DNA of 58,798 bases from positions 1 to 58,798 of the forward strand of contig RFGF01000089.1 in assembly GCA_003695915.1 (NCBI GenBank). Direction: 5' to 3'. Position numbers and translations under genes: made by a program. Positions 1-58,798 of this stretch are shown in pieces; position 1 is the stretch's first letter, and every line of letters begins with the position of its first letter. This DNA comes from Nitrospirota bacterium (GTDB lineage: Bacteria > Nitrospirota > Nitrospiria > Nitrospirales > UBA8639). The notes below the pieces were generated by a model. That model saw nothing but the letters and a program-made list of their open reading frames with translations. It ran no database searches and was not told where the DNA came from.

Positions 1-105
1 CAGGTGCGGGCCCGAGCCAAGATTGGCTTGAAGAATCTCATGTACAATTTTCAGCGGTGTTTCGTGCTTCGGGTATCGCCTCCAAGAGGAGCTGTGTGCC
101 ATTGA
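1..105 (+). mobile_element. 3' end of an IS5-type transposase gene (partial)
   Basis: Frame 1 is open from the first base and ends in TGA at 103-105, giving 34 residues. The stretch RAKIGLKNLMYNFQR resembles the extreme C-terminus of IS5/IS1182-type DDE transposases, where an xxKxGLxNLxYNxxR motif is typical. The catalytic part lies outside the window. I could not define the right inverted repeat in the roughly 125 bases that follow. The family call rests on this short tail only. Confidence 0.6.
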
Positions 106-231
106 GGACAAGGCGAGCGAACATGGGGGCACCGTACTTTGCCCTCCCTTCTTCACGGCCAAACTTGGTCACTCCATCATCCCGAGTGACCCAAACACCC
201 AAAACTTCACGTTGTTAGAGATCCCCTTATT

Positions 232-513
232 TTATTTTTTTCGGATAAGGACTCGAAAGGCTTGGCCTATTGCTTCTTGTCGAACGACGATGTGGCCTTC
301 GTTTCGGATACTCTCCGGCACATTTCGAATAGGCTCCCCATCATCGAGTATCACTGCCAAAAGTTCGCCTGACTCCATCGCTTCGAGCTGTAACTTTGTC
401 TTAACGAAATTGTAGGGACAAATGACGCCGCGAAGATCTAATTCGCAAGCTGGATCTCCCTCATTGTTATGATTTTGAGAATTGGCATGAGACACGATTC
501 GACTCACGAACAA
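232..513 (-). CDS. TusA/SirA-family sulfur carrier-like protein, CPYN variant
   Basis: The 93-residue protein contains the compact TusA-like core: LDLRGVICPYNFVKTKL followed by a predicted beta strand, a DDGEPIRNVPES loop and a second helix. TusA proteins carry sulfane sulfur on the Cys of a CPxP motif. Here the motif is CPYN, a variant in which Cys is kept and the second Pro is lost. The likely role is intracellular sulfur trafficking, for example to thiolation or cofactor pathways, but the acceptor is unknown. The reading frame begins at a TTG (513) preceded by GAGAG; GTG codons at 507 and 495 are alternatives. The gene is monocistronic between an IS tail and a terminator. Confidence 0.75.
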   Translation of the reverse strand: MFVSRIVSHANSQNHNNEGDPACELDLRGVICPYNFVKTKLQLEAMESGELLAVILDDGEPIRNVPESIRNEGHIVVRQEAIGQAFRVLIRKK

Positions 514-600
514 AGATCTCTCGGGTGGCAGCTGGAACAGTGATTTACATGTTCGCGATCGTCACAAGTGCTGCTCACCCCAACGCCGAAGTCAAACCAA

Positions 601-638
601 AAAAAGAGCGTGCCAACTAATGCTGACACGCTCTTTTT
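601..638 (-). terminator. Rho-independent terminator (A/T flanked, bidirectional-looking)
   Basis: Positions 601-612 (AAAAAGAGCGTG) and 627-638 form a perfect 12-bp inverted repeat with a 14-nt loop, and its outer arms are A and T runs. It lies 39 bases after the stop of the secreted-protein gene ending at 677 on the minus strand, which it probably terminates. Confidence 0.9.
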
Positions 639-676
639 CTTGTGTTTTCTTGCTTAGATAGATAGGTCACGCTTGC

Positions 677-1429
677 TTATTTAACGACCCCTTTTTCAAA
701 GTTCTTCCGGTCAGGGCCGTAATCCGTCGCAATGGTTTTGTCAGTCCGTTCATTAATTGTTTCGGGCTGCGGAGCACATTGCCAACATGGAGCAGCGCCG
801 GTGATCACGCCAACCTGACTGGTAATACCGGATTCAACCGTTCCCAATTGAATCCCACCTTCGGGAACACCGGTATACCCAGCCGTTGGAGTAGCAATTC
901 CGCGATAATGCGTCGGATCTGGCCGTTGACCCAAACCACCACCGAAATCTGGATTATTGGCGCCACCTAACAATTGGGTCCCTTCCAACACATACACTTC
1001 CCGGACTAATTTCCGGCCGGTCCCATAGGGTTGTTCAGGAGTTGTTTCTTCCACAACCTGAACACTGACATAATCGCCTTTGTTGACCGTTTTCAAATTT
1101 TCCATATTCGTTTGATCGTCCAAATAAAGGGTCATAAGGTTCAACGTGCCTTTAAGTTGACGCTCATCATGAGAACTTCCTCCCATGTCGATATACATCT
1201 TTTTACCGGGAATATCGATTCCTACCACCTCGCCTTGCACGGTTTCAGGAGCGGAAAGATATCGAACCATATCGTCGACATCAAAGGTCCGCGCCCGAGT
1301 GCCTGAACCCTGGGATTCTCCCACTCCTGTGCCGAATCCAGAACTAACCGGTGCACGCTCCTGTGCCACCGCTACGCTGACTGAGCCTGCAAGAATAATG
1401 GCTGCTCCAAAAACCCCTACCTTCCGCAT
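677..1429 (-). CDS. Secreted protein of unknown function with an OB-like segment
   Basis: The 250-residue product starts with a classical signal peptide (MRKVGVFGAAIILAG, likely cleavage after SVAVA-Q at about residue 23). The start ATG at 1429 is preceded by a strong AAGGAGG site. Residues about 60-150 alternate strands around GEVVGIDIPGKKMYIDMGG and VNKGDYVSVQVVEE, reminiscent of small beta-barrel domains that follow metal or cofactor binding proteins. The C-terminal 90 residues are Gly/Pro-rich with two nearby cysteines (CWQC) that could form a disulfide. I recognise no named family. The gene stands alone with its own promoter (1542-1570) and terminator (601-638), so it is likely well expressed. 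Confidence 0.85.
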   Translation of the reverse strand: MRKVGVFGAAIILAGSVSVAVAQERAPVSSGFGTGVGESQGSGTRARTFDVDDMVRYLSAPETVQGEVVGIDIPGKKMYIDMGGSSHDERQLKGTLNLMTLYLDDQTNMENLKTVNKGDYVSVQVVEETTPEQPYGTGRKLVREVYVLEGTQLLGGANNPDFGGGLGQRPDPTHYRGIATPTAGYTGVPEGGIQLGTVESGITSQVGVITGAAPCWQCAPQPETINERTDKTIATDYGPDRKNFEKGVVK

Positions 1430-1541
1430 GTGGCTCCTCCTTGGAAGTGTGAGTTAATAAAAAACAATGACGAGAACTCGATGACCGACTCCATGGTAAA
1501 AATATTAACGTTTTTAATTTCCCGCTGTCTAAGGGAGTCCA

Positions 1542-1570
1542 ACTATAGTCAACTAGCTTATTCCTGTCAA
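1542..1570 (-). promoter_or_regulatory. Sigma70-type promoter for the secreted protein gene
   Basis: On the minus strand a perfect -35 TTGACA (plus 1565-1570) is separated by 17 bases from a -10 TATAGT (plus 1542-1547). Transcription would start near 1535, giving a leader of about 105 nt before the ATG at 1429. Confidence 0.75.
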
Positions 1571-1616
1571 GAGAAATATTTGCATGATATCCGCGCTTAC
1601 TTTACTTGACAAGTAA

Positions 1617-1704
<88 letters not shown>

Positions 1705-1837
1705 TCAGTATATCGATTATTAGGAAGCCTGTCGTTGATTGTTTAGCATGATCGCCGGCGACGGTCAATTCTTGGATCATGTGAACGAAACAACCAGGGC
1801 CACCGCTTCCTGTTGACGATTTACCGTACCAGCGCCA

Positions 1838-4564
1838 TTAGCCAATCGTTCCTAATTCGAATTGATTACCCCATCGAGCCAACACTGCCTGTTTCAACCA
1901 TGCATGAGCAGAATCCGTCAAATCCGGATCTTTCCGGAGCAGTTCCTCAGCCATTGTCCGTGCCTTTTCGAGTAGGTGACGATCACGAATCAAATGCGCC
2001 ACACGGAACTCCAACGGTCCCCATTGGCGAACACCTAAAATATCACCTGGCCCTCGAAGCCGTAAATCCTCTTCGGCAAGTTGGAACCCATCCGTGCAGC
2101 GGCTGAGAATCTCCAATCGTTTCCAACCAATGTTTTTGGCATCTCTATCCACCGTAGGCGACGATAGCGACTCACACTCGCTCGATAGCCACGAAGATTG
2201 TTCGTGCCGAGCCTCTCGAAAAGCATCCGATCTCTTAGTCTGGGAACTTATTAAAAGGCAATAGGAATCCCATGACGCCCGCCCAACCCGTCCGCGCAAT
2301 TGATGCAATTGAGCCAATCCAAAGCGGTCCGCATTTTCCACGAGCATGACCGTCGCATTCGGTACATCTACTCCCACCTCGATCACCGTCGTTGCAACGA
2401 GTATCTGAATCCGGCCTGCTTGAAATTGAGCCATGACAGACTGCTTGTCCCGTGTTTTCATCTTTCCATGCAGGAGTCCCACGGTATAGGCAGCAAATTC
2501 ATGTTGCTGCAGCTCGCGAGCTGCTTCTATGGCAGCCTGGAGGTCGACTTTTTCCGACCGTTCGACCAGTGGATAGACGATATATGCTTGACGACCGGCT
2601 TGTACTTCCCTATGCAAAAGGCGATATGCCTGTGACCGCTCGGCTTTACTGAACACCAACGTGTGGACCGGCTTACGCCCAGGCGGCAATTGATCGATCA
2701 CCGACACATCCAGATCCCCATAGGCGGTCATGGCCAAGGTCCGCGGAATAGGGGTCGCCGTCATCACCAAGACGTGGGGGCGTTCCTGTCCTTTTTGCAG
2801 GAGCCGTGCGCGTTGAAGCACGCCAAATTTATGCTGCTCATCGACGATGACCAAGCCCAATCGCGCAAACCGGACTTCTGGTTGCAACAGCGCATGCGTG
2901 CCGATCGCGATGCGAGCCTGTCCCGTTTGCAGGCGATCGAGGACGTCATGGCGTTCCTTGTGAGACTGTCCGCCCCTTACCAAGACCAGCTCGATGTGCA
3001 ACGCATCACAGTACGGAAGCAGATTCAAGAAATGCTGCTCGGCCAGTACCTCCGTCGGGACCATCAACACAGCCTGACACCCTGATCCACAGGCCATGAC
3101 TAGCGCATGCAATGCGACTAGTGTCTTGCCCGATCCCACGTCACCTTGCAAGAGACGGTTCATACACACGGGCTGCGTCATATCGTGCGCAATTTCTCGA
3201 ATCACCCGTTCTTGCGCGATGGTCGGCTGAAAAGGCAACAGCGCTCGCAGGTCATCCAGAAGCGGATTGGGAATCTGAAACGGAATACCCGGATCTTTCT
3301 TGAGCAAGCGACGTCGAAACCCCAAGGCCAATTGCAACAAAAACAACTCCTCAAAGGCCAATCGGCCGTGAGCCGGAGTTGTCCCTTGATTGAGTTGCGC
3401 AATATCATCGTCGGCGGATGGGCAATGCAAACGGCGGACGGCTTCGGGAAATCGTGGCAATTGCACCCGTTGCAGCACTGAATCCGGAAGGCATTCGCGC
3501 ATGGCTAGCTCGTACTGGCGTAAAATATTTCCGAGCAGCCACCGGATATGTCGCGAGGTCAGCCCTTTGGTTTCATGGTAAATAGGAACGATTCGGCCTG
3601 TCTCCTCGCTCAATCCAGACTCGTCATCGGCATCGGCCTCATTCAAGATTTCGTATTGAGGGCTTTTCATCGAAAACCCTCGCGGTCCTCGCTGCATCGC
3701 CGGTAGACCCGTTATCAATACCCGTGTTCCGACAACAAACGTGGTTTCCAAAAAGGGCTGATTGAAAAACACGCATTCCAATATCCCGCTTCTATCGTCG
3801 ATAGACACGGTCAGAATCGTGAAATGCCGCCTCGTCGACCGCTGCAACCGGACTCCACGAACCACACCGCAAACGGTCGCTTTGCAGCCAATCTGCAAAT
3901 CGCGAATAGCCGTGATGACCGTTCGGTCTTCGTATCGCCACGGAAGAAACCATAGCGCATCTTCGATCGTTCTGATCCCCAGTTTGTTCAGCAGCCGCGC
4001 TCGGCGGGGACCCACGCCTTTGGCAAACCGAATCGGAATCGTATCCAGGCTCTCTCTTTCATCGGCCTTGAGATCGGGACGACGGGAAACGGAACACGAT
4101 CGTTCTCCAGAAGTCGGTACGGTCGATGCATCGAGACGATCTCCCGGCTTGGAGGGATCGGGCGCGGCGGGAACGCGCGCAAGGCGAGCACGTTCCATGA
4201 CTTTGCACAACACTTGCACGAGAAGGCGCAAATCCTCAAGGTTTTGCCTGCCGATAGACTCGTGCGGAGAGAGTCTCTTGATCTCGATCAATCGCTGTCT
4301 CAGGCCGAGAAGCTCGGTTTCTATCGCCGCAGGAAAAATAGAAGCAGCCAGCACATCGAGCACGAGCTGATTGATTTGGTCTCGCAGATGATCGAGCGTG
4401 AACTGTTGACCGCGTTCGCCTTTTTCTTCTATTTCGACAGCATTTCCGAACATCGGCGCTTGCAGCATCCGATCGATCTGATCGAGCCGTTCGATGGCCT
4501 TGCCCAGGATGATTTCGGCATGCCGATCTTCGACATTATTGCGCGCAAATTTTAGAGCAGACAT
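1838..4564 (-). CDS. recG: ATP-dependent DNA helicase RecG
   Basis: RecG is a monomeric SF2 helicase that regresses stalled replication forks and branch-migrates Holliday junctions. A wedge region begins at GVGPRRARLLNKLGI (about residue 181) and is followed by an OB-fold. Walker A GDVGSGKT (about 473), the DEQH box DEQHKFGV (about 574), VMTATPIPRT and the TRG-type ending QLRGRVGR are all present. The N-terminal extension of about 170 residues before the wedge is typical of long RecG forms. I chose ATG 4564 because AGGGA lies 6-7 bases upstream; ATG 4600 and TTG 4606 are in frame but lack a site. The gene is divergent from rpmB. Confidence 0.95.
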   Translation of the reverse strand: MSALKFARNNVEDRHAEIILGKAIERLDQIDRMLQAPMFGNAVEIEEKGERGQQFTLDHLRDQINQLVLDVLAASIFPAAIETELLGLRQRLIEIKRLSPHESIGRQNLEDLRLLVQVLCKVMERARLARVPAAPDPSKPGDRLDASTVPTSGERSCSVSRRPDLKADERESLDTIPIRFAKGVGPRRARLLNKLGIRTIEDALWFLPWRYEDRTVITAIRDLQIGCKATVCGVVRGVRLQRSTRRHFTILTVSIDDRSGILECVFFNQPFLETTFVVGTRVLITGLPAMQRGPRGFSMKSPQYEILNEADADDESGLSEETGRIVPIYHETKGLTSRHIRWLLGNILRQYELAMRECLPDSVLQRVQLPRFPEAVRRLHCPSADDDIAQLNQGTTPAHGRLAFEELFLLQLALGFRRRLLKKDPGIPFQIPNPLLDDLRALLPFQPTIAQERVIREIAHDMTQPVCMNRLLQGDVGSGKTLVALHALVMACGSGCQAVLMVPTEVLAEQHFLNLLPYCDALHIELVLVRGGQSHKERHDVLDRLQTGQARIAIGTHALLQPEVRFARLGLVIVDEQHKFGVLQRARLLQKGQERPHVLVMTATPIPRTLAMTAYGDLDVSVIDQLPPGRKPVHTLVFSKAERSQAYRLLHREVQAGRQAYIVYPLVERSEKVDLQAAIEAARELQQHEFAAYTVGLLHGKMKTRDKQSVMAQFQAGRIQILVATTVIEVGVDVPNATVMLVENADRFGLAQLHQLRGRVGRASWDSYCLLISSQTKRSDAFREARHEQSSWLSSECESLSSPTVDRDAKNIGWKRLEILSRCTDGFQLAEEDLRLRGPGDILGVRQWGPLEFRVAHLIRDRHLLEKARTMAEELLRKDPDLTDSAHAWLKQAVLARWGNQFELGTIG

Positions 4565-4629
4565 TTCGGTCCCTGATCGATCATGCTCTCTTCCGTTCAT
4601 ATTCAAGCCGACTTGTCTTCTGATCCTAG

Positions 4630-4664
4630 GCTATGGTAACAAAACGAGACGACTATCCCATAGC
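4630..4664 (+). promoter_or_regulatory. Inverted repeat in the rpmB leader
   Basis: GCTATGG (4630-4636) and CCATAGC (4658-4664) form a 7-bp inverted repeat with a 21-nt loop. The 3' arm directly abuts the rpmB ribosome binding site AAGGAG (4665-4670). This could influence L28 translation, but no experiment or family is known to me. Confidence 0.35.
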
Positions 4665-4678
4665 AAGGAGAGGCTCTT

Positions 4679-4870
4679 ATGGCATTTGCATGCGAACTAT
4701 GCGGAAAGAAACGACAAGCAGGGAACAACGTCAGTCACGCCAATAATCGTACGAAGCGGGTGTTTCGCCCCAATCTTCAAACCGTGCGCGCGCTCATCAA
4801 CGGAGCCACGCGTCGCATTCGCATCTGCACACGGTGTTTGCGATCGGGGCTGATTCAAAAGGCGGTGTGA
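4679..4870 (+). CDS. rpmB: 50S ribosomal protein L28
   Basis: L28 is a small protein of the large ribosomal subunit. The 63-residue sequence has the family signature GNNVSHANNRTKR and the typical end IRICTRCLRSG. Two CxxC pairs (CELC near residue 5 and CTRC near residue 50) mark the zinc-binding C+ form. The ATG is preceded by AAGGAG at 4665-4670. The gene stands alone, divergent from recG, with a possible leader hairpin immediately before the binding site. Confidence 0.97.
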   Translation: MAFACELCGKKRQAGNNVSHANNRTKRVFRPNLQTVRALINGATRRIRICTRCLRSGLIQKAV

Positions 4871-5477
4871 GCCATACTGCTACGACTTCGTGCTCGCATA
4901 CTTTTGTCCGGTCGTTAACGAACATCCTCAACCCATAACATCAAAGGCTAAACAAAGCAAAACCCTTTGTTTCTCCGCTTGCTGTTACCCATCCGTTCCT
5001 ATCCACCTCGCGCGACCGCTTCCAACATTGGTTCACACGATCATCGAGCAACCAGCCGACGACCGCATCGATCGGCGTAGCCAATCGACTCATCCACAAT
5101 CAGGATCCGTGTTCAAAGACTCGCGCTTTCGCATGCACGTATATGCAAGGCATGATCCGCAGCCGGGGTTCATTGGTTCTTCCAACTATGCATCTAAAGA
5201 CGATTCCACTTCCACAGAGTTATCCTGTTTATCAAACATTTAGCAAACAATCCGGACACTCGATACCGTGACAACCTGCCCACAATGATTGATCAACTCA
5301 TATCAATCGTATTGCCACTCAGCCTGTGCATCCATTATGTGCTGAGCCAGGGCCAAGACGTGGGCATGCGCATTGACAAAACGTTGATGATGACGATCCC
5401 GATTCCCGGAACACATCCAGCGTAGCACTGACAACGCCGGAACACGGTGGTCGCAAGCGGCATCTTGAGATTCTGGC
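4871..5477. other. Intergenic region, no supported gene
   Basis: About 600 bases separate rpmB from lnt. Frames open here (for example 4890-5243 plus and a 46-codon frame at 5285-5425 plus) have no recognisable motif and no ribosome binding site. A small palindrome TGTTT-ATC-AAACA (5226-5238) and TTGATCAA-type dyads are present, without a confident assignment. Confidence 0.5.
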
Positions 5478-7067
5478 ATGGAAAGATCCATTTTGCACAT
5501 TTGTCTTCCATCATGGATTCTTGCTGTCCTGACCGGCCTGTTATACCCGTTGTGTTTTCCCAGTTTCGAGTTGGGATGGCTTGCATGGCTTTGTTTGATC
5601 CCTCTGCACGCTGCCATCCACACGCGTTCCGTACGCTCATCGTTCTGGCTCGGCTGGCTCGCTGGCTTCGTGGCCTTTACCGGCAGCATGTATTGGGTCG
5701 TCATTGCCATGCATCTTTACGGCCAAATTCCGGTGGCTGTGAGCCTGCTCATCATGTGTGTCTTGACCTCGTATCTCGGCCTGTATTTCGCTTGTTATGC
5801 ATGCGGGGTGTCATGGATCAACCATAAGGCTCCCAGATGGTTATGGGTGGCAGCACCTTCTCTATGGGTGACATTGGAGTTTCTCCGTACTTATCTTTTG
5901 ACGGGCTTGCCCTGGGTTCTCTTGGGCTATTCCCAGTATCGATGGCTGACCGTCATTCAAATTGCCGACCTGACCGGTGTGTACGGAATCTCTTTTCTCA
6001 TCGTGTTGGTCAATAGCGTGCTGGTCAGCCTGCTTGAGTGGAGCCGTAGGTCAAGAAAGGGTTTGTCCGCATCGTCTTTGTGGTCGCACTTTCCTTGGCA
6101 AGCTGTTGGCCTGGTCAGTCTGGTCTTGATCGGCGTGATGGTGTATGGCCGCCAGCAATTGACGAATGAGTCCTCGCTGAAGACGACCGCACCCACCTTA
6201 AGAATCGGTGTGGTCCAAGCCAATATCGATCAGGCTCGCAAATGGGATCGCGCCTACCGCGAGGAAACCATCCGGCGCTATGCCAACCTGAGTCATCGAT
6301 TAGGCAACATCGTGGATCTCTTGATATGGCCAGAAGCCGCAACGCCCTTCTTGTTCGAACGAGAGCCCGACTATCAGCGGAGCATTTTCCAGATCGTCCG
6401 ACAGGTGAACGCCCCCTTGGTGTTCGGCAGTCCAGCGTTACGGTTTGCCGAAGACGGCAAGCCGTATCTCCTCAACAGCGCATTTCTCGTCACTCCTGGG
6501 GGCGAGATCGCCGGGCGGTATGATAAACGCCATCTCGTTCCATTCGGGGAATACATTCCCTTGAGGTCATTACTCTTTTTTCTCGAAAAACTCGTGGTCG
6601 GAATCGGGGATTTCGCACCAGGCACGGGCCCGATGACCCTGCCTTTGCCGGCCACTGACGATCACCCGGACGTTCGCCTTGGAATCGCCATCTGTTACGA
6701 GGTGATTTTCCCGGATCTCGTCCGCCGGATGGCCGACGAAGGAGCCAATCTTTTGCTGACCATCACCAACGATGCGTGGTTCGGAAGGTCAGTGGCCCCC
6801 TACCAGCATTTCGGAATGGTCGTCTTGCGCGCGGTAGAAAATCGTTTGGCGGTTGCCCGGGCTGCGAATACAGGGATTTCCGGCTTCATTGCTCCGAGCG
6901 GAGAAATCCTTGCCGCCACTCCAATTTTTACCGAACAAGTTATCCGTGGGCAGCTTCCGCTTCGCACTAGTTCGACATTTTATTCGCGGTATGGCGATGT
7001 CTTTTCGTGGAGCTGTGTTATAATGGCTGCGCTGTCACTCGGGATCGCGTGGCGCCGAAGGCAGTAG
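5478..7067 (+). CDS. lnt: Apolipoprotein N-acyltransferase
   Basis: Lnt transfers the third acyl chain onto the N-terminal cysteine of lipoproteins in the inner membrane, the last maturation step before Lol sorting. The 529-residue protein has about six N-terminal membrane segments (residues 10-225) and a periplasmic nitrilase-type domain. The Glu-Lys-Cys triad is visible: E286 in IWPEAATPF, K350 in YDKRHLVPFGEYIP and C406 in GIAICYEV. A final membrane helix lies near residue 510. It opens a cluster with lolC and lolD, which act on Lnt products, so the grouping is functionally coherent. Confidence 0.97.
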   Translation: MERSILHICLPSWILAVLTGLLYPLCFPSFELGWLAWLCLIPLHAAIHTRSVRSSFWLGWLAGFVAFTGSMYWVVIAMHLYGQIPVAVSLLIMCVLTSYLGLYFACYACGVSWINHKAPRWLWVAAPSLWVTLEFLRTYLLTGLPWVLLGYSQYRWLTVIQIADLTGVYGISFLIVLVNSVLVSLLEWSRRSRKGLSASSLWSHFPWQAVGLVSLVLIGVMVYGRQQLTNESSLKTTAPTLRIGVVQANIDQARKWDRAYREETIRRYANLSHRLGNIVDLLIWPEAATPFLFEREPDYQRSIFQIVRQVNAPLVFGSPALRFAEDGKPYLLNSAFLVTPGGEIAGRYDKRHLVPFGEYIPLRSLLFFLEKLVVGIGDFAPGTGPMTLPLPATDDHPDVRLGIAICYEVIFPDLVRRMADEGANLLLTITNDAWFGRSVAPYQHFGMVVLRAVENRLAVARAANTGISGFIAPSGEILAATPIFTEQVIRGQLPLRTSSTFYSRYGDVFSWSCVIMAALSLGIAWRRRQ

Positions 7068-7133
7068 GAGCCTCCATCCCTTCACAGACACGAGAAGATT
7101 ATTCATTTTCACTCATTCGAAAAGGAGATCCGT

Positions 7134-8250
7134 ATGTTAGTGGACGATATCCGATCTCGATTGACGACTGCCGGTGAACGTCTTGCAGAGCTACGGAGGT
7201 CTCTTTGACCTCCCGCGCCTGCAATCCGAACTCGACGAACTCGAACAAGCCATTGCCCAACCCGAGTTTTGGAAAGATCCCAAAACCGCAGCCAAAGTCG
7301 GCAGACGGAAGGCCGCCATCGAACGTGATCTCGAACGGCTGCATCGGCTTGAACGCCAGTATGCTGACATTCAAGCTCTGGTTGAACTGATCGGCGAACA
7401 AGACGATCCGGAATTGGAAGCGGAATTGCAGACCGACCTCCAGCACTTAGAGGCGGACCTGGATGCATGGCAAATCGAACGGTTGCTGTCCGGTGAGCAC
7501 GATAACGCCCCAGCTATTCTGAGCATCAACCCAGGAGCCGGCGGCACGGAATCCCAGGATTGGGCTCAAATGCTCATGCGCATGTATATTCGGTGGGCCG
7601 AACATCACGGCTATAAGGTCGAAACGATCGATTTGCAACCCGGAGATGAGGCCGGGATCAAAAGCGTCACGCTGGCCATCAACGGTCCGTTTGCCTATGG
7701 CTACTTAAAAGGGGAATCAGGAGTTCATCGCCTCGTGCGCATTTCTCCCTTTGACGCCAATAAACGCAGGCATACGTCTTTCGCGGCCGTTTCCGTCTAT
7801 CCCGAGATTGAGGACGACGTGGATATCGTCATCGACGAGAAAGATCTCAAAATCGACACCTTCCGGGCCGGCGGAGCAGGCGGGCAAAACGTCAACAAAG
7901 TGGAGACCGCTGTGCGGATCACCCATATACCCACCGGCATCGTCGTCCAATGTCAAAACGAACGCTCTCAGCTTCAAAATCGGGTCGGGGCCATGCGCGT
8001 GCTCAAAGCGAAACTCTATGAGCTCGAACGCCAAAAGAAGGAAGCTGCATTCCAACATCTGTTGGGAGAAAAAAAGGAAATCGGTTGGGGGAGCCAAATT
8101 CGCTCCTACATCTTCCAGCCATATCAATTGGTCAAAGACCATCGTACCAATGAAGAAACGAGCAATATCGAAGCCGTCATGGATGGCGCAATCGACCGCT
8201 TCATCATGGCTTATCTCAAGCAGCAGTTGACCGTCAAAGGCGAAGCCTAA
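7134..8250 (+). CDS. prfB: Peptide chain release factor 2 (programmed +1 frameshift)
   Basis: RF2 releases nascent chains at UGA and UAA codons. Translation starts at ATG 7134 after AAAAGGAG and runs 24 codons to CTT TGA (7203-7208). A +1 shift at that site continues at GAC (7207) into the long frame, giving about 371 residues. The main frame carries the catalytic [10 protein letters not shown] motif and domain 2/3 sequences of RF2. The in-frame UGA is read by RF2 itself, so the site autoregulates its synthesis. A CGGAGG Shine-Dalgarno-like element just upstream (7194-7199) matches the usual stimulator. Feature coordinates cover both segments: 7134-7205 joined to 7207-8250. Confidence 0.95.
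7194..7209 (+). promoter_or_regulatory. RF2 autoregulatory frameshift site
   Basis: The sequence CGGAGG (7194-7199), TCT, CTT TGA C (7203-7209) matches the known RF2 recoding signal: internal Shine-Dalgarno-like element, slippery CTT and UGA followed by C. The spacing of three bases from the element to CTT is as in the Escherichia coli site. Confidence 0.93.
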
Positions 8251-8350
8251 CGCCGAAAACACCTGGCTTGTTTATGGATCGCTACGCCCATGCATCACGA
8301 AACCGGCGCTATGCCGCCCGCTCTGCGAATAACAAGGTTTTGAATCCATA

Positions 8351-9838
8351 ATGGACGATCTGAACGACCAACGACGTCAACGTCTCGCCAAATTGGAGAC
8401 CTTGCGCCAACTCGGAATCTCGCCCTATGGAACCCGTTTCGAGGTGACGCACACGGTCGAAGAGATTCAAGCGCGGTATGGAGAAGTAGGCAAGGAAGAA
8501 CTCGATCGCGATCCGATTACCTGTCGCATTGCCGGTCGCCTCGTGGCCCTCCGCCGATTTGGAAAGGCCGCGTTCGCCTCGCTTCAAGAGGAAGGCTCGC
8601 GGCTTCAAGTCTACCTCAGGCGCGACCTCCTAGGAGATCAGGCTTACCGCATCTGCCACGAACTCGATCTCGGCGACTGGATCGGTGTCGAAGGGCGCCT
8701 GTTCCGAACCAAAACCAACGAACTGACGGTCGAAGCGACCTCGCTCACGTTTCTGGCCAAAGGGCTTCGCCCTCTCCCTGAAAAATGGCATGGGTTGACG
8801 GATATCGAAACTCGCTATCGCCAACGATATCTCGACCTGATCGCCAATCCCTCGGTCTATCGCATTTTCCGTCTCAGAAGCCGAATCATCGCCCGCATTC
8901 GATCGTTCCTGACGGAGCGCGGCTACTTGGAAGTCGAAACGCCGATGATGCACCCGATTCCCGGCGGAGCGACCGCCCGTCCGTTCGTCACGCATCACAA
9001 TGCGTTGAATATCGATTTATACCTGCGCGTCGCACCGGAATTATATCTCAAGCGGCTCATCGTGGGCGGATTCCGCCGAGTGTTCGAGATCAATCGGAAT
9101 TTTCGCAACGAAGGGATCTCCACGATTCACAACCCCGAGTTCACCATGCTCGAGTTTTATCAATCATATGCCGACTACCGCGATCTCATGCACTTGACCG
9201 AGGAACTCTTTGTCGAGTTGGCGCAGGATGTCTGCGGCTCGACGACGATCACGTATCAGGGAGCAACGATCGACCTGACACCACCGTGGCGCACACTCTC
9301 GTATTTCGACGCCATCGTAGATCTCAATAAACTCCCGCGCGACGTGTTGACGAGCCTCGATCACGCGGTCAAAGCTGCACAGCAATTGAATGTAGCAGTC
9401 GATCCTCGAGCCGGGCTCCGCTCCGTGCTCATTCGCTTGTTCGAAGAAACCGTCGAAGCCGCTTTGGTGCAACCGACATTCATCACCGATTTCCCCATCG
9501 AGATTTCTCCGCTCGCCAAACGGAAGGAAACCGATCCCTCGCTCACCGACCGATTCGAAGTCTTTATCGCCGGACGAGAACTGGCCAACGGGTTCTCCGA
9601 GCTGAACGACCCACTCGATCAACGCGCACGCTTCGAGGCTCAGGCAGCGCTCCGCGCCGCCGGGGATGAAGAAGCACAGTACGTGGACGAAGATTTTCTG
9701 CGCGCCTTGGAATATGGCATGCCACCGACCGCCGGCGAAGGCATCGGCATTGATCGGCTGGTGATGCTGCTCACTGACCAACCCTCCATTCGAGATGTCA
9801 TTCTGTTTCCTCAGCTCCGTCCAGAAAAACCATCGTGA
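8351..9838 (+). CDS. lysS: Lysyl-tRNA synthetase, class II
   Basis: LysS charges tRNA-Lys with lysine in the cytoplasm. The 495-residue protein has an N-terminal OB-fold anticodon-binding domain (about residues 55-155) and a class II core. Motif 1 includes RGYLEVETPMMHPIPGGATARPF, motif 2 is FRNEGISTIHNPEFTMLEFY, and motif 3 ends in GIGIDRLVMLL. It overlaps lolC by four bases (GTGA), which points to co-translation in the lnt-prfB-lysS-lolC-lolD operon. The binding site before ATG 8351 is weak. Confidence 0.96.
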   Translation: MDDLNDQRRQRLAKLETLRQLGISPYGTRFEVTHTVEEIQARYGEVGKEELDRDPITCRIAGRLVALRRFGKAAFASLQEEGSRLQVYLRRDLLGDQAYRICHELDLGDWIGVEGRLFRTKTNELTVEATSLTFLAKGLRPLPEKWHGLTDIETRYRQRYLDLIANPSVYRIFRLRSRIIARIRSFLTERGYLEVETPMMHPIPGGATARPFVTHHNALNIDLYLRVAPELYLKRLIVGGFRRVFEINRNFRNEGISTIHNPEFTMLEFYQSYADYRDLMHLTEELFVELAQDVCGSTTITYQGATIDLTPPWRTLSYFDAIVDLNKLPRDVLTSLDHAVKAAQQLNVAVDPRAGLRSVLIRLFEETVEAALVQPTFITDFPIEISPLAKRKETDPSLTDRFEVFIAGRELANGFSELNDPLDQRARFEAQAALRAAGDEEAQYVDEDFLRALEYGMPPTAGEGIGIDRLVMLLTDQPSIRDVILFPQLRPEKPS

Positions 9839-11118
9839 CTCTTCCCTATGAAATATTCGTTGGGCTTCGGTATCTCCGAGCCAAACGCCGACAGCGCACC
9901 ATTTCGTTGAATACGTTTATCTCGATCCTGGGGATTACACTCGGTGTCGCGGCGCTGATCGGCACATTGGGAATTATGACCGGATTCAAAGAGGACTTAC
10001 AGGCCAAGATCTTGGGAACCACGGCCCATATCATCGTTCAAGAGCACGGCAAAGCCACGATGAAACACTATGACCAAGTCGCCGACCGGATCGAAACGGT
10101 CCCTGGAGTGGTCGCCGCTGCCCCTTTTATTTTGAAACAAGTGCTTCTCGCTTCCCGGTCGGGAGTCCAAGGCATTCTACTGCGCGGCATCGATCCCGAA
10201 CGAGAACCCCGAGTGACGGACCTCGAGGCCAACCTGCTTCATGGCCGACTTTCCGATCTTGATCGGCCACGCACGCACACCCAACCCTCAAACGACCAGG
10301 CCTCGCGTTCCGACCACCCGCAAGCTCGCTCCACTCCGGGTATCATCTTAGGGAAAGAACTGGCCTTGCGCTTGGGAGTCTTTCTCGGCGATCTGGTGAA
10401 CATCGTCTCGCCCGTGGGTCCATCGGCATCCATCACCATGACGCCTAAAATCCGGCCGTTTCTGGTCGTGGGTCTCTTCGAATCGGGCATGTACGAATAT
10501 GACTCCTCCTTAGCGTATATTTCGCTGGCCGAGGCACAACGCTTCTTCAACCTCGGCGAGACGGCCACGGGCATTCAGGTTCGCGTGCAGGATGTCTTTG
10601 CGGCCGGAGAGATTGCTCGTGCGATCGAAGCGACGCTCGGTCCTGCGTTCTTGGCCAGAGATTGGATGCAATTGAACCGCAATCTGTTTTCCGCGTTGAA
10701 ATTGGAAAAAACCATGATGTTCCTGCTGTTGGTCCTGATTACCTTGGTCGCTTCGTTCAACATCGTCGGAACGCTCACCATGATTGTGAATGAAAAGCAG
10801 CGAGAAATCGCCATTCTCAAAGCCATGGGCGCAACACCGAATGCCATCATGCGAATCTTTATGCTCAACGGAGTGGTCATCGGTCTCACTGGCACAGCCA
10901 TCGGCGTGCCGTTGGGCTATATGTTTTTGTGGCTGATTCAAACTTATTGGACCTTCGATCCGACCGTGTACTATATTTCTCATATTCCTGTACATGTTCA
11001 AGCCGTTGACGTACTCTTGGTTTCGCTCTCGGCTATTCTGATTAGCTTTGCCGCCACCCTATATCCATCCCGACAAGCCGCCAAACTCGAGCCGGTTACC
11101 GCCCTTCGGTATGAATAA
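9835..11118 (+). CDS. lolC: LolC/LolE-family lipoprotein-releasing ABC permease
   Basis: LolC/E permeases extract outer-membrane lipoproteins from the inner membrane and hand them to LolA. The 427-residue protein has one N-terminal membrane helix ([19 protein letters not shown]), a large periplasmic MacB-like domain and three C-terminal helices of the FtsX type, including the coupling motif [12 protein letters not shown] polar insert rich in His, Ser and Pro lies near residues 143-165 in the periplasmic part. A single permease gene suggests a homodimeric LolFD-type arrangement. GTG 9835 overlaps the lysS stop, and the 3' end overlaps lolD by eight bases. Confidence 0.92.
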
Positions 11119-11866
11119 CGCCGCATTGGACGCTCATCCTGCCATCAATCCCCTGATCCGTATCCAGGATTTGTACAAATGTTTTCAACTCGGGCAGCAC
11201 ACGATCGAAGTTTTGCGAGGCATCGATCTAGAGGTCTATCGCGGAGACTTCATCGCCGTCGTCGGAGCTTCAGGAGCTGGCAAGAGCACACTTTTACACA
11301 TCATGGGCACGCTCGATCGCCCCAGTCGAGGAACCATGTTGTTCGAAGGGATCAATGTCTTCACCCAATCCGAAACAGTCCTTGCACAATTTCGGAATCG
11401 GAAAATCGGCTTCGTCTTTCAATTTCACCACCTGCTTCCGGAATTCTCGGCGCTCGAAAACACTTTTCTACCGGCCTTGATCCAAAAACAACCCTTGTTT
11501 CGAGCCCGCGAAGCTGCCGAAACGCTCCTCCGCGAGGTAGGGCTTGGCCATCGTCTTCATCACAAACCCGGAGAACTCTCGGGTGGAGAGCAGCAACGGG
11601 TGGCCGTCGCTCGTGCGCTCATTCGGAATCCTGAACTAGTCCTTGCCGATGAGCCCACGGGCAATCTCGATACACACACCGGCGAGACGCTATTTGCCCT
11701 GCTACGAGAAATGAATCTGAAGCGCGGCACCGCTTTCGTAATCGTCACCCACAATGAAAAGCTCGCCATGCAGACCGACCGGCTCATTCAATTGGAAGAT
11801 GGGAGGATCTTATCCGACCAGCGATTGCGGCCGGTTCAGCCAGCGCAATCGCATGATCCTCATTGA
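11111..11866 (+). CDS. lolD: LolD-family ABC transporter ATPase
   Basis: LolD powers lipoprotein release by the LolC/E permease. The 251-residue protein has Walker [11 protein letters not shown]-loop [15 protein letters not shown], signature [15 protein letters not shown], Walker [13 protein letters not shown] and the H-loop VTHNEK, all canonical. The HLLPEF stretch is typical of LolD, distinguishing it from MacB-type ATPases. ATG 11111 lies inside the end of lolC (eight-base overlap). In many related genomes bamA and lpxD follow; here a convergent gene follows instead. Confidence 0.94.
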
Positions 11867-11966
11867 GCTGGATGCATGCCGTACGGGCATACGAAAGGCC
11901 GTTCACTGAGACGGTGTTTTCGTCAAAGGAACGCGAAGCCTCACCGAGGCGGCTCGAAACCAGGTG

Positions 11967-12683
11967 CTACGGGGCTGCAGTAATGCGGTCTTTAATGGTA
12001 TCGAAGGTGGATTTCGGGATGACGTTTTTCGCGACGAGTTCTCCTCGGAGACGATAGGGACGATTGTCGACAATCTTTTGCGCAGTTTCCTTCGACACAC
12101 CGAGAAACAACACCAAATCGCTGACTGAAGCGGTATTGATATTGATTGGAGCACGACCAAGAGATGGTGAGGCCGAATCTGACGGAAGCGACGACGAAGA
12201 TTGTTGCGATGGCGAGGGAGGCGGGGCCGTCTTCGACGAGGGGACGAGACCTGCAGTGCGTTGCTGTCTGGCTTCTTTCAATTCTTTTTGATAGCGAAGC
12301 ACCGTTCGTTTTAATGCTGCATTCTGATTTTTGAGTGCGATCAACTCGTTTTTCAATGCCTGGAATTTGGTGAGCACTTCCCGTTGTTTCTTCATCAATT
12401 CGGCTTGTTTAGCTTGTAACATGGCCTGTTCGCTCTGCCGGCTCTCCTTGATCCGCTGAAGCTCGGACGCCATCTGCTCAACTTCCGCGTTCAGCTTTTT
12501 ATTCACCTCTCGTAAATTGTTGAGCTGTTGTTCAAGGGCATCCCGATGCATGCGGATTTTTTCCAGTTCGGCTTTTGCCGATTCGACCTCGGCGACGGCC
12601 GCGGTATATTTGCTCTTGGAAACCACGCAGCCTGTCAGCGTGATGAGAAACACTAGCCCCAAAATAAATGCTCGCCGCATCAT
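11967..12683 (-). CDS. Lipoprotein with long coiled coil and C-terminal helix-hairpin-helix domain
   Basis: The 238-residue product has a type II signal peptide with lipobox LTGC (Cys19 from the first Met). Residues about 28-140 are a continuous charged heptad-rich coiled coil. A Pro/Ser-rich linker follows, and residues about 180-236 (ININTASVSDLVLFLGVSKETAQKI region) form a helix-hairpin-helix domain of the ComEA kind. Such HhH domains bind DNA or proteins. The +2 residue is Val, so outer-membrane sorting is likely. AGGAG precedes the tandem ATGs. It converges on lolD. A role in DNA uptake or in envelope scaffolding is possible; I cannot decide. Confidence 0.85.
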   Translation of the reverse strand: MMRRAFILGLVFLITLTGCVVSKSKYTAAVAEVESAKAELEKIRMHRDALEQQLNNLREVNKKLNAEVEQMASELQRIKESRQSEQAMLQAKQAELMKKQREVLTKFQALKNELIALKNQNAALKRTVLRYQKELKEARQQRTAGLVPSSKTAPPPSPSQQSSSSLPSDSASPSLGRAPININTASVSDLVLFLGVSKETAQKIVDNRPYRLRGELVAKNVIPKSTFDTIKDRITAAP

Positions 12684-12892
12684 AGAATCTCCTGGTTTAG
12701 CGATAAGAAAGCCTCATCTCGATTCGCATTCCGTGGCTCTCCGAACTTGCTATCTTTCTATCTTTCTTTTGGAGTTCGGTTACGCTCCTTGATCAGCCGA
12801 GTTCCCGATCGCCTTTCGAAAGATGATGTAAAGGAACATGGCTATCAAGTCAAGCGGGACGACTGCTGACGCATTCCCGATTAATAATTTGT

Positions 12893-13684
12893 CTACAAGA
12901 GATACAACTGCGGTCGGCGATCTTTGAAGAGGTTGTTATACGGATTGATAGATTTGTCTCGAGCTTCGTGGACATCGATATCGACAAAGACCAACTCCGA
13001 CCGATCCTCCGGAGCGCGATGCAGGATTGTTCCGTTCGGACTGACAATCTCGCTTTTGCCGATGAATCGTAGAGGGGGCTTTCCCCCTCGTGCTTCTTCG
13101 CCAATCCGATTGGCCGTAATAGCGAATACGCGATTTTCCAGGCAGCGAGTGACCATGGCATCCGGGCAATGCGGAAGCACGAGATTCGAGGGATGACACA
13201 GCACATCCGCTCCTTTGAGTGCAAGCGTGCGGGCCGATTCCGGATACAGCCAATCAAAGCAAATCAAGATTCCCAATTTGGCTATTTTGATATCCCAGAC
13301 CTGAAAACCCGTATCGCCAGGCGAAAAAAAGAGGGTTTCTTCAAAAAACAGATGTGTTTTGCGATAAGCACCGATGAATCCTTGAGGCCCGATCAAGATC
13401 GCAGAGTTATAAAACCGACGACCATGCCGCTCCGGCAGGCCAGCCACTACATAACAAGCCTGTCGCTTGGCCCACTCCATCAACCGGCGAGTGGTCTGCC
13501 CGGTTGGAATGTCCTCTGCCAGATGGGCGACTTCTTCTGGAAATACGAATTGGTAACCGGTCATCGCCAATTCTGGGAGCACGACGACATCACAGGCCAC
13601 ATCGCGCAACTGTTCCAGCACCATATCTAAATTGCGCTCTACGGCACCGAAGATTGGCTCGAACTGATAATACCCGACGCGCAT
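12893..13684 (-). CDS. Carbon-nitrogen hydrolase (nitrilase superfamily)
   Basis: The 263-residue protein is a single nitrilase-fold domain. The catalytic triad is visible as Glu in VVLPELAMTGY (about residue 38), Lys in YRKTHLFFEE (about 108) and Cys in ILICFDWLYPE (about 141). These enzymes hydrolyse amides such as N-carbamoyl amino acids, omega-amidase substrates or N-acyl compounds; the substrate here cannot be read from sequence. No signal peptide is seen, so it is cytoplasmic. It sits just beyond the terminator of the SmbP gene and is likely transcribed separately. Confidence 0.88.
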   Translation of the reverse strand: MRVGYYQFEPIFGAVERNLDMVLEQLRDVACDVVVLPELAMTGYQFVFPEEVAHLAEDIPTGQTTRRLMEWAKRQACYVVAGLPERHGRRFYNSAILIGPQGFIGAYRKTHLFFEETLFFSPGDTGFQVWDIKIAKLGILICFDWLYPESARTLALKGADVLCHPSNLVLPHCPDAMVTRCLENRVFAITANRIGEEARGGKPPLRFIGKSEIVSPNGTILHRAPEDRSELVFVDIDVHEARDKSINPYNNLFKDRRPQLYLL

Positions 13685-13705
13685 CGTGTAACCATCAACA
13701 ATAAA

Positions 13706-13734
13706 AAAGCGGGCAGACGTGCGCTGCCCGCTTT
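13706..13734 (-). terminator. Rho-independent terminator after the SmbP gene
   Basis: AAAGCGGGCAG (13706-13716) pairs perfectly with 13724-13734 across a 7-nt loop. On the minus strand the hairpin is followed by a T-rich tract. It lies 35 bases after the stop of the SmbP-like gene and closes the operon that begins at 17354. Confidence 0.9.
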
Positions 13735-13768
13735 GACTCGGCCTCGCTCGCTAATCTTCAATCCTTTT

Positions 13769-14122
13769 TTAATGCACCTCTTCCAAGTGCATGATTGCGC
13801 TCTTCGCATGCTTGGTCGCTACTTCGGCATGCCCTTCTTTGCCATGCGCAATCGCTTCCATCAATTCATGAACCCCTTCGTTCAAATGCGGATTGTTCAT
13901 CTCTTTTTGTGCAGCTTTGGCATGCATCAAGGCCTCTTCTGCGTGCTCGACCAAGGCATCCGCATGTCCCATGCTTCCATGCTTCACAGCGCCTTTGGCA
14001 TGCGCGATCGCTTCTGCCACATGGGGATTTCCTGCCACGGCCGATCCAATGTATAGGAAAGCGATGAGAACGAACACGACACCCAACCACACGCTGCTGC
14101 GTTGGAATCCAGCTTTGCGCAT
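13769..14122 (-). CDS. smbP: SmbP-like small periplasmic His-rich metal-binding protein
   Basis: The 117-residue precursor has a signal peptide ending near SAVAG-NPHV. The mature part is almost wholly helical, with repeated units such as HAKGAVKHG, GHADALVEHA, ALMHAKAAQ and AIAHGKEGHA. It contains 13 histidines and no Cys. This matches SmbP, described in the ammonia oxidiser Nitrosomonas europaea as a copper-binding helical-bundle protein. The likely role is periplasmic Cu (or Ni/Zn) buffering. The start at 14122 has a strong AAAGGAGG; an upstream in-frame ATG at 14197 would hide the signal peptide. It is last in the HDAC-cytochrome-rhodanese operon. Confidence 0.88.
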   Translation of the reverse strand: MRKAGFQRSSVWLGVVFVLIAFLYIGSAVAGNPHVAEAIAHAKGAVKHGSMGHADALVEHAEEALMHAKAAQKEMNNPHLNEGVHELMEAIAHGKEGHAEVATKHAKSAIMHLEEVH

Positions 14123-14207
14123 TGCAACCTCCTTTGGAAAAAATTGGATAAAACATGCAGGGCTTCGTCCGAGCCCTACGGTATCCTCGCATGGCACAGG
14201 AGATAGA

Positions 14208-15077
14208 TCAAGAAGGTTTGGCCTCGGCTTGGCCTGTCACTTTGTACAACAGTTTCACGTCTTTTTCGGTCGGCGCTGCAAAGTCGCGACTCCATTCCCA
14301 CCATGAGCCAGGATAGGTGCGGACCTTGCGATAACCTGCAAGCCGCAAGACACAATACAACCAGGCAGCGCGAAGCCCTCCCAAACAGTAGGTAATAATT
14401 TCTTGATCTTCTCGAATGCCGTGTTCCTCGAAAACAGCTCGGATCGTCGTCACGTCTTTGACAGTGGCATCCTTGTTCAAAAACCGATTCCAGGGAATGT
14501 TGATCGCAGTCGGAATATGCCCGGCGCGGGGGATACCCTCCACCTCTTTGCCAGCATACTCTTCCACGCTCCGGGCATCGATGATGACCGTATCCGGGTG
14601 AGGACGTTTGATCAATTTCTTCAATTCGTGTTTTTCGACGATTAACTCCGGACGAGGAGCAGCGCGAAAGGTTCCACGCGGTTTCGTGACTGGATCATGT
14701 TGATACGGACGATGTTCTTGGATCCACTTGACCCATCCCCCGTCGAGAATCCAAACTCGAGAATGCCCGAGGTATTGCAGCATCCAGAACATCCGCCCTT
14801 CATCGCCCCAATTGTCGAATGGATTCGAATAAATGACGACGTCGCTGTCGTTGCTGATACCCAATGACTGAAGCCGGCGCTCAATGGCCCCAAGATCCGG
14901 ATTCAACAATCCCTTTGCCACGGCTTCGGGGTCGCTGTATTCATGCCAGGTACTGCACACGGCTCCGGGAATATGGGACGAATAGGCCGCTCGTCCCCGC
15001 ACATCGATAATGACCAAGTCGTCTCGCCCTAAGTTTTGAGCCAAAGTTTCCGTGTCGATGAGAAAATCGCGTACCAT
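14208..15077 (-). CDS. Two-domain sulfurtransferase (rhodanese family)
   Basis: The 289-residue protein has two tandem rhodanese domains. The N-terminal one (residues 1-125, VIIDVRGRAAYSSHIPGAV) lacks the active Cys. The C-terminal one (about 150-275) carries the active loop CLGGLRAAW. This layout fits thiosulfate:cyanide or 3-mercaptopyruvate sulfurtransferases. There is no signal peptide, so it acts in the cytoplasm on sulfane sulfur. GAGGA precedes ATG 15077. It lies 21 bases after the five-heme cytochrome gene, in the same transcript. Confidence 0.9.
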   Translation of the reverse strand: MVRDFLIDTETLAQNLGRDDLVIIDVRGRAAYSSHIPGAVCSTWHEYSDPEAVAKGLLNPDLGAIERRLQSLGISNDSDVVIYSNPFDNWGDEGRMFWMLQYLGHSRVWILDGGWVKWIQEHRPYQHDPVTKPRGTFRAAPRPELIVEKHELKKLIKRPHPDTVIIDARSVEEYAGKEVEGIPRAGHIPTAINIPWNRFLNKDATVKDVTTIRAVFEEHGIREDQEIITYCLGGLRAAWLYCVLRLAGYRKVRTYPGSWWEWSRDFAAPTEKDVKLLYKVTGQAEAKPS

Positions 15078-15098
15078 AATGCCGGTCCTCTTCTATTT

Positions 15099-16403
15099 TC
15101 ATGACGTGCCAGATAGTCCTTTTGTGCGTCCCGCCTCGACCGAAACAGCGCAACCAAATTGTAATGCAGGTTGTCGTTGCAACGCGACCGCCAGGGTCTG
15201 ATCCAACGGAAATGCTCGCTGATAAATGACGAAGCGATACGGATCATCGGCAGTCAAGCCATAGCGCTCCCGCAGCATCTCATGTTGGCCATCGGTCAAA
15301 ATATGATAGCGGATTCGCGCTTCGACGATCCATCGTTCCGCGTCTTTGGGAATTGTATACGTAAAATCATATTCTCGACTGGCCAACGGCAAGAGACGGT
15401 TATCGTACACCTCGACGATCACCGGCTGCCAGAGAATCCATCGGCCCATCGTCTCGGCTTGATGATGCACAATCTTCCCATGTTCATCCTTGACGAGGAA
15501 CTCGATCGTAAAATGACGGTCGGGATCGCCTGTCGGGATCTTATGCCCTGCCCCGGCGTTGACGAGTGTCAAACGAAACGTCACTCGGCCTCCAGGCTTG
15601 GGCTCTAACGGATCGGCCGTAACCTGCACGGCAATCGCGCGCTTGATCATCTCCGGGTCGTGTCCGCCGCGCCAAAGATGTCGTCGCCCCAGCCGGATAG
15701 GTCCGCCATCTGCGACAGGACGGAGGACTTGCGGCATATGGCAACTTTGGCAAATCATACCTCGTTCCTGCATGAAAAATTTTCCTTCGTACTCGGCATA
15801 CGTGCCGCACGGGCCCACATTATAAAATTGAAACGGACCGGACACGACATTATGACAACGATAACAAATCTGCGTGGTCCGGAACGAGGGATCGAATTTG
15901 GTGGGATGAGGGGCTACCGAATCGTCGAACGGTCCCCAAATGGCACCGTCTCGCACGTGGCAAACGGCACAGGTCACACCTTCAGCCTGAAACTCGGGAT
16001 CAAACCGATAATTAGGAACCTGCACGGCACGTTCGACTCGATTCCGCGGAATGTCCTGAATGAGGGTCGGCTGTTGATTTTCCAGTGGGGCATGACAGTT
16101 CAAGCAAATCCAAATATTATCGTCTTTTTTCCAATAGGCCTGAAAAAACGGGTCTCGATAGGCAAACGCATGAATGCTGGTCTTCCATTCTTCGTAAATC
16201 TCTCGATGACATGCCCCGCAATCTTCGGCTTTCAAGCTCTTCAGCCCGGTCGGTACTTTTTGGAAGGGAATCGCTCTGGCATAATCATCGCGCAACCCAA
16301 AAATTACGGTGGGACGCAATTCCGTGTAGAAGATATAAAGAGCCAGCGCGAGTCCCAGCAGAAGCAGCATCCAGAACCGTATCCCTCGCTTCCGCCGTGC
16401 CAT
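15099..16403 (-). CDS. Membrane-anchored five-heme cytochrome c (cytochrome c554-like)
   Basis: The 434-residue protein has an uncleaved N-terminal anchor (WMLLLLGLALALYIFY) and five CxxCH heme sites: CGACH (62-66), CLNCH (100-104), CAVCH (145-149), CYRCH (180-184) and CQSCH (218-222). Extra conserved His residues could be distal ligands. Residues about 245-400 form a beta-rich domain (VTFRLTLVNAGAGHKIPTG) seen in multiheme cytochromes of the c554 type. It should face the periplasm and carry electrons; no partner reductase is encoded nearby. It begins six bases after the HDAC-like gene. Confidence 0.92.
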   Translation of the reverse strand: MARRKRGIRFWMLLLLGLALALYIFYTELRPTVIFGLRDDYARAIPFQKVPTGLKSLKAEDCGACHREIYEEWKTSIHAFAYRDPFFQAYWKKDDNIWICLNCHAPLENQQPTLIQDIPRNRVERAVQVPNYRFDPEFQAEGVTCAVCHVRDGAIWGPFDDSVAPHPTKFDPSFRTTQICYRCHNVVSGPFQFYNVGPCGTYAEYEGKFFMQERGMICQSCHMPQVLRPVADGGPIRLGRRHLWRGGHDPEMIKRAIAVQVTADPLEPKPGGRVTFRLTLVNAGAGHKIPTGDPDRHFTIEFLVKDEHGKIVHHQAETMGRWILWQPVIVEVYDNRLLPLASREYDFTYTIPKDAERWIVEARIRYHILTDGQHEMLRERYGLTADDPYRFVIYQRAFPLDQTLAVALQRQPALQFGCAVSVEAGRTKGLSGTS

Positions 16404-16409
16404 CGATGC

Positions 16410-17354
16410 TTACGCGTCCAGGAGAGTGCGCAGATGCCGTTCCACCGAGGCTGCCAAGGCCTGAAGATGATACCCGCCTTCCAAACACGACACGATCCTT
16501 CCTTCTGCATGGCGGGCGGCGATCTCTCGCACGATGGAGGTCAACATAGCATAGCCATCTTCCGTGAGTTCCATGCTCGCCAGCGGATCGGCTCGATGGG
16601 CATCAAACCCGGCCGAAATCATCACACATTCAGGACGAAAGGCATCGGCAGCCGCAACTAATATCGTCTCGAATACCTCCTGATACCGGGCATCGCCTTC
16701 GCCGGCGGGCATCGGCACATTGATGGTGAAGCCTTCACCCTGCCCAGCCCCGCGTTCAGAAGCCAACCCCGTCCCTGGATAGAGAGGATGTTGATGGATG
16801 CTGAAAAACAGCACGGTCGGATCCTCGTAAAAGGCCTGTTGGGTCCCATTGCCATGATGCACATCCCAATCCACGATCAATACGCGAGCGATCCCATACC
16901 GACGTTGCACATATCGCGTCGCGATGGCGACATTGTTAAAAAAACAAAATCCCATCGCGCGATCGCGCTCGGCATGATGGCCGGGCGGGCGCACGGCACA
17001 AAACGCCTGATCGACTGCGCGGGTCATCACCGCATCCACGGCAGCCAACGCTCCCCCGACCGCCAAATAAGCGGCAGAGATCGTTTTCGGACACAGCATC
17101 GTATCGGGATCTACCGGCACATACCCGCTCTGTGGCACACGGCGCTCCAAGCGCTCGACATATCCTGGATCATGAATCGTACAAATCCAGTTGCGCGATG
17201 CAGGCTGAGGATTCAATTGCGTGAGCCGAGCGAGCATTCCCGAGGATTCGAGCTGCTTCCGAATAGCTCGCAATCGCTCGGGCGATTCCGGATGCGAGGG
17301 CCCCATTTCGTGCTCCAGATAGGCGGGATGAGACACGAACCCGACTCGACCCAT
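16410..17354 (-). CDS. Histone deacetylase family protein (AcuC/acetylpolyamine amidohydrolase-like)
   Basis: Bacterial members of the arginase/deacetylase fold remove acetyl groups from small amines or proteins in a Zn-dependent reaction. The 314-residue protein has the active-site pair RPPGHHAE, the FFNNVAIATRY segment, the metal ligands in VDWDVHHGNGT and SAGFDAHRADPL, and the glycine-rich CLEGGYHL loop. All expected residues are present. GGAGAG lies before ATG 17354. It heads the minus-strand operon with the cytochrome, the sulfurtransferase and SmbP. An AT-rich 7-bp inverted repeat (CTCTATA/TATAGAG, 17375-17400) lies in its upstream region. Confidence 0.92.
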   Translation of the reverse strand: MGRVGFVSHPAYLEHEMGPSHPESPERLRAIRKQLESSGMLARLTQLNPQPASRNWICTIHDPGYVERLERRVPQSGYVPVDPDTMLCPKTISAAYLAVGGALAAVDAVMTRAVDQAFCAVRPPGHHAERDRAMGFCFFNNVAIATRYVQRRYGIARVLIVDWDVHHGNGTQQAFYEDPTVLFFSIHQHPLYPGTGLASERGAGQGEGFTINVPMPAGEGDARYQEVFETILVAAADAFRPECVMISAGFDAHRADPLASMELTEDGYAMLTSIVREIAARHAEGRIVSCLEGGYHLQALAASVERHLRTLLDA

Positions 17355-17600
17355 ACCTTCTCTCCTTCTCTAACCTCTATACAACTTATAACTTATAGAG
17401 AAAGCATCGTGCCAAAAGAGACAGGCTGATCCATTACGACTCAACAATTGACGAGGTCATGTTCGACCAGTGGGCATCCTATCATATCATATTCTCATAT
17501 TCCGAGATCGAAGACATGGTCGACAATTTCGCCTATGGCGTGATAGCATCATCCGCGATGCGTTCATAAAACCGCTCGTTCCTAAACGTCCCTGTATCCC

Positions 17601-17915
17601 ATGTCCAATCCCAAAATCGAACAATTCAAAAAAGTCCTCCAACTCGATCCAAACGACGAAACTCTCTGGTTCGGTTTGGGAAACGTCTATATGGACGACG
17701 AAACGTGGGATGAAGCGATCTCGGCGTTTCAACGTTGTCTCGCAGTTCAACCCCGCTATTCCGCCGCTTATTATGCGCTGGCCAAGGCCTACCACCATGC
17801 CGGTGACCTCGAAGCTTGCCGACGGATTTGCGAGCACGGCATCGAAGTGGCCTCGAGCAACGGCGATCTTCTTGTCGTCAAAAACCTAGAGGCGCTCAAA
17901 TCCTCGCTCGCCTAA
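17601..17915 (+). CDS. Small TPR protein
   Basis: The 104-residue protein is made of about two and a half tetratricopeptide repeats: FKKVLQLDPNDETLWFGLGNVY, AISAFQRCLAVQPRYSAAYYALA and a third partial unit. It has no signal peptide or membrane segment. TPRs bind partner proteins; the partner is unknown. The gene is a single unit between two minus-strand operons and has no clear ribosome binding site before ATG 17601. Confidence 0.8.
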   Translation: MSNPKIEQFKKVLQLDPNDETLWFGLGNVYMDDETWDEAISAFQRCLAVQPRYSAAYYALAKAYHHAGDLEACRRICEHGIEVASSNGDLLVVKNLEALKSSLA

Positions 17916-18006
17916 GCCTTTCACTTGTTGGCTCAAGAGCCATCAAAGGCCCCCAGCATCAAGCCTCCGATCGTTCCGGTGCCCCATCAAACGTAATATT
18001 GAGATA

Positions 18007-18882
18007 TCACAAGGCTTGTTGCAGAGCCACCTTTTCGTGTCGGGTCAATGCGTATCGGGCAAACGGATTGTTGACCAAGGCTCGAATACGAGGATGCCGT
18101 GGATCCTGAGCCGTGCGCGTCACGCAGTGGACATCGGCTAACCGAATCGTCGACCGTCGTTCGCGGGGTTTCGCGTCCCAAAACGTCAGCAGCACCGCGC
18201 TCAATGTCGGCAAGGCAGCCAGTGCGCTGACAGAAACACCTGCCAGGCGTTGCACGTCGAGATATTCTTCCCTCTTCGGCACGGCCCGTGAAGTCCACAT
18301 CGGCACGGTAATGGCGAGAATAATAGGCGCACAATAGCGGTCAAGTTGCCTGGCTTTTTCCGCCATTCTGGCAATCAGCCGCCGTTCCAAGATCGTTTGT
18401 GTGTCTTCAAGCGGCCAATGAAGAGTTGGAGAAGGTTCATACGCTGGAGGAAAACTCTGGAGCGGCAATGGGGTAGGAGCCATCACCGTCACTTCGACAA
18501 AACAGCGATCCTGTCCCCAATAACATTCCAAGTCGGCGGTTCGTGCGCTCGTTTCTTCGAGAAAGGCCAACGAAAACCCGGCATGAACAAGCCGCGAGGC
18601 CACATCGATTTCGCCAGCAGCTGAGTAAGCCATGGGCCACTGTCGCATCTCGAATCGTGCACGCAAGCTCATCAACCGGCTACGACTGCCGGGGTCTGTA
18701 CAGGTTGTGAACAACTCTTGCCATTGCGGAAGAAATCGATGAGCCCAAGAGGAGGAAGCCGCAATCGATTCCCGATTCAACCGATCCTCTCCCATTCGTA
18801 CCTGTCGAGACCTCCGCATCCGAATCATAGCTCGTTCAACTTGCGATGCCTTCAGTCTTCCTCCGCGTCTGACATCAGACAA
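18007..18882 (-). CDS. Unknown protein with PD-(D/E)xK nuclease-like central region
   Basis: I do not recognise a named family. The product of up to 291 residues has a basic N-terminus, then a block near residues 90-135 reading GEIDVASRLVHAGF, ADLECYWG, CFVEVTV. The order helix, D-L-E, hydrophobic strand E-V-T resembles the core of PD-(D/E)xK proteins, but the usual Lys after the second acid is Thr here. Catalysis is therefore doubtful. The start is unsure: TTG 18882 is the longest, ATG 18828 an internal choice, and neither has a clear binding site. It follows 44 bases after the 18927-19649 gene and may share its transcript. Confidence 0.65.
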   Translation of the reverse strand: MSDVRRGGRLKASQVERAMIRMRRSRQVRMGEDRLNRESIAASSSWAHRFLPQWQELFTTCTDPGSRSRLMSLRARFEMRQWPMAYSAAGEIDVASRLVHAGFSLAFLEETSARTADLECYWGQDRCFVEVTVMAPTPLPLQSFPPAYEPSPTLHWPLEDTQTILERRLIARMAEKARQLDRYCAPIILAITVPMWTSRAVPKREEYLDVQRLAGVSVSALAALPTLSAVLLTFWDAKPRERRSTIRLADVHCVTRTAQDPRHPRIRALVNNPFARYALTRHEKVALQQAL

Positions 18883-18926
18883 GGGACCATCATGGGGAAT
18901 CCTCGGCGCCCATCATGCTTAAATGC

Positions 18927-19649
18927 TTAACGATCCGAAGGGAGATGAGAGGTCGGACGTAACTCCTCCAACGTAAAGTGCTTGGGCAGCAATACAGGGA
19001 TCACCACGGCAATGGGATCCCCGCGCTTGAGCGTCGTCGGTTTTTCGATCTGAAGCAAGACATTCGCGACAAAGGCGTCATAATCGGGCAGGAATTCGTA
19101 TCGGTTGGGAGTCAGTTTATACTCCTGAGACTTGATCCCCTCCCAAACCTGGAAGGTGCGGTTGGGAAAATGATAGAAATGGTTGGGAAGATCCTTGAGC
19201 ATGATCCCCAATTGTTTGGGGTAGTAAAACCGGATGCCACAGCACAGCTTGGCGTACCCGCTATTGAGAATCGTGTCGACATACGTACCTGAAAATGATT
19301 TATAGCCTAACAGTCGCTCTTCCGGAAGGATGGGGGGCGCTTGCCATTTGACCCCGGTAGCCGTTCGTCGAATTTTGCAATCCACTGGGCACCGGATGAG
19401 CCATCCGTATTGCCCGACCATCCTGACCGGGCCACAATCATCGGGAATCACCCGGTACCCGCTGGCTGCCAACTGCTGCTGTTCCTGAAGGGACATATTT
19501 GTCATCAAGGGCCGATGAGGATGGAAGTCCAGGCGGAGTCGTTCCGGAGCTATCGCAGTCGTATACTCGCGTTCCCAATAGAACGTCCATTGTCGCTCGT
19601 TGACGTCGTGTCCCTGTTTACTGTGCGGTTCCAGTTCTTTGGACATCAT
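18927..19649 (-). CDS. Conserved-looking protein of unknown function
   Basis: The 240-residue protein has no signal peptide. It is rich in aromatic residues and prolines and contains GWLIRCPVDCKIRRT, a pair of cysteines in LCCGIRFYYPKQ, and YHFPNRTFQVWEGI. The layout resembles uncharacterised cytosolic proteins of the DUF6065 type, but I cannot confirm this. Its ATG overlaps the stop of the flavodoxin-like gene by four bases, so the two are probably translated together and act in the same process. Confidence 0.7.
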   Translation of the reverse strand: MMSKELEPHSKQGHDVNERQWTFYWEREYTTAIAPERLRLDFHPHRPLMTNMSLQEQQQLAASGYRVIPDDCGPVRMVGQYGWLIRCPVDCKIRRTATGVKWQAPPILPEERLLGYKSFSGTYVDTILNSGYAKLCCGIRFYYPKQLGIMLKDLPNHFYHFPNRTFQVWEGIKSQEYKLTPNRYEFLPDYDAFVANVLLQIEKPTTLKRGDPIAVVIPVLLPKHFTLEELRPTSHLPSDR

Positions 19650-20317
19650 GGCCTTGCCTCGCGTCCGCGTTTGATCATCCAGGCCACTTCGGCTACCCGG
19701 CGTCCCAGTGCGCGTGCGTCTTGCAGTTCCTCATCGTCAATTCCTGGACTTTTCCCTTCGGTTGTCGCCGACGCGCCAAAGGCACCCCCACCGCTGACGA
19801 CGATCATCTGATTCCCTAACATCGCAGCCAGAATGGTGAGCATGGTCACCTCTTTGCCTCCTGAAACCTGCCCACCTGTGGCAAAAGCGGCACCCACTTT
19901 GTCCTTCATTTTAAATTCGGGATACACCCCGAATCGGAATTGCCATTCATCGAAAAACGCTTTCACTGCCCCGGCCATATTCGACCAATAGACCGGCGAA
20001 CCTACGATTACCGCATCGGCAGCCAACAATTCCTTCGCCGTCACCTCACCGACCTTTTTCAGGATCGCGTGCGTGCCGGGCACGGCACGCACGCCCGCGA
20101 CCACGCCATGGGCCATTTTCTCAGTATTCCCGGTCAATGAATGGTAGACCACCAAGACGCGCACCATGGAATCGGATGCACGCGCCGGCTGGCCGAGCGT
20201 TTGCCCCCAAGACGGAATAGCTCCGTTCCCCCATCCCAGAGCAATTCCCAGACCAAGCGCTAGAAGAGCGACGCTATCGAGAAACGATTTCTGCTTTGGC
20301 CGAGCCATCATCCACAT
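19646..20317 (-). CDS. WrbA-like flavodoxin with an N-terminal membrane segment
   Basis: Residues about 52-215 form a flavodoxin-fold domain. It has the FMN phosphate loop HSLTGNTEKMA, the VGSPVYWSNMAGAVKAFFDEW segment and the AFATGGQVSGGKEVT loop typical of WrbA/NAD(P)H:quinone oxidoreductases. Unusually, it is preceded by about 50 residues with a hydrophobic stretch (SVALLALGLGIALGWG), which predicts membrane tethering or export. An internal ATG at 20167 would give a normal soluble WrbA but has no ribosome binding site. Expected role is two-electron quinone reduction that avoids semiquinones. It overlaps the next gene by four bases. Confidence 0.85.
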   Translation of the reverse strand: MWMMARPKQKSFLDSVALLALGLGIALGWGNGAIPSWGQTLGQPARASDSMVRVLVVYHSLTGNTEKMAHGVVAGVRAVPGTHAILKKVGEVTAKELLAADAVIVGSPVYWSNMAGAVKAFFDEWQFRFGVYPEFKMKDKVGAAFATGGQVSGGKEVTMLTILAAMLGNQMIVVSGGGAFGASATTEGKSPGIDDEELQDARALGRRVAEVAWMIKRGREARP

Positions 20318-20377
20318 CGATGTTATTTAGACGCACGATCCTTGGCGCACGCTCACCCTGGTGTCTGAGCATGCTTC

Positions 20378-20563
20378 TTAGCGACGTTCGATTTCTTCGT
20401 CGATATGTTCTTCTACCGAAATATGCGTCAACGATCCTCGATAATCACACTTATGACAGCGAACCCGCCATTCCTCGATCCATCGCTCTTGGACGAACGT
20501 CTGGTTACACTTGGGACAACAGAATACCCCCTTGACATAATACACTTGCTTTTTAAACTTCAT
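20378..20563 (-). CDS. Small zinc-ribbon protein
   Basis: The 61-residue protein has two CxxC knuckles, CPKC (about residues 16-19) and CHKC (about 36-39), spaced as in a zinc ribbon, plus an acidic tail. ATG 20563 is preceded by GAGGGTG. It lies between xerD and the WrbA-like gene on the same strand and may belong to that transcript. Function unknown; similar small ribbons serve in transcription or as protein-binding modules. Confidence 0.7.
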   Translation of the reverse strand: MKFKKQVYYVKGVFCCPKCNQTFVQERWIEEWRVRCHKCDYRGSLTHISVEEHIDEEIERR

Positions 20564-20668
20564 GCTTCACCCTCACGAAGAAATGATGTCTGCCGTTCGA
20601 GCCCGACCGCCTTAGCCTGCCATACCCGCATTTTCGATTGCAATTCTCTCCTCGCTCGGTTCCCCAAG

Positions 20669-21661
20669 TTAGGCATAGGGCTCATCTCCCTCGCCCGAGC
20701 CCTGGTTTGCATAGTTCCCGGACTGGTGAGAACGGCGCTCGGGCCGTTGTCGTTGTCTCGGGAAAAACTGAGAATGGATGCGCTTGAGTCGGGCCCGCTC
20801 CACATGCGTGTAAATTTGCGTGGTGACGATGCTGGCATGCCCGAGCATCATTTGCACCGAACGAAGATCAGCTCCGTGCTCCAAAAGATGTGTCGCGAAC
20901 GAATGACGGAGCATATGTGGGGAAAGCGGTTTTGTAATGCCTGCCAAAGCCGCCCGACCACGGAGCATTTTCCAAAAGCCTTGTCGCGTAAACGGTCGTC
21001 CGAGCCGGGTCAGAAACACCGCCTGCGAAGCGCGCGATTTCAAGAATCGCGGCCGAGCCGCTTCGAGATAGCGGATCAGCAACTGCCGCGCGTGCTCGCC
21101 GATGGGCACGATCCGTTGCTTGCCTCGTTTTCCCAGCACCCGGACATAGCCAATTTCCACATTGATTTGCCCCACAGTCAATTGCACCAACTCCGACACG
21201 CGCAGACCGGTCGCATAAAGCAATTCCACCATGGCCGCATCTCGCACGTGTTCCGGTTCAGGGCCAACCGGCAGATCTAGTAGATTCGCCACTTCGCGTT
21301 CCGTAAGCGTTTTGGGCAACCGTGTCCATGATTTGCTTCCCCCGGTCAAGAGCGTCAGGCAAGCCGTCGACCTTGAATCGGTCTCGATAAAGCGATAAAA
21401 ACTTCGCAGGGCCGCCAAGCACCGGGCGATCGAGACCGATGCCAATCCGGCTTTCCGCAACTCCTCGAGAAAACTCTGCACGAGTGCTTTCGTTACCCGA
21501 GTCGGATCGGAGCATCCGCGCGCCGCAAGGAATTGCCGATATTTTGTCAAATCTCGGCGATAGGCATCGACGGTATGCCGAGAATATCCCCCTTCGATCC
21601 GAAGGCCCGTGAGAAATTCGTCGATGCGAGCATCGAGCGCCTTTGCCGATTTGGATATCAT
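20669..21661 (-). CDS. xerD: Tyrosine recombinase XerC/XerD
   Basis: Xer recombinases resolve chromosome dimers at dif during division. The 330-residue protein has an N-terminal SAM-like core-binding domain (residues 8-95) and a catalytic domain with Arg in ATGLRVSELVQL, Lys in GKRGKQRIVP, HxxR in SPHMLRHSFATHLLEHG, His in LGHASIVTTQ and the nucleophile Tyr in IYTHV. I chose ATG 21661, which has GAGGA upstream; the frame is open further to 21796. No integrase-like neighbours or attachment repeats are seen, so a housekeeping role is likelier than phage integration. Confidence 0.92.
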   Translation of the reverse strand: MISKSAKALDARIDEFLTGLRIEGGYSRHTVDAYRRDLTKYRQFLAARGCSDPTRVTKALVQSFLEELRKAGLASVSIARCLAALRSFYRFIETDSRSTACLTLLTGGSKSWTRLPKTLTEREVANLLDLPVGPEPEHVRDAAMVELLYATGLRVSELVQLTVGQINVEIGYVRVLGKRGKQRIVPIGEHARQLLIRYLEAARPRFLKSRASQAVFLTRLGRPFTRQGFWKMLRGRAALAGITKPLSPHMLRHSFATHLLEHGADLRSVQMMLGHASIVTTQIYTHVERARLKRIHSQFFPRQRQRPERRSHQSGNYANQGSGEGDEPYA

Positions 21662-21979
21662 GAGTCCTCGCGAGCGCGAATCAGCGTGTCCACTATCTGC
21701 CTGCCCCGTAGTGAACGTCTTGTGTATTCTCCTCGGCCATGAAGAAGACCACTCGTTCGATGGGACGAGTCCCAACCTGCAACAATGACTTTCCACGTTT
21801 TACGGGGCCACCCTTTGTTGTCTTGACAGCTGTCAAATCCCTCTTATATTTAAGATCACAAGGTATCGACAGCTCTTTCGCCATCGAGAATTGGATTCCT
21901 GCCTGTTTCGCCTTGGCGTTATTCTTTCATCGTCGCAGAAATTGAGGTCCGTTGGACGATTGACGTAGGCTGAATTCCC
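21662..21979. other. Intergenic region between xerD and the TPR/ligand-binding gene
   Basis: No supported gene. The region holds a promoter with an overlapping palindrome (21823-21850) and a leader of about 120 nt. A 68-codon frame at 21739-21945 runs across the promoter and has no motif. Confidence 0.5.
21823..21850 (+). promoter_or_regulatory. Sigma70 promoter overlapped by a 14-bp perfect palindrome
   Basis: TTGACA (21823-21828) and TATATT (21845-21850) are spaced by 16 bases. The -35 is the left arm of the perfect palindrome TTGACAGCTGTCAA (21823-21836), which has the form TTGAC-N4-GTCAA. This form fits the CRP/FNR superfamily half-sites, and its position would favour repression. It lies 130 bases before the gene at 21980. 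Confidence 0.6.
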
Positions 21980-23911
21980 GTGCTTGCTCGCCATCTCATA
22001 GCTAAACTCTTCCTCGTTTTCCTGCTTCTTATATCGAATCCGGGCCCATTGTTGCCTAGCGAGATCTGGGCCCAATCCCATGATCCTGCCTCTCCATTCG
22101 GCTTGAGCGACCAAGCCCTGCTCGATCAAGCCAAAATCCTGCTGGATGCCCATCAAGTCGACAAGGCATTGGAAACGCTGGACGTGCTGTTGGAGCGAGA
22201 GCCAGATCCCGCGATTCTCCAACAGGTGTATTTTCTGCAGGCTGCCGCCTTTCGTGTCAATAATCACACACACGAAGCGGCTTCGACATTGGAACAATTG
22301 CTCGAAGAGTTCCCAGTCTCCCCGTTAGCCCAAGAATCGCGACTGCTCCTCGCCGAACTGTATGTGACATCCGACAAGCCCGAGCGTGCATTGAGCCTGC
22401 TCCACGATGTCTTGAATGTCGCATCCAATCCATTGATTCGTCGAGAAGCCTTACAACGCATCCGGACACTCTACCGGCAGCAGGGCCAGCTCGTCCGAGC
22501 CGTCGCCACAGCCATCGAAGAACTCGCCTTGGCCGGTCCTGAAGATCGTGCGGAGTTACGGACGATCATTCAAGACCTGATCCTCACCGAGATGACCGAA
22601 CCGGCTCTCGAGCAATTGATCGAGCGTTATCCTGCCCGGTATCCCGGTGATTTGGCCACGATTCGGCTCATCGAACTGCATACGGCCCGAGGGGATGAAG
22701 TCTTGGCCGAGCGCGATATTCGCGCTTTTCTTCAGCGATTTCCCAACCATCCCTATGCCCAAACGGCCATGGCGCTCTTACAGTCCTTCATGAGCAAAAT
22801 CAAAGTGCATCCCTATGTGCTCGCCGCAGTGCTCCCGTTCTCCGGTCCCTTGAAAGCGTTCGGCACGGAATCCTTGAACGGCATTCGTTTGGCCATCGCC
22901 GATGCACGCGAACAATGGGGCATGACGTCCATCGGCTTGGTCGTCAAAGACACCGCTTCGCCTGTCGGCTCCCTCCGTTACGATCTCGCACAGATGATTA
23001 CGGAATTCGCGCCGCTTGCCGTGATCGGACCGTTGCTGACGCGCGAGGCACGTACGATCGCTGTCTTAGCGGATCAGTACCACATACCCTTCATCACCCC
23101 ATCGGCGACATTAGCCGACATCCGGTCTCTGGGATCCTATTGGTTCAGTACCGCGGTCATCCCGCCTCTCCAAATCGACGCACTCGTTCATCACGCCATC
23201 ACGCAACTCCACTATCGTCGTTTTTGCATTGTTCATCCACAGACCGGCTACGGTCAGGAAATGGCGCGATTGTTCCAAGAAGAAGCCGTTCGCCAAGGAG
23301 GCGAAATCGTCGCTGTCGAATCCTATACGGACGACGAAACCGATTTTGCTACCCAACTGCAACGATTGAAGGCCGCGGATCTTCGGCGCTCAGGCCAGCT
23401 TTCTCGAGAAACCGTTAAAACAGGGTATACACGGTGGGTCTACACGCCGGGATTCGATGCGGTCTTTCTCCCTGGTGATCCTGTCCACGTTGCGTTGCTT
23501 GCTGCGCAACTTGCCTTTTATGATATAAACGTCCCACTGTTGGGCAGCGATAGTTGGTATACATCTGAACTCTTGCATTGGGCAAACGATAGCGTTGAAG
23601 GTGGCATTTTCCCAACAGGGTTTTTTGGGGAAAGCCCGGACCCCGGCGTCCAACGATTCGTGCATCGCTATCGCGCACGCTTCCATTCCGACCCCACGGT
23701 CTTTGCTGCCCAAGCGTATGATGCGGCCCTGTTGATCTTGGATACGATTCGTCAGGGAGCCAGAACGGGATCGGAGATCCGCGAACAACTTCTCCGGCGG
23801 TATGACCTCCCAGCTTTGAACGGCCTCGCAGTGTTTCGTTCCAACAGGCTCCTGGAAAGAAAAATTTATCTCATCCAAGTGTCGGGGGATCGGTTCGTGC
23901 AAATCAACTAA
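21980..23911 (+). CDS. TPR plus periplasmic ligand-binding protein (penicillin-binding protein activator/LpoA-like)
   Basis: The 643-residue protein begins with a signal peptide (LFLVFLLLISNPGPLLPSEIWA). Residues about 45-265 are TPR-like helical repeats (ALLDQAKILLDAHQVDKALETL). Residues about 275-640 form a type 1 periplasmic-binding fold with ILP-like opening AAVLPFSGPLKAFG, IGPLLTREART and TPSATLADI. This architecture matches LpoA-type activators of penicillin-binding proteins and branched-chain-amino-acid receptor relatives. No lipobox Cys is seen, so unlike LpoA it is probably soluble in the periplasm. It precedes an M50 protease and trpS. Confidence 0.85.
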   Translation: MLARHLIAKLFLVFLLLISNPGPLLPSEIWAQSHDPASPFGLSDQALLDQAKILLDAHQVDKALETLDVLLEREPDPAILQQVYFLQAAAFRVNNHTHEAASTLEQLLEEFPVSPLAQESRLLLAELYVTSDKPERALSLLHDVLNVASNPLIRREALQRIRTLYRQQGQLVRAVATAIEELALAGPEDRAELRTIIQDLILTEMTEPALEQLIERYPARYPGDLATIRLIELHTARGDEVLAERDIRAFLQRFPNHPYAQTAMALLQSFMSKIKVHPYVLAAVLPFSGPLKAFGTESLNGIRLAIADAREQWGMTSIGLVVKDTASPVGSLRYDLAQMITEFAPLAVIGPLLTREARTIAVLADQYHIPFITPSATLADIRSLGSYWFSTAVIPPLQIDALVHHAITQLHYRRFCIVHPQTGYGQEMARLFQEEAVRQGGEIVAVESYTDDETDFATQLQRLKAADLRRSGQLSRETVKTGYTRWVYTPGFDAVFLPGDPVHVALLAAQLAFYDINVPLLGSDSWYTSELLHWANDSVEGGIFPTGFFGESPDPGVQRFVHRYRARFHSDPTVFAAQAYDAALLILDTIRQGARTGSEIREQLLRRYDLPALNGLAVFRSNRLLERKIYLIQVSGDRFVQIN

Positions 23912-23933
23912 TACGTCAACTATGTAAAGACCT

Positions 23934-24656
23934 ATGGAATCGCTCGCTCATCTCTTGCACACCGTTTCCTATGTGGCGTTACCCTTAATGCTGGCCATTG
24001 TTCTCCATGAATATGCTCATGGATGGGTCGCCAACGCCCTAGGGGATCCCACAGCACGCCTAATGGGCCGACTCACGTTAAACCCGCTCCCACATATCGA
24101 TCTCTTTGGGAGCATCATCATGCCTGTGCTCTGCCTACTGTTTCCCGGCGGATTTTTCATTGGATGGGCCAAACCTGTTCCGATCAATCCTGCACGCCTT
24201 CGTCATCCTCGAAGAGATATGGCCTTGGTCGCAGCGGCTGGTCCTGCCATGAACCTGTTGCTCGCGATCATCAGCGCAGCGGTGTTCGGGATCCTGCTGA
24301 CCATCGATCCCGCCATCGAAGCCCATTGGCCTCCGCAACCTGGCGTAGCACCCAGACAGGACCTCTTGGGCATGGTTCTTGTTCCCTTGTCGGCGATGGC
24401 GTTATTTTCCATTGCCATCAACACACTCCTGTTTGCTTTCAATCTGATTCCCATCCCCCCGCTCGATGGCGGACGCATCCTCACCAGCGTGCTCCCCCTC
24501 AAACCTGCCCTGCTCTTAGGACGGCTGGAACCATACGGTATGTTCGTGGTATTAGGCTTGATTATGCTCGACCCCTATCTTCCGATCATCAGCACTGTTC
24601 TGGGCATCGTATTTCACCTGATGACGACCACATTGCTGACCAGCGTCGCGTTGTGA
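23934..24656 (+). CDS. Membrane zinc protease, site-2 protease family (M50)
   Basis: The 240-residue integral membrane protein carries the zinc-binding HEYAH at residues 25-29 in its first membrane helix. The third metal ligand is in the motif NLIPIPPLDGGRIL (about residue 175), as in compact SpoIVFB/Rv-type site-2 proteases. Five to six hydrophobic segments are visible. Such proteases cut membrane-embedded regulators, but no anti-sigma factor or other clear substrate is encoded nearby. It begins 22 bases after the preceding gene and ends seven before trpS, so the three form an operon. Confidence 0.9.
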   Translation: MESLAHLLHTVSYVALPLMLAIVLHEYAHGWVANALGDPTARLMGRLTLNPLPHIDLFGSIIMPVLCLLFPGGFFIGWAKPVPINPARLRHPRRDMALVAAAGPAMNLLLAIISAAVFGILLTIDPAIEAHWPPQPGVAPRQDLLGMVLVPLSAMALFSIAINTLLFAFNLIPIPPLDGGRILTSVLPLKPALLLGRLEPYGMFVVLGLIMLDPYLPIISTVLGIVFHLMTTTLLTSVAL

Positions 24657-24663
24657 TCGAGAG

Positions 24664-25677
24664 ATGACTGACGAATCCTCGACGGAATCCCCCAAGCCTC
24701 CGGCTCGCGTACTGAGCGGGATGCAACCGAGCGGGTTGCTGCATCTGGGCAATCTTGTTGGGGCATTGGAGAGCTGGCTGGCACTGCAAAATCAGTACGA
24801 ATGTTATTTTTTTGTCGCCGACTGGCATGCCTTGTCTACCAACTACAGGGAAACGCAGCACATTCGACGGTATACACGAGAGGTGCTACTCGACTGGTTG
24901 GCCGCTGGCCTTGATCCCGATCGATCCACTGTCTTCGTGCAATCCACCGTGCCCGAACATGCCATTCTGCATCTTCTCTTGTCGATGATTGTCCCGATCC
25001 CTTGGCTCGAGCGAAATCCGACGTACAAAGAAAAACAAGAAGAGATCAAGGGGCGTGATCTTTCTACGTATGGTTTTTTGGGATATCCTGTTTTGCAGGC
25101 TGCCGATATTCTGTTGTATAAACCTGATCTCGTTCCCGTCGGCAAAGATCAACTTCCTCATCTGGAGCTCACACGGGAAATCGCGCGGCGATTCAATAAG
25201 CTCTACAAGCCCGTCTTCACCATTCCCAAGGAATATCTGACGCAGTTCCCGAAGGTTCCTGGCACAGACGGACGCAAAATGAGCAAAAGTTATGGCAACA
25301 CCATTAATATTTCCGATCCCGAGCCGGTCGTCCGCAAGAAACTCAAGACCATGGTGACCGATCCCGCTCGAGTGCGCCGAACCGACAAAGGCAACCCGGA
25401 TGTTTGTCCGGTCTTCGATTTCCACAAGATTTTTTCTCCCCAATCCATCATCGACCAAGTCAACCGCGATTGTCGAACAGCAGCCATTGGATGCATCGAG
25501 TGTAAAACGCTCGTGGGCGATGCAATCGTTCGTCGTCTAACTCCCATATGGGAAAGCCGTGCCGCGCTCGCCCAGCGACCGGAAACACTCGATGACCTTA
25601 TTACAACGGGCCAGCACAAAGCTTCACGAGTGGCTTCCCAAACTCTAGCGGAAGTTAAAGAGGCGATGAACATTTAG
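24664..25677 (+). CDS. trpS: Tryptophanyl-tRNA synthetase
   Basis: TrpS charges tRNA-Trp. The 337-residue class I enzyme has the HIGH-equivalent PSGLLHLGNLVGALE near residue 20 and the canonical KMSKS in TDGRKMSKSYGNTI (about residue 208). The D-W-H segment FVADWHALS and GYPVLQAADILLY are typical. The length is normal. It is the last gene of the operon starting at 21980, and there is no sign of a T-box or leader peptide. Confidence 0.96.
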   Translation: MTDESSTESPKPPARVLSGMQPSGLLHLGNLVGALESWLALQNQYECYFFVADWHALSTNYRETQHIRRYTREVLLDWLAAGLDPDRSTVFVQSTVPEHAILHLLLSMIVPIPWLERNPTYKEKQEEIKGRDLSTYGFLGYPVLQAADILLYKPDLVPVGKDQLPHLELTREIARRFNKLYKPVFTIPKEYLTQFPKVPGTDGRKMSKSYGNTINISDPEPVVRKKLKTMVTDPARVRRTDKGNPDVCPVFDFHKIFSPQSIIDQVNRDCRTAAIGCIECKTLVGDAIVRRLTPIWESRAALAQRPETLDDLITTGQHKASRVASQTLAEVKEAMNI

Positions 25678-25774
25678 CGACTAATAAGTTGAGGCATTAC
25701 ACCATTCACCGGTCGTCCATCATCGCTTGGGTGGCAAGAATGCATCGTAATGCGTGTTGCAAGGACGTCTTTTC

Positions 25775-25803
25775 TTGACAGGCTCTATGGTCATCGGTAC
25801 GAT
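25775..25803 (+). promoter_or_regulatory. Sigma70 promoter of the glycolytic operon
   Basis: TTGACA (25775-25780) and TACGAT (25798-25803) are separated by 17 bases. It lies about 100 bases before the gap start codon and is the best candidate for driving gap-pgk-tpiA-secG. Confidence 0.65.
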
Positions 25804-25894
25804 TTTACGCAGAGAACAATGGCGTACTTCCTACTAGAATTCAAGCCCTGCAGCAGGCACGTTTCCATTGTTCCATTCTCTTTTAGAGAATTGA

Positions 25895-26911
<1,017 letters not shown>

Positions 26912-26982
26912 GGACGCTTGGGTCCCACACAATTGACGGTCTTTGGCTCCCCTTGTCACGGGGAACGGGGAAAGGAGTCCTC

Positions 26983-28179
26983 ATGCACCTCTCGAAACGT
27001 ACGATCGACGAAGTTGATCTCCGCCACAAACGCGTGCTCATCCGCGTCGACTTCAATGTTCCGCTGGATGAAGCCTGCCAAATTACGGACGACTCCCGGA
27101 TCCGGGCTGCACTCCCGACGATCAACTATGCCGTAGACGCCGAAGCAAAGGTGATTCTCTGCTCGCATCTGGGTCGGCCAAAGGGAAAGCCGGCCAAAGA
27201 ATTCAGTCTCTATCCGGTGGCCAGACGGCTCCAACGGTTATTAGGAAAACCTGTCTTGTTTGCTCACGATTGCATCGGGCCGGAGGTCACCAACCTTGTC
27301 AGTCAAATGAAGCCCGGCGATGTGCTTCTCCTGGAAAACCTGCGGTTTCACCCTGGCGAAGAACGCAACGATGAAGCCTTTGCTGCCCAACTCGCCTCCT
27401 TGGCCGATGTTTACATTAATGATGCGTTTGGGACCGCCCATCGCTCCCATGCGTCGACCGTCGGCATCACAAAATTCGTCAAGACCGCTGCAGCCGGGTT
27501 TTTAATGAAACGCGAAGTAGAGGCCCTCGAGGGGGCGGTGGAACAGCCTATTCGTCCCTTCGTGGCGATCCTCGGTGGCGCCAAAGTCTCCGGAAAAATC
27601 GGCGTCATCGAATACCTCGGCAAGCGCGTCGACAAAGTCATTATCGGTGGAGGCATGGCTTTTACCTTTATCAAAGCGCTGGGGCATGAAATCGGACGCT
27701 CGATCGTGGAAGATGATATGTTGGATTTCGCCAAAGGGATTTACGAACACGCGAGAGCGAACGGCGTCAAATTCTATCTCCCTGTCGATTGTGTTGTCTC
27801 TGCCTCGTTGGATCCTAGTGCAGAAACCAAAATCGTCACGACCCAAGAAATTCCAAAAGGATGGTACGGGATGGATATCGGCCCAGCTTCGGTCAAGCTG
27901 TTCAGCGAGGCCGTCGAAAACGCCAAGACCATTCTCTGGAACGGTCCAATGGGTGTCTTCGAGCGGGACGCGTTTTCCCGAGGTACCTTTGCCCTTGCCC
28001 ATGCAGTGGCAAATGCCTATGCCAAAACCATTGTCGGAGGGGGCGACACGGCCTTGGCCGTCCATCGAGCCGGGGAATCGGATAGCATGTCTTTTATTTC
28101 CACGGGCGGAGGAGCCGCGCTGCAATTGCTCGAAGGGAAACATATGCCTGGGCTGGCCGCCCTACCGAACCGTGAATGA
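26983..28179 (+). CDS. pgk: Phosphoglycerate kinase
   Basis: PGK transfers phosphate between 1,3-bisphosphoglycerate and ADP. The 398-residue protein has the N-terminal signature KRVLIRVDFNVPLDE, HLGRPKG, LENLRFHPGEE, and the C-terminal nucleotide site NGPMGVFE and GGGDTALAV. ATG 26983 has AAAGGAG upstream; the open frame extends 129 bases further but without a site. It is the second gene of the gap operon. Confidence 0.97.
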   Translation: MHLSKRTIDEVDLRHKRVLIRVDFNVPLDEACQITDDSRIRAALPTINYAVDAEAKVILCSHLGRPKGKPAKEFSLYPVARRLQRLLGKPVLFAHDCIGPEVTNLVSQMKPGDVLLLENLRFHPGEERNDEAFAAQLASLADVYINDAFGTAHRSHASTVGITKFVKTAAAGFLMKREVEALEGAVEQPIRPFVAILGGAKVSGKIGVIEYLGKRVDKVIIGGGMAFTFIKALGHEIGRSIVEDDMLDFAKGIYEHARANGVKFYLPVDCVVSASLDPSAETKIVTTQEIPKGWYGMDIGPASVKLFSEAVENAKTILWNGPMGVFERDAFSRGTFALAHAVANAYAKTIVGGGDTALAVHRAGESDSMSFISTGGGAALQLLEGKHMPGLAALPNRE

Positions 28180-28254
28180 GCGGCACCTTTCTCTGACGAT
28201 TATGCATTCGCAGAGTCGCGCCGCCTCGTAGCCAAAGCTCAATTTAATTTAGCT

Positions 28255-29049
28255 ATGCGACGTCCGTTAGTAGCTGGAAACTGGAAAATGCACAAAACCC
28301 CATCCCAGGCCGTAGCGTTCACGAAACACCTGCTCGAACTTCTGCCCTCTATTCCCGCTCATGTCGAAATCGCCCTCGCCCCTCCTTTTCCGGCACTTCC
28401 CGGTGTTTCGCAACTCATCACCGCCACACCAATCAAATTGGCAGCGCAAAACAGTCATTGGGAACGCGAAGGCGCCTTTACCGGAGAGGTTTCTCCGCCT
28501 ATGCTTATCGATCTGGGATGTGCTTATGTGATTCTTGGCCATTCCGAGCGGCGGCGGTTGTTTGGCGAAACGGATTCCCTCATCAATCGAAAAATTCACG
28601 CGGCCATGAACGATGGGTTGCTCCCCATTTTCTGTGTTGGTGAGACCTTGGAAGAGCGTGAGGACGGTCAGACGTGTCACGTTCTGGAGACACAACTGCT
28701 TGCAGGCCTCGATGGGCTTTCCTCCAACCAAATCGCATCGTTGACCATTGCCTATGAACCTGTATGGGCTATCGGTACTGGCCAGGCCGCTACCGTACAT
28801 CAAGTTACCGAGGCGCACGCGCATATACGAACCACCCTCGCTGCCAAATGGAGCATCGATTCCTCGACGATTCGAATTCTTTACGGGGGGAGTGTGACGC
28901 CGGAAAACGCATCGGAATTGTTTGCATCTGCTCAGATCGATGGGGCATTGGTAGGGAAAGCTTGTCTCGAACCCCAATCCTTTGTTAGCATTATCGCCGC
29001 GTTCCCATCCACACAGCATTCTTCGCGCGCAACATCATGTACACATTGA
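28255..29049 (+). CDS. tpiA: Triosephosphate isomerase
   Basis: TIM interconverts dihydroxyacetone phosphate and glyceraldehyde 3-phosphate. The 264-residue protein has NWKM at residues 9-12, the electrophile His in VILGHSERR, the catalytic Glu in AYEPVWAIGTG and the phosphate loop YGGSV. The C-terminal tail is slightly longer than usual because it reads 13 bases into secG. No strong binding site is seen before ATG 28255, so translation may be weak or start elsewhere nearby. Confidence 0.96.
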   Translation: MRRPLVAGNWKMHKTPSQAVAFTKHLLELLPSIPAHVEIALAPPFPALPGVSQLITATPIKLAAQNSHWEREGAFTGEVSPPMLIDLGCAYVILGHSERRRLFGETDSLINRKIHAAMNDGLLPIFCVGETLEEREDGQTCHVLETQLLAGLDGLSSNQIASLTIAYEPVWAIGTGQAATVHQVTEAHAHIRTTLAAKWSIDSSTIRILYGGSVTPENASELFASAQIDGALVGKACLEPQSFVSIIAAFPSTQHSSRATSCTH

Positions 29050-29399
29050 CTGTCATCCTCCATATCGTCGTATGTTTTCTTATGATCGGCGCGATTTTGC
29101 TTCAAGCTGGCAAGGGCGCAGAAATTGGAGCGGCGTTTGGAGGATCTAGCCAAACGGTATTCGGGAGTCGCGGACCAGGTACCTTTCTGAGCAAAGTCAC
29201 GGTCGCTGCTGCAATCATCTTCATGTTAACCTCGCTCGGGCTAGCTTTGCTTTCTAAACAAGAACACACCGCATCCACGGTCATTGACCTCCACACCAAA
29301 ACAACCGAGTCCTCCACAAGTCCGACCTCTGCCAGTTCCACTGAGCCAGCACCTTCGGCAACGGAATCGAATTCCGAATCTGCAACGCCGAAGAAGTAA
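29037..29399 (+). CDS. secG: Preprotein translocase subunit SecG
   Basis: SecG is a small inner-membrane part of the SecYEG channel. The 120-residue protein has two membrane helices (VILHIVVCFLMIGAILL and VTVAAAIIFMLTSLGLALL) joined by the family motif GAAFGGSSQTVFGSRG. The remaining 45 residues are a Ser/Thr/Glu-rich tail that is variable in the family. It overlaps tpiA by 13 bases and ends the glycolytic operon, a common order in bacteria. Confidence 0.94.
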   Translation: MYTLTVILHIVVCFLMIGAILLQAGKGAEIGAAFGGSSQTVFGSRGPGTFLSKVTVAAAIIFMLTSLGLALLSKQEHTASTVIDLHTKTTESSTSPTSASSTEPAPSATESNSESATPKK

Positions 29400-29522
29400 C
29401 AGCAGGAATCGGAATACGCGATCTTCCGCTGCTCGAGGCGAATCATCCTGCCACAATCTATTATTCTATCCGAGCAGGGAAGCGTTTCGCGTTTAGGCAA
29501 GATTCTAAAGAGCTCGGTGTTA

Positions 29523-30434
29523 TCAGATCGGCGTAATCCAATTCGCATGAGCAGGATCTTCCCCGCGAACGATCCGAAAAAACGCTGTTTGGAGAGTCTG
29601 GGTGATGGGACCCGGCTTGCCGGAACCAACTTGCCGATTATCAATTTCTCGAACGGGAGTGATTTCAGCGGCTGTTCCTGTCAAAAAAATCTCGTCAGCG
29701 ATGTACATCGCATCCCGTGTAAACCGCTCCTCAACTACAGGAATATCGCATTCGCGGGCTAACTGGATAATCGAATTTCTCGTGATACCCTCGAGAATCG
29801 ACGTTAACGGAGTCGTTTGCAAGACGCCATTGCGGACGATAAAAATATTCTCTCCTGTTCCTTCCGCGACATATCCCTCCGGATCTAAGAGAATGGCTTC
29901 GTCATATCCCCCTTGTTTGGACTCCATTTTTGCCAAAATAGAATTGACATAATACCCGGCAACCTTAGCTCGAGTCATGGACACATTGACATGATGCCGT
30001 GCATAAGACGAAACCTTGGCTCGGATCCCATGCGTTAAGGCGCCTTCCCCCAAATAGGGTCCCCAAGGCCATGCCGCAATCGCCAATCGGATCGGATTTT
30101 CTCCAGGATGCACTCCCATCGCCCCATAGCCGATATAGACCAGCGGTCGAATATAACAGGAGTCGAGGCTATTGACCTTGACCGTCTCGATGATCGCCTC
30201 GCACACCGTTTCTTTCGTATACGGAATGGCGACGAGCATGATATGAGCCGAATCGAACAACCGATTGACATGTTCGCGAAGTCGGAAAATGGCCGATCCT
30301 GAAGGCCCTGCATAACAGCGAATACCCTCAAAGACGGCCAGACCATAATGGAGGGAATGGGTGAGCACATGAATCTTGGCTTCTGACCAGTCCACAAATT
30401 TTCCATCCATCCAGATTTTTTGAGCTTCGGTCAT
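29523..30434 (-). CDS. ilvE: Branched-chain amino acid aminotransferase
   Basis: IlvE, a PLP enzyme of fold type IV, makes Leu, Ile and Val from their keto acids. The 303-residue protein starts IWMDGKFVDW, has THSLHYGLAVFEGIRCY, the PLP Lys in MTRAKVAGYYVNS and the sequences EGTGENIF and LTGTAAEI. I chose ATG 30434 because homology begins just after it; the open frame extends to 30527. The gene converges on secG, and no neighbour shares its pathway. Confidence 0.95.
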   Translation of the reverse strand: MTEAQKIWMDGKFVDWSEAKIHVLTHSLHYGLAVFEGIRCYAGPSGSAIFRLREHVNRLFDSAHIMLVAIPYTKETVCEAIIETVKVNSLDSCYIRPLVYIGYGAMGVHPGENPIRLAIAAWPWGPYLGEGALTHGIRAKVSSYARHHVNVSMTRAKVAGYYVNSILAKMESKQGGYDEAILLDPEGYVAEGTGENIFIVRNGVLQTTPLTSILEGITRNSIIQLARECDIPVVEERFTRDAMYIADEIFLTGTAAEITPVREIDNRQVGSGKPGPITQTLQTAFFRIVRGEDPAHANWITPI

Positions 30435-30614
30435 GGCATCGTCAACTTGAAACTTCACATAAGTTTGTCCGGCTTTACGATTGCCGAGGGTATATAGCAA
30501 GAGAGACAATGCTGTCAACGAATACACGTGACAGCTAATCTCTCAAATCGAATCTTGACACATTTTCGCAACCCATGGTAGGAAAATCTAACGATTTCTA
30601 AGGAGTCACGCGCA

Positions 30615-30935
30615 ATGTATGCGATCATTACAACGGGCGGAAAGCAATATCGTGCCGAACCTGGGGCTATTCTTCAAATTGAATCGATCCCAGGAGCGGT
30701 CGGAGAGAGGATCGAATTCGCGAACGTGGGGTTGATTGCTGGAGACGGCGAGCCTCTTATCGGCCACCCGATTATTCCCGATGCCGCAGTCAAGGCGGAA
30801 ATCATCCGACACGGCCGAACGCGGTCCATTCGTATCTTCAAGAAAAAGCGAAGGAAAAATTATCGCCGGACGAAAGGACATCGACAAGCCTTTACTCAAA
30901 TCCGTATTACGGATATTATCACCCCTTCGTCTTGA
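30615..30935 (+). CDS. rplU: 50S ribosomal protein L21
   Basis: L21 binds 23S rRNA. The 106-residue protein begins MYAIITTGGKQYR and has the C-terminal RNA-binding stretch FKKKRRKNYRRTKGHRQ. AAGGAG precedes the ATG. It opens the rplU-rpmA-obgE-proB-nadD-rsfS run. A TTGACA at 30555-30560 could be its -35, but the matching -10 is poor. Confidence 0.97.
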   Translation: MYAIITTGGKQYRAEPGAILQIESIPGAVGERIEFANVGLIAGDGEPLIGHPIIPDAAVKAEIIRHGRTRSIRIFKKKRRKNYRRTKGHRQAFTQIRITDIITPSS

Positions 30936-30969
30936 AACCATTCATTACCTAAAAGCATAAGGAGTTGAG

Positions 30970-31233
30970 ATGGCACATAAAAAAGGAGGAGGATCATCCC
31001 GCAACGGGCGAGATAGCAATCCTCAATATCTGGGAGTGAAAGCCTTTGCTGGAGAATCCGTTAAAGCAGGCAGTATTCTCGTCCGACAACGGGGAACCAA
31101 GTTTCATGCCGGAATGAACGTGGGGGTCGGCAAAGATTATACGCTTTTTGCCAAAATTGATGGAATGGTGAAATTTGAAGGGTCTCGCGACCGTCGTAAA
31201 GTGAGCGTCTATCCTTTTCCTTCCTCTCATTGA
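30970..31233 (+). CDS. rpmA: 50S ribosomal protein L27
   Basis: L27 reaches the peptidyl transferase centre with its N-terminus. The 87-residue protein starts [17 protein letters not shown] without the cleavable extension found in Firmicutes, and has [11 protein letters not shown] and [14 protein letters not shown] lies before the ATG. It follows rplU by 34 bases. Confidence 0.97.
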
Positions 31234-31306
31234 TTGCCTTTCGCCGTACGCGCGCACGCTTTTCCTCCTCTCGCTCGACTTCTTTGATTCATAACAGATC
31301 GCCACT

Positions 31307-32329
31307 ATGTTCATTGATTACGCTCGTATTTACGTGAAAGCCGGTGATGGAGGTAGCGGGGCATGCAGCTTCCGACGAGAAAAATACGTCCCGCGCGGAG
31401 GGCCAGACGGAGGTGACGGAGGCTGCGGAGGAAGTGTCTATTTGATTGCATCTTCCCGTGTATCCACATTGCTCGATTTCCGCTACCAACGGCAGTACGA
31501 AGCAGAGCCGGGGGGATCTGGTCAGCGGGCCAACCGACAAGGCCGGACAGGAGCCGACATTCGCATTCCCGTCCCTGTCGGCACCGTTGTTAAAGATGCG
31601 GACACCGGTGAACTCCTCGCCGATTTTACAAAAGAAGGCGAAACAATCATGGTCGCACGCGGTGGACGAGGCGGTAGAGGCAATGCGCGATTCGCCACAG
31701 CCACGAACCGAGCCCCTCGTCACATTGAACCGGGAAGGCCTGGAGAGGAACGCTGGCTCGTGCTCGAGCTGAAGCTCCTGGCAGATGTCGGATTAGTTGG
31801 ATTCCCTAATGCAGGAAAATCGACGCTGATTTCTGCTATTTCGGCGGCACGCCCTGAAATTGCGGACTACCCCTTTACTACGCTTCGGCCGCATCTCGGG
31901 GTGGTCCACGCGGACGATTTCCAACACTTTGTCGTCGCCGATATTCCAGGATTGATCGAAGGCGCCCATGAAGGAAGAGGGCTAGGACACCGATTCCTCC
32001 GACACATTCAACGCACAGCCTTGCTGCTTTTCTTGGTCGATATTTCGGTCTGGAATCATGATGACCCCGTTCAAACAGTCCATACGCTCCGTCATGAACT
32101 CGAGGCCTACGACACCCATTTGACCACAAAGCCGTTTCTTGTGGCCGGAACCAAGATTGACAGTCAAGGCGACGGGCAGAAACTTCATCAGCTCCAGGCG
32201 TGGTGTGAACAACATGCTATTCCGTTCTTTCCCATCTCCGCCGTGACCGGCGCTGGATTGAATGCCCTGATCGCATTTTTGGGGCGAGAGGTCGCTGCGC
32301 TACACCATCCATGCGTGACGCCCTGCTAA
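31307..32329 (+). CDS. obgE: GTPase Obg/CgtA
   Basis: Obg is a ribosome-associated GTPase for 50S assembly and stress signalling. The 340-residue protein has the glycine-rich Obg fold (residues 1-158, [29 protein letters not shown]) and a G domain with G1 [11 protein letters not shown]3 [20 protein letters not shown] and G4-like TKID. No variable C-terminal OCT domain is seen. It overlaps proB by 19 bases. Confidence 0.96.
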
Positions 32330-33432
32330 CGCGCGCAAAACGTGTGGTCGTGAAAATCGGGAGCACCCTGGTAGCCACCCGATCCGAGGGACTGCGCGAA
32401 CAGCGCATCCAGACGTTGGTTCATGATCTTTTGGCCGTCCAGGCCGCGCATCGTCAGGTAGTGATCGTCTCTTCCGGAGCTATTCTCGCCGGCATCGGAC
32501 ATCTCGGATTAAAACACTATCCCCGCACTCTTCCATTGAAACAGGCTGCTGCCGCCGTGGGACAAAGCCGGTTGATCCGTGCCTATGAAAAAGCGTTCGA
32601 ACGCCAAGGACAGCGGATCGCCCAAATTTTATTGACCCATCAGGATCTCGCTGATCGAAAACGGTTTCTCAATGCTCGCCATACGCTGACCGCCTTGCTC
32701 GATCTCGGCGTGATTCCAATCATCAACGAAAATGACACTGTCTCGGTCGATGAAATCCGATTCGGAGACAACGACACACTTGCCGGTCAAGTCGCTCACC
32801 TAATCGATGCAGATGTGTTGGTCATTTTGTCCGACGTCGATGGATTGTATTCTGCTGATCCTCATCGTCATCCCGACGCTACGTTGATTCCCGTGGTGTC
32901 CACCATCACCAGCGAAATCGAACGCATGGCCGGGCCATCGAACAACCCAGAAAATCGCGGAGGGATGTTCACGAAAGTTCAAGCTGCCAAACACGCTGCC
33001 CATTTCGGCGTGACCACCCTCATCCTGAACGGGGAGACGCCCGGGCTCCTTCCTCGAGCCCTGGCTGGCGCGCCCATTGGAACATGCTTTCTTCCCCGAC
33101 ATCGACCCTTGCCCAGCCGAAAACACTGGATCGCGTTCACGCTGCGGCCAAAGGGTGCCCTTGTAATCGACGAGGGTGCTGTAGAGGCCTTGTGCGCTCG
33201 CGGGAAAAGCCTTCTCCCTTCAGGTATTCTCGACGTCAGTGGGCAATTCGACCCTGGCGACGCCGTCCGGTGTCTGGATCGACATGGCAAAGAAGTCGCC
33301 AAAGGCTTGGTCAACTATTCCGCCGATACTCTTCGTCGCATCAAAGGCCATCGCACACAAGACCTTCCTCAACTGCTGGGCACGCGCGATTACGATGAGG
33401 TGATTCATCGAGACAACCTAGTGTTGGTATAA
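32311..33432 (+). CDS. proB: Glutamate 5-kinase
   Basis: ProB phosphorylates glutamate in the first step of proline synthesis. The 373-residue protein has an amino-acid-kinase domain (residues 8-260: [43 protein letters not shown]) and a C-terminal PUA domain (about 280-365). Its ATG lies inside obgE. proA is not in the window. Confidence 0.96.
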
Positions 33433-33499
33433 ACGCAGCACCCTTCGGACGCTGAGGAATTCCTTTTGCTCGCCGTGGCGTTGATCAAACAGAGGTTTC

Positions 33500-34159
33500 A
33501 TGCGCATCGGTCTCTTTGGTGGAACGTTCAATCCTATACACCGCTGCCATCTCACCGTTGCGGAAGAAGTTCAAGCGCGGTTGACGCTCGACCAAATTAT
33601 TTTCATTCCTGCTGGCGATCCTCCACACAAACCCTCCGGTGAGTTAGCTCCGGCAACGCATCGCTTGGAAATGGTGAAGCGCGCCATTGAAAATCATCCA
33701 ACGTTTCGGGTCTCGGACATCGAGATCCGCTCGCCCCGTCCCTCCTATACGATAGATACGATCACCTATTTCAAAAACGCCGATCCTGCAACAGATTGGT
33801 TTTTTGTAGTCGGACTCGACGCGTTTTTAGAATTCTCGAGTTGGAAACAGGCCTCCGATCTGCTCGCTCTATGTCATTTTGTCGTATGTTCCCGCCCCGG
33901 TTCGGCTTTTGAGACGTTATCTTCCCTGCCGATCCTGCCTCCTATTCCCCGCGAAGACCTTCGTGCGCTGGATACCGGGGCGCAAACAATCCTCAGCATT
34001 CCCCTTTCCCCTACGACCTGGTTGTATTTACTAGCTCTACCACCTTGCCCGATTTCTGCCTCACAAATTCGAGCCGCTATTCGCGAGAACCGATCGGTCA
34101 CGGAATGGTTGCCGCCCCAGGTGGAATCTTATATAATCAAAGCAAAACTCTATCGGTAA
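33500..34159 (+). CDS. nadD: Nicotinate-nucleotide adenylyltransferase
   Basis: NadD adenylates nicotinic acid mononucleotide in NAD synthesis. The 219-residue protein has the N-terminal LFGGTFNPIHRCHL, SxTxxT-like SYTIDTITYF, and the C-terminal ISASQIRAAI signature. The usual HxGH nucleotide site reads HRCH: the two His are kept but Gly is Cys. AGAGG precedes ATG 33500. rsfS follows after six bases, the usual order. Confidence 0.94.
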   Translation: MRIGLFGGTFNPIHRCHLTVAEEVQARLTLDQIIFIPAGDPPHKPSGELAPATHRLEMVKRAIENHPTFRVSDIEIRSPRPSYTIDTITYFKNADPATDWFFVVGLDAFLEFSSWKQASDLLALCHFVVCSRPGSAFETLSSLPILPPIPREDLRALDTGAQTILSIPLSPTTWLYLLALPPCPISASQIRAAIRENRSVTEWLPPQVESYIIKAKLYR

Positions 34160-34165
34160 TTTTAC

Positions 34166-34600
34166 GTGAACGACTGTCGCTCAAACTCTCAACAAAAAGC
34201 TCTGACCATCGCTCAAGCAGCTCAGGAAAAGAAAGCTGAAGATGTGCTGATCCTGGAGGTTGGAGCATTGACGTCTATTGCGGAATATTTTGTCTTTGCG
34301 AGCGGCGATTCCGAGCGCCAAGTCAAGGCCATCGCCGATCATATCGAGCATACCCTAGCATCCCGATACGACACGACCCCGCAAGTTGAAGGCACCGGTG
34401 CTTGCACATGGATCTTGTTGGATTATGGAGATATTGTCGTTCATGTGTTTCGATCGGACGTACGCGCCTATTATGGATTAGAACACATGTGGGCTGATGC
34501 TCCTCAGATTCCCGTGCCTGACGCCCCATTGCTTCACACGTCACTTTCATTTCGCCAAGAGATCAAACCGGCGATTGCAGGAAGGCAAACTCGTCGCTGA
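34166..34600 (+). CDS. rsfS: Ribosomal silencing factor RsfS
   Basis: RsfS binds L14 and blocks subunit joining in starvation. The 144-residue protein has the family core ALTIAQAAQEKKAEDVLILEV, ADYFV-like IAEYFVFASG, RQVKAIADHIE, and WILLDYGDIVVHVF. It starts at GTG 34166. It closes the ribosome/NAD run. Confidence 0.93.
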   Translation: MNDCRSNSQQKALTIAQAAQEKKAEDVLILEVGALTSIAEYFVFASGDSERQVKAIADHIEHTLASRYDTTPQVEGTGACTWILLDYGDIVVHVFRSDVRAYYGLEHMWADAPQIPVPDAPLLHTSLSFRQEIKPAIAGRQTRR

Positions 34601-34721
34601 GCGTGATCGATGAAACATTTGCACCATTGGGCTCATAGAACCGGAACATGTCGCCTCGGCACAGCACAAGCCATTTATCCATCGTTCTAGCTGACACTTT
34701 TATCTCATTCCCCTATTTCGC

Positions 34722-35723
34722 ATGATCGACTTTTCACCCCTCGTCACCAAAGCGCTGCAGCGAGAATGTCCTACTCGCACCGAATGCCTCGAGGTGCTCA
34801 AAACTCCCCAGACGCATCTGCTGGAGCTGATTGCCGCTGCCTATCGTGTCAGGCATCATTTCTTCGGGAATACCGTCAGACTGCAAATGCTGTTGAATGC
34901 CAAGAGTGGAGCCTGTCAAGAAGATTGTCATTATTGTTCGCAGTCTTCCATTTCGCGAGCAACGATCGACCGATATGGGCTCGTGTCTCCTCAAACCATG
35001 CTCGATGGCGCTCGACGCGCATCCCGAGTGAAAGCTCAACGCTACTGCATTGTCATCAGCGGTCGTGCTCCGCTCGATCGAGAGATTGCCCAAATCGCAG
35101 AAGCCGTCAAGCAAATCAAACGTGAAGTCCCGATTCAAGTCTGTTGCTCCCTAGGATTGTTGACTGCCGCTCAAGCCGTGCAACTGAAAGCCGCAGGCGT
35201 CGACAGGATTAACCATAATTTGAACACCAGCGAGTCGCATCATCCCAATATTTGCTCGACCCACACCTTTCACGATCGACTCACCACGCTCAACCATGCA
35301 CGAGCGGCCGGCTTGGAGCTGTGTTCGGGTGGCATCATCGGAATGGGAGAACGCGATGAAGATGTCGTCGATTTAGCTTTGGCACTCCGAGACCTGGCTC
35401 CCGATTCCATTCCGATCAATCTGCTCCATCCTGTTCCCGGCACTCCGCTAGAGCACATGCAGGACCTGACGCCGCATCGATGCTTGACAATCCTCTGCCT
35501 TTTTCGCTTTGTCCATCCTCATCGTGAAATTCGTGCTGCCGGCGGGAGAGAACGAAATCTGCGATCCCTTCAGCCTCTGGCACTGTACGTAGCGGATTCC
35601 CTCTTTGTGGATGGATATCTCACGACCCCCGGTCAATCGGCGCCCGAGGTCTGGAACATGATCGAAGATCTGGGTTTTACCATCGAAGTCGAACGCCAGC
35701 CCACCTCGGTTCATTCCGCATAG
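34722..35723 (+). CDS. bioB: Biotin synthase
   Basis: BioB inserts sulfur into dethiobiotin. The 333-residue radical SAM protein has the cluster motif CQEDCHYCSQS (CxxxCxxC), YCIVISGR, NHNLNTS and the C-terminal INLLHPVPGTPLE region followed by AAGGRE. All four Cys/Arg ligands for the two clusters appear kept. The rest of the biotin pathway is absent from the window, so the gene is isolated. Confidence 0.95.
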   Translation: MIDFSPLVTKALQRECPTRTECLEVLKTPQTHLLELIAAAYRVRHHFFGNTVRLQMLLNAKSGACQEDCHYCSQSSISRATIDRYGLVSPQTMLDGARRASRVKAQRYCIVISGRAPLDREIAQIAEAVKQIKREVPIQVCCSLGLLTAAQAVQLKAAGVDRINHNLNTSESHHPNICSTHTFHDRLTTLNHARAAGLELCSGGIIGMGERDEDVVDLALALRDLAPDSIPINLLHPVPGTPLEHMQDLTPHRCLTILCLFRFVHPHREIRAAGGRERNLRSLQPLALYVADSLFVDGYLTTPGQSAPEVWNMIEDLGFTIEVERQPTSVHSA

Positions 35724-35763
35724 TCACTCCGGCAATTATCAGGCTGGGCTCTGCGACGCCCTT

Positions 35764-38334
35764 TCATTCGTATCGGATCCCATCCACAATCGCCTGCTTT
35801 GTGACCCACTTAGCCGGCAGATAGGCCGCCAGCATCGCCGCCAATCCGGAAATAGCGAGGGCCTCCAAGAGCATGCCCCCTGACACATGCAGTGGAACGG
35901 TCCAGCCGAACGATTGCTTATTGATCACTGCGACCAACACGGTGGCCAACCCTAGCCCGCCCACGAGTCCCAAGACAGCTCCGATTACAGCCAAATATCC
36001 AGATTCCCAACGGATGATGCACTGAATATGACGGATGCTGGCGCCCAAAGCGCGCAAGGTGGCCAATTCTCGTTGTCGCTCATAAATAGCGATTGTGAGC
36101 GTGTTCATAATGCCCAACAAGGCGACACACACGGCGATGAATTCGAGAACGAACGTCGCCCGAAACGTTCGATCGAAAATTTGCAGAATCTCTTCCCGTA
36201 GCTCGCGATGGCCGATTGTCGAAAGGGGAATACGAGGAGCCAGACGCGTTTCAATCTGGCGACGGATTTCCTCCGATTGAGCTGTATCAGCCAAGTACAG
36301 CGCAAAGACCGTGACGTGATCATCGTGCCACCATCGCTGGTACAAGCCGTGATCGATCACAATCTTTCCTCCATCGGTCGCATAATCGTAAAACACGCCG
36401 AGGATCGGCATTCGTCTGTCTCCGACATCGGTTTCCAACACCAGGTCGTCACCTTCGGTCACATCGAGTCGACGCGCGAGCACTTCGGACACCAGCGCTC
36501 CTGAGTCGTCCACGGCCTGGGACAACAGATCAGAAGATCTTCCACTTCGAAATAAATACCGACTTCGTTGCGCGTGGAGCATCAAATTTCTCGCCACAAG
36601 CGTGACAGGTTCTCCATTAGCCCGTGCAGACACTTGTCGATACGGATCGACGGCCTCGACGCCAGATATCCGCTCCAGCGCGCTCAGCAGATGAAGGGGC
36701 AGATCGGATGGGGTCGAGGGGGACACATCGCTGTCCCGGGACAAGGGAGCACCGACAATGAGATCCGCTATCATCGTTTGATCAATCCACTCCTCAACAG
36801 CCACACGGAAACTGCGAATCATGGTGCCCACCCCCACGATGACGGCCAACCCGATAACGAGCGCCGAGATTGTTACGCTGCTTCGATGTGGCGCCCGAGC
36901 GAGATGATCGAGAGCTAACGTTCCGGGCACACTCCAACTCCGTCTCCAAGGACCATTCATCATCGCACAAAGCAGACGAAGGCCAACCGGCGCCAAGAAC
37001 GTACAGCCCAAAAGCACGCAAAAAGCCGAGACATATCCAAAGATCGGCATGTCGAACACCGGACCGGGTATCGTACAAACAGCGGCAAGCGCGAAGGCTG
37101 CGAGACTCATCGTGATCACTGGCCATAGTTGAGGCGCAAAGACGGCTTCATAATCGCCGGGGGCCAAGGCCTTGACTACATCCGTGCAGCCAGCCTCCCA
37201 ACAGGGCCGTACCCCTCCGCAAAGAGCCAACCCCACCCCCACAATCAGCCCTTCTCCCCACAGCCAGGGAGACGCCGAAGGCGCGCGCACAGCCACCGGA
37301 GCATAGAGATCTGTCACGCTTTGGCTGACGAGCTTCATCAGCATATCGGCCATCAGATAGCCGATCCCTACGCCAAGTATCCCGCCCAAGGCACCGAGCA
37401 CTGCGGCTTCTCCTAAAAACACGGTATGAATCTGAGCGCGAGAGACACCGAGAGCCCGGAGAATCCCGATTTCCCGACGGTGTTGAACAACCGAAAAGCT
37501 CACGGTGTTGTAGACGAGAAAAATACCGATCAACAGTCCCACGGCGCTGAGCACTTCCAGGTTCAATTGGAACGAAGCGATCATCGCCTCAACGCGCTCA
37601 TTTCGCTGTTCCATACGTGACACCGCAAGCGAGGGCGGCACGATGTCCGCTAATTCTGCTAAGAGCCGTGAAAGAGAATAGCCCGAAACCGTCACCAGAT
37701 GAATGCGGTCGAGCCGGCCGATTCGATCGAACAGTACCTGAGCCGTGGCGATATCCATGACCAACGCACGGGCAACCACTCTGGATGCCGCGGCCTCATC
37801 ACGCACTATTCCGCGCACAGTTACAGGGATCGGGCGATCTCGGATTAGCAGCGTCAAACGATCGCCCTCAGCCACATTCCATCTCGCCGCCACGGATTTG
37901 TCGACAAAGATGGTATCCGGCGCGAGAAGGGCATCTAAACGACGGCGAGGACTTCCCTGGCCTTCCATAGCAATCATGGCCTGCTCGCGAAGCAAATCAA
38001 CCCCGACAACCTGCACTTGGCTTCCGCGAGACGGTCCGCTCAGCACCGTCGCTGTCGCCGCTATCACGGGGATCGCCTCGTGAACACCGGGATGCTGCCG
38101 AATGTGCGCGATGATCCGTTCATCGAAATCGCCAGAGCGTCCTTTTATGACTAGCGCTGCCCGACCCACCGCGGAATCCACAGATTCATGAAAGACACGC
38201 AACACTTCTTCATTGGCCAAACGAATCGACAACCATGCGGAAACACCAACGGCGACACCGACTACCGTCAAACTCACCCGAATGGGTCGATGCCGAAGAT
38301 GTTCGAGAATTAATTGGAGACCTGCGTATCCCAT
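35764..38334 (-). CDS. FtsX-family ABC transporter permease (YbbP-like)
   Basis: The 856-residue permease has an N-terminal membrane helix (VSLTVVGVAVGVSAWLSI), a periplasmic MacB-like domain, a first FtsX bundle near residues 265-420 with REIGILRALGVSR, a second periplasmic domain and a second FtsX bundle near 730-856 with RELATLRALGAS. Two FtsX units in one chain resemble YbbP and LolCDE-like lipid exporters. ATG 38334 has GGAG upstream; the open frame reaches 38475. The probable ATPase (39670-40401) lies two genes upstream. Substrate unknown. Confidence 0.88.
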   Translation of the reverse strand: MGYAGLQLILEHLRHRPIRVSLTVVGVAVGVSAWLSIRLANEEVLRVFHESVDSAVGRAALVIKGRSGDFDERIIAHIRQHPGVHEAIPVIAATATVLSGPSRGSQVQVVGVDLLREQAMIAMEGQGSPRRRLDALLAPDTIFVDKSVAARWNVAEGDRLTLLIRDRPIPVTVRGIVRDEAAASRVVARALVMDIATAQVLFDRIGRLDRIHLVTVSGYSLSRLLAELADIVPPSLAVSRMEQRNERVEAMIASFQLNLEVLSAVGLLIGIFLVYNTVSFSVVQHRREIGILRALGVSRAQIHTVFLGEAAVLGALGGILGVGIGYLMADMLMKLVSQSVTDLYAPVAVRAPSASPWLWGEGLIVGVGLALCGGVRPCWEAGCTDVVKALAPGDYEAVFAPQLWPVITMSLAAFALAAVCTIPGPVFDMPIFGYVSAFCVLLGCTFLAPVGLRLLCAMMNGPWRRSWSVPGTLALDHLARAPHRSSVTISALVIGLAVIVGVGTMIRSFRVAVEEWIDQTMIADLIVGAPLSRDSDVSPSTPSDLPLHLLSALERISGVEAVDPYRQVSARANGEPVTLVARNLMLHAQRSRYLFRSGRSSDLLSQAVDDSGALVSEVLARRLDVTEGDDLVLETDVGDRRMPILGVFYDYATDGGKIVIDHGLYQRWWHDDHVTVFALYLADTAQSEEIRRQIETRLAPRIPLSTIGHRELREEILQIFDRTFRATFVLEFIAVCVALLGIMNTLTIAIYERQRELATLRALGASIRHIQCIIRWESGYLAVIGAVLGLVGGLGLATVLVAVINKQSFGWTVPLHVSGGMLLEALAISGLAAMLAAYLPAKWVTKQAIVDGIRYE

Positions 38335-38413
38335 CGCTCCGATCGCAGTTGTCCGATGAAAGACCCTTATGGTACTTTGATAGAAAAAGCTACGCGTTCG
38401 ATGGAGGAGTAGT

Positions 38414-38701
38414 ATGGCTAAAGCCAAAGCCAAGACCACGAAACGTGAGACCAAGAAAGCGCCGGTTTCATCCAAAAATCACGAGGCTCAGGCGCTCACG
38501 GCGCGCCAAAAAGAAATTCTTCGACTGGTGGCCCAAGGATATACGAATCGGGAAATCGGAGAACAATTGAATATCAGCGTTCGAACGGTTGAAGTCCATC
38601 GTTTTAATCTGATGCGCCGGCTTCGTGTCAGAAATGTTGCCCAGTTGCTTCGTCAAGCCCTCGCCCTTCGATTGATCCCGAAAGGGATCGTGATAAAATA
38701 A
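38414..38701 (+). CDS. Stand-alone LuxR-type HTH protein with lysine-rich tail
   Basis: The 95-residue protein has a basic N-terminal tail of about 25 residues (MAKAKAKTTKRETKKAP) and then one GerE/LuxR HTH domain: LTARQKEILRLVAQGYTNREI, LNISVRTVEVHR. The receiver domain of NarL-type regulators is missing. GGAGG precedes the ATG. The gene is divergent from the permease gene (79 bases between starts), so it may bind that intergenic region. Whether it is an activator or a nucleoid-like factor cannot be told. Confidence 0.88.
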   Translation: MAKAKAKTTKRETKKAPVSSKNHEAQALTARQKEILRLVAQGYTNREIGEQLNISVRTVEVHRFNLMRRLRVRNVAQLLRQALALRLIPKGIVIK

Positions 38702-38732
38702 GCGTCGCGACCCAGCCGAACCATTCGGATCA

Positions 38733-39659
38733 TCACAGTTCCTTCAATCGTCCCCGACAGGCGATAGCAGAGCGATATCCTTTCCGATCCAAATATTCGC
38801 GCAGCTCCGTTTCAATCCGATCAAACACCCGGATATCTTCTTCCACCAAAACCGTCCCTACCTGAACAGCGGTCGCTCCGCACAAGAGATGTTCGAAGAC
38901 ATCGATGCCCGTTTGGATGCCGCCGGTCCCAATGATGGGCATTCGATCACCCAGCAGTTTCCAAAAGGCGCGGACGTTCGCCAAGGCCACCGGTTTGATA
39001 ATCGGGCCGCCCAATCCCCCAAATCCGCCTTTGGGTTTGATGACCACCGATTCATGATCAGGATCGACAACCAACGCATTCCCAATGGAATTGATGGCGG
39101 TAAGAAAACTCACCCCCACACGGCCTAGAATTTGAGCCATGGCTTCATGATGAACGGGATCGAAATAAGGAGGCAGTTTGACGCCAAACGGGAGCTCTGT
39201 GTGCGCTTTGATCATCTGCAACAGACGCTCGGAAGCCTCCATGTCGTATCCGATCTGAGGTTTCCCAGGAATATTGGGGCAGGAAAGATTGATCTCCAAA
39301 AGGTCGGGCTTCGCCTCGTTCATATACCGGACGCCTTCGATAAAATCTTCGGGCTGAAAGCCCGCGATGCTGGCCACTATGGGCTTCTTGAACCGGCGAA
39401 GCGCAGGGATGAGATGTGCATAAGCCGGATATCCCAGATTCGGCAAGCCCATTGAATTCAGCGAGCCGCCTGGAAAAGAGAAATATCGGGGTTCCGGATT
39501 CCCCTGTCGTGGCTCACGTGTCATGGATTTCGTGACAATGGCACCGGATCGCGACTGGCCCAAGCGTTCGAGCTCTTCGTACGTGACACACCGCGCTCCA
39601 GACGCATTCATCACACACGTCGGAAACCGAATTCCGGCAATCGTGACAGACAAATCCAC
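38733..39659 (-). CDS. pyrD: Dihydroorotate dehydrogenase, class 1
   Basis: PyrD oxidises dihydroorotate to orotate with FMN. The 308-residue protein has NASGARCVT, NSMGLPNLG, INLSCPNIPGKPQIGYD with the class 1 catalytic Cys, and the FMN-phosphate loop GTGGIQTGIDVFEHLLCGA. The single-subunit look (no pyrK nearby) points to class 1A. It starts at GTG 39659; its site AAGGAA overlaps the stop of the ATPase gene, so the two are co-transcribed. Confidence 0.9.
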   Translation of the reverse strand: MDLSVTIAGIRFPTCVMNASGARCVTYEELERLGQSRSGAIVTKSMTREPRQGNPEPRYFSFPGGSLNSMGLPNLGYPAYAHLIPALRRFKKPIVASIAGFQPEDFIEGVRYMNEAKPDLLEINLSCPNIPGKPQIGYDMEASERLLQMIKAHTELPFGVKLPPYFDPVHHEAMAQILGRVGVSFLTAINSIGNALVVDPDHESVVIKPKGGFGGLGGPIIKPVALANVRAFWKLLGDRMPIIGTGGIQTGIDVFEHLLCGATAVQVGTVLVEEDIRVFDRIETELREYLDRKGYRSAIACRGRLKEL

Positions 39660-39669
39660 GTGGCGTTCC

Positions 39670-40401
39670 TTATGATTCCATTACGAGCTGGCCATCATGC
39701 AGGCAAAGGCGCCGATCCGCCGCGCAAGCGGCTGCCTCTGAATGCGTGGCCAACACGACGGTTCGACCAAATGTCCGAGCACTGTGTCGCAATAATTCGA
39801 CAATGGCATCGCCATTGCGTGAATCGAGATTGCCTGTCGGTTCATCCGCGATGATCAATCGAGGACGATGCACAAAGGCACGTGCCACCGCGACGCGTTG
39901 TTGTTCGCCTCCGGACAGTTCGTAGGGGCGATGACGAGCACGATGGCCCATCTTTACGAGATCCAACATCTCTCGAACCCGTGCACGAATGGCCCGTCGA
40001 TTGTGGCCTTGCAATCGGAGAGGCAAAGCGACATTCTCTTCGACGGTGAGCCCGGGCACCAAATGAAACGCTTGAAACACGATGCCGATTTCTGTCCGGC
40101 GGATCGCAGTCCATTGGTCGTCGGTGAGCTCCAGGGTAGAGTGCCCGTTCAAAAAAATTTCGCCGCTCGTGGGCCTATCTAATCCCGCGAGCAGATGCAA
40201 CAGCGTACTCTTCCCGCTTCCACTCGGCCCAACCAACGCACAAAATTCCCCTCGACCTATCTGAACGGAAACATCCCGCAGCGCATGGATCACTGTCGCG
40301 CCACGATAGAAGATTTTGGACACCTGCTGTAACACGACGACTGCCATACCCGCACGCGGATCCTGTGACACCCGCATCTGATCAAACTGCACCTCGTTCA
40401 T
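39670..40401 (-). CDS. ABC transporter ATPase, MacB/LolD/YbbA type
   Basis: The 243-residue ATPase has Walker A GPSGSGKST, FQAFHLVPGLTVEEN, signature [15 protein letters not shown], Walker [13 protein letters not shown] and H-loop THSE. It belongs to the group that works with FtsX-type permeases. The likely partner is the YbbP-like permease at 35764-38334. ATG 40401 with AGGCGAG is chosen; ATG 40419 and 40347 are alternatives. It is distinct from the LolD at 11111. Confidence 0.9.
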   Translation of the reverse strand: MNEVQFDQMRVSQDPRAGMAVVVLQQVSKIFYRGATVIHALRDVSVQIGRGEFCALVGPSGSGKSTLLHLLAGLDRPTSGEIFLNGHSTLELTDDQWTAIRRTEIGIVFQAFHLVPGLTVEENVALPLRLQGHNRRAIRARVREMLDLVKMGHRARHRPYELSGGEQQRVAVARAFVHRPRLIIADEPTGNLDSRNGDAIVELLRHSARTFGRTVVLATHSEAAACAADRRLCLHDGQLVMES

Positions 40402-40466
40402 GATCTCGCCTGCATTCATGACAGTACCCGTCTTCTTCGTATATCATAGTGGGCCGAACGGTCACA

Positions 40467-41270
40467 ATGAATCCTACGGATCACTCTCTCGATTCGCCAT
40501 CACGGTCGGCCGCAACCGTCTTTTCTGTTGAGCCGGAATCCGTTTCATCCAAGTGGATGCGAATGTTTTTCCATGCGGTGTTCCCGGTCTCATGCACCAC
40601 GTGTCGCGTTCCGCTTCACGGCGACCCCATTCCGTTCTTTTGTGCAGCCTGTTGGTCCAAGATTCGCCCGTTTACCGAACCGCGCTGCCCACGGTGCAGT
40701 CGTCCATTCGACTCGCCTCTGTCGTTGCGATATAGCCCGCAGCATCATTGCGGCGACTGCCGGACTCGTCCGCCAGCATATACACGAGCATGGGCTTTAT
40801 ATCCGTATCAGTCGCCTCTCAAAGAGGCCATTCGGCTTTTCAAATATCACGGGAAAGTTTCTTTAACCACTCCGCTGGCTCATCTCATGCTCCGGGCTTT
40901 GCCGGATCTTCCAGTCATAGATGGTATCCTCCCGGTGCCGCTCTCACCGAATCGTCTCCGGAATCGGGAATATAACCAATCCGCACTTTTAGCTTTTTCG
41001 CTCAGCCGCCATCTTCATATTCCTCTCATCCTCTCAATCTTGATCCGCTCGATCGAAACTGTTCCGCAAACATCGCTCAACCGTCGAGCCCGCTTACGAA
41101 ATCTTCGGGGAGCATTTGCCATTCAAGATTCTCGTGCCATTCAGGGGAAATCCCTTCTGATCGTCGATGATGTCTGGACCACTGGCACGACGATCAACGA
41201 GTGCGCTAAAACACTCCGAAAGGCCGGATCAGGCCCCATATACGCTCTCACGATGACTCGACTGATATGA
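40467..41270 (+). CDS. comF: ComF family protein (phosphoribosyltransferase domain)
   Basis: The 267-residue protein has an N-terminal zinc-finger-like part with four cysteine pairs (CTTC, CAAC, CPRC, CGDC) and a C-terminal PRTase domain with the motif LLIVDDVWTTGTTI. ComF proteins are needed for DNA uptake in competent bacteria and are widespread without known competence. ATG 40467 is used; GTG 40449 is possible. No other competence gene adjoins it. Confidence 0.92.
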   Translation: MNPTDHSLDSPSRSAATVFSVEPESVSSKWMRMFFHAVFPVSCTTCRVPLHGDPIPFFCAACWSKIRPFTEPRCPRCSRPFDSPLSLRYSPQHHCGDCRTRPPAYTRAWALYPYQSPLKEAIRLFKYHGKVSLTTPLAHLMLRALPDLPVIDGILPVPLSPNRLRNREYNQSALLAFSLSRHLHIPLILSILIRSIETVPQTSLNRRARLRNLRGAFAIQDSRAIQGKSLLIVDDVWTTGTTINECAKTLRKAGSGPIYALTMTRLI

Positions 41271-41328
41271 CACTCTCTTGGAGCATGACTTTGGTATGTT
41301 GCCGATCGTTTTTTCAAGGAGGCTCATC

Positions 41329-41670
41329 ATGCCCATTTATGAGTATCGCTGTTGCGAGTGTCAAAAACGCAATACCTTTCTTGTGCTGACGCCTTCCCGG
41401 GCACCTCAAGAATGCCGTTACTGTCGCAGCACGAATCTCGAACGCATCATGTCTCGATTTGCCTCCCCTAAATCCGAGGAAGCTCGGATGGAAACTCTAG
41501 CCGATCCAAGCCGCTTCGGCGATCTTGATGAAAACGATCCCAAAAGCATGGCGCGCTTTATGAAAAAAATGGGCGAAGAAATGGGTGAGGATCTCGGCGA
41601 CGATTTCGACGAGGCTTTAGAAGAAATGGAAGGTTCGGAGCCCGAATCCGCCGACTCCGAAGTCGATTAG
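41329..41670 (+). CDS. FmdB-type zinc ribbon protein
   Basis: The 113-residue protein begins MPIYEYRCCECQ, the FmdB/CxxC_CxxC signature, with the second knuckle CRYC. The rest is an acidic, Met/Glu-rich tail (MGEEMGEDLGDDFDEALEEME). ATG 41329 has AAGGAGG upstream. Function of the family is unclear; a regulatory or metal-chaperone role has been proposed for FmdB. Confidence 0.9.
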   Translation: MPIYEYRCCECQKRNTFLVLTPSRAPQECRYCRSTNLERIMSRFASPKSEEARMETLADPSRFGDLDENDPKSMARFMKKMGEEMGEDLGDDFDEALEEMEGSEPESADSEVD

Positions 41671-41775
41671 ACGGCAAAAAATCCTTGACATTTCGTCATC
41701 TTCTTGTATGCTTCCTTCCAAGCTGCATCATCGAGTCTAAAGCGCGAATCTACAGCACTCAGAGAGCGAGGCAAT

Positions 41776-42219
41776 ATGTTTGCGGGTGAGTATCTCTGCA
41801 AGCTTGATGAAAAAGGGCGATTTCTCGTTCCCAGCCCCGTTCGGGAGCAATTAGAACAAGAAGGCAGCCGCGTCGTTTTTCTCAAAGGACAACAGGATCA
41901 CTCGGTCTTAGCTTATTCGCCCGAGCAATGGCATCAACTCTTGGAGCGAGCACGAACCACGTGCGACGATGATGAAAAGCGATTTCTCATGCATTACCTC
42001 ATCTCTGAAGCTGCGACCGCAGAAATGGACAAAGCCGGCCGTATCCTGATTCCTGGGCGATTGCGCAAAGCTGTGCCAGTGGATGACGATCAAGAAATCA
42101 TTCTCGTGGGGATGCTCCATCGGATCGAAATTTGGAACCCGTCTCATTGGCGGTTGTATCTCAAGAAAAACGATGATAAGTATGAACAAACCATGGCCAA
42201 ATTGCAGAACCTGCTGTGA
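41776..42219 (+). CDS. mraZ: Transcriptional regulator MraZ
   Basis: MraZ binds DNA upstream of the division and cell wall cluster and usually represses it. The 147-residue protein has two SpoVT/AbrB-like repeats: FAGEYLCKLDEKGRFLVPSPVRE and EMDKAGRILIPGRLR. ATG 41776 has GCGAGG upstream. Normally rsmH and ftsL follow; here a RusA gene and an IS remnant follow, so the gene is an orphan. Confidence 0.92.
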   Translation: MFAGEYLCKLDEKGRFLVPSPVREQLEQEGSRVVFLKGQQDHSVLAYSPEQWHQLLERARTTCDDDEKRFLMHYLISEAATAEMDKAGRILIPGRLRKAVPVDDDQEIILVGMLHRIEIWNPSHWRLYLKKNDDKYEQTMAKLQNLL

Positions 42220-42417
42220 CGCCTTCGATGTGAATCATGCCCATTGCTTCATTTCCCGTCCGACAGCTTTTTTGCGTTGAGTGCCGCGCACAGATTCATG
42301 ATCGATTCGAGTGTATGCATGCGAACTGGCTCTAACGGGTCACGCCATCACGTTGCTCGTGGTCGCTTCAGACACCCCGTCATTTCGATGCGGATCGTCT
42401 CTAATCAGGAATTCCGA

Positions 42418-42840
42418 GTGTTCTCCTCATCATCCCCTGCGCTGGCATTTCTCCTGCCTATTCCTCCGAGCATCAACCATCAATATGCCACCGTCAATGG
42501 AAGGCGCGTGTTGTCGTCCAAAGGGCGAGCCTACAAGGTCCAGGTCTATCAGGAATTATTGCTGTACTTGACTCGGGATGGCCACCGCCGACCCGCATGG
42601 CTTGATGACAGTCATGCACACATCTTCAGCCTAACCCTCCGGTTTTACTTTGCCACTCCTTTGAGGCGCGATATCGATGGAGGCATAAAGATTACCCAAG
42701 ATGCTATCTGCGAGGCACTCGGAGTGAATGACAATCGCATTGTCGAGCTCCATGTGTATAAACGTCGTGATCCTGTACAGCCACGGGTCGAATGCACGTT
42801 ATCCCCTATCATCCCGGACAGCGATCTTCTTTCGGGTTGA
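42418..42840 (+). CDS. rusA: RusA-family Holliday junction resolvase
   Basis: RusA cleaves four-way DNA junctions. The core reads FLLPIPPSINHQYA, then RRDIDGGIKITQDAICEALGVNDNRI, which keeps the catalytic Asp pair (DID), Lys and the second Asp of RusA. I chose GTG 42418 because AGGA lies seven bases upstream and the length (140 residues) fits the family; the frame is open to 42244. RusA genes are often phage-derived, but no phage gene is near. Confidence 0.82.
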   Translation: MFSSSSPALAFLLPIPPSINHQYATVNGRRVLSSKGRAYKVQVYQELLLYLTRDGHRRPAWLDDSHAHIFSLTLRFYFATPLRRDIDGGIKITQDAICEALGVNDNRIVELHVYKRRDPVQPRVECTLSPIIPDSDLLSG

Positions 42841-42859
42841 TCATGGCCTCCATCTATTC

Positions 42860-43034
42860 CTATCCCGACTTGGGATAACGTAAAAGAGTTCCCAGCGGCC
42901 ATCGCGCCAAAATGATGTGCGAGGTCTTTAGCATCGCTCTCATCGTGAACAAATAATATTGGCGGGGCGGGAACGAGGTGCGATCCGGATAGAACTGGTG
43001 CCTAATACTCAGGTTCCGACGGATTCCGATTTTA
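42860..43034 (-). pseudogene. Detached 3' part of the PilZ gene
   Basis: Minus-strand frame from the TTTA target site (43031-43034) is open for 56 codons and stops at 42860-42862. Removing the IS3 element and one TTTA copy joins it in frame to the PilZ gene at 44160-44567, giving 179 residues. The Arg/Tyr-rich sequence itself has no recognised motif. Confidence 0.6.
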
Positions 43035-44202
43035 GTGGACCCCAAAATTTAGAGTTTAAAGGCAAGGTGGCTCTTGAAGCCTTGAAAGGGCTCAAGACCG
43101 TCAACGAGTTGGCCGGGCAGTATCAGCTTCATCCGACGCAGATCAGTCAATGGAAGCGACAGGTGCAACGGGGAGCCAAGAATCTCTTTGCGTCCGCCAA
43201 GGGCAAAGGTCAGGACCATGAGGCGACTCAAGCCAAGCTCTACGAAGAAGTCTGACGCTTGAAGATGGAATTAGACTGGGTAAAAAACTGCCGGGCTCAG
43301 TTGATACCAAACGACAGTGGATTGTCCAAGAGCATCCGCAGCTCAATATTCGGCGGCAATGTGCGTTGTTCGGGATGGGACGAGCGAATTGGTACTACCA
43401 TCTAGTAGCCGAAAGCCCAGAGACGCTGGAGCTGATGTGACACATTGATCGACACTAGACCTGGACACCCTTTTATGGAAGTCGTCGACTGACGGTGTGG
43501 CTCAATGAGCAAGGCTACGCCGTGAATCGAAAATGCGTGCAACGGTTGATGAGGCATGGTAGACGTGGCGCCTGGCCCCCAGACCAGTCGTCCCCATCGG
43601 TGACACCCTGTGTATCCGTATTTGCTGCGAGATCTCGTCATTGACCGACCGAACCGGGTGTGGTGCACGGATGTGACGGACCTGCCGATGGCTCGTGGTT
43701 TTCTGTTTCTGATGGCGATCCTGGATTGGTAGAGCCGTATGTCTTAGCGTGGATGGTCTCGAACACGCAAGACACGGCCTTCTGTTTGGACGCGCTGGAG
43801 CACGCGTTCACCCAGGGGTACCCGGAGATCTTCAATAGTGGCCAAGGCTGTTCGTTTACCAGTACCGCGTTTACGGAGCGGCTCAAAAAGGCAGGCATCC
43901 AGATCAGTATGGATGGCCGCGGCCGGGTCTTGGACAATATTTGAATCGAACGCCTCTGGCGGAGAGTCAAGTACGAATACTGGTATCTGGCCGATCATCG
44001 CGATGCCTTGGAAGCGGAGAAGGGTTTAACCACGTATTTCCAGTTTTACAACATGGAGCGGCCTCATCAAGCCTTGGGGTACTCTACGCCAGAACAGATC
44101 CATTTTGGAAGAAAGCCGACGGCCTAAATGTTACGTAGAAACCATGGGCCTAAGCTTACTTATTTTTCGCCATCAGTGGTCTTGAGAATGGGGTCCACTT
44201 TA
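43031..44202 (+). mobile_element. Decayed IS3-family insertion sequence with TTTA target duplication
   Basis: The element spans 43035-44198 (1164 bp). Its ends are the perfect inverted repeats GTGGACCCCA (43035-43044) and TGGGGTCCAC (44189-44198). The bases TTTA flank it directly on both sides (43031-43034 and 44199-44202), a 4-bp target duplication as expected for IS3. Inside are remnants of OrfA and OrfB (43050-44127). The OrfA start seems deleted, since the left end runs straight into the conserved FKGKVALEALKG. Confidence 0.88.
43050..44127 (+). pseudogene. IS3-family transposase OrfA-OrfB remnant
   Basis: OrfA homology (KVALEALKG, HPTQISQWKRQV) runs to a TGA at 43253-43255. OrfB homology continues with LDTKRQWI-like VDTKRQWIVQEHPQL, FYGSRRLTVWLNEQGYAVNRK, the DDE region (CTDVTDLPMARGFLFLMAILDW), STAFTERLKKAGIQISMDG and the end FQFYNMERPHQALGYSTPEQI. 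It is broken by several stops (for example 43437-43439, 43729-43731, 43942-43944) and frameshifts, so it cannot encode a working transposase. Confidence 0.85.
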
Positions 44203-44567
44203 GATTGAACGAATCGGAGCAGTCGAGTCAGGGCAGGATCATGCCGAGAAATCGTGCGAGAAGTCCCGCGAGAGGAAAACTCGATTCCGGCTCGGCGTCC
44301 ATGTCGGTGGCGGACCACGCCGGCAAGCCAGACGACATCGTGACGGAGTTGCAATTTGACCGAAACGGTTTCGTGAATGCGGAACTGCGGACGATCACCG
44401 TGCGCCAATTCGACAAGCGCGCCCTGCCAGCTCAAATTCACCACCCGTCCCACGCTAGCCATCTTCATGCCATTCCACACGGTGACACGAATACTGTGAA
44501 GGTCCGCAATCGGAATTCGATCATTCGACCGACGATCATGCAGCTGGGGGAGCTCGTTCGCCATCAT
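44160..44567 (-). pseudogene. PilZ-domain protein, 3' end replaced by an IS
   Basis: PilZ domains bind cyclic di-GMP. The frame has the two binding motifs: RRSNDR near residues 12-17 and NLSWQG at 44-49. GGAGAG precedes the tandem ATGs. The IS3 element begins after codon 123 (FVQSK); the last 12 residues and the stop come from the IS end, giving 135 residues. The original 3' part is at 42860-43034. The c-di-GMP motifs are intact, so the truncated protein may still work. It lies 48 bases after the STAS gene on the same strand. Confidence 0.85.
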
Positions 44568-44615
44568 TCATCTCTCCGTATCTTCTTTCCCAGCGAAGCC
44601 ATACGAGAACAAGGC

Positions 44616-44963
44616 TCAAGACTGCGTGCCCAGAGCGGTAATCGCTGCCTCTTCGTGGGGAAAAATCGGAATCCATTCCGATATGTCGGTCAACTCCAAA
44701 ATATCGCGGACGAAGCCTTGCTTCGCAACGATACTGAGTCTTCCGCCGATCCGATAAAATCGCCGTTGAGCGAGCACAAGCCATCCCAGAGCGGCGCTAT
44801 CGATAAATGTCACTTCGGTCAAATTCAAAATCACGAACCGATATCCGTTGGCCACGGCGATATCAATTCGTCCTTTGAAATCCTCTCGCGCATTGATATC
44901 GAATCGTCCAACGAAATGCTCGATGACGATGTCCCGATTGACTCGCTGTTCCGAAATCACCAT
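44616..44963 (-). CDS. STAS-domain protein (anti-sigma factor antagonist-like)
   Basis: The 115-residue protein is one STAS domain with strand DIVIEHFVGRFDI and the phosphorylation loop VTFIDSAALGWLVLA, where Ser follows Asp. Such proteins bind anti-sigma kinases when unphosphorylated. I chose ATG 44963 because AAGGAGG lies ten bases upstream; an ATG at 45026 has no site. It heads a pair with the PilZ gene. No kinase or phosphatase partner is nearby. Confidence 0.85.
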   Translation of the reverse strand: MVISEQRVNRDIVIEHFVGRFDINAREDFKGRIDIAVANGYRFVILNLTEVTFIDSAALGWLVLAQRRFYRIGGRLSIVAKQGFVRDILELTDISEWIPIFPHEEAAITALGTQS

Positions 44964-45107
44964 AGGGATGTGTCCTCCTTGAGCAACCGCTTCAACTTTG
45001 CTGACTGTATCGGTCGAGCCGATCATGCACTTGATCGGGAAGCCTCGGCTACGCCATCCTGTGCTGAACCTCGACCGTGGACATCTAGTCGACGAAAGGC
45101 TCGTCGT

Positions 45108-45758
45108 TCATTGTGCATCCTTTCGACAGTGCGAAGTCGCCGAACCCACAATTTCCACACGGCGTACATATTGATAAGGCGCCGGTGTATCTGGTGTACT
45201 GAGAAATGGGCGGCGAATACGAATAGAAAGGATATAAGCGTCCTTTGGTAGAGTCGTCCGTCCTTGGATGTACATGGATTGGAATGTACCTGTTTCGATA
45301 GGCCCAACCTCCTCACGGGCAATCACGACGTCATTCACCAAGAGTTCGAACAATCCGCCAGCCAGATTGCGCCGGTCCGACCGCGAGAAATATTCCACGG
45401 CCACCTGAGCTCCAATCGAGACCTGTCGTCCATCGCCGTTCAACGTTTGCGTAAGTCCTCCCCCTTCCCATGCGTTCTGAGAGGCGCGGCCGCCTAGTTG
45501 GCCCACCTTGACGCGAACACTCTCTGTTTTCAACTCGGTCCCGTCGATCGTGGCAGTTACGCACTGAGGATATCCCTCTCCCCCCAACGTGCCATTTGCG
45601 GTCACAAAGGCTTGCCAATGTACCAGCCGCCCATGCTCACACAACGGAAGCGTCATTCGAGATGAAGGGCATCCCTCATAGCCACCATCCGCGCTCACGC
45701 TCGCTATAGGGAACCAGAATACCATCAGAAGCACGAGCACGAGCAGGACGTCTGGCAT
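45108..45758 (-). CDS. Secreted protein of unknown function
   Basis: The 216-residue product has a hydrophobic signal (VLLVLVLLMVFWFPIASVSA, cleavage near ADGG). The mature part is beta-rich with four Cys near the N-terminus and C-terminus, and segments ECP-like YEGCPSSRMTLPLCEHGRL and VAVEYFSRSDRRNLAGGLFELLVNDV. Family unknown. ATG 45758 gives the better signal peptide; ATG 45812 is the longest start. Confidence 0.72.
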   Translation of the reverse strand: MPDVLLVLVLLMVFWFPIASVSADGGYEGCPSSRMTLPLCEHGRLVHWQAFVTANGTLGGEGYPQCVTATIDGTELKTESVRVKVGQLGGRASQNAWEGGGLTQTLNGDGRQVSIGAQVAVEYFSRSDRRNLAGGLFELLVNDVVIAREEVGPIETGTFQSMYIQGRTTLPKDAYILSIRIRRPFLSTPDTPAPYQYVRRVEIVGSATSHCRKDAQ

Positions 45759-45962
45759 TACACATCTTTGGTACGACAGGTGAAGTGTTCTTTTCGGCAT
45801 CGGTCCCATCACGCGATGTTCCCTCTCTTCATTTTCAGATTCCGTTCACGGTATGATGTCCGCCGATTCATTCGGCGTTTAGCACTGTGCGGTTCAGACT
45901 CGATGGTTCGTCTCGTTGTGTTCATATCGCGGCGTTTTTCACCGGATACAAGAGGTATTGGC

Positions 45963-47042
45963 ATGCGCAACGTGTTACTCATCGCCGGGGTCCTCCTGAG
46001 TCTTTCGGCTCTCGATACGCACGCTCGCCAACGACCGCTCTCGCCAGAAGAAAAAAGCGCGCTTCAGAAGATTCAAATCGTCTCAATCGACACGCTTGCC
46101 CTCACCGAACGTGGTGCCGTCGAGAGTTCGGACATCCGACGCGTCGTGACCGATCGGATTCGTGATTTAGGATACACCGTTTCGACGGATAAGCAACAAC
46201 CATCCGATATTGTCGTCAAGGTCAAATGCGAGGAGCGAAAAACCTGGCTTGGTCCGACTCGACTCGGTGGCGACGCCGATTCCCTTCACGCCCCTTCACG
46301 CGTGTGGAAAGGACCGGCCTGTCAAATCACCTATTACTTTCCGGAATCCCCGGACTCCCCATCCCCGTGGCGACGAGAAGTCCGCACCCCGTTCGCCGAC
46401 GCCATGCGCGCAGCCCAAGAGCATCATGTTTCCGATTCCGGTGCGTATGCGATGCAGGCGCTCGCACAGGAATTGAGGCAAGATCCTTTTCCCTTGCTGT
46501 TGGCAGCAGAGTGGCGGCACGTTCATCGATTGATTGCTGCGCTCAATCGTCCGAATATTCCGCCTGCTCGGCAACGGCTCGTCCTTCAGCTTCTTGGCGA
46601 TATTCCCGATCCTCAAGCCCTGGCTACGCTCGAGAAGGCGTTGAAAGTTCCCGAGCTTGCCCCGACCGCCGCGATCGCCTTGGGGCAACATGGCGCAGCC
46701 GCAATACGCCCGCTCGTGACATTGCTTGAGCACACCGATTCGTCGGCGTTGAAAAAGGCCGCAGTAGCCGGATTGGGAATTATCGGAACGCATCATGAAG
46801 ACCCGATGTTATTCGAAGTCCTCAAGAATACGCTTCAGCACTCTCCGACGCCCATTGACGTGACCATCGAAGTTGTCAACGCCTTAGGGAAACTCGGGGA
46901 CGAACGGGCCATTTCACTGCTTCAAGAGCTGAACCGTCGAGCCTGGACCGATCCTTCTCGTTCCCCGGAAATGCAGCGGCTTCGTGAGGCGCTGTCCTGG
47001 AGCCTTTGGCAGCTCATTCCCGAAGCCCATACCGCTGAATAG
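45963..47042 (+). CDS. Secreted HEAT-repeat protein
   Basis: The 359-residue protein has a signal peptide (VLLIAGVLLSLSALDTHA). Residues about 30-130 form a mixed domain (IQIVSIDTLALTERGAV). Residues about 190-350 contain HEAT/PBS-lyase-like repeats: LLGDIPDPQALATLEKAL, AIALGQHGAAAIRPLVTLL, VVNALGKLGDERAISLLQEL. AGAGG precedes ATG 45963. HEAT repeats are protein-binding; no partner is obvious. Confidence 0.83.
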   Translation: MRNVLLIAGVLLSLSALDTHARQRPLSPEEKSALQKIQIVSIDTLALTERGAVESSDIRRVVTDRIRDLGYTVSTDKQQPSDIVVKVKCEERKTWLGPTRLGGDADSLHAPSRVWKGPACQITYYFPESPDSPSPWRREVRTPFADAMRAAQEHHVSDSGAYAMQALAQELRQDPFPLLLAAEWRHVHRLIAALNRPNIPPARQRLVLQLLGDIPDPQALATLEKALKVPELAPTAAIALGQHGAAAIRPLVTLLEHTDSSALKKAAVAGLGIIGTHHEDPMLFEVLKNTLQHSPTPIDVTIEVVNALGKLGDERAISLLQELNRRAWTDPSRSPEMQRLREALSWSLWQLIPEAHTAE

Positions 47043-47257
47043 ATGCTCGTGACCGCCCGTCACCAATAGTCGATCCAACGGCTTAAACAGGGACTCGATA
47101 CAACGTCCTCATTCGTCATGCCGACCTCTTTACAGTACCGGCCAAAAAGACCTACGCTTATAAACGAGCATTGAAAAAAGGGAGCCGTTCGGCGCTTGCT
47201 CGTCAAAGATCGCCCGATGGGCAGAGCCAAATCCCCCGTGCGTGAGCACGCTTCACC

Positions 47258-48961
47258 ATGAATCGAACTGACCGTCGTCGGCAAGGCCATCATCGTCTAT
47301 CAGGGCAAACGCGAAAGGCTCAGCACGTTTCTGCCCTCTTGGCCGACGCGCTTGTCCATCACCAGAATCACCGCTTGCAGCAAGCCGAGACCTTATATCG
47401 ACAAATCCTTTCCATCGCTCCTGATCATGCAGACGCTCACCATTTGCTCGGCCTCGCCGCGTATCAGCAAGGCGAATATCCACGAGCCATCGAGCATATT
47501 CAGCATGCCCTTCAACTCAATCCACGGAAACCCCATTTCTTGTTCAACTTGGCTCTCGCCTTGGAAAAAGAAAAACGTTGGGCCGAAGCTCTTGAACGCT
47601 ACCGGCAGGCCATCGCGATTCATCCGCATTATATGGAAGCCTGGAACAATTTAGGCAACCTGCTTCGTGAACAGCGGCGCCTCGACGAGGCGGTAGAAGC
47701 CTTTACTCGCGTGTTGAAAGCCCAACCCGCTTCTGCCGATGCCCACAATAATTTAGGTGTGACTCTGAAGGAAAAGCGCGACAGTGACGGGGCGATACGA
47801 GAATATCGGGAAGCCCTCCGGCTGAATCCCTCACACGCCGAAGCTCATAATAATCTCGGGATCGCCTTGATGGAGCAGGGCCATATCGATGATGCCTTGT
47901 CAGCTTTTCAACAAGCGATCGCTTCTCGACCCAGCTATGCCCATGCCTATTATCATTTAGGTCTGGCCTACTTGTGGAAGGAACAGATCGAACACGCCTT
48001 GGCCTGTTTTTGGCGATCGGCCGAATTGCAGCACAATCATCGGAAGCCGGTTTCCGTCAGGTCCATAGCGAAATCACGAGTTAAGCATGATCTGGAACAA
48101 CTGACGTATTTGCACCTGCAGCGAGGTGTGACCGAGATTCCTCCTGCCTACCGAAAAACCTTGGAATCCCTGGCTCAGCGGATCCACCGTACCGATCCAT
48201 CAGCCATGACGGTCGCTCTCGATGCTCGGGAACGCGAAGCCTTAGCTCCGTCGTTCAACCAGATTCTTCATCGTGCTCCAGCGGAAAGAATTTCCGAAGG
48301 TGCGCTCAATCCTCATTTGGATGTCTCCGCCATCGAAGCCCGGTACCATTCCAGCTATCCTGAAATTATTTATGTCGATCATTTATTGACAGAACGTGCG
48401 TTGACCTCTCTTCGCCAATTTTGTTTGGATTCGACTATCTGGAAACGTGATTATCAAAACGGCTACCTCGGAGCCTTTTTGGCCGAAGGATTTGCTTGCC
48501 CCCTTCTGCTGCAAATCGCTGAAGAATTACGAACGCGCTTTCCGGGAATTTTTCGCCAGCACCGATTGGTTCAGGCCTGGGCCTTCAAATATGATAGCGA
48601 ACTCCGAGGATTGAATCTCCATGCCGATGCCTCAGCCGTGAATGTGAACTTTTGGATTACACCGGACACGGCCAACCTCGACCACGAACGAGGAGGGCTC
48701 GTTGTCTGGGATAAGGAAGCACCTGACGAATGGGATTTCAAGATGTTTAACGACGAGCGGAATCAACCGATGATACGTAAATTCCTCGAGGAACAACAAG
48801 CACAACCTGTCCGGATCCCGTATCGTCAGAATCGTGCGATCATTTTTAACTCCAACCTTTTTCACGAAACCGATACGCTTGTCTTTCGCGCTGGCTACGA
48901 AGATCGGCGGATCAATATCACTCTTCTGTACGGATATCGCCAAAAACGTTCACTTCGCTGA
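47258..48961 (+). CDS. TPR protein fused to a 2-oxoglutarate/Fe(II) oxygenase domain
   Basis: The 567-residue protein has about six to seven TPRs (residues 28-265, units such as AETLYRQILSIAPDHADAHHLLG and EAHNNLGIALMEQG). The C-terminal part (about 370-560) has the iron-binding facial triad HAD at 455-457 and His 536 in FHETD, with Arg 550/551 suited to bind 2-oxoglutarate. TPR-linked oxygenases hydroxylate proteins or small molecules; the substrate is unknown. No signal peptide. A terminator follows at its stop codon. Confidence 0.85.
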   Translation: MNRTDRRRQGHHRLSGQTRKAQHVSALLADALVHHQNHRLQQAETLYRQILSIAPDHADAHHLLGLAAYQQGEYPRAIEHIQHALQLNPRKPHFLFNLALALEKEKRWAEALERYRQAIAIHPHYMEAWNNLGNLLREQRRLDEAVEAFTRVLKAQPASADAHNNLGVTLKEKRDSDGAIREYREALRLNPSHAEAHNNLGIALMEQGHIDDALSAFQQAIASRPSYAHAYYHLGLAYLWKEQIEHALACFWRSAELQHNHRKPVSVRSIAKSRVKHDLEQLTYLHLQRGVTEIPPAYRKTLESLAQRIHRTDPSAMTVALDAREREALAPSFNQILHRAPAERISEGALNPHLDVSAIEARYHSSYPEIIYVDHLLTERALTSLRQFCLDSTIWKRDYQNGYLGAFLAEGFACPLLLQIAEELRTRFPGIFRQHRLVQAWAFKYDSELRGLNLHADASAVNVNFWITPDTANLDHERGGLVVWDKEAPDEWDFKMFNDERNQPMIRKFLEEQQAQPVRIPYRQNRAIIFNSNLFHETDTLVFRAGYEDRRINITLLYGYRQKRSLR

Positions 48962-49009
48962 GCCCCAAGGCTTTTCTCTGTGCAATCACAGCCTATTGGG
49001 GCTGCTTTT
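48961..49009 (+). terminator. Intrinsic terminator after the TPR-oxygenase gene
   Basis: AGCCCCAA (48961-48968) pairs with TTGGGGCT (48996-49003), with an inner CTGTG/CACAG hairpin, and is followed by GCTTTTC. The stem begins at the last base of the stop codon. Confidence 0.75.
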
Positions 49010-49118
49010 CATTCTCCGGTAACGTGCACGGACACAATTGGTACATCGACGGACAATTCCCGTCTCGCACCTTCACCAGGATGATCGTATTCGAGATTCA
49101 ATGTTTCTCCTATCACTG

Positions 49119-49483
49119 TCAAGTTATACGTTTTGACTCAATAACTGGACTGTTTTGGAATGGTGACGCTTCCTCGATCGTCTCCGACGGATCAAGACTT
49201 CCATCTTCTGCAGCGTGAGAACGGCTGGAATCGTTATCAAAGACGACGAACTCGAGAGTGACCGCGGCTGGAACATCCAGATCATGGCTCCATCGGGTCA
49301 AGACTTCATCATAAGGGATGCAGATAATTTTTAGGACATGGACCTCATTTCATTCAGGACGAGCGGCACGAGATAGGCCTGATGATTGAGAAACGTGAGA
49401 TCGGCCCGGGCTGGATCGGTAATTCCGATCATCATACTGACAAGTGGACACAGGGCAACGAGCAAGGTCCGAACGATTCGCAT
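49119..49483 (-). pseudogene. Frameshifted secreted-protein gene
   Basis: ATG 49483 opens a signal peptide (RIVRTLLVALCPLVSMMIG, cleavage near ARA) but stops at 49331 after 50 codons. The plus-strand bases TCATTTCATT (49345-49354) are a tandem 5-bp duplication. Removing one copy joins the frame to VHVLKIICIPYDEVLTRWSHD and on through LEFVVFDNDSS to a stop at 49119, giving about 119 residues. The family is not recognised. It could be a recent pseudogene or a switchable tract. Confidence 0.7.
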
Positions 49484-50149
49484 GATCGAGAATTCGCAAA
49501 AAATGGAGCTGAGTTCGATCCTCGGTCACTGGGTGCCATCTAGAATGATTCGTTTTCCATATGGGCATGACTGCCAAAGCCAAAATCCTCAAACTGTCCC
49601 AACGCGCTATCCCACATGTGTCGATCAACCCTTCAACGCAGCATTTCTAGTACGATGGCCACTATTGGTCAATTTGAACGACGGCGTACAGAGACCGTAC
49701 AATAGTCTTTACCCTGCATTGAGCACTCCTCCTCGCAGGGTGTAACCCGGCAAGTGGTCGGGCCTTTCCGGGTTGCGGTTGCTCAGCGTCCCCACCTCTG
49801 CCTCTGAACGCTGAGCAACCAGGTTTCATCGGTAGAGGCGGCAGGCCTGCACACGTCATAATGAAGCGGATGGAGGCCAGCCGCTCTACCCTTTTCCCCT
49901 TGCTGCGCGCCTCCTGCTTTTGAACTCTTCACCCTCTCGATCGATTCGTTTCGGCCATATCTGCCCCAGCTAGGCGAACATCGGGGACAATACGGTCCTT
50001 GCCTCCGTTATGAACATACAACCGCTCATGAAAGACTCCTGATGCCCAGCACGAGCGTGCAACGAAGTCTTCCTAACCCTCATCCAGAGACCGGGCCGTT
50101 ATCCGAAAGAAGGGCAATCCTGGGGGGACGGTCGCATCGCGGTGAGAAA
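49484..50149. other. Intergenic region with strong inverted repeats
   Basis: No supported gene. A 25-codon frame ends at 49540 on the minus strand, and a 16-codon frame at about 49720 has a good AGGAGGAG site, but neither has homology I can see. Two adjacent hairpins lie at 49744-49820. Confidence 0.45.
49744..49820. repeat. Two adjacent inverted repeats (possible structured RNA)
   Basis: AACCCGG (49744-49750) pairs with CCGGGTT (49768-49774). Immediately after, GGTTGCTCAGCGT (49777-49789) pairs perfectly with ACGCTGAGCAACC (49808-49820), a 13-bp stem with an 18-nt loop. No T run follows on either strand, so an ordinary terminator is unlikely. Confidence 0.6.
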
Positions 50150-50225
50150 TGGCGCGCCCGGAGGGAGTCGAACCCCCAACCTCCAGATCCGTAGTCTGAT
50201 GCTCTATCCATTGAGCTACGGGCGC
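50150..50225 (-). tRNA. tRNA-Arg (anticodon ACG)
   Basis: The minus strand folds as a 76-nt tRNA: acceptor GCGCCCG/CGGGCGC with discriminator G and encoded CCA (50150-50152), D arm AGCTCAATGGATAGAGC, anticodon loop GACTACGGA with ACG, and T arm GGGGGTTCGACTCC. The ACG wobble A is normally edited to inosine by TadA. Confidence 0.95.
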
Positions 50226-50657
50226 GCTGAGCGAAAAACTGATGGTAGATGCGTTGACCGTTTGTTGAGAAACACGTGGTCGCGAATATGGTCCTTAGTA
50301 TACCGGATCACCCAAGGATACAGAAACTACTGTAGATATTGCCAGAGCGGGTTATACAAGCCCTCTCTGCGAGCCGTCGAAGACTTCCAAACTGACCGAT
50401 TGGCACCAAGGTTGCTCGACTGTTGATTTTCATTATCTATTAAGAGATGCAGTGTGGCATGGCTCTTTGACGAACAGCAAGAAGCTAACAGCTTCGCGAA
50501 AAGGCCTAAAAGACCGATGCGGTCCACTGTTCAACCACGGCTTCAACGGGCTGGAACGGCTAACTCGTCAGCCGCTTCACATACGAAGGACGTCGTTGCC
50601 GGTTAGCCGTCAAGACCGACCACGACGCAACCGAAAGGTAGGCACAAGGAGCACCAG
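50226..50657. other. Intergenic region before the STAS gene
   Basis: No supported gene. It contains a 9-bp inverted repeat ACGGCTAAC (50556-50564)/GTTAGCCGT (50602-50610) about 50 bases before the STAS start. Open frames here have no motif. Confidence 0.5.
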
Positions 50658-50999
50658 ATGTTCGTTTCCACCCGAATGAATGCAGACATTTACGTCATTG
50701 CTCTTCGCGGGCAATTGGGACATAGCGCGAAGTTGGGACTCGAAGTTGCAATTCTCGGCGCGCAAGAGGCACATGCCCGACATATTATTTTGGATTTTTC
50801 CGATGTCACGTGGGTAGATAGTGCCGGGTTAGGAAAACTTTTGTTGACGTATCATCACCTCAATCGAAAAAAAGTGGGAATCAGCATTGTGAACCCAAAA
50901 CCCGAGGTGCATGAGGTGTTAGAATTGGTTAAACTTTCCCAAATCGTTCCGATTTACCTTTCGATCGACGACGCCGTCCACGCTCACGCCCGTCTCTGA
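50658..50999 (+). CDS. STAS-domain protein (anti-sigma factor antagonist-like)
   Basis: The 113-residue protein is one STAS domain with the loop VTWVDSAGLGKLLLTY, with the phosphorylatable Ser kept. AAGGAG lies before ATG 50658. It is shorter and clearly different from the STAS protein at 44616, so the two are not a recent duplicate. It converges on the HDOD gene. Confidence 0.87.
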   Translation: MFVSTRMNADIYVIALRGQLGHSAKLGLEVAILGAQEAHARHIILDFSDVTWVDSAGLGKLLLTYHHLNRKKVGISIVNPKPEVHEVLELVKLSQIVPIYLSIDDAVHAHARL

Positions 51000-51263
51000 A
51001 TTCCTCTACGACGCAGCCCATCGATTCCCAGTTCCTCCTCGATCTACCAGCCCGGATTGTTCAATGGTTCCCATCCTTTCTTCACGATGCTACAAGATCA
51101 ACCGAATGCACGAATATATCTCATCGGACAAAAGAAACAGCACACCATTGCCTTGGCACGAATTTCTCCAAGGACGAGTCTGGCCCGATTATGTGATAGG
51201 GATACGACAGGGAAAAGAGTCTTCAAGAATGGAAACGAAGCAGGGGCTGGATCAGATGGCCGG

Positions 51264-52211
51264 TCATGGGTTCGACTTGATGGAAGTCGGCTCCAACGCA
51301 AGGCGATCGACAATGGTCAGGATATGGTCGAGTTCCTCGGCGCTTGCCAGATGAACTTGGAAAAAACTGGATATATCCGGTATACCGTCTCTGATCTCTT
51401 TGACGAGTCCGACGACTTCATCGGGTGGAATCTGTAACAAATCATGAGCGGCCTCGACAGCGAGAGAAGCGGCTTCGTGAGGATCTGCGTCACACCACAA
51501 ATCGGCCAATCGCCCGGAAAGCGCCACGCTTAGAACAACCGGCCGATAGTCTTCCGCAAAAGAGATTCGACCTGGGTCATGACTGCCAGCAACCGCAACT
51601 TGCATGATCTCGGGTAATTCCCACATGGCGGCAAGCCAGGCTCCGACCTCGGCATGGTCCGTGTCTAATTGCTCATGCTCCAGCATTTCCAATTGGCGAT
51701 GGTTGCGGCCAGCTTGACGGTACAAGTCATCGTACTCATGACCTAACGTTTCGCTCAGCACTAAAATCCCTAAGTCCTGCAAAAGGGCTGCAAGAAACAT
51801 CTCTTCATAATTGGGGAACCGTTTCCATTTGCCCACGATCCGAGCAGCCAAACTGGCCAAAATCGAACGTTGCCAGTACCGAGCATGATCGAAGCTCTCC
51901 CCGCCTTTCTTACGCAGATCCCGATAGAGCGAAAAACAAAACGCCAGCGTGGCAATCGAATTCATGCCCAGTAACGTCACCGCTTGGGTCACAGTCGTCA
52001 CGGTGTGCCGGGTCCCACCATAAAAACTGGAATTCGCAACGTTGAGCAATTTAGCGACAAAAGATGGATCTTGGCTGATCACATCGGCCATTTGTTTGCA
52101 ATCCGTCCGATCATCTCGACACAATTGAAGAACTTGCAGCGGCAAGCTCGGAACCGCCGGGAGAGTTTTACAGTTTTTGATTCGCTCCAGTAAGTGAGGG
52201 GTCATGGCCAC
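51264..52211 (-). CDS. HDOD-domain signalling protein
   Basis: The 315-residue protein has the HDOD pattern: LPAVPSLPLQVLQLC, ISQDPSFVAKLLNVANSSFYGG, ITQAV-like VTQAVTLLGMNSIATL, and FLAALLQDLGILVL, where the HD of true hydrolases is replaced by QD. HDOD proteins act as non-catalytic output modules in chemotaxis, motility and c-di-GMP networks. Length fits one HDOD domain with a short tail and no GGDEF. GTG 52211 (AAAGG) and ATG 52205 are both possible starts. Confidence 0.9.
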   Translation of the reverse strand: MAMTPHLLERIKNCKTLPAVPSLPLQVLQLCRDDRTDCKQMADVISQDPSFVAKLLNVANSSFYGGTRHTVTTVTQAVTLLGMNSIATLAFCFSLYRDLRKKGGESFDHARYWQRSILASLAARIVGKWKRFPNYEEMFLAALLQDLGILVLSETLGHEYDDLYRQAGRNHRQLEMLEHEQLDTDHAEVGAWLAAMWELPEIMQVAVAGSHDPGRISFAEDYRPVVLSVALSGRLADLWCDADPHEAASLAVEAAHDLLQIPPDEVVGLVKEIRDGIPDISSFFQVHLASAEELDHILTIVDRLALEPTSIKSNP

Positions 52212-52520
52212 CTATGCCTTTCTTGGCTGTTGGTTCTTTCTAATGGCTATCCAGAAAGACATTTTGCCGAGGGCAGGATCATCACGATGTGATAACGATG
52301 CACGACTTTCGTATCGGTTAGACACAGACCAACTTGAGGAACATGGCACACGTTCGGGAAAGAACGAGGATCATGATTGCCCAACACTGCACGCGCAGCG
52401 TCCGGGCTCGGTATGTTCCAGCTGTTTTATGCGGATCCCCCTTGCAGCACGAGCAAGCAATACTATTTTTTAAGATGGGGGGTCAGCGAGACCATTAGCG
52501 AGATAAGATATCGGGCTGGT
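52212..52520. other. Intergenic region, nothing recognised
   Basis: About 310 bases between the HDOD start and the miaB stop. Only short frames and a weak CGTTC/GAACG dyad are seen. Confidence 0.5.
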
Positions 52521-53912
52521 TCAGACGTTCCGACGATGAAGGTGCCCAAACAATGTCGAATGGGAGGCATCGTCGATAGCCACCGTCACGAGATCTCCCG
52601 GCGAAACCGAACCGTCGTCCTTTGCCCAGACGACCGTGGTGTTGCTCTCGGTATGGCCCATCCATTGATCATGGGATTTTTTCGCTTCGCCTTCCACAAG
52701 GACTTCCACGGTAGAACCGATCAGTGCGCGGTTTTTCTTGAGAGAGATCGCCTTCTGAAGCTCGAGGAGACGCGCGACTCGTTCGGTTTTCACGCTTTCG
52801 GGGACATCATCGAGATACTTGCGAGCCGCGATCGTGTGTCGGCGTTGCGAATATTTAAAAATGAAGGCATTCTGAAATTCGACATCTTGGACGAGCCGGT
52901 AGGTATCGGCATACTCTTCGTCCCCTTCGCTGCAAAAGCCACAGATAATATCCGTGCTCAGCGCAATCGGTCCTCGTCGACGAATCGCCTCCACCAACGT
53001 CATGTAGGATGCCCGCGTATAGGATCGCCCCATCAGTTGGAGAATTCGATCATTGCCGGACTGTACAGGCAAGTGAATTTGCTTGCAGACCGTCGGATGA
53101 CCTGCCAGGACATCCAATAGAGCCGGAGGAAAGTCTTTCGGATGGGGAGAGGTAAATCGCACTCGCACAAGCCCGGGCACATCCGCGACAGCGGCTAAGA
53201 GTCGCGCAAAGTCCCAATCGGCAAACCGATAGGAATTGACGTTTTGTCCCAAGAGCGTAACCTGCCGATAGCCTTGTTCGACAAGCTGATGAACTTCTTC
53301 GAGCACACTTCGAGGATCCCGTGATCGCTCTCGTCCGCGAGTATACGGCACCACGCAAAATGTACAAAAATTATCGCAGCCGCGCATAACGGCTACCCAC
53401 GCATTGACTCCATCCCTTCGCTCGGGCATGATCTGGTCGTACGTTTCATATTCGGAGAGATCGACGGCCATCCCTCGCTGGTTTGTTTGCAATGCCTGGA
53501 TCAGTAGGCCTGGTAACCGTCGATAGGCATCCGGACCGACCAAAACATCGATTATCGGCTGGGCGGTCATCAACTCCTGTTTGAGGTTTTGCGCCATACA
53601 TCCGAGGACCCCGACCACCAGCCCCCGCTGCTCTTTCAATGGCTTATACATTGCCAAGTGCCCATACACTCGATTATGGGCGTTCTCTCGAATCGCACAG
53701 GTGTTGAGCAACACTGCATCGGCTTCCTCGCTGCATTCGACCATCCTGAACCCGTGATGTTTCAAGAGCGTGCGCACGATCTCCGTATCATACTCGTTCA
53801 TCTGACATCCAAAAGTCTCGATGTATACGGAATAGGAGGCCGGGGCCTCTGAACTTGGTTCAGGGCAGGGCAAGCTGTGACGAGAGTTGGGACGATCGAT
53901 CTGAATGAGCAT
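52521..53912 (-). CDS. miaB: tRNA-2-methylthio-N6-dimethylallyladenosine synthase MiaB
   Basis: MiaB adds a methylthio group to i6A37 of tRNAs. The 463-residue protein has the UPF0004 domain (ETFGCQMNEYDTE, NTCAIRENA, GCMAQ), the radical SAM triad GCDNFCTFCVVPYTRGRERSR and a C-terminal TRAM domain (about 395-460). The usual GFPGE motif reads CGFCSEG. It follows mtaB after nine bases, so the two related enzymes are co-transcribed. Confidence 0.95.
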   Translation of the reverse strand: MLIQIDRPNSRHSLPCPEPSSEAPASYSVYIETFGCQMNEYDTEIVRTLLKHHGFRMVECSEEADAVLLNTCAIRENAHNRVYGHLAMYKPLKEQRGLVVGVLGCMAQNLKQELMTAQPIIDVLVGPDAYRRLPGLLIQALQTNQRGMAVDLSEYETYDQIMPERRDGVNAWVAVMRGCDNFCTFCVVPYTRGRERSRDPRSVLEEVHQLVEQGYRQVTLLGQNVNSYRFADWDFARLLAAVADVPGLVRVRFTSPHPKDFPPALLDVLAGHPTVCKQIHLPVQSGNDRILQLMGRSYTRASYMTLVEAIRRRGPIALSTDIICGFCSEGDEEYADTYRLVQDVEFQNAFIFKYSQRRHTIAARKYLDDVPESVKTERVARLLELQKAISLKKNRALIGSTVEVLVEGEAKKSHDQWMGHTESNTTVVWAKDDGSVSPGDLVTVAIDDASHSTLFGHLHRRNV

Positions 53913-53921
53913 GGGTTCGAT

Positions 53922-55304
53922 CTAGATGGCGCTGACGACACGCTCGATGCTAGCGCGATGCGCCGCTTCTTGTGGATGGCCAGTTGCAACGAGCTCTCCA
54001 AGGACCATCTCTTCCATGATCCCTGTTACTATAACTTCATGAATGGTATTCGCCAAATTTGCCGATGAGACCACACCGACGCGAACATAATGATCCGTGA
54101 ATCCAACCCATAGTCCGGTTGTTTGTTGCGTTTCAAATAACACGGAGACACGCTGACCGAGACATCGCCGGTAAAAGGCCTGTCGTTTTTGCCGCGAGAG
54201 ATGATTCAATTCCCGGCTTCGGTGCTTGATCACCGATGACGACACCGTCTCAGATAATCGAGCGGCGGCGGTGCCAGGACGTTTGGAATACGGAAACACA
54301 TGGACATAGGCGAACGGAAGGTCGTGAGCGGCGGCCACGCTGTTCTTAAATTCCTGCTCTCCTTCGCCGGGAAACCCGACCAAAATATCCGTTCCCACAC
54401 ACAGATCTGGAATCAACGACACAGCCCGTTCGATCTCTCGTTGATAGTCCCGAACCGTATACCGTCGGTTCATGGCTTTCAAGATCCGGTCGTCGCCGCT
54501 TTGCAACGGGACATGCAAATGCCGACAGACTTTCGAGGAACTGGCCATGTGTTCGAACAATCCATCGGGAATCGTAGTGGGTTCGATAGACGAAATACGA
54601 ATACGCTCGATCCCAGGAATCGTTTCGAGACGACGAATGACACTGAGCAGATCAGCTTGGCCTGTACAGTATTGACCAATATTGACCCCAGTTAAGACCA
54701 GCTCTCGATGACCGCGCTCGGCCAACGCTGTGGCCTCTCGAATAATATCGTCCAATGCTCGACTTCGCTCCCGTCCCCGGGCAAACGGAATCAAGCAAAA
54801 GGCGCACATAAATTGACAACCATCTTGGATCTTCACATTGGCCCGTGTCGTCGAATAGGCACCTGTTCCATCCACGACAAATTCTTGGTGTTCGATGCGT
54901 CGCGTATGCACCACAGACGGAGTGGATTGTTTCTCGATAGCGGCTAATGCGTCGAGATGCTCCGGAAGCTGTAATTTATACTGGTGACCCACAATCAGGT
55001 CGATCCCGGGGAGATTCTGCAAGGCGTGCACTCCCGTCTGCGCATAACAGCCAATGACAGCCACAAACGCCTGAGGCGAGTGTCGAAGCGTCTGCCGCAC
55101 TACGCGTCGACAATCCGCCTCCGCTTGCTCCGTGACGGCGCAGGAATTGATGACCAAGATATCGGTAGGTGCGCCAAAAGGAACCGGCTCGTATCCCTTG
55201 GCGCAAAATCGATCGATCAAAATGGCCGTTTCTGCCTGATTGAGTCGGCATCCAGCGGTATAGAACGTTACCCGTCGACGTGGGCGAGGAGACAAGGATC
55301 GCAT
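53922..55304 (-). CDS. mtaB: tRNA t6A37 methylthiotransferase MtaB
   Basis: MtaB converts t6A37 to ms2t6A37. The 460-residue protein starts RVTFYTAGCRLNQAET, has INSCAVTEQAE, the SAM triad DGCQFMCAFCLIPFARGRERSR, DILVGFPGEGEQEF and a TRAM domain at the end. I chose ATG 55304 (GGTGG upstream); the frame is open to 55487 but the extension has no homology. It is the first gene of the mtaB-miaB unit. Confidence 0.92.
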   Translation of the reverse strand: MRSLSPRPRRRVTFYTAGCRLNQAETAILIDRFCAKGYEPVPFGAPTDILVINSCAVTEQAEADCRRVVRQTLRHSPQAFVAVIGCYAQTGVHALQNLPGIDLIVGHQYKLQLPEHLDALAAIEKQSTPSVVHTRRIEHQEFVVDGTGAYSTTRANVKIQDGCQFMCAFCLIPFARGRERSRALDDIIREATALAERGHRELVLTGVNIGQYCTGQADLLSVIRRLETIPGIERIRISSIEPTTIPDGLFEHMASSSKVCRHLHVPLQSGDDRILKAMNRRYTVRDYQREIERAVSLIPDLCVGTDILVGFPGEGEQEFKNSVAAAHDLPFAYVHVFPYSKRPGTAAARLSETVSSSVIKHRSRELNHLSRQKRQAFYRRCLGQRVSVLFETQQTTGLWVGFTDHYVRVGVVSSANLANTIHEVIVTGIMEEMVLGELVATGHPQEAAHRASIERVVSAI

Positions 55305-55501
55305 GGTCCACCAATTATAATGGCCGCGGGGCAGGGCGACAACTCGATGACGTTTCATTGACAGCGTTGGAAAAAGAGAGGATAATTTGAAGAGTAATTT
55401 AAATTGATACGCTCTGCCAACGGACTTCGCGCATCGCGTATCTTTGGAATCTCCAACGCCTAGAGGAGCGAGACACCCATCTCTCATAGGAGGAGTGTTT
55501 T

Positions 55502-55915
55502 ATGGGATGCCGTTTCTTTCTGATCAACGTTGTTCTCGTATTAGGGCTGATTTCGATCACGAGCACGATGAGCGGTGCCGGTGAAACCGTCCTGCCGATC
55601 GAACCGGATGAATCAACCAGAATCGATGAGATCTACGATCATGAAACCAATATGTTGTTGTTCCTTTATTCCCTCAAAGGAGACGGCATAGCCGATTATG
55701 TCACTGGGCGGAAAGTGTGGGAACACCAACGGAGCGTGTATGGAAATCCGGTCTATTATTTCGAGTCGTATCCGCTATTTTATTGGTGGAACCATCAATT
55801 ATGGAACGATCCCCTGCAAGACGGCGTGAATGGAAACGAACGGTTGTATGCAGATCATATCGAGTTTGATGCCAGCCGGTATAAGCCCTGCCTCTTCAAT
55901 GGCCAACCGTGCTAA
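55502..55915 (+). CDS. Small secreted protein of unknown function
   Basis: The 137-residue protein has a signal peptide (FFLINVVLVLGLISITSTMSGAG). The mature part is acidic and aromatic (NPVYYFESYPLFYWWNHQLWND) with two Cys near the C-terminus (KPCLFNGQPC). AGGAGGAG gives a strong start at 55502. Family not recognised; it is divergent from mtaB. Confidence 0.75.
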   Translation: MGCRFFLINVVLVLGLISITSTMSGAGETVLPIEPDESTRIDEIYDHETNMLLFLYSLKGDGIADYVTGRKVWEHQRSVYGNPVYYFESYPLFYWWNHQLWNDPLQDGVNGNERLYADHIEFDASRYKPCLFNGQPC

Positions 55916-56294
55916 CGCTGCTGGCCAAGCTGACGAGCCCTCATCCTGCTAATGACGAAGCCTGTAAAGAGAGTACCATGCCTCAGCAATAGCGACAAGC
56001 GTGATGGTACTGTGTGATCCTCTGGCCATATTCTCGCTCACGTCTTATCGAGCCATCCGAATTAGGTGATAGGCCATATCGTGTTCGCCGGGGGCCCTGG
56101 GCAGAGATGGCCTCGTCCAAATTCATACTTCATGCACCCTGTCGCATCTTACCCGTCTCGGTCCTGTTCCCGCGCGTCCGCACTCAGTCATCTGTTTAGG
56201 ATCATCGTCCACTTGCACCGGGTTCCTCCCGTCCGTTCACGTTTCAGTCCCCGCGAAGAGTGCTCGCTTCGCATGCTCTCCACCTGGGCTGCCC
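55916..56294. other. Intergenic region before the K+ transporter gene
   Basis: About 380 bases. Open frames on both strands overlap the next gene and have no motif. No promoter stands out. Confidence 0.45.
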
Positions 56295-57689
56295 ATGCGT
56301 TCGTTTGAGCAAAGTCGAATTCTTCGCCGCTCGTTCTCGTCGCGTATCCTCGCCATCCGATTATTGCCGGGACAAGTCGTGGCTCTGGCAGGTGGGATCT
56401 TGATCCTGCTAGGCACCGGCCTGCTTATGTTGCCCATTGCCACGCCGCCCCATGTCGAACTTCGCTTGATCGACGCGCTGTTTACCGCGACGTCGGCCGT
56501 ATGCGTCACCGGCCTGATCGTCCTGGATACACCTCATGATTTCACGCTCTTCGGCCAACTGGTCATTCTGCTGCTCATCCAAATCGGCGGGCTGGGCTAC
56601 GCTCTCATGGTCACCTTGCTTTTGCTGATCTTGGGAACCCGGATCGGATTGCGCGACCGCATGATGCTAGCCGAGACACTCAGCACATTGGATATGCAAG
56701 GACTGGTGCGGTTCGTCAAAATGGTCGCCCTCGTCACGTTTGCGACGGAAGGCCTCGGCGCAGTGCTGTTGACTGCACGCTTTGCCGCCGACACGTCTTG
56801 GGGGGAAGCCATTTATTGGGGCATCTTTCATTCGATTTCTGCGTTCAACAATGCGGGATTTTCTCTGTTTTCTACGAGCCTCTCCGCGTATCAAACGGAT
56901 TTCCTCATTAACCTCATTGTGACGACATTGGTCATCTTGGGCAGCATCGGATTCATCGTGTTTCAAGACCTCTGGGATTACATGAAAGGAGCCCGGTTCC
57001 ATTTGCAAAGTCATACCAAGTTAGTCCTGGTCACGACCGTCATTATTCTCGTCATAGGCACGCTCGGGATTCTGATCTTGGAATGGAACAACCCCGCAAC
57101 CTTTCAGCCACTGGCTCCTAGCGATCGTCTACTGAGTTCCTACTTCCATACCGTGTCTCGAACCTCCGGGTTCACGACTATGGATTTGAGCGACATGCGT
57201 GATGCCACGCTCTATTTTCTTCTACTGCTGATGGCCATCGGCGGATCCCCGGGCAGTATGGCCGGAGGCATCAAGACCACAACCATTGCCGTCGTGGCAT
57301 TGACGCTTCGAAGCGTGCTTCGCCGCGACGAGGAGGTGGAAGTGTTCTATCGTCGCATTCCACAGGATGTCGTAATCCGAGCGCTTTGTTTGTGTATTCT
57401 CGCATTGACGCTGATTACACTGGTCACGCTCATTCTGGCGTTCATCGAACGACAGCCGGTTCTTTCGCTTATGTTCGAAGTGACATCGGCCATGGGAATT
57501 GTCGGCATGTCGCTTGGAGATGGGGCAAATCGGAGCCTGTCCGCCCTTTTTACCGACTTTGGAAAAGCCATGATGATTATGTCGATGCTCCTTGGACGCT
57601 TCGGTCCGCTCATCATCGGGTTGTTCGCGATCAAAACCGCTCGTCGGAAACGGTACCGCTTTCCCAGCGCTCGCGTGATTATCGGATAG
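56295..57689 (+). CDS. ktrB: KtrB/TrkH-family potassium uptake subunit
   Basis: KtrB forms the K+ channel of the Ktr system in the inner membrane. The 464-residue protein has the four P-loop repeats with selectivity-like segments TSAVCVTGL, FHSISAFNNAGFS, VSRTSGFTTMDL and SAMGIVGMSLG, and about eight to ten membrane helices. Length fits KtrB. The gating subunit KtrA, often encoded next to it, is not seen; an IS481 element starts 12 bases after the stop. ATG 56295 has no clear site, so the true start could differ. Confidence 0.92.
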   Translation: MRSFEQSRILRRSFSSRILAIRLLPGQVVALAGGILILLGTGLLMLPIATPPHVELRLIDALFTATSAVCVTGLIVLDTPHDFTLFGQLVILLLIQIGGLGYALMVTLLLLILGTRIGLRDRMMLAETLSTLDMQGLVRFVKMVALVTFATEGLGAVLLTARFAADTSWGEAIYWGIFHSISAFNNAGFSLFSTSLSAYQTDFLINLIVTTLVILGSIGFIVFQDLWDYMKGARFHLQSHTKLVLVTTVIILVIGTLGILILEWNNPATFQPLAPSDRLLSSYFHTVSRTSGFTTMDLSDMRDATLYFLLLLMAIGGSPGSMAGGIKTTTIAVVALTLRSVLRRDEEVEVFYRRIPQDVVIRALCLCILALTLITLVTLILAFIERQPVLSLMFEVTSAMGIVGMSLGDGANRSLSALFTDFGKAMMIMSMLLGRFGPLIIGLFAIKTARRKRYRFPSARVIIG

Positions 57690-57700
57690 CCGCATCAGGT

Positions 57701-58798
57701 GTAGATGCTAGAATTTAATCTGACAGTCAGGTAGAGTCCTCGCCATTCCCCTGAGGGGAGAAAGGAGCGAGGACGATGACGAAGGAGCAGAAGATTATCA
57801 AGACCAAGCTAGGGTTGTTGGAGCTGGCCAAGCAACTCGGCAATGTGTCGAAGGCGTGCCGGATCATGGGCTACAGCCGGGACAGCTTCTACCGGTTCAA
57901 GGAACTCTATGAGACGGGGGGCGAGGCCGATCTGGAGGAGATCTCCCGGCGGAAGCCGATGCTGAAGCACCGCGTGCCGGCTGAGGTCGAGGGGGCGGTT
58001 GTGCACCTGGCGATCGAGCAACCGGCATGGGGCCAGGTCCGCGTGGCCAATGAGCTGCGCCGCCAGGGCCGGACCGTTTCCCCAGCCGGCGTGCGGGGCA
58101 TCTGGCTCCGGCATGACCTGGAGACGATGCGGAAAAGGCTCAAGGCCCTGGAGGCCAAGGTGGCGCAGGATGGCCTTGTCCTCACCGAGGCCCAGGTGGT
58201 CGCGCTGGAGAAAGCGAAAGCTGACAACGAAGCCCATGGGGAGTTCGAGAGCGAATGTCCCGGCTCCTGCGGGGCGCAGGACACCTTCTACGTCGGGACG
58301 CTCAAGGGGGTGGGCCGGATCTCTCAGCAGACCTTCATCGACACGTACAGCAAGGTCAGCTTCGCGAAGCTCTATGACCGCAAGACGCCGGTGACGGCAG
58401 CCGATCTGCTCAACGATCGAGTGCTCCCATTCTTTGAGGAGCAGGGCATCCCGCTGAGCCGCATCCTGACCGATCGGGGCACGGAGTTCTGTGAGGGCCC
58501 GGATCGGCATGCATATGAGCGCTACCTGGCCGTAGAGGACATCGAGCACACGCGCACCAAGACCAAGCGCCCGCAGACCCATGGGATCTGCGAGCGGTTT
58601 CACACGACGCTGCTCAACGAGTTCTACCGGGTGGCATTTCGCAAGAAGATCGACAAGACGCTGGACGAATGGCAAGCGGATCTCAATGCCTGGCTCGTAG
58701 ACTACAACGAGCACCGCCCGCACCAGGGTCGGTGGTGCTATGGCAAGACGCCGATGCAGACATTCCTGGACAGTGTGCCGTTGGCGAAGGAGAAGATA
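57701..58798 (+). mobile_element. IS481-family insertion sequence, left part (truncated by window end)
   Basis: The likely left end is the TGTAGATG at 57701, followed by AGAATTTAATCTGAC, a common start of IS481-type elements. The transposase frame begins at 57776 and is open to the window end. The right end is not in the window, so the target duplication cannot be checked. The element is visibly richer in G and C than the genes beside it. Confidence 0.8.
57776..58798 (+). CDS. IS481-family transposase (partial at window end)
   Basis: 341 codons are open with no stop. An N-terminal HTH ([19 protein letters not shown]) precedes the rve-type DDE core: Asp in [14 protein letters not shown], Asp in [11 protein letters not shown] and Glu in HGICERFH. 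The typical end [21 protein letters not shown] is present, so only the last few residues are missing. AAAGGAG lies before ATG 57776. The frame is intact, unlike the IS3 copy at 43035. Confidence 0.92.

Follow-up and report, generated by a model that had tools for sequence, protein, structure and literature searches.

The cytochrome c552 of Thermochromatium tepidum (5ze8) carries five hemes and a C-terminal Ig-like domain, and a role in sulfur metabolism has been suggested for it (PMC11976967). MccSep (9wt8) and ExtKL, a product of the Geobacter extHIJKLMNOPQS cluster, belong to the same wider pentaheme family. In Geobacter, the rhodanese-like extH and the five-heme extKL lie in one cluster, and ExtKL is named as a candidate for selenite reduction (PMC5877670). 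We compared these systems with a locus of a Nitrospirota bacterium of the order Nitrospirales, contained in 58,798 nucleotides of contig RFGF01000089.1 (the window, whose numbering is used throughout). An original prediction had proposed that four genes on one strand, separated by 6, 21 and 85 bases and closed by a clear terminator, encode an HDAC-like hydrolase, a five-heme cytochrome, a rhodanese and SmbP. The coordinates agree exactly with this layout on the minus strand, Pfam matches and the five CXXCH motifs of the cytochrome bear out the gene identities, and the terminator is present. The locus comprises the following features.

17601-17915, plus strand: small TPR protein, 104 amino acids (Pfam TPR), divergent and sharing its promoter region with the HDAC-like gene
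17520-17549, plus strand: promoter-like site TCGACA-18-TAGCAT for the TPR gene
16410-17354, minus strand: HDAC-like Zn hydrolase, 314 amino acids, first gene of the operon (PF00850, 351 bits)
15099-16403, minus strand: pentaheme cytochrome, 434 amino acids, with five CXXCH motifs, a modelled c552 fold and an N-terminal hydrophobic helix
14208-15077, minus strand: two-domain rhodanese, 289 amino acids (PF00581, 115 bits, in two stretches)
13769-14122, minus strand: SmbP, small His-rich metal-binding protein, 117 amino acids (PF16785, 104 bits against a cut-off of 29)
13706-13734, minus strand: intrinsic terminator after SmbP, an 11-pair stem (read from 13734 to 13706) followed by TTTATTG
12893-13684, minus strand: nitrilase-family gene, 263 amino acids (PF00795, 163 bits), about 20 bases past the terminator

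In the surrounding 6 kb, 11 terminator-like sites were found against 6.1 expected, and the one after SmbP has the most pairs. The window holds no further CXXCH-bearing ORF longer than 120 amino acids, and therefore neither 10- or 12-heme partners nor multiheme genes of the ExtM/N type found in the Geobacter cluster; a scan of 10 proteins around the operon gave no match to a porin, which that cluster has as ExtI. The set of porin, multiheme and bc-type genes that accompanies ExtKL is thus not seen here. The locus shares with the Geobacter cluster a rhodanese and a five-heme cytochrome in kind, and nothing further.

The gene order is not peculiar to this genome; by the original prediction, a unique order would have refuted the idea. 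Two locus sets show HDAC, cytochrome and rhodanese in collinear order: 45 of 49 loci from the Nitrospirales, and 78 of 80 named loci, N. defluvii and Nitrospira moscoviensis among them; the two sets overlap and both were fetched by the cytochrome. The HDAC-cytochrome gap has a median of 3 bases, and in 53 of 124 loci the two genes overlap or abut. The four genes are only part of the conserved block, which also takes in the divergent TPR gene and the nitrilase-family gene. Adjacency inside it runs from 30/32 (TPR-HDAC) through 36/39, 43/47 and 34/41 to 37/37 (SmbP-nitrilase), and falls to 8/29 at one edge and 10/36 at the other. Where the nearer gene is present and the flank is long enough, five flanking pairs persist in 5/8 to 13/16 of the loci; some pairs farther out are also well kept (13/16, 8/11).

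The composition of the block varies among families. In family f4 the operon consists of HDAC, cytochrome and rhodanese only: SmbP lies outside it in all four genomes, and a nitrilase relative is found away from it in three of them. At one locus of family f2 (L072), a gene for an ATP-dependent DNA ligase is inserted in the block. Among five outgroups of the same class, all have the HDAC-like protein and the cytochrome and four have SmbP, and a rhodanese of this kind was found in none of the five. The block appears to have been assembled step by step, with unlinked genes in the outgroups, three genes in one family and more later.

Of 95 non-redundant TPR-HDAC spacers, 94 contain the heptamer TTGTCTA, whereas the commonest 7-mer reached 10 in a shuffle control of a 96-spacer set. 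At 16-18 bases from it, -10-like hexamers are present towards HDAC in 65/94 spacers (8% at random positions) and towards the TPR gene in 62/94 (11% at random positions). By its placement, this promoter-like element may serve as the -35 of two divergent promoters. The window carries the variant TTGTCGA (17526-17520), one base off and on the opposite strand of the promoter-like site of the TPR gene; no good -10 in the HDAC direction was found there at the usual spacing, and promoter matches of the window itself are at chance level (5 found, 4.5 expected). A strict pattern of 14 fixed bases matched once per genome in 3 of 15 genomes, always at this operon, and nowhere in the other 12; since its backwards control also gave 3 matches, this count is not above control, and the pattern is too strict for a survey. 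In 46 of 49 loci tested (raw count), a terminator-like hairpin with a T-rich tail lies between SmbP and the nitrilase gene. Because the order is conserved, the promoter-like element is common and a terminator follows, these data support the view that the four genes form a real operon, kept widely in the Nitrospirales. The nitrilase gene belongs to the conserved block and is probably transcribed separately or by read-through.

Of 98 genomes sampled from the order, 92 have the cytochrome, usually in single copy and with 61-77% identity. Only weak matches were obtained in 7 of 59 relatives (G015, G018, G021, G028, G030, G034 and G039), all assemblies in at least 200 contigs. Its AF2 model (pLDDT 87.4, pTM 0.83) has 5ze8 as best structure match (VIA Z 24.2, rmsd 2.8, 302 residues superposed, 25% identity), the next entry being at Z 9.8, and Foldseek gave TM 0.59/0.65 and E 5.7e-17 against 5ze8. 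As modelled, the protein shows the c552 fold including the C-terminal Ig-like domain; it differs from the T. tepidum protein in an additional N-terminal hydrophobic helix (model residues 2-29), expected to be a membrane anchor. The absence of 9wt8 among the structure matches listed for the model has no bearing on the 9wt8 fold. In profile comparisons, the cytochrome matched MccSep (E 3e-19) and c552 (E 9e-23), and scored 68 bits with the NCBIfam ExtKL model NF040886, below its cut-off of 250. The Cys and His of the five CXXCH motifs are invariant in 48 aligned sequences. H78, H166, H242, H248 and H287 are conserved in 46-48 of these and H367 in 45, and each heme has a conserved second-His candidate. 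C199 is conserved in 46/48. The position aligned to the selenocysteine of MccSep (GH.P.GU motif) is Asp in 44/48, Thr in 3 and His in 1; thus, in contrast to MccSep and the ExtKL selenoprotein, our cytochrome has no selenocysteine, and Asp stands in its place.

The HDAC-like protein belongs to the HDAC superfamily, with a Hist_deacetyl domain and its Zn and His-dyad motifs; GHH, DWDVHHGNG, GFDaH and GGY are conserved in 47 aligned rows. It aligns with both HDAC6 domains, and among solved structures it matches best with HDAC6 double-domain chains (class II) and the Burkholderia protein 5ji5. A Glu gatekeeper is the mark of the HDAC10-type polyamine deacetylases, whereas our protein has Leu (ADPLASM, compared with GDPLG in HDAC6 domain 2). 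Polyamine deacetylation, with a nitrilase of the N-carbamoylputrescine type as partner, was discarded on this ground and because the nitrilase resembles PH0642-type chains (281 bits) more than carbamoylputrescine amidases (106 bits). Among solved structures, the nitrilase-family protein is closest to PH0642 and further CN-hydrolase chains, of which some are called nitrilase, and it reaches 314 bits with the archaeal nitrilase model (cut-off 500). The rhodanese has, as judged from its sequence, the architecture of a thiosulfate sulfurtransferase, with two rhodanese domains and a C-terminal catalytic Cys, and resembles thiosulfate and 3-mercaptopyruvate sulfurtransferases in its two domains and catalytic Cys loop. 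This loop (YC.GG.R) is conserved in 46 aligned rows; as YCLGGLRAA, it is unlike the loops of the classical TST and MPST, which differ from it. The best solved match is 1uar (134 bits), and scores with NF008557 (3-mercaptopyruvate sulfurtransferase, 114 bits, cut-off 250) and the ExtH model (51 bits, cut-off 200) are below threshold. By eye, no N-terminal hydrophobic stretch was seen in the rhodanese.

The cytochrome can be separated from the other genes. In nine examined loci, HDAC, rhodanese, SmbP and nitrilase are collinear without it; it was not found in five of these genomes and lies elsewhere in four. Twenty genomes of family f3 have no cytochrome in the operon, and 14 of them keep a copy elsewhere, an observation that counts against the explanation preferred below. 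Two of the 20 count provisionally: in G251 the rhodanese starts a contig and HDAC is on another, and in G243 HDAC, rhodanese and nitrilase were all not found. No consistent partner appeared among the neighbours of the displaced cytochromes, which include a VIT-family protein (L105), VTT-domain and CopD-like proteins (L068) and an ArsS radical SAM protein (L071); an ArsR-type regulator adjoins a distant cytochrome relative at L103. Cytochrome loss as a comammox trait was not supported: AMO, found in 31 of 60 chosen f3 genomes, is present in 14/20 with a lost or displaced cytochrome and in 17/40 others, and the displaced copies included in the tree form one clade, so that this association is not independent evidence.

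On balance, we consider it somewhat probable that the locus is a co-expressed Nitrospirales unit with a periplasmic electron-transfer cytochrome, and does not encode the steps of one obligatory pathway; that the cytochrome can drop out of the operon favours a co-expressed set. HDAC-like deacylase, pentaheme cytochrome, rhodanese and SmbP would be transcribed up to the terminator, with the nitrilase-family gene after it, from the divergent promoter region common to the TPR gene. The cytochrome would most likely be held at the inner membrane by its uncleaved N-terminal helix and move electrons in the periplasm, from a membrane or periplasmic donor to an acceptor; conservation suggests that its five hemes are probably all bis-His. 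Both the HDAC-like protein, as a deacylase, and the rhodanese, as a sulfurtransferase, are probably active in the cytoplasm; SmbP is probably an exported metal buffer, and a pathway common to all of them would be absent. Against this reading, most of the order, its early-branching families included, keeps the cytochrome between the HDAC and rhodanese genes, which points to some link in function or dosage.

The original prediction had also offered the handling of metals and reactive sulfur as a theme. Its operon part stands, through order, promoter-like element and terminator; the theme itself fares less well. In such a unit, SmbP would be a periplasmic copper buffer, the rhodanese would move sulfane sulfur in the cytoplasm, the cytochrome would dispose of electrons and HDAC would tune enzymes by deacylation. 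The strong collinearity and common promoter element are consistent with it, as are the shared Geobacter cluster and the sulfur role suggested for c552 described above. However, the cytochrome leaves the operon while the others stay together in the nine loci, SmbP is outside it in the four f4 genomes, and the outgroups have most of the components without this rhodanese, and we regard this reading as unlikely. The cytochrome could instead act, in the manner of ExtKL or MccSep, as a terminal enzyme that reduces or oxidizes a chalcogen or sulfur oxyanion, and the rhodanese would then supply or accept the chalcogen in its reduced form. Its MccSep and c552 profile matches, the weak ExtKL and ExtH matches of the two genes, the candidacy of ExtKL for selenite reduction and the conserved C199 point in this direction; against it are ExtKL and ExtH scores far under the cut-offs, Asp at the selenocysteine position, a second-His candidate at every heme, and a rhodanese that has no evident export signal and so is probably separated from the cytochrome by the membrane. 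We find this role improbable.

Rhodanese chemistry converts cyanide to thiocyanate, and a detoxification set for cyanide, nitriles or thiocyanate (rhodanese, nitrilase-family enzyme, amidohydrolase) could account for the nitrilase gene beside SmbP in the conserved block. Yet the terminator-like hairpin splits this gene off, its product is nearest to PH0642-type chains and well below the archaeal nitrilase cut-off, and neither the cytochrome nor SmbP has an evident place in such a set, which makes it very improbable. Equally little probability attaches to plain hitch-hiking, in which slow genome rearrangement in the order would hold unrelated housekeeping neighbours together: the window is, from a reading of its ORFs, rich in housekeeping genes, and the five flanking pairs are partly kept, but conservation falls at the block edges and the promoter-like element is retained. 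A bolder reading, which we hold to be quite unlikely, is an undescribed redox module of nitrite-oxidizing Nitrospirales, in which the membrane-anchored pentaheme cytochrome, with a conserved Cys199 and with Asp293 in place of the MccSep selenocysteine, would react with a sulfur, selenium or metal species in the periplasm and be co-expressed with the cytoplasmic sulfurtransferase, the deacylase, SmbP and the TPR protein through one divergent promoter with a -35 for both directions.

Judged from its listings, a search of the Nitrospira literature showed nothing resembling this operon. Nitrospira are major nitrite oxidizers, complete ammonia oxidizers among them, and many of their periplasmic cytochromes are without an assigned role. 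A conserved cytochrome that comes with an operon and a promoter-like element, and that has been lost naturally in some genomes, lends itself well to genetic and biochemical work, and the natural cytochrome-free operons provide a ready comparison for the function of the cytochrome.

The four genes that the original prediction joined in one operon were found where it had placed them, with intergenic gaps of 6 (HDAC-like hydrolase to cytochrome), 21 (cytochrome to rhodanese) and 85 bases (rhodanese to SmbP). The locus in the window is arranged as follows.

17354-16410, minus strand: HDAC-like gene (Pfam Hist_deacetyl, 351 bits)
16403-15099, minus strand: cytochrome gene, five CXXCH motifs (Pfam, weak general multiheme matches only)
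15077-14208, minus strand: rhodanese gene (Pfam rhodanese, 115 bits, two stretches)
14122-13769, minus strand: SmbP gene (Pfam SMBP, 104 bits)
13734-13706: 11-pair hairpin with a T-rich tail, 3' of SmbP
About 20 bases beyond the hairpin: nitrilase-family gene, the next gene after SmbP
Upstream of the HDAC-like gene, divergent: small TPR gene

The window also carries two genes (18007-18882 and 18927-19649) without a Pfam or NCBIfam match; the product of the latter, at up to 86% identity in relatives, is unusually conserved for an unknown.

At E 1e-3, the cytochrome had some match in 59/59 relatives, the window's own genome among them. A clear orthologue (61-77% identity), or its fragments, was present in 52/59, and weak matches only in 7/59, all assemblies of at least 200 contigs. 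Across the phylum, 104 of 295 sampled genomes had the cytochrome at E 1e-40, by a hand count 92 of the 98 inside Nitrospirales against 12 of the 197 outside. Gene order was compared in 49 loci (flanks of at most 7 kb per side) and in 80 named loci from a second collection, the best 80 of 216, which include N. moscoviensis and N. defluvii; the two sets share genomes, and the cytochrome was the bait for both. The HDAC, cytochrome and rhodanese genes were collinear on one strand in 45/49 loci and in 78 of these best 80, and up to SmbP and the nitrilase gene in 40/49 and 71/80, respectively. The gene order on which the original prediction depended is thus conserved across related genomes, and the operon is real and old within Nitrospirales. 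Among the six non-collinear loci, three (L074, L169, L186) stop at a contig end, two (L068, L069) have HDAC and rhodanese elsewhere in the genome, and in L071, from a genome 71% complete, neither was found. The cytochrome and rhodanese genes are 3.9 kb apart in L060 and 1.2 kb in L172. SmbP is duplicated inside the block at L189:8263-9142, and in L199 an apparent tandem duplication includes remnants of the genes for rhodanese, SmbP and the nitrilase.

With start codons chosen by script, the median distance between the HDAC and cytochrome genes across 124 loci is 3 bases, and in 53 of them the genes overlap or abut, which suggests that the two are translationally coupled. A terminator-like hairpin separates SmbP from the nitrilase gene in 46/49 loci tested (raw count), so the operon end predicted after SmbP looks right and the nitrilase gene would belong to a separate or read-through transcript. 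The 7-mer TTGTCTA was found in 94/96 non-redundant TPR-HDAC spacers, counts that are not independent since the spacers share descent; the best 7-mer in 20 shuffled spacer sets reached 10. In the HDAC direction it matches a -35, and 65/94 spacers have a -10-like hexamer 16-18 bases away (8% at random positions); in the TPR direction it reads TAGACA, with such a hexamer at the same distance in 62/94 (11% at random positions). The simplest reading would be two divergent promoters with a common -35, which would account for the seven near-invariant bases; TTGTCTA may instead be a regulator site. The two spacers lacking it are those of L066 and the window (94/95 once the window is excluded). The window has TTGTCGA at 17526-17520 and a TPR-direction -10, TAGCAT, with no good HDAC-direction -10 at 16-18 bases.

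The arrangements among relatives point to stepwise growth of the block. Five same-class outgroups have HDAC and cytochrome on different contigs, SmbP in 4/5 and nitrilase in 4/5, and no such rhodanese at E 1e-20. Family f4, the first branch in the Nitrospirales part of the tree (the remainder joined at 95/86), has HDAC-cytochrome-rhodanese only in its four loci, with SmbP elsewhere in 4/4 genomes; in 3/4 a nitrilase gene, its product 43-45% identical, is also elsewhere. In family f2, about 2 kb separate rhodanese and SmbP in four loci, an interval that in L072 contains a gene for an ATP-dependent DNA ligase. In f1 and f3 the block is compact at most loci.

The catalytic motifs of the HDAC-like enzyme are kept in 47 aligned rows; it scored 300 with a Burkholderia protein, about 220 bits with each HDAC6 domain, and lower with HDAC10 (174) and an acetylpolyamine enzyme (145). 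The Cys loop of the rhodanese is conserved in the aligned rows, its best solved matches are named rhodanese or thiosulfate sulfurtransferase, and the highest-scoring NCBIfam model, under cut-off, is that of 3-mercaptopyruvate sulfurtransferase. By eye, neither enzyme has an obvious export signal.

The AlphaFold model of the cytochrome (48 aligned sequences; mean pLDDT 87.4, pTM 0.83) has a helix at 2-29 and a C-terminal beta domain. Among the matches listed, Thermochromatium tepidum c552 (5ze8) alone matched nearly the whole length (Foldseek E 5.7e-17, TM 0.59/0.65; VIA Z 24.2, rmsd 2.8, 302 residues); subsequent VIA entries matched the Ig-like domain alone at Z <10. The profile search gave 5ze8 at E 9e-23 and the selenoprotein pentaheme MccSep at E 3e-19. 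Non-CXXCH histidines H78 (47/48), H166 (48), H242 (48), H248 (46) and H287 (48) would be enough for five distal heme ligands. H367 is kept in 45/48 and C199 in 46/48, and the MccSep selenocysteine position is Asp in 44/48. L192:7203-9836 (G000 contig 49) holds two more tandem pentahemes of the same wide family, 22-26% identical to the operon cytochrome; close by are a PDZ-like protein and a heme b subunit of the ethylbenzene dehydrogenase type (PF09459 100 bits; TIGR03477 145 bits against a cut-off of 170). A similar weak pair was seen in many relatives.

The cytochrome is separable from the operon. Six Nitrospirales members of the phylum sample lack it: five (G191, G211, G240, G293, G306) keep the HDAC-rhodanese-SmbP-nitrilase order, and in G251 the locus is seemingly broken by contig ends. 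Four genomes (G051, G318, G253, G270) carry it elsewhere with that order intact, and in the nine cytochrome-free operons the HDAC-rhodanese gap is 32-90 bases. The eight displaced Nitrospirales cytochromes included in the tree group as a single clade within the operon copies (100/98), and G218 and G233 have two full copies each. The cytochrome has thus been copied to another place at least once, and several genomes have lost it from the operon. In G155 (C1:3025531-3026723) and G237 (C5:196476-197713) the second cytochrome is two adjacent partial matches with a frameshift-like split. At L071:5811-8401 the displaced cytochrome directly follows a radical SAM gene of the ArsS arsenosugar type (TIGR04167 454 bits); its tree position is odd, since the genome is from f2 but the sequence falls inside an f3 clade.

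Gene pairs no more than 1 kb apart were scored as adjacent, in loci that had 2.5 kb of flank and the member of the pair closer to the cytochrome. The scores were 30/32 for TPR-HDAC, 36/39 for HDAC-cytochrome, 43/47 for cytochrome-rhodanese, 34/41 for rhodanese-SmbP and 37/37 for SmbP-nitrilase, and 8/29 and 10/36 at the two block edges. Six genes, rather than four, are the best description of the conserved unit. Five outer flank pairs (8 to 16 loci each) scored between 5/8 and 13/16, which means that conservation extends to parts of the flanks too; plain synteny as the whole explanation is very improbable. A nitrile or cyanide detoxification set, to which the adjoining nitrilase gene might belong, is equally remote.

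We know of no pathway to which the four-gene content maps. The loss and displacement of the cytochrome argue against an obligatory pathway, and the integrated metal and sulfur unit of the original prediction appears unlikely. Still less likely is a chalcogen or sulfur reductase of the ExtKL kind that would work together with the rhodanese. In PMC11976967, ExtKL, Gsu2801 and cable-bacteria pentahemes form one family, and T. tepidum c552 is without a clear role, one in sulfur metabolism having once been suggested. The Geobacter ext cluster (PMC5877670) holds a five-heme cytochrome and a rhodanese-like protein together, as does the Nitrospirales operon, and by this analogy is the best outside hint of a cytochrome-rhodanese link. 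The reading we consider somewhat probable is that Nitrospirales carry a co-expressed set that includes a separable electron-transfer cytochrome.
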